From an uncultured Desulfovibrio sp. (GTDB lineage Bacteria; Desulfobacterota; Desulfovibrionia; Desulfovibrionales; Desulfovibrionaceae), in the NCBI GenBank assembly GCA_900541395.1, contig UQJT01000023.1:1-37548 (forward strand): a DNA stretch of 37,548 nucleotides. The letters run 5' to 3'. This document shows, piece after piece, positions 1-37,548 of this stretch (positions within the stretch are counted from its first letter, which is position 1; each line of letters begins with the position of its first letter). The position numbers were made by a program, and so were the translations under genes. Under the pieces are notes generated by a model, which worked only from the letters and a program-made list of their open reading frames with translations, did no database searches and was not told the origin of the DNA.

Positions 1-47
1 GAGGGGCCTCGGGGGGGAAACCGCAGGTTTCCCACAACAGGCCCCTC
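1..47. repeat. Large palindromic intergenic element (left copy)
   Basis: Outer arms 1-9 and 39-47 are perfect 9-bp inverted repeats. Inside them, 15-22 and 26-33 form a perfect 8-bp stem with a 3-nt loop. Read on the minus strand, which is the direction of lpxA, the box GGGGCCTGTTGTGGG is followed by the inner hairpin and then CGAGGCCCCT. The same layout recurs on the plus strand at 37494-37542 with a different inner stem. It may be a terminator or RNA-stability element, but there is no T-tract. The element touches the window edge, so its full extent is unknown. Confidence 0.75.
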
Positions 48-56
48 GCTTGCCCT

Positions 57-264
57 GCCCGGAGGGCGCAGGGGATAATTACAGAAGGAATTAAGCCAAG
101 CGGAAAAATGCTTGAAGCCCCTCCAGGCTGCCCGCGCCGCTTTTTCTTCTCTTCCCCGCCCGGAGGGCGCAGGGGATAATTACAGAAGGAATCAAGCCAA
201 GCGGAAAAACGCTTGAAGGCCCTCCAGGCTGCCCGCGTCGCTTTTTCTTCTCTTCCCCGCCCGA
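57..264. repeat. 101-bp tandem direct repeat, about 2.1 copies
   Basis: Copy 1 (57-157) and copy 2 (158-258) are the same length and differ at only four positions by eye. A third copy starts at 259 and breaks off after a few bases. The array lies beyond the 3' end of lpxA and contains no convincing gene; short open frames across it have no ribosome-binding site. Each copy carries the box CCCGGAGGGC next to GGGGATAA, also found in reverse complement beside the palindromic element at the right end of the window. Confidence 0.9.
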
Positions 265-345
265 AGAGTACGGGAGAGAGATGGAGAGAGAAGGAAAACG
301 ATGCCGGGCTGGAAAGGCGGGCAAAACGGCCGACAATAAGCCGAC

Positions 346-1149
346 TTATTCGTCCTTCTTCCGGTCCTCGGCGGGCAGGATGCCCCGCTCGCTCTGGCGG
401 ATGAAGGCGACGAATTCCATAATTTCGGGCAGATGGCCGTATTCGGCTTCCAACTGATACAGGGCGTCGGGCCGGGGCAGGCCCGAATGCCATACCTGTC
501 GGAAGGCCTGCTTGAAAGCCGTCACCAATTCCTGAGGGGCCTTGGCCCGGCGCAGCCCTACGATATTGGGCGATTGCACCAGGGCGCGGTTGCCCACAGC
601 CAGCATCCAGGGCGGCAGATCCTGGGCGATGCCCGACATGCCGCCCACAAAGGCGTGTTTGCCCACGCGGGCGAACTGGTGCACGGCGGACAGGCCGCCG
701 ATGATGGCCCCGTCGTCCACAAAGCAATGTCCGGCCAGGGTGGCGTTGTTGGACATCACCACTCCGTTGCCCACCACGCAGTCGTGGGCAACGTGGACGT
801 AGGCCATAAGCAGATTGTCGTCGCCGATGCGGGTTACGCCGCCGCCCCCTTCGGTGCCGCGGTGCAGGGTGGAAAACTCGCGGATATTGTTGCGGTCGCC
901 CACCACGAGGCGGGTGACCTCGCCGTGAAACTTGAGGTCTTGCGGTTCGCCGCCCACCAGGGCGTAGGAATGGATATGGTTGTCCCGGCCCAGGGTGGTG
1001 TGGCGTTTGACGCTGGCGAAGGCGTCGATGCGGGTGCCCTCGCCCACGACCACGTCGGCCTCAATCTGGGCGCAGGGACCGACGACCACGCCGTCGCCCA
1101 GTTCCGCGCCGGGGTCCACAAAGGCCGAAGGGTGGATGATCGGCGCCAT
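346..1149 (-). CDS. lpxA: Acyl-ACP--UDP-N-acetylglucosamine O-acyltransferase
   Basis: LpxA catalyses the first step of lipid A synthesis in the cytoplasm: transfer of a 3-hydroxyacyl chain from ACP to UDP-GlcNAc. The 267-residue product is close to the usual ~262. It starts MAPIIHPSAFVDPGAEL and runs through left-handed beta-helix hexapeptide repeats. The catalytic-His segment HVAHDC and the typical C-terminal helical domain are present. The ATG at 1149 shares its A with the fabZ stop (TGATG), so the two are probably translationally coupled. An in-frame extension to 1341 lies entirely inside fabZ and is rejected. It is the last gene of the skp-lpxD-fabZ-lpxA operon; no lpxB or lpxI follows within the window. 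Confidence 0.97.
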   Translation of the reverse strand: MAPIIHPSAFVDPGAELGDGVVVGPCAQIEADVVVGEGTRIDAFASVKRHTTLGRDNHIHSYALVGGEPQDLKFHGEVTRLVVGDRNNIREFSTLHRGTEGGGGVTRIGDDNLLMAYVHVAHDCVVGNGVVMSNNATLAGHCFVDDGAIIGGLSAVHQFARVGKHAFVGGMSGIAQDLPPWMLAVGNRALVQSPNIVGLRRAKAPQELVTAFKQAFRQVWHSGLPRPDALYQLEAEYGHLPEIMEFVAFIRQSERGILPAEDRKKDE

Positions 1150-1610
1150 CAGAAACCGTCCCTGTCCATGGCCGAGGCCGTGAGCGAGGCTTCGGCCGCC
1201 AATTTGCCGTCCACATAAGCGCGGGCGTCCATCTTCCACAGCCGCAGCTTGTGGTGCAGGTTGCCGCATTCGATGTCCAGGCGGTCGCCGGGCACCACGG
1301 GCCTGCGGAAGCGGGCCTTTTCGATGCCGGTGAACAGGCACAGCTTGTCGCTCAGATTTTCGCCTTCGGGCAGGCTGTGAGCCACCAGCAGCACGCCCGC
1401 CTGGGCCATGGCCTCGATGATCAGCACGCCCGGCATGACCGGCACGCCCGGAAAGTGGCCCTGAAAAAAGGGCTCGTTGAAGGTCAGGTTTTTGTAGGCC
1501 CTGATGCTTTCGCCCCGCTTCACCTCCACCACGCGGTCCACAAGCAGAAAGGGGTAGCGATGGGGCAGATAATCGAGGATGGACTTGATGCCGAGAGTGG
1601 TGTCGCTCAT
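1149..1610 (-). CDS. fabZ: 3-hydroxyacyl-ACP dehydratase
   Basis: FabZ dehydrates 3-hydroxyacyl-ACP to trans-2-enoyl-ACP in fatty-acid elongation and competes with LpxA/LpxD for hydroxyacyl-ACP, which explains the common linkage. The 153-aa protein is a single hot-dog domain. It has the N-terminal LPHRYPFLLVDRV motif, the catalytic histidine in GHFPGVPVMPG and the catalytic acid in IEAMAQAG. Its stop overlaps the lpxA start by one base. A 142-bp gap separates it from lpxD upstream, the only real gap inside this operon, and that gap contains two GC-rich hairpins. Confidence 0.97.
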   Translation of the reverse strand: MSDTTLGIKSILDYLPHRYPFLLVDRVVEVKRGESIRAYKNLTFNEPFFQGHFPGVPVMPGVLIIEAMAQAGVLLVAHSLPEGENLSDKLCLFTGIEKARFRRPVVPGDRLDIECGNLHHKLRLWKMDARAYVDGKLAAEASLTASAMDRDGF

Positions 1611-1677
1611 GGAATATCCTTATCGGTCGCGGGCCGGACGGTCGAACCGTGCCGGACGGCTGGGGAATGAGGGGAAC

Positions 1678-1748
1678 GCGCTCCCGCCTTTGTTCCTCGG
1701 CGCGGGAGCGCCGGAAGGAGAGCGGGCCGGGCGGGTTTTGTCCGCCCG
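1678..1748. other. Two GC-rich hairpins in the lpxD-fabZ gap
   Basis: Arms 1678-1687 and 1702-1711 are a perfect 10-bp inverted repeat. Arms 1728-1734 and 1742-1748 form a second 7-bp stem just after the lpxD stop. On the minus strand neither is followed by a T-run. They may act as RNA processing or stability elements, or as partial attenuators within the operon. Confidence 0.55.
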
Positions 1749-1752
1749 CGTT

Positions 1753-2805
1753 TTATTCCGCGGCCGGACGCTGAATGTCGTCGGCGCGCAGGGCTTCCAG
1801 CTCCTTTTCCAGTTTGGACAGGCGCTTGAACAGTTCGGGAAAGCGGGGCATGAGGGCCAGGGTGCGCATGAAGGTGGTGTAATCCACGGCGGGCGTCCCC
1901 CCCACGGTCTGCCCGTCGGGGATGTCCTTGGCGATGCCGGACTGGGGGCCGATGGTGACCCCGTTGCCGATGCGCAGGTGTCCGGCCACGCCCGCCTGCC
2001 CGGCCATGGTCACGTTGTCGCCCACATGGGTGGACCCCGAAATGCCCACTTGGGACACGATGAGGCAGTCCTTGCCCAGACGCACGTTGTGGCCCACCTG
2101 GACCAGGTTGTCGAGGCAGGTGCCGTCGTCCAGCACGGTGGAGCTGAGGGCGGCGCGATCCACGGCGCTGTTGGCGCCCACTTCCACCCGGTCGCCCGCG
2201 ACCACCCGGCCGATTTGCGGAATTTTGCGGATGCCTTCGGGCGTGCGCACAAAGCCGAAGCCCTCGGCCCCGAGCACCGCGCCGGGCTGGAGCACGCAGG
2301 CCTCGCCCAGACGGGTTCCGGCCATGAGCACCGCGTTGGGGTACAGCACGCAGCCTTTGCCCAGTTCGCAATCCTCGCCCACGTAGCAGCCGGGAAAGAC
2401 GCGGCACGCTTCGCCCAGGCGGGCGCGGGCCCCGATATAGGCGAAGGGGGCCACGGCGCAGCCCTCGCCCAACACGGCTTCGGGGTGGATCGAGGCCAGG
2501 GGGCTGAGCCCGGCGAATTCGCCCTGCGGCCTGGCGAACAGACCGATGGCCCGGGCGAAGGCGGGGTAGGGCTCGTCCCCGATCAGGGCGCGGCGCACCT
2601 CATGGGCGTGCTCGGGCCGCACGATGACGGCCCCGGCCCTGGTATCCGCCAGTTGGGACGCGTATTTGGGATTGGCCAGAAAGCTGACTTCGGTGGGGCC
2701 CGCTTCCTCCAGGGTGTTGACGCCGGTGACGGTCATGTCTTCACCCTGGAGGCGCAGCCCCAGAAGTTCCGCCATATGCGACAGACGGAAACCGGGGCCG
2801 TTCAT
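1753..2805 (-). CDS. lpxD: UDP-3-O-(3-hydroxyacyl)glucosamine N-acyltransferase
   Basis: LpxD adds the second 3-hydroxyacyl chain, at the 2-amino group of UDP-3-O-acyl-glucosamine, in lipid A synthesis. The 350-aa product is close to the usual ~340. An N-terminal uridine-binding domain (about 1-100) precedes a long hexapeptide beta-helix; the catalytic histidine lies in QVGHNV. The C-terminal helix ([18 protein letters not shown]) is typical. The ATG at 2805 overlaps the skp stop by one base (TAATG). An upstream in-frame extension lies within skp and is not credible. Confidence 0.97.
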
Positions 2806-3374
2806 TACTTTTTGGGCGCGGCGGGCGCGCTGAGGTTGAATTTGCCGCCCTTGGCCTTCCACACCTTGTTCACTTCCTGCACCAGGCCGTCGGTGACGTT
2901 GGTGGCGTCGGAGGCGTACATCACGGCCCCGCCGTCGATAATCAGATCATAACCGTTCTGCTTGCCGTAGTTGGCGCAGGCCGTGGCCAGGATGTCCTGC
3001 ATCTGGGCCGTGAGAGCCTGCTGCACGGTGTTCAGACGCTGGGCGTAGGCTCCGCTCTTGGCGTCGAGGTCCAGGGCCTGGGTCTGGATTTCCTGGGCCT
3101 TTTCGGCGCGGGCCTTTTCGGACAGGGCGGCGGCCTGTTTGTTCAGGTCTTCGGCCTTTTTGTTGAGGGCGGCGGCCTGGGATTCCAACTGCGTGCGTTC
3201 CTTGCCGAACTGGGCCTGAAGCTGCTTTTCGGCTTCCTGACCGGGGATGCTCTGGGCCGTCACCTGGGCCAGGCTGGCCACGCCGATTTTGCCCGCCGCC
3301 AGAGCCGGAGCGACCGTGAAAGCGGTGGAGGAAAACAGGCAGAAGGCCAGGGCCAGCACGAATTTGCGATTCAT
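2805..3374 (-). CDS. skp: Periplasmic OmpH/Skp-family chaperone
   Basis: Skp holds unfolded outer-membrane proteins in the periplasm on their way to the BAM complex. The 189-aa precursor has a clear signal peptide ([19 protein letters not shown], cleavage near ALA-AG). A long charged, Ala/Gln/Lys/Glu-rich helical region (about residues 50-130) is predicted coiled coil, as in the tentacles of Skp. The ATG at 3374 has an AAGGAG ribosome-binding site seven bases upstream; the longer frame to 3641 has no support. It is the first gene of the lipid A operon. The usual upstream neighbour bamA is absent: the next gene is divergent. Confidence 0.93.
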
Positions 3375-3449
3375 GAAATACTCCTTGGTTGACGGACGAA
3401 TCCGTATCGGGCGCGGAAGGCCCGGGAACGTTACAGGGACAAGGTGTGC

Positions 3450-3479
3450 AGAATACGCTTCCGGCGCGGCAGGCGTCAA
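3450..3479 (-). promoter_or_regulatory. Sigma70-type promoter of skp-lpxD-fabZ-lpxA
   Basis: On the minus strand a TTGACG -35 box (3474-3479) and a TATTCT -10 box (3450-3455) are separated by 18 bp. This places the transcript start near 3443, about 70 nt before the skp ATG. Confidence 0.6.
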
Positions 3480-3693
3480 GGCCGTGAGGATGGCGCGGGG
3501 CGGGCGTTTTCTCACGCGCCGGACTTTACGCTCCTCCGCTTTTGCCGTATGGGTCGGACTTAAGCGCCGGAGGCGCGAGCGCAGCGAGTTTTGAGCGACG
3601 ACAGCCGTCGCCCCGAAGGGGATTGCGAACGGCGGCCGCATCGATGATTCAAGAAGTCTTTATCTCCATATATTCCTTATCAAGGAGGCGCCC
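3480..3693. other. Divergent intergenic region with small hairpins
   Basis: This is the rest of the gap between skp and the divergent macroglobulin gene. It contains short palindromes (a GCGCC/GGCGC stem near 3563, a CGACG/CGTCG stem near 3600, CCCCGAAGGGG near 3611). A strong AAGGAGG ribosome-binding site (3682-3688) serves the macroglobulin ATG. I do not see a convincing promoter for that gene. Confidence 0.5.
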
Positions 3694-6600
3694 ATGACGC
3701 TTCGTTTCTTCCCTCTCTGGGGCGCGGCGGCGTTGATGCTGAGCCTGCTCTGCGGACCGGCGGCGGCCGAAAATTCGGGCGACGGGGGCGCTCCCTCCGG
3801 CGGCGCGGTTTCCGCCGGAAACTCCGCCCCGGGCGGGGCGGCCGCGCTGCCCCGCTATTGGAAGGCGGGCGAGGCGTTCTCCGAACGGGGCGGCTCCGGC
3901 GTGGAGGGCAGGGCGGCCCTGACCATGCCGTTCAGGCCCGACGAACGTCTGTGCAAAGCCCGTTACGGCTCCGACTGGCATGCCGTCTGCGGCCGGAGCG
4001 CGGGCTTGGCGGGCCGTCCGGCGCGCGGCGTGGTTCTGACGCCGCCTCTGCCCGGCGTCTGGCGATGGCAGGGCGACATGAGTCTGCGCTTTCAGCCCGA
4101 CGGAGCCTGGCCCGCGGGCGTCGAGTACAAGGTGAGCGTGCCGGATGCGATTCTGCCGCCCGGCGTGGAACTGGACGCGCAGCCGAGTTTCCGGACCCGG
4201 CCCCTGACGGCCGATATCGGCGCTTCTTTCCTGTTCGATCCGCAGGATGCCAAAAAAATGGCCGTGTCCGGCGAAATCCGCTTCAACTACCCGATGGACC
4301 GGGCCGGGGTGGAGCGCCTTTTACGTATTGCCGCGCCCGCCGCGCCCGACGGGGAACGGGTTTTGCTCGGCAAGCCGCTTCTGGACTGGAACGCGGACGC
4401 CGACGTTCTGTCCTTCAGCGTGCCCGTGCTGTCCCAGCCGCGCGGCCCGGCCGGGGTGAGCGTCACGCTCAAGCCCGGCTATTCGGCTCAATCCGGCGGC
4501 GAGGCCGGGCTGGGCGCGGAACTCGTTACCTTCCTCCCCGGTCGGGAGGGGCTGTTCACCCTGAACGGGGTTGAAGCCGTGGTGGCGATCGGAAGCGATC
4601 TGCGCGCCCGCCAGACCCTGACCCTGGATTTTTCCCTGCCCGTCACGGCGGCCGAAGCGCGCGGCGGCGTCACGGCCCTGCTCTTGCCCCGCCAACGGGT
4701 GGAAAACGGCGAAGCCGATCGCCCGCCCTACCGATGGTGGAGTCTGGAGGAAGTGAACGGGGAAATTCTGGGCCGCTCCGAAGCCGTGCCCCTGACCCTG
4801 CCCGAGGCGGCGGACGTGGCGTCCACTCTGGTCAATCTGCCCTTCGGCCGCGAACTGGAGCCGGGCCGCGCCCTGCTGGTTTCGGTGGCGGAAGGGCTGC
4901 GCTCCGCCGACGGTTCGCGCCTGGCCCGCGAAGTCCGCTTTCTGGCGCAGGTTCCCGACTTCCCCGAAGCGCTGCGCATCATGCAGCGGGGCTCCGTTCT
5001 GGCCCTGACCGGACAGACCGCGCTGTCCCTGTACAGCCGCAATCTGGACCTCATCCGTTACGAGGCGGCCCAGGTGCGGCCCGAATTCATCAATCATCTG
5101 ATCAGCCGCTGGGGCGGCTTTGAAGACCCCTGGCAGCGCGGTTTGGATATGGACGTCGTCAGTGTGGTGAACCGGGGCGAACTGCCTCTGGTCCGACGCG
5201 ACGCCGAAACGCCCCAGTTTTCGGCTCTGGATCTGGGACCGTTCCTGAGCGACGGCCGCAAGGGCTTGTTTCTGCTGCGCCTGTTCGGCGAACGCGACGG
5301 CGAGACGGTGGGCGACGACAAGCGCTTTGTGCTGGTCACCGACCTGGGGCTGATCCGCAAACGTTTCGCGGACGGCAGCGGCAGGGTGTACGTGGCTTCG
5401 CTGTCCGCCGGAAAGCCGGTGGCCGGGGCCGAAGTGCGCGTGCTGGGCGCCAACGGCCTGCCCGTGTTTGAAGGCCGTTCCGACGCCGACGGTCAGGTGG
5501 ACCTGCCCGATCTGGACGGCCTGATTCGGGAAAAGAAGCCCGTGGCCGTCACGGCTTCGCTGGGCGACGACCTGGCCTTTCTGCCGTTCAGCGATTACGG
5601 GCGCGAAGTGGACTATTCCCGCTTCGACGTGGGCGGCAACCGGGGGGTGTACGGCGGCATCGACGCCTACCTGTTCGGCGAACGCGACCTGTATCGTCCC
5701 GGCGAAACCGTGCATTTCGGCTACATCGTCAAACAGGGTTCCTGGGACGCCGATGCCCTCAAGGGCCTGCCTCTGCGGGCCGTGGTCACCGATCCGCAAG
5801 GGCGCGAGTTCGCGTCCGCCGTTTTGTCCCTGCCTGCCTCGGGCTTTGGAGACATGGCCTGGCCCCTACCCGAAACGGCGGCCGCCGGGCCTTACCGCCT
5901 GGACCTCATGCTCGACGCCGGAGACCACAAAGGCGGCGTGCTGGGCAGCGCGGAGTTCCGGGTGGAGGAATTTCAGCCCGACACCCTGCGCCTGAGCGTG
6001 AGCCTGGACCCCGCTCCGGCCCGGGGTTGGCTGCGGCCCGAGGACGTGCTCGAAGAGCGGCCCCAAGGCGTGGAGGCCCGCGTTCATCTGGCCAATCTGT
6101 TCGGCGCGCCCGCGTCCGGCCACAGGGTGCGGGCCGCGGCGAGCGTGGAGCCGGCGTCGTTCCGCTTCCGCGAGTACCCGGATTACACTTTTTACAACGC
6201 GGCTCCGGCCGCCCGCCCGTTGCGCGAGGAATTGCCCGAGGGCGTGACCGACGACAACGGCGACTTTGTATTTTCTCTGCCGCCTTCTCTGTATCGGGAG
6301 GCCACCGTTCGCCTGAACGCCGGGATCGAGGGCTTTGAGGCCGGGGGCGGGCGCGGTGTGAAGGCCGAGGCCTCCGTGTTGCTGTCGCCCCTGGATATGG
6401 TCCTGGGCTGGCGCACGGGGTCGCATCTCGGCTATCTGCGCCGGAACGGCAAGGCCGACGTGGACCTGCTGGCCGTGGGGCCCGACCTGGAGCCTCGCGA
6501 GCTGGAGGATGTCACCCTGGAAACCGTCACCGTCACCTACGTCAAATCCCTGATTCGGGACGAGCGCGGCCAGTACCGCTACGACAACATTCCGCAGGAA

Positions 6601-9540
6601 AAGGTGACGGCCTCCCGCCGGGCGAAGCTGCCCGCCGCCGGGCTGACCGTGCCTTTGGACCTGTCCGCCCCGGGCGACCGCGTGTTGGCGGTCCGCGACG
6701 GCGAAGGCCGACTGCTGGCCCGCATTCCTTACGTGGTGGCGGGCGAGGCCGCGGTCGACTTCGACGCCGACCGCGCGCCCGTCCTTGTCGCCCGTTTGAA
6801 CAAACAGGACTACGAACCCGGCGACGAGGTGGAGGTATTTCTGTCCATGCCTTACAAGGGCGCGGGCCTGATCACCGTGGAGCGCGACGCCGTGGCGGCC
6901 CGGACCTGGTTCGCGGCCGAGGCCGGGGACACGGTGCAGCGCGTGCGCCTGCCCCGCGATTTCGAAGGGCGGGCCTTCCTCAACGTCACCTGTTTCCGCG
7001 CCCTGGACGATCCGGATATCTTCACCCGCCCCCTGGCCACGGCCGTGGTGCCGTTCACCGTGAACATGGACGGCCGCGACCTGCATCTGAAGCTGGACCC
7101 CGCGCCCGCTTCCGGCCCGGCGGGCTCCGCCGCGTCCGGGCTTTCCGCCGAGCTTCCCGTGGTCCGGCCCGGCGCTTCCTTCCCGGTGCGGGTGACGGCG
7201 GACCGTCCGGCCCGGGCCGTGATCTTCGCCGTGGACGAAGGCATTTTGCAAATGACCTCGTACCGGACCCCGGACCCTCTGCGCGCCCTGTTGCTGGACC
7301 GCGCCCTGGAAGTGGACACCATGCAGTATTTCGACCTGCTTATGCCGGAATACGGCCTTATGCGCCAGGCCCTGTCGGCCTTCGGCGGGGGCGAGGAAGC
7401 GGCGTTCGCGGCCCGGGGGCTCAACCCCTTCCGCCGTCCCGGCGAACGGTCGGCCGTGTTTTGGTCCGGTTTGATCGACGTGGGGCCCGAGGCCGTGACC
7501 GTGGATGTGCCGGTGCCCGCCTCGTTCAGCGGCCGTTTGCGGGTTATGGGCGTGGCTTGCGGGGACGGGGCCGTGTCTTCGGCCGCGCGGGCCGATGTGC
7601 TGGTTCAGGCCGAGGTGGTCATTCAGCCGCAGATGCCTGTATTCGCGGCCCCGGGCGACGAATTCGAGGCCACCGTCGTCCTGACCGACATGAGCGGCCG
7701 CGCCAAGGGCGGCGCGGGCCGCGCCGTGCGCCTCACGGCCCGCGTGGAAGGCGGCCTGGAACTGGTGAGCGCGCCCGCCGAACCTCTTATCCTGCATGAG
7801 GCCGAGGAGCGGAGCGTGACCCTGCGCTTCCGGGCTTTGGCCCAGCCGGGCGGGGCCACGGTCACCTTTGTCGCGGAGCCCCTGCCGGGCGAGCCGGGCG
7901 AAACCGTGAGTCGGCCCGCCACGCTGTCCGTGCGCCCCGCCACGCCCCGCGCCACGGACCTGGCCGTGGGCCGGACCGCGGGCGCCGCCGGAGCGGTCGT
8001 GCCCTTCACCCGCCGACTTTACCCGCAGTTCGCGTCGCTGTCGGCGTCGTTGTCTCCGCTGCCCCTGCCCGTGGCGCACGGCTTGATGGCGTATCTCGAC
8101 AACTATCCCTACGGCTGTACCGAGCAATTGCTCAGCGCGGGCTTTCCGGCCCTGGTGCTGCTGCGCAGCCCCGAGCTCGCTCCGCGGGGCCCGGCCTACA
8201 CGGCCGAGGCTCTGCGCGAGCGGGTGACCGACACTTTGGCCATGCTCGTCGCCCGTTATGCGGGGGACGGCGAGTTTTCAACGTGGTCCGCGGGGTACGC
8301 CGGAGACCGCTTCCTCAGCGTGTACGCGGCGGACTTCATGACCACGGCGGCCGAAGCCGGGGTGGCCGTGCCCTATAATCTGCGGGCAAGTTTGTTGCGC
8401 TTTCTGGAGCAAAGCGCCGCCGAAACCCCGCTCGACCCGGACGAAGCCCGGCTCAACGCTTACGCCGCCTGGGTTCTGACCCGCAACGGCATCCTGACCT
8501 CCAACATTCTGGCCACGCTCACGGCCTGGCTGGACACCTATCAGCCCGGCTGGCACACGGACCTGACCGCCGTGTTCATGGCCGGGTGCCATCAGCTTAT
8601 GATGCAACGGCAGGAGGCCGCCCGCCTCATCGCGGGCTACGAGCCCGATCCGTCAAGCGTGTGGACGCAGGGCGGCCGGATGGACGGCCTGGCTTCGCGT
8701 TCTTTGTATCTGTCCGTATTGGCCGCCCAGTTTCCGGACCTGCTGAGTTCGGACAAGGCCCAGGCCATGCTGGCCGACATTCTGGCCGTGGCGGCCGAGC
8801 GCCGCTACGTCACGGTTTCCGCCGCCCAGGCCGCGCGCGCCCTTATGGTCTACAGCCGGGGCTTGGCTCCGGACCTGTCCGGAGCCGCCATCACCGCCCT
8901 GGACGCGGAGGGACGGACCCTGGAACTGGTCCTGACCGAGGGCGACCGTATGCGCTCCGTCAGCCTGGAGAGCGGGGCGGACGGCGATGCCGCGCTGCCT
9001 TGGCCGGCCGCGCTGGCCTTCCGTTCTCCGGTCCCGGCCTACTGGCAGGTGGAAAGCGCGGGCTTTGACCGCGAGCCTCCCGCCCGGCCCCTGGACCAGG
9101 GCATGGCCGTGGCCCTCGAGTTGCGACGGCCCGACGGCTCGCCCGCCGTCGACATCCACGCGGGCGACGAACTGGTGTTGGTCGTCCGCGCCCGCGCTTA
9201 CGGCGGGCCCGTGGACAGCGTCGCCATCACCGCCCTGCTGCCCGGCGGCCTGGAAATGATCCTGGCCGAGGGCGGTGGGGTTGTGGATGCCGATCTTGAA
9301 GGCGGCGGCGACGAAGCCGGAAGTCTGGCCTCGGATCGCCCCATGTCCCTCGATTATGTGGAGCGCCGCGACGACCGCCTGTTGCTCTTCCCCCGCCTGG
9401 ACACCGAGGACGCCGTATATCGCTGCCGCGTGCGCGCGGCGGCGCGCGGCGTCTTCGTCCTGCCCCCGGTTTACGCCGAGGCCATGTATGATCCCCTCGT
9501 CCGCGCCCACTCCGCCGTGGGTACGCTGACGGTGGAATAA
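3694..9540 (+). CDS. Bacterial alpha-2-macroglobulin (YfhM-like)
   Basis: A very large periplasmic protease trap: a target protease cleaves the bait region, the protein collapses around it and can attach covalently through a thioester. At 1948 aa it is longer than E. coli YfhM (about 1650). A signal peptide covers roughly residues 1-25 (cleavage near AAA). The Cys at about 20 is not in a good lipobox, so unlike YfhM it may be soluble. MG2-like sequence (YRPGETVHFGYIVKQ) lies near residue 667 and the A2M domain near 1255 (FWSGLIDVGPEAVTVDVPVP). The intact thioester motif GCTEQ has its Cys at 1475. The C-terminal third resembles an alpha/alpha-toroid followed by a receptor-like MG domain. It is followed by pbpC, the classic partner that repairs peptidoglycan once the wall is breached. 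Confidence 0.95.
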   Translation: MTLRFFPLWGAAALMLSLLCGPAAAENSGDGGAPSGGAVSAGNSAPGGAAALPRYWKAGEAFSERGGSGVEGRAALTMPFRPDERLCKARYGSDWHAVCGRSAGLAGRPARGVVLTPPLPGVWRWQGDMSLRFQPDGAWPAGVEYKVSVPDAILPPGVELDAQPSFRTRPLTADIGASFLFDPQDAKKMAVSGEIRFNYPMDRAGVERLLRIAAPAAPDGERVLLGKPLLDWNADADVLSFSVPVLSQPRGPAGVSVTLKPGYSAQSGGEAGLGAELVTFLPGREGLFTLNGVEAVVAIGSDLRARQTLTLDFSLPVTAAEARGGVTALLLPRQRVENGEADRPPYRWWSLEEVNGEILGRSEAVPLTLPEAADVASTLVNLPFGRELEPGRALLVSVAEGLRSADGSRLAREVRFLAQVPDFPEALRIMQRGSVLALTGQTALSLYSRNLDLIRYEAAQVRPEFINHLISRWGGFEDPWQRGLDMDVVSVVNRGELPLVRRDAETPQFSALDLGPFLSDGRKGLFLLRLFGERDGETVGDDKRFVLVTDLGLIRKRFADGSGRVYVASLSAGKPVAGAEVRVLGANGLPVFEGRSDADGQVDLPDLDGLIREKKPVAVTASLGDDLAFLPFSDYGREVDYSRFDVGGNRGVYGGIDAYLFGERDLYRPGETVHFGYIVKQGSWDADALKGLPLRAVVTDPQGREFASAVLSLPASGFGDMAWPLPETAAAGPYRLDLMLDAGDHKGGVLGSAEFRVEEFQPDTLRLSVSLDPAPARGWLRPEDVLEERPQGVEARVHLANLFGAPASGHRVRAAASVEPASFRFREYPDYTFYNAAPAARPLREELPEGVTDDNGDFVFSLPPSLYREATVRLNAGIEGFEAGGGRGVKAEASVLLSPLDMVLGWRTGSHLGYLRRNGKADVDLLAVGPDLEPRELEDVTLETVTVTYVKSLIRDERGQYRYDNIPQEKVTASRRAKLPAAGLTVPLDLSAPGDRVLAVRDGEGRLLARIPYVVAGEAAVDFDADRAPVLVARLNKQDYEPGDEVEVFLSMPYKGAGLITVERDAVAARTWFAAEAGDTVQRVRLPRDFEGRAFLNVTCFRALDDPDIFTRPLATAVVPFTVNMDGRDLHLKLDPAPASGPAGSAASGLSAELPVVRPGASFPVRVTADRPARAVIFAVDEGILQMTSYRTPDPLRALLLDRALEVDTMQYFDLLMPEYGLMRQALSAFGGGEEAAFAARGLNPFRRPGERSAVFWSGLIDVGPEAVTVDVPVPASFSGRLRVMGVACGDGAVSSAARADVLVQAEVVIQPQMPVFAAPGDEFEATVVLTDMSGRAKGGAGRAVRLTARVEGGLELVSAPAEPLILHEAEERSVTLRFRALAQPGGATVTFVAEPLPGEPGETVSRPATLSVRPATPRATDLAVGRTAGAAGAVVPFTRRLYPQFASLSASLSPLPLPVAHGLMAYLDNYPYGCTEQLLSAGFPALVLLRSPELAPRGPAYTAEALRERVTDTLAMLVARYAGDGEFSTWSAGYAGDRFLSVYAADFMTTAAEAGVAVPYNLRASLLRFLEQSAAETPLDPDEARLNAYAAWVLTRNGILTSNILATLTAWLDTYQPGWHTDLTAVFMAGCHQLMMQRQEAARLIAGYEPDPSSVWTQGGRMDGLASRSLYLSVLAAQFPDLLSSDKAQAMLADILAVAAERRYVTVSAAQAARALMVYSRGLAPDLSGAAITALDAEGRTLELVLTEGDRMRSVSLESGADGDAALPWPAALAFRSPVPAYWQVESAGFDREPPARPLDQGMAVALELRRPDGSPAVDIHAGDELVLVVRARAYGGPVDSVAITALLPGGLEMILAEGGGVVDADLEGGGDEAGSLASDRPMSLDYVERRDDRLLLFPRLDTEDAVYRCRVRAAARGVFVLPPVYAEAMYDPLVRAHSAVGTLTVE

Positions 9541-9549
9541 CAACTTGAT

Positions 9550-9599
9550 GCGGGGAAGGGGAGGGAACTTGTTGCAACAAGTTCCCTCCCCTTCCCCGC
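9550..9599. terminator. 50-bp perfect palindrome after the macroglobulin gene
   Basis: Positions 9550-9574 are the exact reverse complement of 9575-9599, so the dyad is perfect with no spacer; as RNA it folds to a very stable hairpin. It begins ten bases after the macroglobulin stop. The flanks lack a T-tract on either strand, so classic intrinsic termination is uncertain. It could instead protect the mRNA 3' end. Confidence 0.7.
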
Positions 9600-9630
9600 G
9601 CCCCATCCCCTTCCTCAAAAACTCTTAACT

Positions 9631-12219
9631 ATGGGTGAAAACCGGACATTGCAGGCAAAATCGTCCCGCTGCTCCCCGGCGCGGCAGCGGCGGGGAACGG
9701 CGTATGCCGGGTCAAGGGGCGGCTCGCCCCTTGCGGGGGGCGGAGCCCCCGCTCAGAATGATGACAAACCCCGCTCTGCGGAGTTTGCGCCGTCCAAGCC
9801 GCCAAGCGGCTTGACGGAAAGGCACGAAAATCGCTCGTTTAACGGCGCGGCAAAGCCGCGACCTACTCGCAATTTTCGGGCTGCTGACTTTATCAGCAGC
9901 CTGGACGGGGGCGGAGCCCCCGTTCTTAAACGATGCCTTTTTTTCTTCGCGTTGTTGGTATTGCTCGCGTTCCTGGGGCTGGCAGGGGCCGTCGGGCTGG
10001 CGCCCAAGCCGGACTTGTGGGGAGGGGCGGATTTTTCGCGGGTGGTGACGGATCGATCGGGCCGGGTTCTGCGGGTGACGCTGACCCGGGACGAAAAATA
10101 CCGCATCTTCACGCCGCTGGAGCGCATCCCGGCCGCCATGCGCGAAGCCGCCATACTTTATGAGGATCGGGCTTTCTACCGTCACCCCGGCGTCAATCCT
10201 CTGGCTCTGGTCCGGGCTGTGGCGGGCATGGCCGCGGGGGGGCGGCGCATGGGCGCTTCCACCATCACCATGCAACTGGTGCGCCTGCGGGACGGACTGG
10301 ACACCACCACCGTCCCCGGCAAGTTGCGCCAGATGTGGCGGGCGCTGGTGCTGGAGCGGCACTACGACAAGCGGGCCGTTCTGGAAGCTTACCTGAATCT
10401 TGCGCCCTACGGCGGCAACGTGGAGGGCGTGGGCGCGGCGGCCCGGGTCTGGTTTCGCAAAGACGCCGCCCTCCTCAGCCTGCCGGAAATCATGGCTCTG
10501 GTTCCGGTGCCCCAGCATCCGGCGGCCCGCAATCCGGCGGCCCGCCGGGGCAGGGCGTTGCCCGAGGCGCGCGAACGCCTGGCCGGATTGTGGCGGGAAA
10601 AATACCCCGAGGTCGGAAACCTGTTTGAAAGCGCGCCGCTGGCCGTGTCCGGCCCGGCCGATCTGCCCTTCGAGGCTCCCCACGCCGTGGCCGAAATTCT
10701 GGCCCGGCCGGACCTGCCCGAGGGCGAAATCGTCACCACCCTGGATTTGCCCACGCAGCGCGTGGTGGAACGCGCCCTGAAACGGGCCGTGGCCCGGGGC
10801 CGGGTGTGGGGCATGAACAACGCGGCGGCCTTGCTGGTGGACTGGCGCGACGGTTCCGTCCGCGCTCTGGCGGGGTCGGCGGATTTTTTCGACGCGGGCA
10901 TTCAGGGGCAGGTGGACGGCACGGCGGCACGGCGTTCGCCGGGGTCCACGCTCAAACCCTTTGTGTACGCCCTGGCTCTGGAACAGGGGCTGATTCATCC
11001 TTTGACCGTGCTGGCCGATACCCCCCGCGTCTTCCGGGGCTACGAGCCGGAAAACGCGGACGGCGAATTTCGCGGCCCGGTCAGCGCCCGCGAGGCGCTG
11101 CGGGCCAGCCGCAATATTCCGGCCGTGGCCCTGGCCGGGCGTCTGGCCCCGCCGGGTCTGTACGGTTTTTTGACCGGAGCGGGCGTGGACTTTCCCGAAT
11201 CCGCCGAGCATTACGGCCTGGCCCTGGTTCTGGGCGGAGCCGAACTTTCCATGCGCGAACTGGCGGGCCTGTACACCGCCTTGCCGGGGCGGGGCATGGC
11301 GCGGCAGCCGGTGTTGTTGCCGCGGGAACGGAACCGGGCCCGGCGCGTGCTGTCGCCCGAGGCGGCTTACGTAACCCTGGACATGCTGCGCGCGCCCTCT
11401 CCCTCGGGGCCCACGCCCTTCACGGCCTGCTGGAAAACGGGCACCTCCAACGGCCGCCGCGACGCCTGGACCGTCGGCGTGATAGGCCCCTACGTGCTGG
11501 CGGTATGGGTGGGCAACTTCGACGGCGCGGCCAACCCCGGCTTTACGGGCGCGGGCGCGGCGGCCCCGCTCTTTTTCGACATCGCCCGCGCCCTGGCCGC
11601 CCGCGAAGCTCTGCCCGATCCGCTGCGGAACCGGGAAGGGCTCAATCTGGTCCGCATCCCGGTGTGCGCGGCCACCGGCGACCTGAACACCGTCCTGTGC
11701 CCCGAGGCCGGGGGCCGGGCCGAAACCTGGTTCATCCCCGGCGTGTCGCCCATCGCGGATTCGGGCATCCTGCGGGAAATTTTGGTGGACCGTGAAACGG
11801 GCCTGCGCCAGTGCCGGGATATCGAGGGCCGCACCGAGCGGATGGTGTGGGAGTTCTGGCCCGCCGATCTGCGCCGCCTGTTTCGTCAGGCCGGGATCAA
11901 CAAGCCGCCCGCGCCCCCCTTTGCGCCGGAATGCCTGGACGGCGGTCCGCCGCCGGGGCGGCCGCCCGTCATCACCTCGCCCCGGCCCGGCGTGGTCTAC
12001 AGCCGCAGTCTGACCCGGCCCGGCCCCATTCCGCTGCTGGCCGATACCGAGGCCGACGCGGACGGGGTGTTCTGGTTTGCGGGCACCCGTTTTCTGGGCC
12101 GGAGCGGGCCGGATGAACCCCTGCTGTGGGACCCCGCGCCCGGCATCACCGAACTGCGGGCCGTGGACGACCTGGGCCGGGCGACCAGCCTGCGCGTGAA
12201 CGTGGAAACGGTGCCGTAA
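9631..12219 (+). CDS. pbpC: Penicillin-binding protein 1C (glycosyltransferase/transpeptidase)
   Basis: A bifunctional inner-membrane peptidoglycan synthase paired with the macroglobulin gene. Numbered from 9631, a membrane segment lies at about 103-121. It is followed by a GT51 domain (EDRAFYRHPGVNP, GASTITMQLVR, LNLAPYGGNVEGVG) and a transpeptidase domain. The latter has SxxK (STLK, Ser codon 10945-10947), SRN and KTGTSNG. The C-terminal domain of the PbpC family ends the protein. The start is unreliable: 9631 is the only in-frame ATG before the membrane segment, has no ribosome-binding site, and the first ~100 residues are translated intergenic repeat. An ATG at 9933 would give a normal N-terminus but is out of frame because of a run of seven T. 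Function is certain; the 5' end is not. Confidence 0.9.
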   Translation: MGENRTLQAKSSRCSPARQRRGTAYAGSRGGSPLAGGGAPAQNDDKPRSAEFAPSKPPSGLTERHENRSFNGAAKPRPTRNFRAADFISSLDGGGAPVLKRCLFFFALLVLLAFLGLAGAVGLAPKPDLWGGADFSRVVTDRSGRVLRVTLTRDEKYRIFTPLERIPAAMREAAILYEDRAFYRHPGVNPLALVRAVAGMAAGGRRMGASTITMQLVRLRDGLDTTTVPGKLRQMWRALVLERHYDKRAVLEAYLNLAPYGGNVEGVGAAARVWFRKDAALLSLPEIMALVPVPQHPAARNPAARRGRALPEARERLAGLWREKYPEVGNLFESAPLAVSGPADLPFEAPHAVAEILARPDLPEGEIVTTLDLPTQRVVERALKRAVARGRVWGMNNAAALLVDWRDGSVRALAGSADFFDAGIQGQVDGTAARRSPGSTLKPFVYALALEQGLIHPLTVLADTPRVFRGYEPENADGEFRGPVSAREALRASRNIPAVALAGRLAPPGLYGFLTGAGVDFPESAEHYGLALVLGGAELSMRELAGLYTALPGRGMARQPVLLPRERNRARRVLSPEAAYVTLDMLRAPSPSGPTPFTACWKTGTSNGRRDAWTVGVIGPYVLAVWVGNFDGAANPGFTGAGAAAPLFFDIARALAAREALPDPLRNREGLNLVRIPVCAATGDLNTVLCPEAGGRAETWFIPGVSPIADSGILREILVDRETGLRQCRDIEGRTERMVWEFWPADLRRLFRQAGINKPPAPPFAPECLDGGPPPGRPPVITSPRPGVVYSRSLTRPGPIPLLADTEADADGVFWFAGTRFLGRSGPDEPLLWDPAPGITELRAVDDLGRATSLRVNVETVP
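9713..9752. other. Two hairpins preceding the 152-bp repeat
   Basis: Arms 9713-9721 and 9725-9733 form a perfect 9-bp stem with a 3-nt loop. It is followed by a GC-rich hairpin at 9733-9752 with a GGA apical loop. They sit directly upstream of repeat copy A. Copy B also has a GC hairpin at this place, with different sequence. Confidence 0.6.
9753..9904 (+). repeat. 152-bp multi-hairpin dispersed repeat, copy A
   Basis: This sequence is identical to 15068-15219 at 150 of 152 positions by eye. It can fold into successive hairpins: a 12-bp stem with one bulged base, a 6-bp stem with loop AAA, and a 9-bp stem with loop CTTTA. One of the two differences falls exactly on the bulge. An open frame runs through it on both strands, but I regard both as spurious. 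It ends about 30 bp before the out-of-frame ATG of pbpC. Confidence 0.92.
9906..9925 (+). terminator. Terminator-like hairpin closing repeat copy A
   Basis: Stem 9906-9912/9916-9922 is 7 bp of G/C with loop GGA, followed by TTCTT. Copy B ends in a hairpin of different sequence but with the same GGA loop. The poor T-run makes termination uncertain here, and it lies just upstream of pbpC. Confidence 0.5.
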
Positions 12220-12247
12220 GCACCGGAGGCTTATGCATCCTTTGTCG

Positions 12248-12301
12248 ACGCCGTTAAAAGCGGCGTTGGAAGTCATTTCATACGAATTATGAAATGACTT
12301 C
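12248..12301. terminator. Hairpins between convergent pbpC and the kinase gene
   Basis: Arms 12248-12253 and 12261-12266 form a 6-bp stem. Arms 12269-12282 and 12288-12301 form a perfect 14-bp stem with a 5-nt loop. The second is AT-rich, standing out from its surroundings. It is placed to act as a terminator for pbpC. Confidence 0.6.
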
Positions 12302-12434
12302 TAATCCGTAGGAAATGAGTTCCGGAGAGGCTTAAGGGGGGCCCAGGTCCGGGCCTTCGGACGGGAAAAAGCGCCATAAAGAGCGGCGAAAAGAACGATG
12401 GCCCGGGCCGGAAGCAAAGTGGGCGATGCGGCAA

Positions 12435-12995
12435 CTACAGCGCGCGCAGTCGAGCCAGGATGGACGCGGCGCACTGGGCGGGATCGAGGGCGGCGGAATC
12501 CACGGAAAAGGTCGCATAGCGGCGGTACAGGGCCTCGCGCTCGCGGAACAGGTCGGCCACGCTTTGGCCCGGCGCGATGGCCAAGCCCCGGTTGGGGTTG
12601 CGGGCGATGCGCTCTTCCACCACGGGCAGGGGCGCGTTCAGGTGCACGATGGGGCCCAGAGCGGCCAGATGTCGCATGGCGGCCTCGCGGTACACCACGC
12701 TGCCGCCCGGGGCCAGCACGCAGCGATTCAGGCGCAAGCCGCCGATGACCTCGGCTTCGATGTCCAGAAAGGTTTCCTTGTCCACGGCTTCGGTGACGGT
12801 CTGGAGGGGGACGCCGTAGACCGCCTCGATGATGTGGTCGCCGTCCGCGAAGGCCCAGTCCAGGCGGCGGGCCAGAACCTTGCCCACGGTGCTCTTGCCC
12901 GCGCCCGCCATGCCGATGAGCGAGATGCAGAAGCCCTCGGGCAGGTTGGGAAACATCTGTTGCGTATCGGGCTCGACGGAGCGGAAAGCGGGCAT
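12435..12995 (-). CDS. Shikimate-kinase-like P-loop small-molecule kinase
   Basis: The 186-aa protein has the shikimate-kinase fold: Walker A GMAGAGKST (residues 28-36), the ADGDHIIE acid motif after the first P-loop helix, a PGGSVVYRE loop and the C-terminal EALYRRYA segment. By homology it would phosphorylate shikimate at O3. However, the shikimate-binding motif normally read as GFRxxE is TFLDIE here, with Leu77 in place of the substrate-binding Arg, and the usual GGG is PGG. A related substrate such as homoserine is therefore possible. ATG 12995 is chosen; ATG 12956 (MFPNLPEGF) is an alternative. It is a lone gene without an evident operon partner. Confidence 0.8.
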   Translation of the reverse strand: MPAFRSVEPDTQQMFPNLPEGFCISLIGMAGAGKSTVGKVLARRLDWAFADGDHIIEAVYGVPLQTVTEAVDKETFLDIEAEVIGGLRLNRCVLAPGGSVVYREAAMRHLAALGPIVHLNAPLPVVEERIARNPNRGLAIAPGQSVADLFREREALYRRYATFSVDSAALDPAQCAASILARLRAL

Positions 12996-13135
12996 GGTTC
13001 GACCCCCGGATGGAAAACGACGCCCGGGCGACGCCGGTCGCCCTCCCGAAGGGAGCGCGCCGCCGCCGCGCGAGTAACAGCGTGACACGACACTAAACCG
13101 GCTCGGCGCTTCCGGCAAGACAGCCCTTGCCCCTT

Positions 13136-13226
13136 AGAGCATGTTGCTTTTGAAATTGCCCGATTTCGAAAGCGCCGCCGCCGTCATTTCGCCTGAAAAG
13201 CGTGGGCTTTCAGGCTGGCGCGGGCG
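13136..13226 (+). repeat. AGAGC-family dispersed repeat (half element)
   Basis: About 80% identical by eye to the reverse complement of 16643-16731, including AGAGCAT, TTGCTTTTGAAATTG and GCCGTCATTTCGC. It folds into two hairpins, one using CCTGAAA and TTTCAGG. It stops close to the ppa stop codon, so the other half of the element appears to be missing. Confidence 0.8.
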
Positions 13227-13240
13227 GAGATGACGCCCCC

Positions 13241-13771
13241 TCAGCGGCAGAATTTTTCCACATAGCGGTCCAGGCAGTCCTGAATGACCTGTTTGGCGGC
13301 GTCGGCGTTCTGCACGTAGTCGATGGCCGTCTTTTTGCCTTCCAGTTCCTTATAGACGGAAAAGAAGTGGGTCATTTCGTCGAAAATGTGCTTGGGCAGT
13401 TCGGAAATATCCCGGTACTGGTTGTACGTGGGGTCGCTGAAGGGCAGAGCGATGATTTTTTCGTCCTTGTCGCCGCCGTCTTCCATGCCGATGACTCCGA
13501 TGGGGAAGCAACGCACCAGGCTGCGCGGCAGGAGCAGTTCCGAACACAGGACCAACACGTCCAGAGGGTCGTTGTCCAGGGCGTAGGTGCGGGGGATAAG
13601 CCCGTAGCTGGCCGGGTAGTGGGTCGACGTATACAGCACCCGGTCCATGATCAGCAGACCCGTTTCCTTGTCCAGTTCGTATTTGACCTTGCCGCCCTTG
13701 GGGATTTCGATAACCGCGCAAAAGTCGTGGGGGCGGATGCGTTCGGGCGAAATTTCGTGCCAGATGTTCAT
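13241..13771 (-). CDS. ppa: Inorganic pyrophosphatase (family I)
   Basis: This cytoplasmic enzyme hydrolyses pyrophosphate to two phosphates and so drives biosynthetic reactions forward. In sulfate reducers it also pulls sulfate activation by ATP sulfurylase. The 176-aa length fits the family. The signature DNDPLDVLV carries metal-binding aspartates. EIPKGGKVKYELDKETG and the HYPASYGLIPRTYALD segment are typical of soluble class-I enzymes. It is a single gene with its own probable promoter. Confidence 0.97.
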   Translation of the reverse strand: MNIWHEISPERIRPHDFCAVIEIPKGGKVKYELDKETGLLIMDRVLYTSTHYPASYGLIPRTYALDNDPLDVLVLCSELLLPRSLVRCFPIGVIGMEDGGDKDEKIIALPFSDPTYNQYRDISELPKHIFDEMTHFFSVYKELEGKKTAIDYVQNADAAKQVIQDCLDRYVEKFCR

Positions 13772-13813
13772 AGTAGGGAAGACTCCGTCAGTCGTGGAAA
13801 GTTCGGAGAAAGC

Positions 13814-13842
13814 AGGATAGGTCGGAAAGGCCGCGAGGGCAA
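13814..13842 (-). promoter_or_regulatory. Probable promoter of ppa
   Basis: On the minus strand TTGCCC (13837-13842) and TATCCT (13814-13819) are spaced by 17 bp, giving a leader of about 35-40 nt before the ppa ATG. Each box matches the consensus at four of six positions. Confidence 0.45.
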
Positions 13843-13899
13843 GCGGAAGGCCGCCCCGCGACGCGGCGTCCGCACGGAAAGGGGCTTGAAAGAAACGCC

Positions 13900-13931
13900 A
13901 AAAGGCAGGCCGGGATAAATCCCGACCTGCC
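13900..13931 (-). terminator. Intrinsic terminator of rplM-rpsI
   Basis: Stem GGCAGG-CGGGA (13904-13915) pairs with TCCCG-CCTGCC (13920-13931) with one mismatch and a 4-nt loop. On the minus strand it is followed by TTTTGGCGTTTC. It lies 25 bp after the rpsI stop. Confidence 0.8.
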
Positions 13932-13955
13932 GAGCGGACCGGAGAGGGGCGCGTT

Positions 13956-14348
13956 TTAGCGCTTGGAGTACTGGTACCGGGCGCGGGCGGCGGCCAGACC
14001 GTACTTTTTGCGTTCTTTCTTACGCGCGTCGCGCGTGAGGAAACCGGCGCGCTTCAGCGCGGGGCGCAACGCGGGGTCGGCCGCCAGCAACGCGCGGGAA
14101 ATGCCGTGACGCACCGCCTCGGCCTGGCCGGTCACGCCGCCGCCGGACACGTTGACCTTGACGTCGTAACGGTCGAGCAGCTTGGTGAGCACCAGGGGCT
14201 GGCGGATGATCATCTGGAGGGTCTTGCGCGGAAAATACTGTTCCACGGGGCGACCGTTGATTTCAATATTGCCCGAGCCGGCATACAGACGGGTGCGGGC
14301 GGTGGCCGTTTTGCGGCGGCCGGTGCCGTAGTCGAACGTGGTGGACAT
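13956..14348 (-). CDS. rpsI: 30S ribosomal protein S9
   Basis: The 130-aa S9 protein binds 16S rRNA in the head of the small subunit; its C-terminal tail reaches the P-site tRNA. The sequence shows [15 protein letters not shown] at the N-terminus, the [19 protein letters not shown] core and the conserved basic tail ending QYSKR. The start at 14348 lies 11 bp after rplM, the usual L13-S9 pair. A longer frame through rplM is a reading-frame artefact. Confidence 0.98.
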
Positions 14349-14359
14349 GGGTCGCGCTC

Positions 14360-14794
14360 CTAATTCTGAAAGGTCAGCGGCTGGGGAGCCTGGGCGGCGT
14401 GGGGATGCTCGGCCCCGGCGTAAATCTTCAACTTTTTGAGCATGGCGCGGCCCAGGCGATTCTTGGGCAGCATGCCGCGCACGGCGTGGCGCAACACTTC
14501 CTCGGGCTTGGCGGCCAGTTGCTTTTCCAGGGTGATTTCCTTGAGGCCGCCCACCCAACCGGAGTGGCTGTAATACTTTTTCTTCTGGAGCTTGCCGCCG
14601 GTCACGCGGATTTTGTCGCAGTTGACCACCACGATAAAGTCGCCGTTGTCCATGTGCGGGGCGAACTCGGGCTTGTGCTTGCCGCGCAGGCGGTGGGCGA
14701 TCTGGGAGGCGAGGCGGCCGAGAATCTGGCTGTCCGCGTCCACCAGGTACCACTGGCGATCTATGGTTTCCGGGGTCGGAGTGAAGGTTTTCAT
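14360..14794 (-). CDS. rplM: 50S ribosomal protein L13
   Basis: The 144-aa L13 is an early assembly protein of the large subunit. Conserved features are [18 protein letters not shown] near the N-terminus, [26 protein letters not shown] and [12 protein letters not shown]. An AGGAGA ribosome-binding site precedes the ATG. It is first in the rplM-rpsI operon, with a clear promoter upstream and a terminator after rpsI. Confidence 0.98.
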
Positions 14795-14831
14795 GAGCTA
14801 TCTCCTGTCTCGCTCTATGGCAAAGACCGAA

Positions 14832-14860
14832 TGAATAGGCCGTTATCAGACCGGTGTCAA
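14832..14860 (-). promoter_or_regulatory. Sigma70-type promoter of rplM-rpsI
   Basis: A perfect TTGACA -35 (14855-14860, minus strand) is 17 bp from TATTCA (14832-14837), giving a leader of about 30 nt before the rplM ATG. Confidence 0.65.
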
Positions 14861-14940
14861 CAAAAAAACGCCGCAACGCCGCCCGGGGGGGCCGCGTCGG
14901 CATGGCGGACGTCCGGGCGGAGGTGTAACGGGGCCGTCCG

Positions 14941-15067
14941 GGCTTGCCAGGGGGGTGGAATCAGTTTAATTGCCATAAGCGTATCGCTTAATCAAGCCTG
15001 GAAAAAGCGTTTCGCCAAGCGCCGGCGTCGGTCGAAGCCTGCCTTTCGCCCGTGTGGCGCGCGGGCG
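14941..15067 (+). repeat. Repeat mosaic upstream of pgk
   Basis: A nested hairpin (14941-14946 with 14993-14998, and 14976-14981 with 14985-14990) is followed by a CCTGGAAAAA...CCAAGCG module at 14997-15021, similar to 16655-16678. Next comes a 22-bp block (15029-15050) that matches 32207-32228 at 21 positions. A GC hairpin (CGCCCG/CGGGCG, near 15048-15068) then leads directly into the 152-bp repeat. I see no gene in this stretch. Confidence 0.65.
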
Positions 15068-15219
15068 TCAGAATGATGACAAACCCCGCTCTGCGGAGTT
15101 TGCGCCGTCTAAGCCGCCAAGCGGCTTGACGGAAAGGCACGAAAATCGCTCGCTTAACGGCGCGGCAAAGCCGCGACCTACTCGCAATTTTCGGGCTGCT
15201 GACTTTATCAGCAGCCTGG
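15068..15219 (+). repeat. 152-bp multi-hairpin dispersed repeat, copy B
   Basis: Second copy of the element at 9753-9904, in the same orientation and also upstream of a plus-strand gene. Hairpins are at 15105-15132 (5 + 7 bp with a bulged base, loop CAA), 15161-15175 (loop AAA) and 15194-15216 (9 bp, loop CTTTA). It runs straight into an intrinsic terminator. It could be a short structured RNA, a miniature mobile element, or both. Confidence 0.92.
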
Positions 15220-15244
15220 CCGCACTGGAAGTGCGGCTCTTTTT
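15219..15244 (+). terminator. Intrinsic terminator closing repeat copy B
   Basis: Stem GCCGCACT (15219-15226) pairs with AGTGCGGC (15230-15237), loop GGA, followed by CTTTTT-like sequence (T-run 15240-15244). It lies about 75 bp upstream of the pgk ATG. It would end any transcript of the repeat, so pgk needs its own start site downstream; a CATAAA -10-like box at 15260-15265 is only weak evidence. Confidence 0.75.
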
Positions 15245-15318
15245 AACAGGGAAAAATGGCATAAAACGGGGGGGCGGACGCCGGAGCGCGTCGCGCCCTT
15301 CGATATAAGGAGTTCGGG

Positions 15319-16497
15319 ATGAAAGTACTGACCATGGACGACGTGGACCTGCGCGGCAAGCGGGTGGTCATGCGTTTGGATCTCAACGTGCCCATGAAAA
15401 ACGGCGTCATCACCAGCGACAAGCGTGTCCGCGCCGTGCTGCCCACCATCCGCAAAGCGCTCGACGCCGGGGCCGCCGTGATCCTGCTCTCCCATCTGGG
15501 CCGTCCCGTCGAGGGCGAGTTCGACCCGGCCTTCTCCCTGCGGCCCGTGGCCGAACACCTGGGGAAGCTCCTGGGCCGTTCCGTGGCCTTCTGCGCGGAA
15601 CCCCTGGCCGGGGTGGACGTGAAGCCCGGCGACGTGGCGCTGTGCGAGAACGTACGTTTCCTCAAGGGAGAAAAGAAGAACGACGAGACCCTGGCCGCCA
15701 AACTGGCCGCCCTGGGCGACGTGTACGTCATGGACGCCTTCGGTGCGGCCCACCGCGCCCACGCCTCCACCGAAGGAGCGGTGCGCAAGGCCGGGGTAGC
15801 CGTGGCCGGTCCCCTCATGCTGGCCGAGATGGAGGCCGCGGAAAAGCTGCTGGACCGCCCGGCGCGGCCGTTGTGCGCCATCATCGGCGGCTCCAAGGTG
15901 TCCACCAAGCTCACCGTGTTGGAAAACCTGTTGAACAAGGTGGATTGCCTCATTGTGGGCGGCGGCATCGCCAATACCTTCCTGGCCGCCGCCGGTTATC
16001 CCATGGGCGCGTCCCTGGTGGAAAAGGATCTGGAGCCCGAAGCCCGCCGCCTTATGGACCTGGCCCAGGAACGCAACGCGGATCTGCCCCTGCCCCTGGA
16101 CCTCATGGTGGCCCCCGACCTCCGGCATCCGGAACAGGCCGAACTGCGCGCTCTGGCCGACATGCGCGAAAAAGACGCCGCCCTGGACGTGGGGCCGGAA
16201 AGCGTCAAACATTATACGCCGTACCTGAACGGAGCCGCCACCATAGTCTGGAACGGCCCGGTGGGCGCGTTCGAAACCCCGCCTTTCGACCAGGCCAGTC
16301 GCGCCATAGCCGATATCCTGGCCGAGTCCCCGGCGTACACCGTGGTCTGCGGCGGCGATACCGTGGCCGCCGTCGAAGCCTTCGGCCTGGCCGACAGGAT
16401 GGATTACCTGTCCACCGGCGGCGGGGCCTTTCTGGAAGTGCTGGAAGGAAAAAAACTGCCCGCCGTGGCGGCGCTGGAGGACCGGACGCGGTCCTGA
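15319..16497 (+). CDS. pgk: Phosphoglycerate kinase
   Basis: PGK transfers phosphate between 1,3-bisphosphoglycerate and ADP in cytoplasmic glycolysis and gluconeogenesis. The 392-aa product is normal in length. Motifs in order: RLDLNVP (substrate-binding N-domain), SHLGRP, RAHASTEGA, IIGGSKVSTK, the FDxA-equivalent PFDQASRAIADILAE after WNGPVGAFE, and the nucleotide-binding CGGDTVAAVE and STGGGAFLEVLEGKKLP at the C-terminus. An AAGGAG site six bases before the ATG fixes the start. It is single-gene and convergent with the downstream amino-acid-binding protein. Confidence 0.98.
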   Translation: MKVLTMDDVDLRGKRVVMRLDLNVPMKNGVITSDKRVRAVLPTIRKALDAGAAVILLSHLGRPVEGEFDPAFSLRPVAEHLGKLLGRSVAFCAEPLAGVDVKPGDVALCENVRFLKGEKKNDETLAAKLAALGDVYVMDAFGAAHRAHASTEGAVRKAGVAVAGPLMLAEMEAAEKLLDRPARPLCAIIGGSKVSTKLTVLENLLNKVDCLIVGGGIANTFLAAAGYPMGASLVEKDLEPEARRLMDLAQERNADLPLPLDLMVAPDLRHPEQAELRALADMREKDAALDVGPESVKHYTPYLNGAATIVWNGPVGAFETPPFDQASRAIADILAESPAYTVVCGGDTVAAVEAFGLADRMDYLSTGGGAFLEVLEGKKLPAVAALEDRTRS

Positions 16498-16590
16498 CCC
16501 GGGGCGAACGTGTAGCTCGCCCGACTTGCGACGATGCGACGGCGCCACCGAACTCATAGGCTCCGTGGGGGCTGGATGTCGGTTTTGCTT

Positions 16591-16731
16591 AGAGCGGTTT
16601 GCTGTTGAAAACGGCAAGCGCTCCGGCGGCTGCGGGAGCGGACGCCCGCGTCGGCCTGAAAAACACGTTTTCCAAGCGAAATGACGGCAGCGCGCTTGTG
16701 AAATTGGACAATTTCAAAAGCAAAATGCTCT
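16591..16731. repeat. 141-bp MITE-like AGAGC element with terminal inverted repeats
   Basis: The ends 16591-16611 and 16711-16731 are imperfect 21-bp inverted repeats (17 of 21 paired by eye), both starting AGAGC outward-in. No frame inside encodes a protein. The right 89 bp are shared with 13136-13226 in opposite orientation. I see no clear target-site duplication. It occupies most of the gap after pgk. Confidence 0.75.
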
Positions 16732-16737
16732 GAGACA

Positions 16738-16774
16738 CCAAACGGGCGGCCGTCATGGACGGCCGCCCGTTTGG
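16738..16774. terminator. Bidirectional 17-bp hairpin between convergent genes
   Basis: Positions 16738-16754 pair perfectly with 16758-16774 around the loop ATG. It lies 20 bp past the stop of the minus-strand binding protein and downstream of pgk. The A/T bases at the base of the stem make a modest T-tract possible in either direction. Confidence 0.75.
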
Positions 16775-16793
16775 CATCACCTGAAAATATGAT

Positions 16794-17546
16794 TTATTGC
16801 TCGCCGAACCACTTGGTTTGGATGGCCTTTTCCTTGCCGTTGGCGCGGATGGCGGCCAGACCGGCGTTCACCTTGGCGGCCAGTTCCTTGTCGTCGGGGC
16901 GGAAGACAAAGCCCATGGCTTCCCCGGCCTCGGCCGTGAAGGCCACCTTCATGACGCCGTCGTAACCTTCTTTGCGGTTGGCGTAGTAGGCGGCCACGGG
17001 ATCGTCGCAGGCCACGGCGTCGATGCGGCCGTTTTTGAGGTCCTCAAAAGCAAGACCCACGTCGTCGTATGTGGCGATCTGCGCCTTGGGAGCTTCGCGC
17101 TGGAGCACGAACACGCCGGTGGTGCCGATCTGCGCGCCTACGCGCTTGCCGGCCAGGTCGTCCATTTTGGTGATGTCGGACTTCAGCGGTACCACCACGG
17201 CCTGACGCATTTTGTAATAGGGCTCGGAAAACAGGTAGCGCTTTTCGCGCTCGGGGGTGATGGTCACGCCCGCCGCGATAATGTCGCAGTTGTCGGAGTC
17301 TAGGGTGGCGAAAATGCCGTCCCACGAGGTGTTCATGAACTTCACCTCAAAGCCCGCTTCCTCGGCGATGGCTTTGATGATGTCCATGTCGTAGCCCACG
17401 ATTTCCTTGTTCATGTCCACGAATTCCAGCGGCGGGAAGGTGGCGTTGGTGGCGACCACCAGAGTTTTGCCGTCGGCCGCGTGGGCCGGGGCGAGCGGCG
17501 CGGCCAGGGCGAGGACCAGGGCCAGAGCCGTGAAGAGTCGTTTCAT
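16794..17546 (-). CDS. Amino-acid ABC transporter substrate-binding protein
   Basis: A 250-aa periplasmic binding protein of the SBP_bac_3 family (polar amino acids). The signal peptide is MKRLFTALALVLALAAPLAP with cleavage near AHA-AD. The mature part opens with LVVATNATFPPLEFVD. It has the family motif GYDMDIIKAIAEEAG, the ITPEREKRYLFSEPYY region and GAQIGTTG/DDVGLAFEDLKNGRIDAV in lobe 2. The exact ligand cannot be read from sequence. No permease or ATPase gene is adjacent, so it must work with a transporter encoded elsewhere. A strong promoter lies just upstream. Confidence 0.93.
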   Translation of the reverse strand: MKRLFTALALVLALAAPLAPAHAADGKTLVVATNATFPPLEFVDMNKEIVGYDMDIIKAIAEEAGFEVKFMNTSWDGIFATLDSDNCDIIAAGVTITPEREKRYLFSEPYYKMRQAVVVPLKSDITKMDDLAGKRVGAQIGTTGVFVLQREAPKAQIATYDDVGLAFEDLKNGRIDAVACDDPVAAYYANRKEGYDGVMKVAFTAEAGEAMGFVFRPDDKELAAKVNAGLAAIRANGKEKAIQTKWFGEQ

Positions 17547-17591
17547 GCGAACACTCCCTTCGGTAAAAGGTGCGGAGGCGAATTTCCATCC

Positions 17592-17619
17592 GTTATAGTG
17601 GGTTGGCCGAGGCTGTCAA
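17592..17619 (-). promoter_or_regulatory. Strong sigma70-type promoter of the binding-protein gene
   Basis: On the minus strand a perfect TTGACA (17614-17619) and TATAAC (17592-17597) are spaced by 16 bp, about 40 nt before the ATG. This is the best promoter match in the window, consistent with high expression of a periplasmic binding protein. Confidence 0.75.
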
Positions 17620-17675
17620 GCCGGGGAACTCCCGGGAATACGGGCGGAGCGAAGGGCGCGGCGGGATGGGGCGGT

Positions 17676-18929
17676 TCAGGAGCCTCGCGCCGCCCGCAGG
17701 GCTCCGGCCGTAAGATGGGCCGAGGCAAAGGCCCAGTGCAGGTTGTAGCCGCCCAGCAGGCCGGTGACGTCCAGCACCTCGCCGCAGAAGAACAGACCGG
17801 GGACCAGACGGCTTTGCAGGCGGCTGTCCAGGTCTTGCGTCCGCACGCCCCCGGCCGCGGCCTCGGCTTTGCGCAGTCCCTCGGTTCCGGACGGGATCAC
17901 GCGGTGGCGGTGCACGGCGTCGGCCAGGCGCAGGGCGTCTTTTTTACCCACTTCGGCCGCCTTGCGCCGGGCCAGATCGGGCGGGCACAGACGTTCGGCC
18001 AGGCGTTCAGGCAAGCGCCGGGCCAGCAGCGTGCGGACCAGGAGCTTGCCGTGGGCGGGGTCGTGCAGCCATGCCGCCGTCGGTTCCGCGGGCAGAAAAT
18101 CCACGTTGAGCGTGTCGCCTCGATTCCACAGGCACGAGGCCGCCAATCCGGCCGGGCCGCTCAGTCCCCGGTGGGTGAAAAGCAGGGGCCGCGCGTCGCA
18201 GGGATCAAGGCGGGGTTCTCCGCCGTCGGCGGGCAGCACGCTCAGGCGGGCGCTCAGACTGATGCCCTCCAGGCCGCGCAGGGGCCAGTCCTCGGGCATG
18301 ATCAGCGGGACGAGCGCGGGGCGGAAGGGCGTCACCCGGTGCCCCCAACGCGCGGCCAGGCGGCCGCCGAAATCCGTGGCCCCGGCCTGGGGGCAGGCCG
18401 GGCCGCCCGTGGCGATCACCAGTTGGGGCGCGAGCAGCGTTCCGGCCTCCGAACGCAACCGGAACAGAGAAGTCCCGTCCGGTCCCGTCGTGCGGGCCGC
18501 TTCGTCCACGCGCTTCCCCAGTCGGAAGCTCACACCCGCCTCGCGGCCCAGGCGTTCCAGGCCGTCGGCGAGTTCCCGCGCCGGGCGCAGGCAGAAAATC
18601 TGTCCGAAGCCGCGTTCCTCCCAGGGGATGTTCAGTTCGGCCAGCAGGGCGAGGACCGCGTCCGGGCCGAAGCGGCGGAAGGCCGCGCGGCAGGGAGACA
18701 GATCGGCTCCCACGTAATGGCGGACATCGAGCAGACGGTTGGTGACGTTGCCCATGCCGCCGCCGGCCAGGGCCAGCTTGCGCCCGGCCCGGGCCTGATG
18801 GTCGACGAGGGCCACGGCCAACCCGCGCCGGGCCGCCTCCACGGCGCAGATCAGTCCCGCCGCGCCCGCGCCCAGCACAAGCGCGTCGAAATGTTCGCCG
18901 TCGTCACGGCCGCTCGTCCGCACGATCAC
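17676..18929 (-). CDS. YhiN/HI0933-family NAD(P)/FAD-dependent oxidoreductase
   Basis: A 417-aa flavoprotein of the HI0933/YhiN family, whose physiological reaction is not established. The FAD dinucleotide-binding motif [19 protein letters not shown] is near residue 18. Other family hallmarks are [44 protein letters not shown] and the C-terminal [15 protein letters not shown]. The frame opens with GTG at 18929, overlapping the upstream stop by four bases. A second GTG two codons on (18923) has the better-spaced GGAAGG site and may be the true start. It is the last gene of the ispDF run. Confidence 0.9.
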
Positions 18930-20701
18930 CTTCCGTATATATCGCGCATGACGGCGATCAGTTTTTGCAGCCGGCGGTCCCAGGTGTGGCAGGCGAGCAC
19001 CCGGCGGCGTCCCGCCCGGATCAGGGCCTCGCGCTCGGCCGGGTGAGCGAGGTAGCGGCGCGTCAGTTCGGGCACTTCGTCGGGGTGGCGGTAGCAGGCC
19101 ATTTCCACGCCGGGTTCGAACAATTCATCCATCTGCTCCCGCCAGTCGGTGAGCACAAAGGCCCCGGCCGCAGGCACGTCGAACACCCGCTGATTCACCG
19201 CGCCTTTCATCTGCACGCTGGTGGTGTTGAAGTTGATGGTGGACAGCGGATAGAAGCGGGGCAGGTCCTCGTAGTAATTGAGGGCGTCGTGCCAGCGCCA
19301 GGGCCGGGTTTCGTCGCGCAGGGCCACGCGCCAGCCGGGATCGCCCACGATCAGGGGCCGGAAGTCGAGCAGACGGCGCACGCAGGCTTCACGATACTGG
19401 CGGGTGGCTTCCCAGGTAAGCAGGGTTTCGTAGGCCAGTTGCGCCTCGCGGTCGGGCAGGGCGTCGTAGGCGGCGGCCAGGTCCGGGGACCAGGCGCGCG
19501 CGAAGTCGCGGGCCGATCGCTCGGGCGCGGTCGCAAAGGCCGCCGCCACATCTTTGTAGGTCAGAAGCAGGGAACGGGGAAAGCGGACTTTGGCCAGGCG
19601 CTGCCCTACTTTGTAGCGCATGGAGTTGCCCACAAAGGACAGCTCGGCCCGCCACGCGGCCGGAGCCGGGCGACCGTGTCCGCAGGCGTCGCGGGGGCGA
19701 AAGCGCTCGGGGTCCGTGCCCAGGGGCAAATGGTGCACGTGGGGAAAACCCTGGGCGCGCAACGAGGGGATGTTGTCCCTGTCCCAGGTGAAAATGGTCA
19801 GCCAGGGGCTGGCCAGGCCCTCGTACAGGTGCAGCACCAGATGCGGATTGTCCACGAACCACGAAGCCAGGGGCAGTTCCAGCCGGGCCAGCAGATCGGT
19901 GAGCAGCCCCTCGCGGTCCACGCCCAGGTGGTTGAGGGTGAGGACCATATCGGGCTTGAATTCCACCACTTCGCGCAACAGAGCGGAAACAAAGTCGCCG
20001 CTGGCGATTTCGTCGTCGGGCAGGGTGAGCAGGCGGTGGGGCAGGCCCAGGCGGGCGCAGGCTCCGGCCACTTCGCCCAGCAGAAAATAACGACTGGTGA
20101 TCAGCAACAGGCGTGGTTCGGCCGAACGGAAACGCGGCTGCCGGGCCCGGTTCCAGAAGTCGAAACGGCGGCTGGCCTCCAACTGTTCGCGCAGTCGGCC
20201 GTAATAAGACTTGTCCAGGCGCTGGTAGACGGGGTGCGGCAGGGGCAAAAAGGGCAGGCCGCCCCGTTCCGTCTGCCAGTGGGACAGACGGGCCAGAGCG
20301 GCGGCGGGATCGGCGTCGTTCACCACCAGCAGACGGGGATCGGCAAGCTCGAGGCCCGCCGCCCGCCGCGCGTCGTCTTCTTTGTCCACCACGGCCACCA
20401 GCGGAACGCCCGCCGGGCAATCCCCCGCACCGGGCAGGGTCGGAGCAGCCTCCAGCAGGCGGGCCAGGGCGTGGCCCATGCCCGCGCCCAGCAGCACGGG
20501 CAGCACGGGACGCGCCGGGGGAGCGTCCGCGGCGTTCAATGCGTCCGGCCTATGCAGCGCATTTAGGATAGCCAGTTCGCGACGGGGGCCGCCGGGCCCG
20601 AGCAGGCGTAGCGGCGTTGCGCCGGGGCGGTCGATTTCCACGTCGATCGGGCGGCCTTCGGCGTCGTACAGGGGGCGGCAGCGTCGGGTGCGCAAGCTCA
20701 T
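18926..20701 (-). CDS. CgeB/DUF3880-like glycosyltransferase family protein
   Basis: A 591-aa soluble protein in two parts. The first ~230 residues include a Rossmann-like [16 protein letters not shown] segment followed by [12 protein letters not shown]. The rest resembles CgeB/DUF3880 family-1-type glycosyltransferases: [60 protein letters not shown] and a C-terminal [21 protein letters not shown] donor-site-like segment. The acceptor is unknown; surface glycan or flagellin glycosylation is a guess. The ATG at 20701 overlaps the upstream stop by four bases. The longer frame to 20884 is within the neighbour and rejected. Confidence 0.75.
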
Positions 20702-21882
20702 GACGGTCGGCCTGAGGGTCTGGAGTAAGCGGGGTGCCCGGGGCATAGCGGCCGCGCGGTTTCCGCGCCTGGGGGCAGAACAATCACCTCGTCGCCCCGG
20801 CGCTCGAAGCGCGCCCCGCGTATGGGGCTTTCGACATCCAAAATCGCCCCGTCCAGCACCAGGCGCACGCCGGGATGCACGCAACCTGTCACGACCAGGC
20901 GCGAAGGCCGCTGCCGCTCACGCGCGCGTTCCAGCCCGGCCTGAAGAAAAGCCCGCTGTTTTTCCAGAATATGGGCCTCGCGGCGGGCGCGGGCCAGGCG
21001 ACGGGCGCAGTCGTTGGCATCGGGCGGCAGGTGCCCGGCCAGGGGGGCGCACTGGTCCACCGTTCGCCGGGCTTTGTCCAGGCGTTCGGAACAGCGGCGC
21101 AGGGGGCGGGACCACGCGGGGTCGTCGCCCAGGACCACCAGGGTGGGGGCGAGCGAGGCGTGCCCCAGATCGCCGCCCACGGCGAGCGCGCGGCGTGCCC
21201 GGCATACGCCGCCGTTCAGGTTGCGGCGCACGACAATGCCTCCCCCGGCCAGCAGGGCGCTGTGAAGGGCCTGATCGATATCCAGGTCGTTCCCGGCCCG
21301 CAGCTCGGCTTTGTCGGCAAAACCGATGCGCAGGTTCCGGCCCGCGCTCAACAGACAGTTGGCGTTGTCGCCCCGCGCGCCGACCCGCACGGCCAAATCG
21401 CCCCTGGCCCTCACCCGGCCGCCGAACACGCCGCCGTCCACCAGCACCTCGGTCCCCCGGACCGTAAAGCCGCTGCCCACGTCGCGGTGGATGTGAACCT
21501 TGCCCACAAAGGCGATGTTGCCGGTATGGAAATCCACGCCGCCGCGCACGTTGAGCAGGGTCTTGACCGCGATGAGCCCCTCCTCGCGGTATACGTAACC
21601 CGCCGCCGTGGCCAGCAGGCGCAGGGGATGACGAGGATCGGGGGCGGTATGCCGACCGGCGGGCAGAACAGGGGCGTCCAGAATGAAACGGGGATCGATC
21701 TCCGCTCCGGACTCGCCCCCGGCGGAGGCCAACGGCGTCAGTTCGGCCAAAACCTGGCCGGGGAGCACGTTGCGCGCGTAACCCAGGTTGCGCATGTCGC
21801 AACGGCCGCGCGCCAGAGGGCGAGGCTTGAGAGCCGTATGGTCGAAGTCGGGGTCGAAGAAGTGACGCAGATACCAGGGCAT
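20698..21882 (-). CDS. FapA-like DUF342 protein
   Basis: A 394-aa protein resembling the DUF342/FapA family (flagellar assembly protein A domain). The middle (about 95-255) is a repetitive glycine-rich beta-solenoid-like region: [52 protein letters not shown]. An Arg/Glu-rich helical stretch follows (about 270-330), then a final beta segment ([17 protein letters not shown]). The family's role is unclear; some members bind cell-envelope or motility machinery. It starts four bases after ispDF and its stop overlaps the glycosyltransferase start, so the three are probably one transcript. Confidence 0.78.
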
Positions 21883-21885
21883 GGC

Positions 21886-23142
21886 CTACCCCCGGTCGGG
21901 CGTCGCGTCGAAAGCGGGGGCCGCGCGCCGCCGCAGGCCCGACACCAGGGCGGCGGCCTTGAGGCCCAGGCATTCGCCGGTGAAGCCGAGGCCCTCTTCG
22001 GTGGTGGCCTTGAGATTGACCTGATCCTCGCGGAGGCTCATAAGCCGGGCCACGTTGCGTCGGATGAGATCGACGTGGGGGGCCAGGCGGGGCTTCTGAG
22101 CAATGACGGTCAGGTCCACGTGGCAGATTTCCAGCCCGGCCTCGGCCGCCATATCCATAACCATATCCAGCATAAGAGAGGAAGACGCGCCGTCCCAACG
22201 CGGATCGTCGTCCGGAAACCGGCGGCCTATGTCGCCCGCGGCCAGGCAACCCAAAACGGCGTCCATCAGGGCGTGCAGCAACACATCGCCGTCGGAGTGG
22301 GCGCTGACGGTCCACTCGCCGGGGATGGGCACGCCGCCCAATACCAGGGGGCGGGAGCCGCCGTAGCGATGCACGTCGTAGCCCCAGCCCGAACAGGGGC
22401 GGGGAGCGTTGCGGTCCGCCAGCAGGGCCAGGTCTTCGGGCAGCGTTATTTTACGATTGGCCGGGTCGCCTTCCACCACGGCCACCGGATGGCCGCAGCG
22501 TTCCATAAGCGAGGCGTCGTCCGTGACTTCCCATCCTTCGGCCTCGGCCCGGCGGTGGGCTTCGGCCAGCGCCGCCGTCCGAAATGCCTGCGGAGTTTGC
22601 GCGGCCCGCAGATCGGCGCGGGCCGGAGTGCGCCGGACACGGTTCCCGGCATCCACTTCCTTGATGGTGTCGGTGACGGGCAGGCCGGGCACGACGCCGA
22701 ACGGAAGCTCCGCTCCGTCCGCCGGGGGGATGGTCGGAGAGTCGGTCAAGGCGTCGGCCACACGGGTGACCAGGGCCGGGGTAAGGAAGGGACGGGCTCC
22801 GTCGTGCACCAGAACCGTGCCGCAGGCGGCGGGCAGGGCGGCCAGACCCAGTCGCACCGAATCCTGACGGCGGGGACCTCCGGCGGCCGTGCGCCACGGC
22901 ACGCCCAGGACGTGATCACGGTCAAGATCGGCCAGTTCGGCCGTGGCGGCGTCCAGCCGTTCCGGCGGAAACACGACGACCAGCCCTCGCACCCGGGGCG
23001 AGGCGGTCAGGGCGCGGGCGGCCCGCCACCACAGGGGCGCGCCGTTCCGGCGCAGGAACTGCTTGGCCTCGCCGCCCGTGGCGGCGGCCAGCCTGCTGCC
23101 CTGACCGGCGGCCAGCAGCAGGGCCCAGCACTCGTTGTTCAT
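21886..23142 (-). CDS. ispDF: Bifunctional IspD-IspF, MEP isoprenoid pathway
   Basis: A fusion of two non-consecutive enzymes of the methylerythritol phosphate pathway. Residues 1 to ~235 are the cytidylyltransferase IspD (LLLAAGQGSRLAAA, VLVHDGARPFL, RRTPARADLRAAQTPQAF, EVTDDASLME). Residues ~248-405 are IspF, 2C-methyl-D-erythritol 2,4-cyclodiphosphate synthase, with metal ligands in GYDVHRY and HSDGDVLLHALMDA and the C-terminal NLKATTEEGLGFTG. Fusions of this kind are known in alpha-, epsilon- and deltaproteobacteria. The 418-aa length is as expected. A GGGGAA site precedes the ATG; rnpB ends 47 bp upstream. Confidence 0.97.
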   Translation of the reverse strand: MNNECWALLLAAGQGSRLAAATGGEAKQFLRRNGAPLWWRAARALTASPRVRGLVVVFPPERLDAATAELADLDRDHVLGVPWRTAAGGPRRQDSVRLGLAALPAACGTVLVHDGARPFLTPALVTRVADALTDSPTIPPADGAELPFGVVPGLPVTDTIKEVDAGNRVRRTPARADLRAAQTPQAFRTAALAEAHRRAEAEGWEVTDDASLMERCGHPVAVVEGDPANRKITLPEDLALLADRNAPRPCSGWGYDVHRYGGSRPLVLGGVPIPGEWTVSAHSDGDVLLHALMDAVLGCLAAGDIGRRFPDDDPRWDGASSSLMLDMVMDMAAEAGLEICHVDLTVIAQKPRLAPHVDLIRRNVARLMSLREDQVNLKATTEEGLGFTGECLGLKAAALVSGLRRRAAPAFDATPDRG

Positions 23143-23157
23143 GGCGTTCCCCGCGCG

Positions 23158-23176
23158 GCCGGGGCCGTGCCCCGGC
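23158..23176. other. GC hairpin in the ispDF leader
   Basis: Arms 23158-23165 and 23169-23176 form a perfect 8-bp stem with a 3-nt loop between the rnpB T-run and the ispDF ATG. On the minus strand the T-run precedes rather than follows it, so it is not an intrinsic terminator for rnpB. Confidence 0.5.
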
Positions 23177-23188
23177 GAAAAAAAGAAT

Positions 23189-23559
23189 CGGGAGTCGGAC
23201 TGTAAGCCGGGTTTTGTACCTTTCGTCCCGAGGGGCGGAAGGCGGTCGTCATTCCTCTAGGAGCGCGGTTACCCACGCCCTCAAGCAACCTACCCGGGAA
23301 CCAGAGGCCGGGCCGGCCGGTTCCCCTATTTGGTCTTGCTTCGGATGGGGCTTGCCTGGCTTGCCGCGTTACCGCGACAACCGGTGGGCTCTTACCCCAC
23401 CGTTTCACCCTTACCCCCGCGCGCAGCGAGGGCGGTTTGCTTTCTGTTGCGCTTGCCGGAGATCGCTCTCCCCGGGTATTACCCGGCATCCCGCCCTGCG
23501 AAGCCCGGACTTTCCTCCCCGGACCCTGCGGTCCGCGGCGACGACCCGTCCGGCTCCCG
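23189..23559 (-). ncRNA. rnpB: RNase P RNA, class A
   Basis: The catalytic RNA of RNase P, which matures tRNA 5' ends. On the minus strand the ends pair (CGGGAGCCGGAC near 23559 with GTCCGACTCCCG near 23189) as helix P1. The universally conserved GAGGAAAGTCCGGGCT is at 23501-23516, with the ACAGAAA segment near 23441 and GGTAAGAGCCCACCGG. The 3' AAACCCGGCTTACAG is also present. Length is about 371 nt, as expected for class A. A run of seven T follows the 3' end (23180s). Open frames crossing it are not genes. It lies between the zinc-ribbon gene and ispDF on the same strand. Confidence 0.97.
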
Positions 23560-23566
23560 AAATGTC

Positions 23567-23606
23567 GCGCGCCGCCCCGCCGTCCGCACGCGCGGACGCG
23601 GCGCGC
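23567..23606 (-). terminator. Nested hairpin between the zinc-ribbon gene and rnpB
   Basis: Outer arms 23567-23575/23598-23606 (9 bp) enclose inner arms 23581-23587/23592-23598, which share one base with the outer helix. It starts a few bases after the zinc-ribbon gene stop, with only a weak ATTT after it. It may terminate that transcript or guide processing of rnpB. Confidence 0.5.
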
Positions 23607-23612
23607 GCAACG

Positions 23613-24428
23613 TTATTCCTTATCCGCGTCCGCCGCGCCCACCGTGTCCTCGAAAAAAGTCTGGGTCGGGGCGGCCTTGGCCTGTCCGGCGGCTTCGGCC
23701 TCGGGGTCCTGAAAGTGGCGATCCCAGTAGATAAGGCGCTGGCAGTTGGGGCAGCTCAGAATCTGCTGGCCGCGCTGCAGTTCGATGAACACCTGGGGCG
23801 GAATGGCGATGTGGCAGCCCGCGCACACGCCGTTGTCCACCGGCACGATGACCGGGTGCTCCAAACGGCGGCGGATGAACTCGTACCGCGAGAGCACCGG
23901 AGCGGGCACTTCCGAACCGGTGACGGAGCGGGTCTTTTCCAACTCGTCCAGTTTGCCGTCGGCTTCGGCCAGGCGCTCGGCCAGGTTGGCCTGCTTGACT
24001 TCCAGTTCGGCCTTGAGGGAAGTCCAGGTTTCGTCCACCTCTTTCAGGTTGTTTTCCTGAATGTTGCGCTCTTCCTGAAGGGCGACGCGTTCTTCCTCGC
24101 GCGAGCGGTTCTGACGTTCCATGTTGTCCATTTCGCGGACCATGGCCTGATACTCGCGGGTGTTGCCCACCTGCATGAGCTTGCTTTTGCTCTTTTTGAT
24201 GCGGGCCGAGTCGTCCTCGATGTCCACGTCCAGACGTTTCTGCTGTTCCTTGAGGTGCTGCAGCTTGTCCAGCACGCGGTTGCGCTGCTCTTCCTGAACC
24301 GCGAAACGGCGGGAGAGCTCTTCCACTTCCTGGGGGGCCGTCTTCAGTTCGGTCTTCACGGCGTGGATGGCGTCGTCCACATGCTGGAGGGCCACCAGTT
24401 GGCGAATCTGCTCAAGATAGAGGCTCAC
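23613..24428 (-). CDS. Coiled-coil C4-type zinc-ribbon protein (DUF164 family)
   Basis: A 271-aa protein with a long helical hairpin (about residues 10-175, rich in Glu, Gln, Arg, Lys with heptad character) followed by a C4 zinc ribbon. The ribbon cysteines are in CAGC (about 206-209) and CPNC (about 230-233). This is the DUF164/zf-RING_7 family, widespread but of uncertain function, often next to nif3-like genes as here. It starts with GTG at 24428, overlapping the upstream stop by four bases. The acidic tail ends ADADKE. Confidence 0.9.
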   Translation of the reverse strand: MSLYLEQIRQLVALQHVDDAIHAVKTELKTAPQEVEELSRRFAVQEEQRNRVLDKLQHLKEQQKRLDVDIEDDSARIKKSKSKLMQVGNTREYQAMVREMDNMERQNRSREEERVALQEERNIQENNLKEVDETWTSLKAELEVKQANLAERLAEADGKLDELEKTRSVTGSEVPAPVLSRYEFIRRRLEHPVIVPVDNGVCAGCHIAIPPQVFIELQRGQQILSCPNCQRLIYWDRHFQDPEAEAAGQAKAAPTQTFFEDTVGAADADKE

Positions 24429-25288
24429 GACAGTACCTCCGGTACTTCAAGTAAGGAAAAAGGGCTAAAAGGGTCCCGCCGGGGCAGAAAGCTCACCCTG
24501 ACGTCGGGCAGACGGCGCGCCAGGACGAGGGCCAGGCGGCGGGTCATTTCCTCTTCCAGAATGAAATGGCCCACGTCCAGCACGGCGAACGCCGCGCCGG
24601 AAGGGAGCCGGTTGCGGGAAACAAGGTCCAGGGCGTCGTGATACTTCACGTCGCCGGTGATATACAGATCGGCCCCCGACGCGCGGGCCTCGTCCATGAG
24701 CGATGCTCCGGAGCCGGTGCACACCGCCACCCGGCGGATGGCGGCGGGAGCTTCGCCGATCAGGCGGGCCACGGCGTTGGCGCGTTCCAGGGGCAGCAGG
24801 GCGGCCAACTTCCGGGCCAGCTCGGGCAGGGAAAGAGGGGCGGGCAGGTCGCCCACGCAGCCGAATCCCCCCGTCCGTTCCGTGCCGTCGGCCCGGCGCG
24901 CGACGCCGGTGACTTCCAGAAAACGGCGTCCGCTCAGCCCCAGTTCGTCGGGCAGCCATGCCGCCGGTCCGTCGGGGTTGGCGTCCAGGGTGGTGTGGGC
25001 CGCGTACAGGGGCATGTCGTGGGAAAACAGAAGCGAGAGCGTCCGCTGATAGATGTCGAGGGCGTCGGGGTAGCGGGGGCGCAATGTGAGCGGGTGGTGG
25101 GTGAGCAGCATGTCGGCCCCGGCGGCCGCGGCTTCGGCCACGGCGTCGGGCGTAGGGTCGAGGCTGACGGCCAGATGGGCGATCTCCGGCCGGGCCGAGG
25201 CCACCTGTATGCCGGATTTGTCCCACTCGGCGGCGAACTCCGGGGGAGCCGCCTCTTCCAGAATCGCGATGAGTTTGTGCTGCTGCAT
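24425..25288 (-). CDS. Nif3-like dinuclear metal centre protein (YbgI/DUF34)
   Basis: A 287-aa member of the NIF3/YbgI family. Members form toroidal hexamers with two metals per subunit; some act as GTP cyclohydrolase-like enzymes or metal chaperones, but the role is generally unsettled. Metal-ligand segments are visible: LLTHHPL near residue 62 and the C-terminal DVGHFILEEEM. EWDKSGIQV and the GSGASLMDEARASGADLYITGDVKYHDAL block are characteristic. It begins the long minus-strand run leading to rnpB and ispDF, with a plausible promoter about 130 bp upstream. Confidence 0.93.
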   Translation of the reverse strand: MQQHKLIAILEEAAPPEFAAEWDKSGIQVASARPEIAHLAVSLDPTPDAVAEAAAAGADMLLTHHPLTLRPRYPDALDIYQRTLSLLFSHDMPLYAAHTTLDANPDGPAAWLPDELGLSGRRFLEVTGVARRADGTERTGGFGCVGDLPAPLSLPELARKLAALLPLERANAVARLIGEAPAAIRRVAVCTGSGASLMDEARASGADLYITGDVKYHDALDLVSRNRLPSGAAFAVLDVGHFILEEEMTRRLALVLARRLPDVRVSFLPRRDPFSPFSLLEVPEVLS

Positions 25289-25416
25289 CCCGCCTTCTTC
25301 AAAAGGGCCGCGGCCGAAACCGGCGGCATGGGCACGCCCGCGCCGTCGCGCGGGGCTTGCGGAGCGCCCGGCCGCCAGGGCGGGGACGCAACCGGTCTGT
25401 CGACATGGAATTGAAC

Positions 25417-25445
25417 TTTCTAATAAAAAAACACCGCTTCGTCAA
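25417..25445 (-). promoter_or_regulatory. Probable promoter of the nif3-to-yhiN run
   Basis: On the minus strand TTGACG (25440-25445) and TAGAAA (25417-25422) are spaced by 17 bp across an unusually A/T-rich patch. The leader to the Nif3-like ATG would be about 120 nt. Confidence 0.55.
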
Positions 25446-25506
25446 GTCGGAGAGCGGATGTCCCCGCCGCTTCCCCCTTCGGACGATTTCAGCTATGCTG
25501 CCGCCC

Positions 25507-26190
25507 ATGCCGAACTTTCTACTTCTCTCCGACGTATTTTGCCCCTGGTGCTACGGCTTCGGCCGGGTCATGCGGCGCCTTGTCGCCGAGCATCCCGGCT
25601 GGCCGGTGCGGGTTTTGTGCGGCGGGCTCATGGACGAGCCTTCCACTCTGGCCGATTTGGCGGAGGAATCCCCTCATATCCGCGACTTTTTCGTCCGACT
25701 GGCGGACACCACGGGGCAGTCCGTGGGGCAGGCTTTTCTGGACAAGCTCGATCCGGCCCGGGGCCGTCTGATCCGCCTGTACTCCCCGGCCGTGGCCGCG
25801 CCTTTGGCCGCGCTCAAGCGCTTGGACCCCGGCCGCGCCCTGGAGCATATGGAAGCTTTTCAGGCCGCTTTTTACGGTGGGGGGCAAGATGTGCTGAATC
25901 CCGACGTGCAGCGCGAACTGGCCGTCGGCTTGGGAGCGGACCCCGCCGCCTTCTCCGCCGCCCTGGCCGCCCCGGATCTGCCGGAGCGCGTCCAGGCCGA
26001 AATGGACGAGGCCGCCGCCATTATGGGCGAATTCGCCCTGTATCCCACTCTCTACCTGGAGGACGGAGCTTCCCGCCGCCTTCTGGCCCGGGGCTTCGCC
26101 CCCTATGAGCAGGTGGCCGCCAAACTCGCCGACGCCGCCTCGGCTCCGGTCCTGGGGCCCGTCTGCACCCTCGACGGGCATTGCGATTAG
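25507..26190 (+). CDS. DsbA/FrnE-like thiol oxidoreductase
   Basis: A 227-aa DsbA-family thioredoxin-fold protein without a signal peptide, so probably cytoplasmic. The redox motif CPWC appears near the start (SDVFCPWCYGFGRVM), as in FrnE and related proteins. A helical insertion follows, and the cis-Pro loop region is likely ALYPTLYLEDG. Related proteins act in oxidative or metal stress, but the substrate is unknown. ATG 25507 is chosen because it gives a typical short N-terminus. ATG 25495 is possible and neither has a strong ribosome-binding site. It is convergent with tex. Confidence 0.85.
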   Translation: MPNFLLLSDVFCPWCYGFGRVMRRLVAEHPGWPVRVLCGGLMDEPSTLADLAEESPHIRDFFVRLADTTGQSVGQAFLDKLDPARGRLIRLYSPAVAAPLAALKRLDPGRALEHMEAFQAAFYGGGQDVLNPDVQRELAVGLGADPAAFSAALAAPDLPERVQAEMDEAAAIMGEFALYPTLYLEDGASRRLLARGFAPYEQVAAKLADAASAPVLGPVCTLDGHCD

Positions 26191-26214
26191 AGCGTTTCGT
26201 CATGGAAATGCTCT
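26189..26214. repeat. AGAGC...GCTCT hairpin after the DsbA-like gene
   Basis: AGAGCGTTTC (26189-26198) pairs with GAAATGCTCT (26205-26214), one G-T pair, overlapping the stop codon. The outer AGAGC matches the ends of the MITE-like family at 16591-16731. It may act as a terminator. Confidence 0.6.
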
Positions 26215-26306
26215 ACGCAGTCGAGCAAGGCGAGGCTTTCGCTTTTCTTTTTCCTTATCCGCAATCCGGCGCCTGCTTTTTCATCAAAACTTCCTTTGTG
26301 GTTTGA

Positions 26307-26395
26307 AACTTCCCCCTTCAAGGGGAAAAGAGCGGTCGACAAGACGGCGAAGCCGATGAAATCCTTTTCTGTAACTCCTCCCTTCAGGGAGGGGC
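26307..26395. other. Short hairpins between DsbA-like gene and tex
   Basis: CCCC-TTCAA-GGGG near 26313 and CCTCCC-TTCA-GGGAGG near 26377-26392 are small stems in an otherwise unremarkable 240-bp convergent gap. The second could serve as a terminator for tex. I see no gene here. Confidence 0.4.
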
Positions 26396-26429
26396 AATCC
26401 GCACGACCCCTATCCGTCGGCGGCTTCAG

Positions 26430-28619
26430 TCAGTCGGCGGATGGGGCGGCTGTGGATTGAAACATGCTCAGCGAGATGCGTCGGCGTTTCAAATCCACGT
26501 CGAGCACGGTGACGGCGACTTCTTGCTGAAGTCGGACGACTTCGGCGGGGTCGCGCACATATCGATCGGCCATCTGGCTGATATGGACCAGGCCGTCCTG
26601 ATGGACGCCGATATCGACAAAAGCGCCGAAGGCCGTGATGTTGGTGACGATGCCGGGCAGTCTCATGCCGGGGCGCAGATCGTCGAGGTCATGGACGCCT
26701 TCGGCGAAGGCGAACGCGTGGAAGGGCTCGCGCGGGTCGCGGCCGGGTTTGTCCAGTTCGGCCAGGATGTCGGTCAGGGTGGGCAGCCCCGCGCCTTCGG
26801 CCGCGTACCGCCGAACATCGATGCGGGCGCGCAGGCCGGGGTCGGCCAGCAAATCGGCCACCGAGGCGTTCAGATCGCGGGCCATGCGTTCCACCAGGGG
26901 GTAAGATTCGGGGTGCACGGCGCTGGCGTCCAGCGGATGCGCGCCGCCCCGCACGCGCACGAACCCGGCGGCCTGTTCAAAGGCTTTGGGGCCCAGGCGG
27001 GGCACGTCGAGCAGGGCTCGACGGGAGGCGAAGGGGCCGTGTTCCGCGCGCCAGGCCACAATATTGCGGGCCAGCACCGGCCCCAGACCGGACACGTAGG
27101 TCAGAAGCTGCTCGCTGGCGGTGTTCAGCTCCACGCCCACGGCGTTGACGCAGCTGGTCACCACGTCGTCCAGGCGGCGTTTGAGCTCGGCCTGATTGAC
27201 GTCGTGCTGATACTGGCCCACGCCGATGGCCTTGGGATCGATTTTGACCAGTTCGGCCAGAGGGTCGGCCAGACGGCGGCCGATGGACACCGCGCCCCGG
27301 TAGGTGAGGTCCAGATCGGGAAATTCGGCCCGCGCCGCCTCGGAGGCGGAATACACCGAAGCCCCGCTTTCGCTGACCATAATCACCGGCACCGAGGCGG
27401 GTCGGCCGGGCAGTTCCCGTAAAAACGCCTCGGTTTCGCGTCCGGCCGTGCCGTTGCCCACGGCCACGGCCTCGATGTCGTATTTTTGCAGCAGGGCCAG
27501 GACCACGCGTCCGGCCTCGGCGCGGGCCGCGGCGGACCCCGCATGGGGCTGGACGACGGCGTGGTCGAGCAGGCCCCCCTGACGGTCCAGGCAGACCACT
27601 TTGCACCCGGTGCGGAAGCCGGGGTCCACGGCCAGGATGCGGCGCGTCCCCAGGGGCGGGGCCAGAAGAAGCTGGCGCAGATTTTCGCCGAACACCCGGA
27701 TGGCCTCGGCGTCGGCCCGCTTTTTAAGTTCGCCGCGCAATTCGTTTTCCAGCGAGGGAAGCAACAGGCGGCGACAGCCGTCGTCCAGGGCCGCGCGCGC
27801 CTGCTCGACGGCCGGGGAGCGGCGGGCGCGGGCGTTGAGCGGTAAAAAGAGGCCGTACAGCGCGTTGGACACGGCCGCGGCGTCGCGGGGCCGCAGCGCC
27901 ACGCGCAGCACTCCCTCGGCCTCGGCCCGGAACACGGCCAGCACCCGGTGGGAGGGAGCCTTGGCGGCCGTCTGTTCCCAGTGGAAATAGTCGCGGTAGG
28001 TGGCTCCCTCTTCCTCTTTGCCCGGCGTCACTTCGGCCGTCAGCACGCCCTCGCGGGCCAACAGCGCGCGCACCCTGGCGCGGGCTTCGGCGTCCTCGGC
28101 GAAGCGTTCGGCCAGAATGTCCCGGGCTCCGGCCAGAGCGGCCTCGGCGTCGGGAACATTGTTATCGGCGTCCACATAACGGGCGGCCTCGACCGCGGGG
28201 TCGCCGGGGCCGAAGTCCAGCAGCCACAGGGCCAGGGGCTCCAGCCCTCGTTCGCGGGCCTGGGCGGCGCGGGTGCGGCGCTTGGGACGGAAAGGCAGAT
28301 ACACGTCCTCCAGCCGGGCCAGATTGGGCGCGGCGGTCAGGGCGGCGTCCAGATCGGGGGTGAGCAGGCCGCGTTCTTCCAGCGAAGCCCGCATGGCGGC
28401 GCGGCGTTTGTCCAGTTCGGCCAGGGCGGCCAGGCCGTCGCGCACGGCGGTCACGGCCACTTCATCCAGGCCGCCCGTGGCTTCTTTGCGATAGCGGGCT
28501 ATAAAGGGCACGGTGGCGTCTTCGCCCAGCAGGCGGGCCGCGGCCTCCACCTGGGCGGGGCGAAGTTGGAGTTCGGCGGCCAGGGAGCGAATATGCTCGG
28601 CGGGAACGGATACGGACAT
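26430..28619 (-). CDS. tex: Tex-family S1 RNA-binding protein
   Basis: Tex is a cytoplasmic nucleic-acid-binding protein related to eukaryotic Spt6, linked to transcription and toxin expression. The 729-aa product has the family layout. An N-terminal helical domain contains VPFIARYRKEATGGLDE. A YqgF/RNase-H-like domain follows (ILAVDPGFRTGCKVVCLD, then AVGNGTAGRETEAFL). Helix-hairpin-helix segments come next (LTYVSGLGPVLARNIVAWR, DVPRLGPKAFEQAAGFVRV), and a C-terminal S1 domain (GIVTNITAFGAFVDIGVHQDGLVHIS). ATG 28619 is chosen because it gives the conserved N-terminus; the frame is open to 28667. It is a single gene, divergent from the BMP gene. Confidence 0.96.
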   Translation of the reverse strand: MSVSVPAEHIRSLAAELQLRPAQVEAAARLLGEDATVPFIARYRKEATGGLDEVAVTAVRDGLAALAELDKRRAAMRASLEERGLLTPDLDAALTAAPNLARLEDVYLPFRPKRRTRAAQARERGLEPLALWLLDFGPGDPAVEAARYVDADNNVPDAEAALAGARDILAERFAEDAEARARVRALLAREGVLTAEVTPGKEEEGATYRDYFHWEQTAAKAPSHRVLAVFRAEAEGVLRVALRPRDAAAVSNALYGLFLPLNARARRSPAVEQARAALDDGCRRLLLPSLENELRGELKKRADAEAIRVFGENLRQLLLAPPLGTRRILAVDPGFRTGCKVVCLDRQGGLLDHAVVQPHAGSAAARAEAGRVVLALLQKYDIEAVAVGNGTAGRETEAFLRELPGRPASVPVIMVSESGASVYSASEAARAEFPDLDLTYRGAVSIGRRLADPLAELVKIDPKAIGVGQYQHDVNQAELKRRLDDVVTSCVNAVGVELNTASEQLLTYVSGLGPVLARNIVAWRAEHGPFASRRALLDVPRLGPKAFEQAAGFVRVRGGAHPLDASAVHPESYPLVERMARDLNASVADLLADPGLRARIDVRRYAAEGAGLPTLTDILAELDKPGRDPREPFHAFAFAEGVHDLDDLRPGMRLPGIVTNITAFGAFVDIGVHQDGLVHISQMADRYVRDPAEVVRLQQEVAVTVLDVDLKRRRISLSMFQSTAAPSAD

Positions 28620-28749
28620 GGCGGACTCGAGAGGCTGAAAGGTGAACGGATACGGGGGGGCCCGCACCGGCGGACTTTGTCATCAAAGACGACGGGGGGC
28701 AAGGGGCGGCTCGCGGTCGCGCACGGCTCGGATGCCGGTCCGCGCGCCC

Positions 28750-28777
28750 TTGACAACAGCTTTGAATCGTTTAGCTT
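28750..28777 (+). promoter_or_regulatory. Possible promoter of the BMP transporter gene
   Basis: A perfect TTGACA (28750-28755) is followed 16 bp later by TAGCTT (28772-28777), a weak -10. The leader would be about 55 nt. An AGGGAGG site precedes the ATG at 28840. Confidence 0.45.
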
Positions 28778-28839
28778 GCGTGTGATACGGTGTTAAAAGG
28801 CAGGGTTCGCAATCTTTTTTGGAGTAAGGGAGGGGTTCG

Positions 28840-29922
28840 ATGGCGTCTGTGATGAAAGGATTGGCCGCGCTGGCGGCGGCCCTGGTGCTGGCCGCGCCCG
28901 CCGCGTCGGCCCGCGCGGCCGACGAAGGCAAAAATCTCAAAGTGGGCTTCGTATACGTGTCGCCGGTGGGCGACGACGGCTGGTCCTATGCGCATGATCA
29001 GGGACGTCTGGCTATGGAGGCGTTGCCTTACGTGGAAACCACCTTTCTGGAGAACGTGCCCGAAGGGCCGGACTCCGAACGCGCTTTTCTGAACCTGGCC
29101 CGCAAGGGATACGACATTATCATCGGCACCAGTTTCGGTTACATGGATTCCATGGAAAAAGTGGCCGGACAGTTCCCCAAGGCCACTTTCATGCACTGCT
29201 CCGGTTACAAGAGCGGTCCGAACATGACGGCCTATTTCGGCCGCATGTATCAGGCCCGTTATCTGACCGGCATGGTGGCCGGAGCCATGACCCAAAAAAA
29301 TGAAATAGGTTTTGTGGCGGCCTTTCCCACTCCCGAAGTCATTCGCGGCATCAACGCTTTCACCTTGGGCGCCAGAGACGTCAACCCCGACGCCAGGGTT
29401 CGCGTGGTGTGGACCCGCACCTGGTACAGCCCCGACGACGAAAAGAAAGCCGCGGAAAGCCTGATAGACGTGGGCGTGGACGTTATAGCCCAACATCAGA
29501 ATTCCGCCGGTCCTCAGGAAGCGGCCGAAGCGCGGGGCATCTATTCGGTAGGATATAATGCCGATATGTCCGCCGCCGCGCCCCATGCGCATTTGACCGC
29601 CGCCGTATGGAACTGGACCGATTTTTATCGCAATTTTATTGAGACCGTGCACCGGGGGGAATGGAGCAACGGCAACTACTGGTACGGTCTGGACAGCGGT
29701 CTTGTGGGCATCGCCCCGTTCGGGAAAATGGTGCCCCAGGATGTGCGCGACCGGGTGAACGCCGCGCAGGAGGACATCAAGGCCGGCAAGCTGACGGTGT
29801 TCGCCGGTCCGGTCAGGGACCAGAAAGGCGAGGTGCGCGTGCCCGAGGGGCAGGTGGCCCCGGATCAGGACCTCTTGAGCATGGATTGGTTTGTGGAAGG
29901 CGTGATCGGCACCACCGAATAA
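28840..29922 (+). CDS. BMP-family (PnrA-like) ABC substrate-binding protein
   Basis: A 360-aa periplasmic binding protein of the Bmp/PnrA family, which captures purine nucleosides or related ligands. The signal peptide (about 1-27) ends ASARAA and lacks a lipobox Cys, so it is soluble rather than a lipoprotein. Family features are VGFVYVSPVGDDGWSYAHDQG, a GTSFGYMDSMEKVA segment, GFVAAFPTPEVIRGINAF, the VIAQHQNSAGPQEAA segment and AAVWNWTDFYRNFIE. The exact ligand is inferred only by family. Two permease genes follow, and the ATPase is displaced to 34398. Confidence 0.93.
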   Translation: MASVMKGLAALAAALVLAAPAASARAADEGKNLKVGFVYVSPVGDDGWSYAHDQGRLAMEALPYVETTFLENVPEGPDSERAFLNLARKGYDIIIGTSFGYMDSMEKVAGQFPKATFMHCSGYKSGPNMTAYFGRMYQARYLTGMVAGAMTQKNEIGFVAAFPTPEVIRGINAFTLGARDVNPDARVRVVWTRTWYSPDDEKKAAESLIDVGVDVIAQHQNSAGPQEAAEARGIYSVGYNADMSAAAPHAHLTAAVWNWTDFYRNFIETVHRGEWSNGNYWYGLDSGLVGIAPFGKMVPQDVRDRVNAAQEDIKAGKLTVFAGPVRDQKGEVRVPEGQVAPDQDLLSMDWFVEGVIGTTE

Positions 29923-29940
29923 GCAAAGACCGTCTGACGG

Positions 29941-29976
29941 GCGCCCGTTCTTTCCTTGGGGAGGGCGGGCGCTTTT
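29941..29976 (+). terminator. Attenuator-like hairpin between binding protein and permease
   Basis: GCGCCCG (29941-29947) pairs with CGGGCGC (29966-29972), followed by TTTT. A leaky terminator here would give more binding protein than permease, a common arrangement in ABC importers. Confidence 0.6.
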
Positions 29977-30014
29977 CGCAACATGCCCGCGCGGCTCCCG
30001 AAAAGGATCGCCTC

Positions 30015-31106
30015 ATGAACGGATTGCGCGTCGTCAAACGCCGGACGCCTCCGGGTCGGATTTCCCTCCTTATCGTTCCGGCGGCCGTGCTGATCGCCCT
30101 GGCGGCTTGTTCGCTGCCGCTTCTCATTCAGGGCAAAGCGCCGCTCAGGGCCTTCGGCCTGTTGTTCGCGGGCGGCTTCGGGGGGCTGTATCCCCTGGAG
30201 GACACGCTGCTCAAGGCTCTCCCCCTGTTCCTGTGTTCGCTGGGGGTGTCCGTGGCCTTCCGCATGAAGGTGTGGAATATCGGGGCCGAAGGACAGTTCG
30301 CCCTGGGCGGTGTGGGGGCCACCTGGGCCGTGCTGACCTTTTCGGGGTTGCCCGCGTGGGTCATGCTGCCGCTCATGCTGCTGTGCGCGGCCGTGGCGGC
30401 CGGGCTGTGGGGCATGGTGCCGGGCCTGTTGCGGGTGCGCTTCGGCCTGAACGAGATCATCTCGACCCTGATGCTCAATTACATCGGCATCGAATTTTTG
30501 CGCTTTCTCATCTACGGCCCCTGGAAAGACCCCGCCGGCAAGGGCTTTCCCATGACGGCCATGTTTCCGGCCGAGGCGGTGTTTCCCACCCTGTTCGGCC
30601 GCACCCACGCCGGGCTGATCGTGTGCGTGCTGGCCGCCGTGGCTCTGGGCGTGTTTCTCCATCGCACCCGCCTGGGTTTTGAACTGCGGGCCGCCGGGGA
30701 AAATCCCCGCGCCGCCCGTTACGCGCGCATGCCGTACGGTTTTCTGCTGGTGCTGGTGCTCACCGTGAGCGGCGCTCTGGCGGGCATGGCGGGGGGCGTG
30801 GAAGTGTCGGCCACCTTCGGCCGCCTCCAGCCCAATCTGGCCACCGGTTACGGGTATACCGCCATTGTGGTGGCCTGGCTGTCGCGGCTGCGCCTGTCGT
30901 CCATAGCCTTCTTTTCCTTCTTCCTGGCCGGGCTGCGCGTGGGCGTGGAGAATATTCAACTGGAGATGCAGGTCCCCGCCGCCTTCGGCGGCATTCTGGA
31001 AGGGTTCATCCTGCTCTGCGTGCTGGCCGGGCAGTTCTTTTACGGCTACAGGCTGGAGCGCCGCGCGGCGGAAAGCGCGCCGCGTCCGCGGAGGGAAGAG
31101 GCATGA
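30015..31106 (+). CDS. ABC transporter permease (BPD_transp_2, nucleoside type)
   Basis: A 363-aa inner-membrane permease of the branched-chain/sugar/nucleoside type. Many hydrophobic helices are visible, beginning with LLIVPAAVLIALAACSLPLL. The conserved VAFRMKVWNIGAEGQFALGGVGATW and FGLNEIISTLMLNYI segments identify it as the first permease of BMP-linked importers. The ATG at 30015 has an AAAGGA site; the longer frame upstream lies in the BMP gene. Its stop overlaps the next start by four bases, so the two permeases are translationally coupled and should form a heterodimer. Confidence 0.95.
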   Translation: MNGLRVVKRRTPPGRISLLIVPAAVLIALAACSLPLLIQGKAPLRAFGLLFAGGFGGLYPLEDTLLKALPLFLCSLGVSVAFRMKVWNIGAEGQFALGGVGATWAVLTFSGLPAWVMLPLMLLCAAVAAGLWGMVPGLLRVRFGLNEIISTLMLNYIGIEFLRFLIYGPWKDPAGKGFPMTAMFPAEAVFPTLFGRTHAGLIVCVLAAVALGVFLHRTRLGFELRAAGENPRAARYARMPYGFLLVLVLTVSGALAGMAGGVEVSATFGRLQPNLATGYGYTAIVVAWLSRLRLSSIAFFSFFLAGLRVGVENIQLEMQVPAAFGGILEGFILLCVLAGQFFYGYRLERRAAESAPRPRREEA

Positions 31107-32023
31107 ACGGGGACCTGATCCTGTCGCTGCTGGCCGCCACGGTGCTGGCGGGCACGCCCCTGCTGTACGCCACGCTGGGCGAAATCGTCACCGAACGCTC
31201 GGGGGTCATCAACCTCGGGGTGGAAGGCATGATGATTCTGGGGGCTTTTTTCGCCTTTATCGTGCAACTGCATACGGGCAACGCCTGGCTGGCCGCCCTG
31301 GCCGCCGGGCTGGGCGCGGGCTGCGTAGGGTTGCTGCACGGCGTGGTGTGCCTGATCTTTCAGGGGAATCAAACCGTGTCGGGCCTGGCCCTGACCATTT
31401 TCGGGGTGGGGCTGTCGGACTATCTGGGCACGCCCTTTGTGGGCGTCCAGACCGAGGGATTTCAGTCCTTCGCGCTGCCCGTGCTGGGTCAGATTCCCGT
31501 CCTGGGGCCGGTATTCTTCCAGCATAACGCCCTGGTCTATGTTTCCTATCTTTTGCCGCCTCTTTTGTGGTGTTTTTTCAACCGCAGTTCCACAGGTCTG
31601 GCTCTGCGCGCCGCGGGCGAATATCCGGCCGCCGTGTCCGCCGCCGGGTTGGATCCGGTGCGCCTGCGCTGGCTGGGCATTTTCGTCGGGGCCTTTTTGG
31701 TGGGCGTGGGCGGAGCGTATCTGTCCTTGGCCGCCACCCATATATGGACCCACAACCTGACGGCGGGCAAGGGCTGGATAGCCGTGGGCCTGGTCATTTT
31801 CGCCTTCTGGCGGCCGGGCCGCGCCCTGTTCGGGGCCTGGCTGTTCGGCGGCATCATGGCCCTGCAATTGCGCCTCCAGGCCCTGGGCGTGAACATACCG
31901 TCCTCGCTCATGACCATGCTGCCTTACGCGCTGACCGTGCTCGCCCTGCTGTGGGCCTCGTGGCGCGGCCACGGCCGCGACGCGCCCGCCGCTTTGGGCG
32001 TGAACATCGAACCCCGCGATTAA
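31103..32023 (+). CDS. ABC transporter permease (BPD_transp_2, nucleoside type)
   Basis: The 306-aa partner permease. The N-terminal region has the typical TPLLYATLGEIVTERSGVINLGVEGMM motif of the second BMP-system permease. Later come GNQTVSGLALTIFGVGLSDYLG and GAYLSLAATHIWTHNLTAGKGWIAVGLV. About eight membrane helices are visible. It overlaps the upstream permease by four bases. In most related clusters the ATPase gene is adjacent; here it is 2.4 kb downstream beyond two unrelated exporters. Confidence 0.95.
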   Translation: MNGDLILSLLAATVLAGTPLLYATLGEIVTERSGVINLGVEGMMILGAFFAFIVQLHTGNAWLAALAAGLGAGCVGLLHGVVCLIFQGNQTVSGLALTIFGVGLSDYLGTPFVGVQTEGFQSFALPVLGQIPVLGPVFFQHNALVYVSYLLPPLLWCFFNRSSTGLALRAAGEYPAAVSAAGLDPVRLRWLGIFVGAFLVGVGGAYLSLAATHIWTHNLTAGKGWIAVGLVIFAFWRPGRALFGAWLFGGIMALQLRLQALGVNIPSSLMTMLPYALTVLALLWASWRGHGRDAPAALGVNIEPRD

Positions 32024-32038
32024 TCTTGAGAGCAGATT

Positions 32039-32066
32039 AACTTTAACATTGTGCGATGTTGAAGTT
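32039..32066 (+). terminator. Hairpin terminator after the permease pair
   Basis: Arms 32039-32048 and 32057-32066 form a 10-bp AT-rich stem with one G-T pair and an 8-nt loop, 16 bp after the permease stop. No strong T-run follows. A smaller CGGCA/TGCCG stem lies just downstream. Confidence 0.55.
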
Positions 32067-32148
32067 TAAGGCACGACCGCTTCGGCATCCGACAGTGCCG
32101 ATGAATGGCGCTTATGCCTTCGCGGCCACCGCCTGTTCCGCTGTCGGA

Positions 32149-32228
32149 AGAGCATGTTCAAGCCGAAAATGCTCGGGGCGAACGCCGGGGCGTGCTTCGC
32201 CAGCGGCGGTCGAAGCCTGCCTTTTGCC
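32149..32228. repeat. AGAGC hairpin and shared 22-bp repeat block upstream of gdx
   Basis: An AGAGCAT...ATGCTC hairpin (32149-32174) resembles the ends of the AGAGC family. At 32207-32228 lies a block matching 15029-15050 at 21 of 22 positions. These repeat remnants fill the gap between the permease pair and the gdx promoter. I see no gene here. Confidence 0.65.
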
Positions 32229-32261
32229 GGGCCGGAAGCTCGACGGCCATTCCCCCCGGTC

Positions 32262-32290
32262 TTGACCGGACAGTGGGGCGATCGTAGTTT
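32262..32290 (+). promoter_or_regulatory. Probable promoter of the riboswitch-gdx transcript
   Basis: TTGACC (32262-32267) and TAGTTT (32285-32290) are spaced by 17 bp. Transcription would start near 32297, just before the first riboswitch hairpin at 32305. Confidence 0.55.
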
Positions 32291-32304
32291 GGATGTCGTA
32301 CATC

Positions 32305-32377
32305 GCGGGGACGACCCCGCCCTTGCTTCGGATGCTCCGGAGAAGGCTTTTCATGGGGACGACCCCACGACGGGAGG
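32305..32377 (+). ncRNA. Guanidine-II (mini-ykkC) riboswitch
   Basis: Two short GC-rich hairpins each carry the diagnostic ACGA tetraloop (ACGR consensus). P1 is GCGGGG-ACGA-CCCCGC (32305-32320) and P2 is TGGGG-ACGA-CCCCA (32354-32367). The linker itself folds (CCTT/AAGG with CTTCGG/CCGGAG, 32321-32346), bringing P1 and P2 close. The GGGAGG ribosome-binding site of gdx (32372-32377) follows P2 directly, suggesting control of translation by guanidinium. The downstream gene belongs to the guanidinium exporter family, which agrees with the class. Confidence 0.88.
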
Positions 32378-32382
32378 CGCTC

Positions 32383-32697
32383 ATGAACTGGCTGCTGTTG
32401 TTTCTCGCGGGGCTTCTGGAAACCGCTTGGGCCACGGGGCTCAAGTACACGCACGGTTTTTCCCGGCCCTGGCCCACCCTGGCCGTGCTGGCGCTCATGG
32501 CGGGCAGCGTGTGGCTGCTGTCTTTGGCCATGCGCGGCCTGCCCGTGGGCACGGCGTACGCCGTGTGGACGGGCATAGGCAGCGTGGGAGCCGTTATCCT
32601 CGGGATAGTCCTGTTCGGCGAACCCCTGACCGTGCCCCGCCTGGCGTGCGTGGGCCTGATCGTCGCGGGCATTGCGGGGCTCAAGCTGGTTTCCTGA
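32383..32697 (+). CDS. gdx: Guanidinium exporter Gdx (SugE-type SMR protein)
   Basis: A 104-aa small multidrug resistance family protein with four membrane helices, working as a dual-topology dimer that exchanges guanidinium for protons. It closely resembles E. coli SugE/Gdx: the essential Glu13 lies in [20 protein letters not shown], and the Gdx-type signature [20 protein letters not shown] follows. This supports Gdx rather than the polyaromatic-cation EmrE group. The ATG at 32383 is set by the GGGAGG site. The longer upstream frame runs through the riboswitch and is rejected. Expression is predicted to respond to guanidine. Confidence 0.95.
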
Positions 32698-32719
32698 CCC
32701 CGTCTTCTTCCCCTTCGGT

Positions 32720-32742
32720 GGCGGACGAACAGTACGTCCGCC
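32720..32742 (+). terminator. Hairpin after gdx
   Basis: GGCGGACG (32720-32727) pairs perfectly with CGTCCGCC (32735-32742), 7-nt loop, 22 bp past the gdx stop. A weak CTGTT follows. It is a likely terminator separating gdx from the MFS gene. Confidence 0.55.
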
Positions 32743-32764
32743 CTGTTCCGCGTCGGGCGGGGCC

Positions 32765-32793
32765 TTGACGAAGACCGGCAAGGGGGGAATGAT
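32765..32793 (+). promoter_or_regulatory. Possible promoter of the MdtD-like gene
   Basis: TTGACG (32765-32770) and AATGAT (32788-32793) have a 17-bp spacer. The leader to the ATG at 32866 would be about 65 nt. Confidence 0.4.
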
Positions 32794-32865
32794 GACGTTT
32801 TTCCCCTTCCGGCGACGGAGCGCGGATTGGAGAAGGGGAGTGCCGGATATTTCAAGGATACGCGT

Positions 32866-34272
32866 ATGGCGTTGACCACACGGGACATGCTGGGCCTGCC
32901 GATGCTCGCGGGCGCGTCGTTTTTCATGCAGGCGCTGGATTCGACCATCCTCAATACCGCCATTCCCGCCATCGCCTCCGATCTGCGCCAATCTCCCTTT
33001 TCCATGCAATTGGCCGTTGTCGGCTACACCCTTACGGTGGCGCTGCTCATTCCTCTCAGCGGCTGGATGGCGGACCGCTTCGGCACCCGGCGTACCTATC
33101 TGGCTTCGGTGGCGGTGTTCGCTCTGGGTTCGCTGCTGTGCGCGCTGTCCACCTCCCTGCCCATGCTGGTGGCCGCGCGCGTGGTGCAGGGCATGGGCGG
33201 CGCGGTGATGATGCCCATCTCGCGCCTGGCGCTCATGCGCGCCTACCGGCGCGACGATTTCATACAGGCTTTCAATTTTATTTCCATTCCCGGCCTGGTG
33301 GGCCCCATCGTGGGCCCCATTTTGGGCGGCTGGCTGGTCACCTACGCCTCCTGGCACTGGGTGTTTCTCATCAACATCCCCATCGGGGCCCTGGGGTTTT
33401 TCTACGGCTACCGCATCATGCCCGACTTCCGGGCCGAGCGCGGTCCCTTCGACGCTTTGGGCTTCGGAGCCATCGGGCTGGGCGTCCTGGCCGTCAGCGC
33501 CGGTCTGGAACTGACCGGCGGGCACGCCTCTTCGCCGCTCTGCGCCCTCGTCCTGGCCGTGACCGGCTTTGCCTGTCTGGCGGGATACGTGCGCCATGCC
33601 CGGCGCGCGGCCTATCCCCTCATCGGGCTCGGCATGTTCAAAACCCGGACCTTCGCCGTGGGTATCGCGGGCAACGTGGTGGCCCGTCTGGGCATAGGCA
33701 GCATTCCCTTTCTGGTGCCCCTGCTGCTTCAGGTGGGGCTGGGCTACCCGGCCGACGTTGCCGGGCTGCTTCTGCTGCCTTCGGCCCTGGGCTCGTTGCT
33801 GACCAAGACCTTTGTGCTCAGGGTTCTGCATCGTTTTCACTACCGCCGCACTTTGTTGTTCCTGACCGTGTCCATCGGCGTGGTGTTCGCTCTGCTCAGT
33901 CTCCAGCGGCCGGGCTGGCCTCTGGTCTTCCTGGCGGCGCCTCTGTTCATTCAGGGCATGTTGATGTCCGCCCAGTTCACGGCCATGAACACCATCACCC
34001 TGGGCGACCTGTCCGCCGAACACGCCAGCGACGGCAACAGTCTGTTGTCCGTGACCCAAAACCTGTCGATCCGTTTCGGCGTGGCCATCAGTACGGCGGC
34101 GCTGCGCTTTTTCAGCGCTTCCGGCGGCACGCCCCTGGACGCGTTGCACCGCACTTTCATCATGGTGGGGATTATGACGGCGTTGGCGGCCTTCGTGTTT
34201 ATGCTGCTGCGGCCCGGCGACGGCGACAACCTGTTGGGCGCTTCGCGCGGCCGGATCGAAAAGCCGTTGTAA
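32866..34272 (+). CDS. MFS multidrug exporter, DHA2 family (MdtD-like)
   Basis: A 468-aa inner-membrane drug:proton antiporter with about 14 hydrophobic helices. It tracks E. coli MdtD closely: FFMQALDSTILNTAIPAIA at helix 1, GWMADRFGTRRTYLASVAVF (MFS motif A), RVVQGMGGAVMMPISRLALM, GPIVGPILGGWLVTYASW (antiporter motif C region) and a late FTAMNTITLGDL segment. The substrate is unknown. ATG 32866 follows an AAGGA site; an in-frame ATG at 32827 is less likely. It is the second exporter lying between the importer permeases and their ATPase. Confidence 0.93.
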   Translation: MALTTRDMLGLPMLAGASFFMQALDSTILNTAIPAIASDLRQSPFSMQLAVVGYTLTVALLIPLSGWMADRFGTRRTYLASVAVFALGSLLCALSTSLPMLVAARVVQGMGGAVMMPISRLALMRAYRRDDFIQAFNFISIPGLVGPIVGPILGGWLVTYASWHWVFLINIPIGALGFFYGYRIMPDFRAERGPFDALGFGAIGLGVLAVSAGLELTGGHASSPLCALVLAVTGFACLAGYVRHARRAAYPLIGLGMFKTRTFAVGIAGNVVARLGIGSIPFLVPLLLQVGLGYPADVAGLLLLPSALGSLLTKTFVLRVLHRFHYRRTLLFLTVSIGVVFALLSLQRPGWPLVFLAAPLFIQGMLMSAQFTAMNTITLGDLSAEHASDGNSLLSVTQNLSIRFGVAISTAALRFFSASGGTPLDALHRTFIMVGIMTALAAFVFMLLRPGDGDNLLGASRGRIEKPL

Positions 34273-34397
34273 GGCGGCCCGCCGGGGGCTCCCGCCGTTA
34301 CGCGTCCGGCGTCGTTTTCCGCCTGGCCCGCGCTTGCGGGGCGGCCCGGTCTGTGTAAGAAAAGGACGCCAACCCCTGTTTTCGGGAGGAACCGCCC

Positions 34398-35945
34398 ATG
34401 CCCGCATCCCTGTCGTCCGCCGCCGCCCGGCCCTTGCCCCCTCCCGTGGTGCGTCTGGAGGGCATTTCCAAGAGCTTCGGACCGGTGCGCGCCAATCGCG
34501 ATATTACCCTGGACATCCGGCCCACGCGCATCAAAGCTTTGCTGGGTGAAAACGGGGCGGGCAAGTCCACCCTGATGTCCATCTTGGCCGGACGTTCCCG
34601 TCAGGACGCGGGCGTCATCTGCGTGGACGGCCTGCCCGCGCGTTTCCGCTCCCCCAAGGACGCTCTGGCGGCGGGCATAGGCATGGTGTACCAGCACTTC
34701 ATGCTGGTGGAGGCCATGACCGTCGCTGAAAATCTGATGCTGGGGCAACAAAGGGGCCGCCTGAACCCGGTCGCCATGCAGGAGGAGGTGCGGGGCCTGG
34801 CCGAACGCTACGGCCTGGCCGTGGATCCGGCCGCGCGCATCGCGGATTTGTCCATGGGCGAGCGGCAGCGGGTGGAAATCCTCAAGCTTTTGTACCGCGA
34901 TTGCCGGGTGCTTATTCTGGACGAACCCACGGCGGTGCTCACGCCTCCGGAAATCGTCCAGTTGTCCCGCGCCCTGCGCTGCATGGCGGACGAGGGTAAA
35001 GCCGTGGTGTTCATCAGCCACAAAATGCGGGAAGTGCTGGACCTGGCGGACGAGGTGGCCGTGTTGCGGCGCGGCGAAATCGTGGACGAGTTTACGCGCG
35101 GCGAAGTGCCGGACGAACGGGAGTTGGCCGCGCGCATGATCGGGCACGAGATGGAACGCGTCGCCCCTCCCGCGCCCTTCAGCGGCGAGAGTGAATGCCT
35201 GTTGCGGGTGGAGCGCGCGTCCTGCGGGCGTATGCGGGATGTCGGCCTGGTTCTGCGCCGGGGCGAGATACTGGCCGTGGCGGGCGTGGCGGGCAACGGC
35301 CAGCGCGAACTGGTGGAAATGCTCGTCGGACTGCGGCGGCCCGAAAGCGGTCGGGTGGAAATTCTGGGCCGGGACTGGCAGCGTTTTTTCCGCGAACCCA
35401 TCCGGGGCGAGGGCGGCTTGGCCTATATTCCCGAGGATCGCCGGGGCCTGGCTACTTGTCCCGCCCTGGACCTCACCGACAATTTTTTGCTCACCAACCG
35501 CTTTTTCTTTGCGCGCGGGCCTTTTCTGAACCGACGCGGGGCGGAAGCCGCCACGCGGGAGACCATAAAGGAATTCAACGTGCTGCCCGGCGACCCGCGG
35601 GCCGAGGCGGGCGCCCTGTCCGGCGGCAATCTGCAAAAACTGGTGCTGGGCCGCGAATTTTACCGCAACCCCCGACTCATCGTGGCCGAGAATCCCACCC
35701 AGGGGCTGGACGTGGGGGCCACGGAAGAGGTGTGGCGGCGGCTTTTGAGCGCGCGGGACCATGCGGGCGTTCTGCTGGTGACCGGCGATCTCCATGAGGC
35801 CGTCACCTTGGCCGACACCATAGCGGTCATGTACCGGGGACGTTTTATGGACGTGTTCCCGCGCGGGGACACGGCCAAACTGGCGTCCATCGGCCTGCTC
35901 ATGGCAGGGATGAGACCGGGCGCAAACGACGGAGCTGCGGCATGA
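34398..35945 (+). CDS. ABC transporter ATPase (dual NBD, nucleoside/sugar type)
   Basis: A 515-aa fused double ATPase of the kind that drives BMP-type importers. NBD1 has Walker A GENGAGKST, signature LSMGERQRVEILK, Walker B LILDEPTAVLTP and switch His in FISHKMREV. NBD2 has the degenerate Walker A GVAGNGQREL, signature LSGGNLQKLVLGRE and Walker B-like LIVAENPTQGLD, the usual asymmetry in this family. A GGGAGGA site precedes the ATG. It almost certainly serves the BMP protein and permeases at 28840-32023, although two exporter genes separate them. Its stop overlaps the next gene by four bases. Confidence 0.95.
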   Translation: MPASLSSAAARPLPPPVVRLEGISKSFGPVRANRDITLDIRPTRIKALLGENGAGKSTLMSILAGRSRQDAGVICVDGLPARFRSPKDALAAGIGMVYQHFMLVEAMTVAENLMLGQQRGRLNPVAMQEEVRGLAERYGLAVDPAARIADLSMGERQRVEILKLLYRDCRVLILDEPTAVLTPPEIVQLSRALRCMADEGKAVVFISHKMREVLDLADEVAVLRRGEIVDEFTRGEVPDERELAARMIGHEMERVAPPAPFSGESECLLRVERASCGRMRDVGLVLRRGEILAVAGVAGNGQRELVEMLVGLRRPESGRVEILGRDWQRFFREPIRGEGGLAYIPEDRRGLATCPALDLTDNFLLTNRFFFARGPFLNRRGAEAATRETIKEFNVLPGDPRAEAGALSGGNLQKLVLGREFYRNPRLIVAENPTQGLDVGATEEVWRRLLSARDHAGVLLVTGDLHEAVTLADTIAVMYRGRFMDVFPRGDTAKLASIGLLMAGMRPGANDGAAA

Positions 35946-36433
35946 AACGGCGTTTGAGCGTGGCCGAGGCGGTCCGGGCGGCTTCCATTCTTTACGAGTT
36001 GAACAGCAAGCCCGAGGGCGTGCTGGCCCTGGCCCGGCAGGCGGAATTGCCCTGCTCGGACCCCGGGGCGGAAAAGGCTCTGCTGCGGGAGTGGCGGGCC
36101 TTTGTGCATGCGGCCGTGCTGTACGGACTCATGGTCCAGGCTCCCAACATCGTGGTGGTGGAATACCTGCGCGTCACTCAGGATATGCTGCGGCATGAGG
36201 GCTATACGCCTGACGAGGCCGAGCGCTTTGTGGACGAGGCCTTTCGGGCCTACGTGGAACCGCTGTTGCGGACGCAGACCAAGGAGTGCCCGGCGGTGTT
36301 CTTCGGCCGTCTGATCGGCCGTGAACTGGCGGACGTGCCGCCGCGCGCGGCGGCCGTGGTGTCCGGCGTCATGGCCATGATCTTTGCGGCCGTGCTGGAC
36401 AAGCTGGAGCAATACGAATTTGCCGCCGAGTAA
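35942..36433 (+). CDS. Unknown 163-aa protein coupled to the ABC ATPase
   Basis: I do not recognise this family. The start ATG overlaps the ATPase stop (ATGA), so translation is coupled. The protein looks entirely helical and mostly soluble, with no signal peptide. The first half is leucine/alanine-rich (VAEAVRAASILYELN, ALLREWRAFVHAAVLYGLM). Then comes an EGYTPDEAERFVDEAFRAYVE segment, and the last ~30 residues contain a moderately hydrophobic helix (AAAVVSGVMAMIFAAVLDKLE). Codon use matches the neighbours. It could regulate or assist the importer, or belong with the downstream iron transporter; nothing in the sequence decides this. Confidence 0.8.
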   Translation: MKRRLSVAEAVRAASILYELNSKPEGVLALARQAELPCSDPGAEKALLREWRAFVHAAVLYGLMVQAPNIVVVEYLRVTQDMLRHEGYTPDEAERFVDEAFRAYVEPLLRTQTKECPAVFFGRLIGRELADVPPRAAAVVSGVMAMIFAAVLDKLEQYEFAAE

Positions 36434-36465
36434 GGGTCGGGCGTGAACCGGCGGGGAGGAGAGGC

Positions 36466-37329
36466 ATGAACGACGAGACAATGGCCGTATTGCGGACCAT
36501 GCAGATCAACGAAGCCACGGATCACAGAATTTACGCCCGCCTGGCCGCGCGCGCCGACAGCCCCAACCGGGAAGTGCTGGCGCGTATGGCGGCGGACGAG
36601 GCCCGGCACTGCAAAGTGTGGGAGGGCTACACCGGCCGCCCGGCCCGGCCCGTGGTCTGGAAGGTGTGGTGGTACACGCTGCTCGCTTGGGTATTCGGCC
36701 TGACCTTTGTGGTCAACTTGCTGGAAGACGGGGAGGAACTGGCCCAGGACCATTACCGGAAACTGGTGGAGGAGTTGCCCGAAACACGGGGCATTCTGGA
36801 AGATGAAACGCGACATGAGGCCGAACTGGCCGATATGATCGACGAGGAACGGCTGAAGTATATCGGCAGCATGGTGTTGGGGCTCAACGACGCTCTGGTG
36901 GAACTGACCGGCGCTCTGGCGGGCTTTACTCTGGCCTTGGGCAGCAACGCCACCGTGGGGCTGGCCGGCTTCATTACCGGGGTGGCGGCCACCCTGTCCA
37001 TGGCGGCGTCGGAATACCTGTCCAAAAAGTCCGATCCCCATGAAAAACACCCGATTAAGGCCGCCGTGTACACGGGCATCGCCTACCTGATCACCGTGAC
37101 TCTGTTGCTTCTGCCCTACGTGCTGACCTCGTCGCCGTATCTGGCCTTGGGTATATGCCTGTTTACCGCGGCTTGCATTATTTTCGTGTTCACCTTTTTT
37201 GTATCCGTGGTGCGGCGCGAGGCATTTCGGCCCCAGTTTCTGGAAATGCTGTGCATCAGCTTCGGCGTGGCCGCGGTGTCTTTCCTTATAGGGTGGGCCG
37301 CCCGGACCTGGCTGGGCATCGATATGTAA
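36466..37329 (+). CDS. Ferritin-like/VIT1 fusion membrane protein (MbfA-like)
   Basis: A 287-aa fusion. Residues 1 to ~135 resemble a rubrerythrin/ferritin-like four-helix domain with metal-ligand-type residues in INEATDHRIY, MAADEARHCKVW, DGEELAQDHY and EDETRHEAEL. Residues ~140-287 are a VIT1/CCC1-type transporter, with VLGLNDALVELTGALAGFTLAL and several membrane helices. This is the layout of MbfA, which exports iron (or manganese) from the cytoplasm in some alphaproteobacteria. Hydrophobic sequence (WWYTLLAWVFGLTFVVNLL) inside the first domain is notable. A GGAGGAGAGG site precedes the ATG. Substrate and direction are inferred from family only. Confidence 0.9.
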   Translation: MNDETMAVLRTMQINEATDHRIYARLAARADSPNREVLARMAADEARHCKVWEGYTGRPARPVVWKVWWYTLLAWVFGLTFVVNLLEDGEELAQDHYRKLVEELPETRGILEDETRHEAELADMIDEERLKYIGSMVLGLNDALVELTGALAGFTLALGSNATVGLAGFITGVAATLSMAASEYLSKKSDPHEKHPIKAAVYTGIAYLITVTLLLLPYVLTSSPYLALGICLFTAACIIFVFTFFVSVVRREAFRPQFLEMLCISFGVAAVSFLIGWAARTWLGIDM

Positions 37330-37399
37330 ACGCGGCGCTCCCGGAACGGCGCGTGAGCGCCCTCTTGCGCCCGGTTGCCGTTCGGGCCAGGTCTTTGAC

Positions 37400-37426
37400 C
37401 CCGTATCGCTTCGCTTCTGATACGGG
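37400..37426 (+). terminator. Hairpin after the VIT1-type gene
   Basis: CCCGTATC (37400-37407) pairs perfectly with GATACGGG (37419-37426), 11-nt loop, about 70 bp after the stop. A T-run appears about 10 bases later, further than in a typical intrinsic terminator. Confidence 0.5.
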
Positions 37427-37447
37427 AACAAGCGGCATTTTTCCGCG

Positions 37448-37542
37448 TTATCCCCTTTTTTCATGACTCTATCTCTTGTGCCCTCCGGGTGGGGGAAAGG
37501 GGCCTGTTATGGGGGCGTTGCCCCCCTTCGAGGCCCCTTTCC
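37448..37542 (+). repeat. Large palindromic intergenic element (right copy)
   Basis: Outer arms 37494-37505 and 37531-37542 are a perfect 12-bp inverted repeat. The inner stem 37511-37516/37520-37525 has loop GTT. Upstream are TTATCCCC (37448-37455) and GCCCTCCGGG (37480-37489), the same boxes found in reverse complement at 71-78 and 58-67. The box GGGGCCTGTTATGGG differs at one position from the left copy, while the inner stem is of different sequence but still pairs. Confidence 0.8.
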
Positions 37543-37548
37543 AAACCC

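Follow-up and report, generated by a model that had tools for sequence, protein, structure and literature searches.

The stretch of 37,548 nucleotides analysed here (the window) carries two copies of what is probably, at about 70% by our own estimate, a non-autonomous mobile element of ~150 bp that has no conserved reading frame and is inserted by shape-directed transposition, copying the stem-loop that it targets. Copies with the same ends are dispersed, empty sites are present in relatives, the hairpins at the two sides of the element match one another in most copies tested, and compensatory changes preserve the fold of the core. The initial annotation had entertained either a family of small structured RNAs or a non-autonomous mobile element behaving as a mini transcription unit, and the mobile element is well supported by the many dispersed copies, the empty sites, and the matching hairpins that flank most copies tested.

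Two copies of a dispersed repeat

The copies in the window lie in the same orientation and agree at 150 of 152 bases (98.68% identity; repeat family D1), recovering the coordinates, orientation and agreement first given for the pair. Chance similarity is ruled out for 152 nt at 98.7%. The features of the two copies are as follows, all on the plus strand.

9736..9750, +, hairpin flanking copy 1 on the left, GGGGGC-GGA-GCCCCC (sequence; family D11; left-right score of 33, the 99% level being 25)
9753..9904, +, core of copy 1, between an alpha-2-macroglobulin gene and pbpC (repeat comparison; covariance model, 167.8 bits)
9765..9787, +, hairpin H1 of copy 1 (fold)
9790..9817, +, hairpin H2 of copy 1 (fold; covariation in the outer stem)
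9825..9877, +, domain H3 of copy 1, made of an outer stem, an internal loop and an inner hairpin (fold; covariation)
9878..9900, +, hairpin H4 of copy 1 (fold; covariation)
9906..9922, +, hairpin flanking copy 1 on the right, CGGGGGC-GGA-GCCCCCG, matching the left one, with no T-run found (sequence; D11; flank test; terminator scan)
15047..15067, +, hairpin flanking copy 2 on the left, with no sequence relation to its right-hand partner (sequence; stem abutting the core)
15068..15219, +, core of copy 2, between rplM (minus strand) and pgk (plus strand) (repeat comparison; covariance model, 168.4 bits)
15080..15102, +, hairpin H1 of copy 2 (fold)
15105..15132, +, hairpin H2 of copy 2 (fold)
15140..15192, +, domain H3 of copy 2 (placed by alignment A1 and its pair counts, the outer stem being drawn differently in the single-sequence fold)
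15193..15215, +, hairpin H4 of copy 2 (fold)
15218..15245, +, hairpin flanking copy 2 on the right, GGA loop followed by a T-run, terminator-like (terminator scan; 0.8 expected in shuffles)

Instead of the three core hairpins originally described, the folds show four hairpin domains. In the fold predictions, one of the two differences between the copies falls in the unpaired bulge of hairpin 2, as had been claimed, and the other is also unpaired, in the internal loop of domain 3. The GGA-loop hairpins reported at both right ends are present, and in the terminator scan only the one of copy 2 is followed by a T-run. The flanks, said to be unrelated, are so between copy 1 and copy 2 but not within copy 1, where the left flank (9729-9754) matches the right flank (9900-9925; repeat family D11); in the flank test, the two flanks of copy 2 showed no sequence match to each other.

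The repeat belongs to a dispersed family found in bacteria of the Desulfovibrio family, and is present in 28 of 288 genomes of the family of Mailhella. This count scored two candidates per genome, and a count under strict filters scored ten, so few that absences across the family are not proven. For instance, genome G002 carries the element at about 37 places, a number that bears on rearrangements and on intergenic annotation, and 14 further genomes searched in full each gave 1 to 16 matches. The possibility, raised at the outset, of just two copies in the genome and no covariation thus gives way to many copies and covariation. Copies matching at the 5' end only, examined as possible longer relatives, appear to be decayed or internally deleted. 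No element match was found in plasmids and phages by blastn, two pattern scans of viral contigs gave no hits, and neither did the H4 hairpin searched as an exact pattern in genome contigs. By pgk, the nearest genome in the sampled genus is G014 (86% protein identity). It gave no match to the element, and in the 15.6 kb compared pgk is all that it shares with the window, so that it provides no empty site for copy 2.

A coding element was ruled out, the best reading frame being open in just 18 of 41 copies. The family has no Rfam entry: neither the two copies here nor 12 further loci gave a match at the gathering score, and hits at a permissive threshold were at chance level, mostly microRNA models on a single palindrome at locus L158. 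A description of the family was not found in open-licence full-text listings, and may exist elsewhere.

Core fold, orientation and transcription

For each copy taken together with its right-hand hairpin (178 nt), the predicted fold is better than all of 200 dinucleotide-preserving shuffles (z -5.8). Across the ~150-nt core, compensatory changes are seen in 13 of 26 pairs, against 8.4 in shuffles, and the unpaired bases are conserved as well. Further pair types are no higher than in the control, at 23 versus 22.9 for the consensus structure and 27 versus 25.7 for the copy 1 structure. Both structures, the drawing of copy 1 and the consensus of the same alignment, are favoured by their origin against the slid controls.

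The strong conservation of secondary structure and of unpaired bases, and the terminator-like hairpin with its T-run after copy 2, speak for a functional RNA, either a 3' UTR element or a small RNA, that was spread by ordinary duplication and that uses its flanking hairpins as signals for its own processing or termination. Against this, G-U pairs are not in excess in the plus strand (9 GT versus 28 AC cells), which gives no sign of plus-strand RNA pairing and led us to reject selection of a plus-strand RNA for pairing. In addition, no match to a sigma-70-like promoter, the only type sought, was found near either copy, and the orientation of the element is free relative to neighbouring genes, as called by a crude open-frame rule. 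Since the flanking hairpins also match within a locus and not between loci, we regard a functional RNA as quite unlikely. Thus, the structure proposed in the initial annotation is borne out by strong covariation, but the proposed transcription unit is not, given the free orientation and the lack of both a sigma-70-like promoter match and a G-U excess, and a small-RNA gene is not supported.

Orientation is likewise free relative to T/A runs. An early impression from terminators, that the orientation of the element relative to the upstream gene is fixed, did not stand, as the orientation analysis shows both. The minus strand is more stably folded in 37 of 41 copies, by 4.5 kcal/mol, a difference that is due to base composition, because mononucleotide shuffles give 3.9 (sd 0.5).

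Flanking hairpins and empty sites

The hairpins next to the core vary from locus to locus, but the two at a given locus match one another. In 39 of 55 copies, copy 1 included, the left and right flanks matched above the 99% cross-genome level, and the test was not passed by the other 16, copy 2 among them. A stem of at least 6 pairs abuts both core ends in 35 of the 55 copies, as compared with 8 of 165 control positions. The sample for the flank test was hand-picked after the flanks had been displayed, on the criterion that both ends were recognisable, and comprised 56 of 93 loci (14 of 29 from G002, 40 of 62 from L099-L160, and the two described here), of which L106 was dropped for a short flank. 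The counts are not fully independent, because the pairs L102/L124, L120/L123 and L115/L116 are shared insertions of related genomes, and they include as a miss one locus, L042, that had a mis-set end and that a separate comparison had matched. Twin hairpins are also found at loci outside the sample (L112, L127, L134 and L158).

The variable hairpin was initially read as a closing fold kept while its bases change; it resembles target sequence rather than a selected feature of an RNA. Among the 39 matching copies, the flanks match better in inverted than in direct orientation in 10 and are tied in 3, and such inverted matches count against a plain target duplication, which should be direct.

Comparison with relatives that lack the insertion supports duplication of the hairpin in some cases. 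At locus L118, the empty site in genome G090 has a single terminator hairpin, and the filled site in G088 has the same hairpin on both sides of the element, with a T-run on the right-hand hairpin only. The comparison at L101 agrees with hairpin duplication and that at L119 is ambiguous. In the case of L099, the empty relative has a hairpin that is not duplicated at the filled site.

The terminal inverted repeats of the element are weak, with 4 to 13 matches (median 9) in 16-18 nt, where the background gives a mean of 6.9 and a 95% level of 10.

Insertion model and known systems

PMC5678879 and PMC4923244 describe IS1272 and TnSha1, of the IS1182 family, as structure-directed elements that show no sequence preference and have stem-loops as their targets, among them several proven terminators, and report both insertion orientations at one target. 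The element studied here is similar in its use of hairpin targets of any sequence and in its two orientations, but IS1272 and TnSha1 encode a transposase and are far larger. They differ further in that, according to those papers, their insertion removes the stem-loop wholly or partly and makes no target duplication, such that these terminator-targeting elements destroy part of the hairpin, which the present element often duplicates. Duplication of a whole stem-loop is only drawn in PMC5678879, as a hypothetical alternative pathway for IS1272. Because the hairpin is duplicated in most copies tested, the element is not filed as IS1272-type.

A mobilising enzyme was not found in a search that covered IS1182 transposases only. 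None of 24 genomes, many of them drafts, had a transposase above the NF033551 cut-off; 10 had weaker matches, and none of the 30 weaker loci had the two ends of the element in order.

The pattern of hairpins suggests that the element inserts at palindromes, of which many are intrinsic terminators, and that these would be chosen by the shape of the stem-loop and not by its sequence. An enzyme supplied in trans would act on extruded stem-loops (a cruciform), joining the element to the two stem-loops at their opposite feet, after which gap filling would leave an entire copy of the stem-loop on each side. The folded core may form part of the recognition target of the enzyme, probably as single-stranded DNA. 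As a complete terminator, including the T-run, could remain, the neighbouring gene would be little harmed, and frequent duplication of the hairpin would let the element spread at little cost to adjacent genes. If this mechanism is correct, DNA shape rather than a fixed enzyme spacing determines how long the target duplication is, and every copy records the hairpin on which it landed, making shape-directed transposition testable from genomes alone. More tentatively, the element may represent an undescribed class whose transposition substrate is the folded core itself, whether single-stranded DNA or RNA, and whose insertion copies the host terminator hairpin across. Such a class would exemplify in nature the stem-loop-duplicating pathway that has only been drawn as an alternative, and could insert at terminators without loss of termination.

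It is unlikely that the core instead moves in the manner of a REPIN, a domesticated tyrosine (HUH) transposase mobilising it in the form of folded single-stranded DNA and the matching flanks arising from the encounter of this strand with the target hairpin. Compensatory changes that preserve the hairpins, with no plus-strand G-U excess, fit selection on DNA, or on the other strand, but HUH transposition of this kind is not known to make a target duplication. REPINs, as described in PMC3116915, are tied to RAYT transposases. They resemble the element in being miniature, non-autonomous and extragenic, with a predicted single-stranded DNA fold, but they are inverted doublets of one fixed REP sequence. 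The end hairpins of the element change by locus, and its conserved part is a 150-nt core of four domains.

Group IIC introns insert beside terminator hairpins in one orientation, are not known to duplicate the hairpin, and are much larger catalytic RNAs. A terminator-targeting retroelement of related mechanism would share this choice of site and an RNA-like core fold, but the two orientations of the element, the duplicated hairpin, and the lack of an Rfam intron match make such an origin highly improbable. Classical bacterial MITEs are short, non-coding and dispersed, with target duplication, as is the element. Whereas an ordinary MITE can do without a conserved fold inside, the inner fold seen here covaries, and the element is further set apart by its weak terminal inverted repeats and by a duplication whose length follows the target hairpin.

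The element beside pbpC and pgk

The repeat is regarded as a non-autonomous, shape-targeted mobile element of the Desulfovibrionaceae whose folded core is conserved and whose target hairpin is duplicated in most of the copies tested. Its two copies in the window run in the same direction and are identical at 150 of 152 positions, as the initial annotation had claimed, and are found in the following setting:

3694-9540: alpha-2-macroglobulin gene, left of copy 1
9753-9904, plus strand: core of copy 1, with pbpC on its other side
15068-15219, plus strand: core of copy 2, with rplM-rpsI (minus strand) and pgk (plus strand) as neighbours
Core domains, in order: H1; H2; H3 (outer stem, internal loop and inner hairpin); H4

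Three hairpins had been proposed for the core; the fold is both stable and covarying, and consists of four hairpin domains. Taken together with its right-hand hairpin, each copy folds far better than shuffled sequences (z -5.8, with 0 of 200 shuffles as good), and where one of the two base differences had been described as unpaired, both prove to be. A GGA-loop hairpin follows the core in both copies, again as first described.

Relatives of pbpC are from Mailhella, a member of the Desulfovibrionaceae, and from other, mostly uncultured, bacteria. At two fetched loci (L001 and L006), the gene upstream of pbpC, as judged by eye, stops a few bases before it, and thus the ~390 bp separating the alpha-2-macroglobulin gene from pbpC in the window, with copy 1 among them, appear to have been added. 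The sole open frame into pbpC begins at the ATG at 9631 (9631-12219) and continues in frame across copy 1; the alignment with pbpC relatives starts only at ~residue 100 of this frame, just past the element. The native pbpC start may have been displaced by copy 1.

Other repeats in the window include a palindrome of 50 bp, without mismatch, just past the alpha-2-macroglobulin gene (9550-9599), a 31-nt direct repeat (15020-15050 and 32198-32228, 90% alike), the first unit of which lies a little to the left of copy 2, a 43-nt inverted repeat bracketing the rpsI-rplM-pgk region (13133-13175 and 16692-16734, 86% complementary), and a 101-nt tandem duplication (53-254, 95% alike).

A patchy family

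Whereas an exact-pattern scan for H4 as it stands in the window matched 0 contigs of the genome collection, the family was recovered by similarity. The BLASTN comparison with relatives that the initial annotation had proposed was productive: Candidatus Mailhella excrementigallinarum (genome G002) gave 37 BLAST rows, and a covariance model built from 17 copies gave 44, representing ~37 separate places. Across the genus Mailhella, BLAST matches were found in 2 of 19 genomes at E 0.01, one being a single weak match, and covariance model matches in 1 of 19. Within the Desulfovibrionaceae, a search that scored no more than two candidates in each genome found matches at E 1e-4 in 28 of 288; 14 of these 28, searched in full, hold 1 to 16 matches each. 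A phylum sample yielded matches in 8 of 297 genomes, all 8 already among the family-search matches. By these counts the family is patchily distributed and, within the genomes sampled, restricted to the Desulfovibrionaceae.

The 98.7% likeness of the window copies, and the 92-96% mutual likeness of four copies in genome G067, suggest recent spread. Of the G002 copies, the best shares 90% identity with copy 2, while the PbpC protein of G002 is 63% identical to that of the window.

Individual copies vary. One (L040, 1193-1550) is interrupted by ~222 nt within the H3 loop, and another (L031) is apparently longer by ~50 nt at that point. Partial copies occur in pairs, with a spacing of 116 to 171 bp, on contigs G087:C30, G103:C12 and G103:C2, suggesting tandem arrays. 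In genome G060, an FMN riboswitch (L110, 497-646) lies ~850 bp from an element copy.

Hairpin targets and their duplication

Hairpins adjoin the core on both sides, differing among loci and usually being alike within one locus. In 39 of 55 copies (10 of 16 in an earlier test), the best match between the left and right flanks lies above the 99% level set by 2708 cross-genome pairs; the matching stretches are 15 to 43 nt long, and a few of them extend into the core. Of the 55 copies, 35 have a stem of at least 6 pairs against each end, as compared with 8 of 165 control positions. Several flank pairs have identical stems and different loops. The 39 matches are better direct in 26 cases and better inverted in 10, with 3 ties, and loops flipped after insertion could be the cause of the inverted ones. 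The closing hairpin, initially read as a fold kept while its bases change, looks like locus-specific target sequence.

Copy 1 passes the flank test with a score of 33; copy 2 fails (score 12), its two hairpins being unrelated. The closest pgk protein among 19 Mailhella genomes, 86% identical to the window's, is that of G014, where pgk alone is common with the window over the 15.6 kb before and around it. Since pgk is preceded there by another gene (transketolase, by eye), and by rplM-rpsI in the window (14794-15319), copy 2 may lie at a rearrangement point, with flanks exchanged between two copies.

For 56 copies, the flanking genes are oriented (-,-) in 18, (+,-) in 16, (+,+) in 14 and (-,+) in 6, with 2 uncalled. 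A T-run is present on the right only at 13 copies, an A-run on the left only at 9, both at 2 and neither at 32. The element therefore inserts in either orientation, and because a clear T-run is found at fewer than half of copies, the target is more aptly described as a hairpin than as a terminator in every case.

Empty sites in relatives differ in what they show. A single terminator, and no core, is found in G090 at the place orthologous to the filled site L118 of genome G088; in L118 the hairpin of that terminator stands on either side of the core, with the T-run kept only by the right one. G086 and G137 have one terminator each there, of different sequence. Similarly, filled site L101 has two matching hairpins where three relatives each have one terminator, whose sequence differs. 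At L099, the hairpin of the empty relative G088 is not duplicated in the filled site. The comparison for L119 (G090) is ambiguous: this filled site fails the flank test, with an intact right hairpin and at best a worn copy on the left, and the place has a single hairpin in G086, no clean hairpin in G136 and a different insertion in G088 and G087. The latter insertion (L244 and L245), of ~285 bp, may be a second small mobile element.

An enzyme acting on extruded stem-loops fits the choice of hairpins regardless of sequence, the insertion in either orientation and the copying of a stem-loop to the opposite side. IS1272 (IS1182 family) and TnSha1 insert at stem-loops, among which several are proven terminators, and delete all or part of the stem-loop with no duplication (PMC5678879; PMC4923244), whereas the target hairpin here is duplicated in most copies tested. 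The element looks like an alternative pathway drawn in PMC5678879, in which the entire stem-loop would be duplicated if the join were made at the 5' feet. No transposase of the IS1182 type, the one searched for, passed the cut-off in 24 genomes, many of them drafts, with weaker matches in 10. Repeated transposase genes are easily missing from draft genomes. The two ends of the element were found in order at 0 of 30 fetched IS1182-type transposase loci.

Conservation of the core fold

The covariation that the initial annotation had proposed to look for is present. In a 41-copy alignment built without structure information, the consensus has 26 pairs, 13 with compensatory changes (8.4 in shuffles), and 99 cells are changed on both sides (33.9 in shuffles); partner-slid controls reached at most 7 pairs and 10 cells. 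A first alignment of 17 copies had 12 of 47 pairs covarying against 4.4 expected. The number of further pair types was not above shuffles in either test. Among the pairs with compensatory changes, two in the outer stem of H3 alternate between A-U/C-G and G-C/G-C, and several belong to H4.

Two interpretations had been offered for the repeat, of which the mobile element stands and the small-RNA gene lacks support. The element is covered by no family in Rfam. For a plus-strand RNA, G-U pairs are expected to outnumber A-C mismatches. The reverse is seen, with G-U against A-C cells numbering 9 and 28 in the 41-copy alignment, 27 and 32 in the first alignment, and 34 and 106 in a model-fitted alignment (first 55 rows); among the pairs showing either, A-C is ahead in 10 of 15, with 5 ties. 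Since the cells are not independent, this excess is taken as a hint that pairing is maintained in DNA or on the minus strand.
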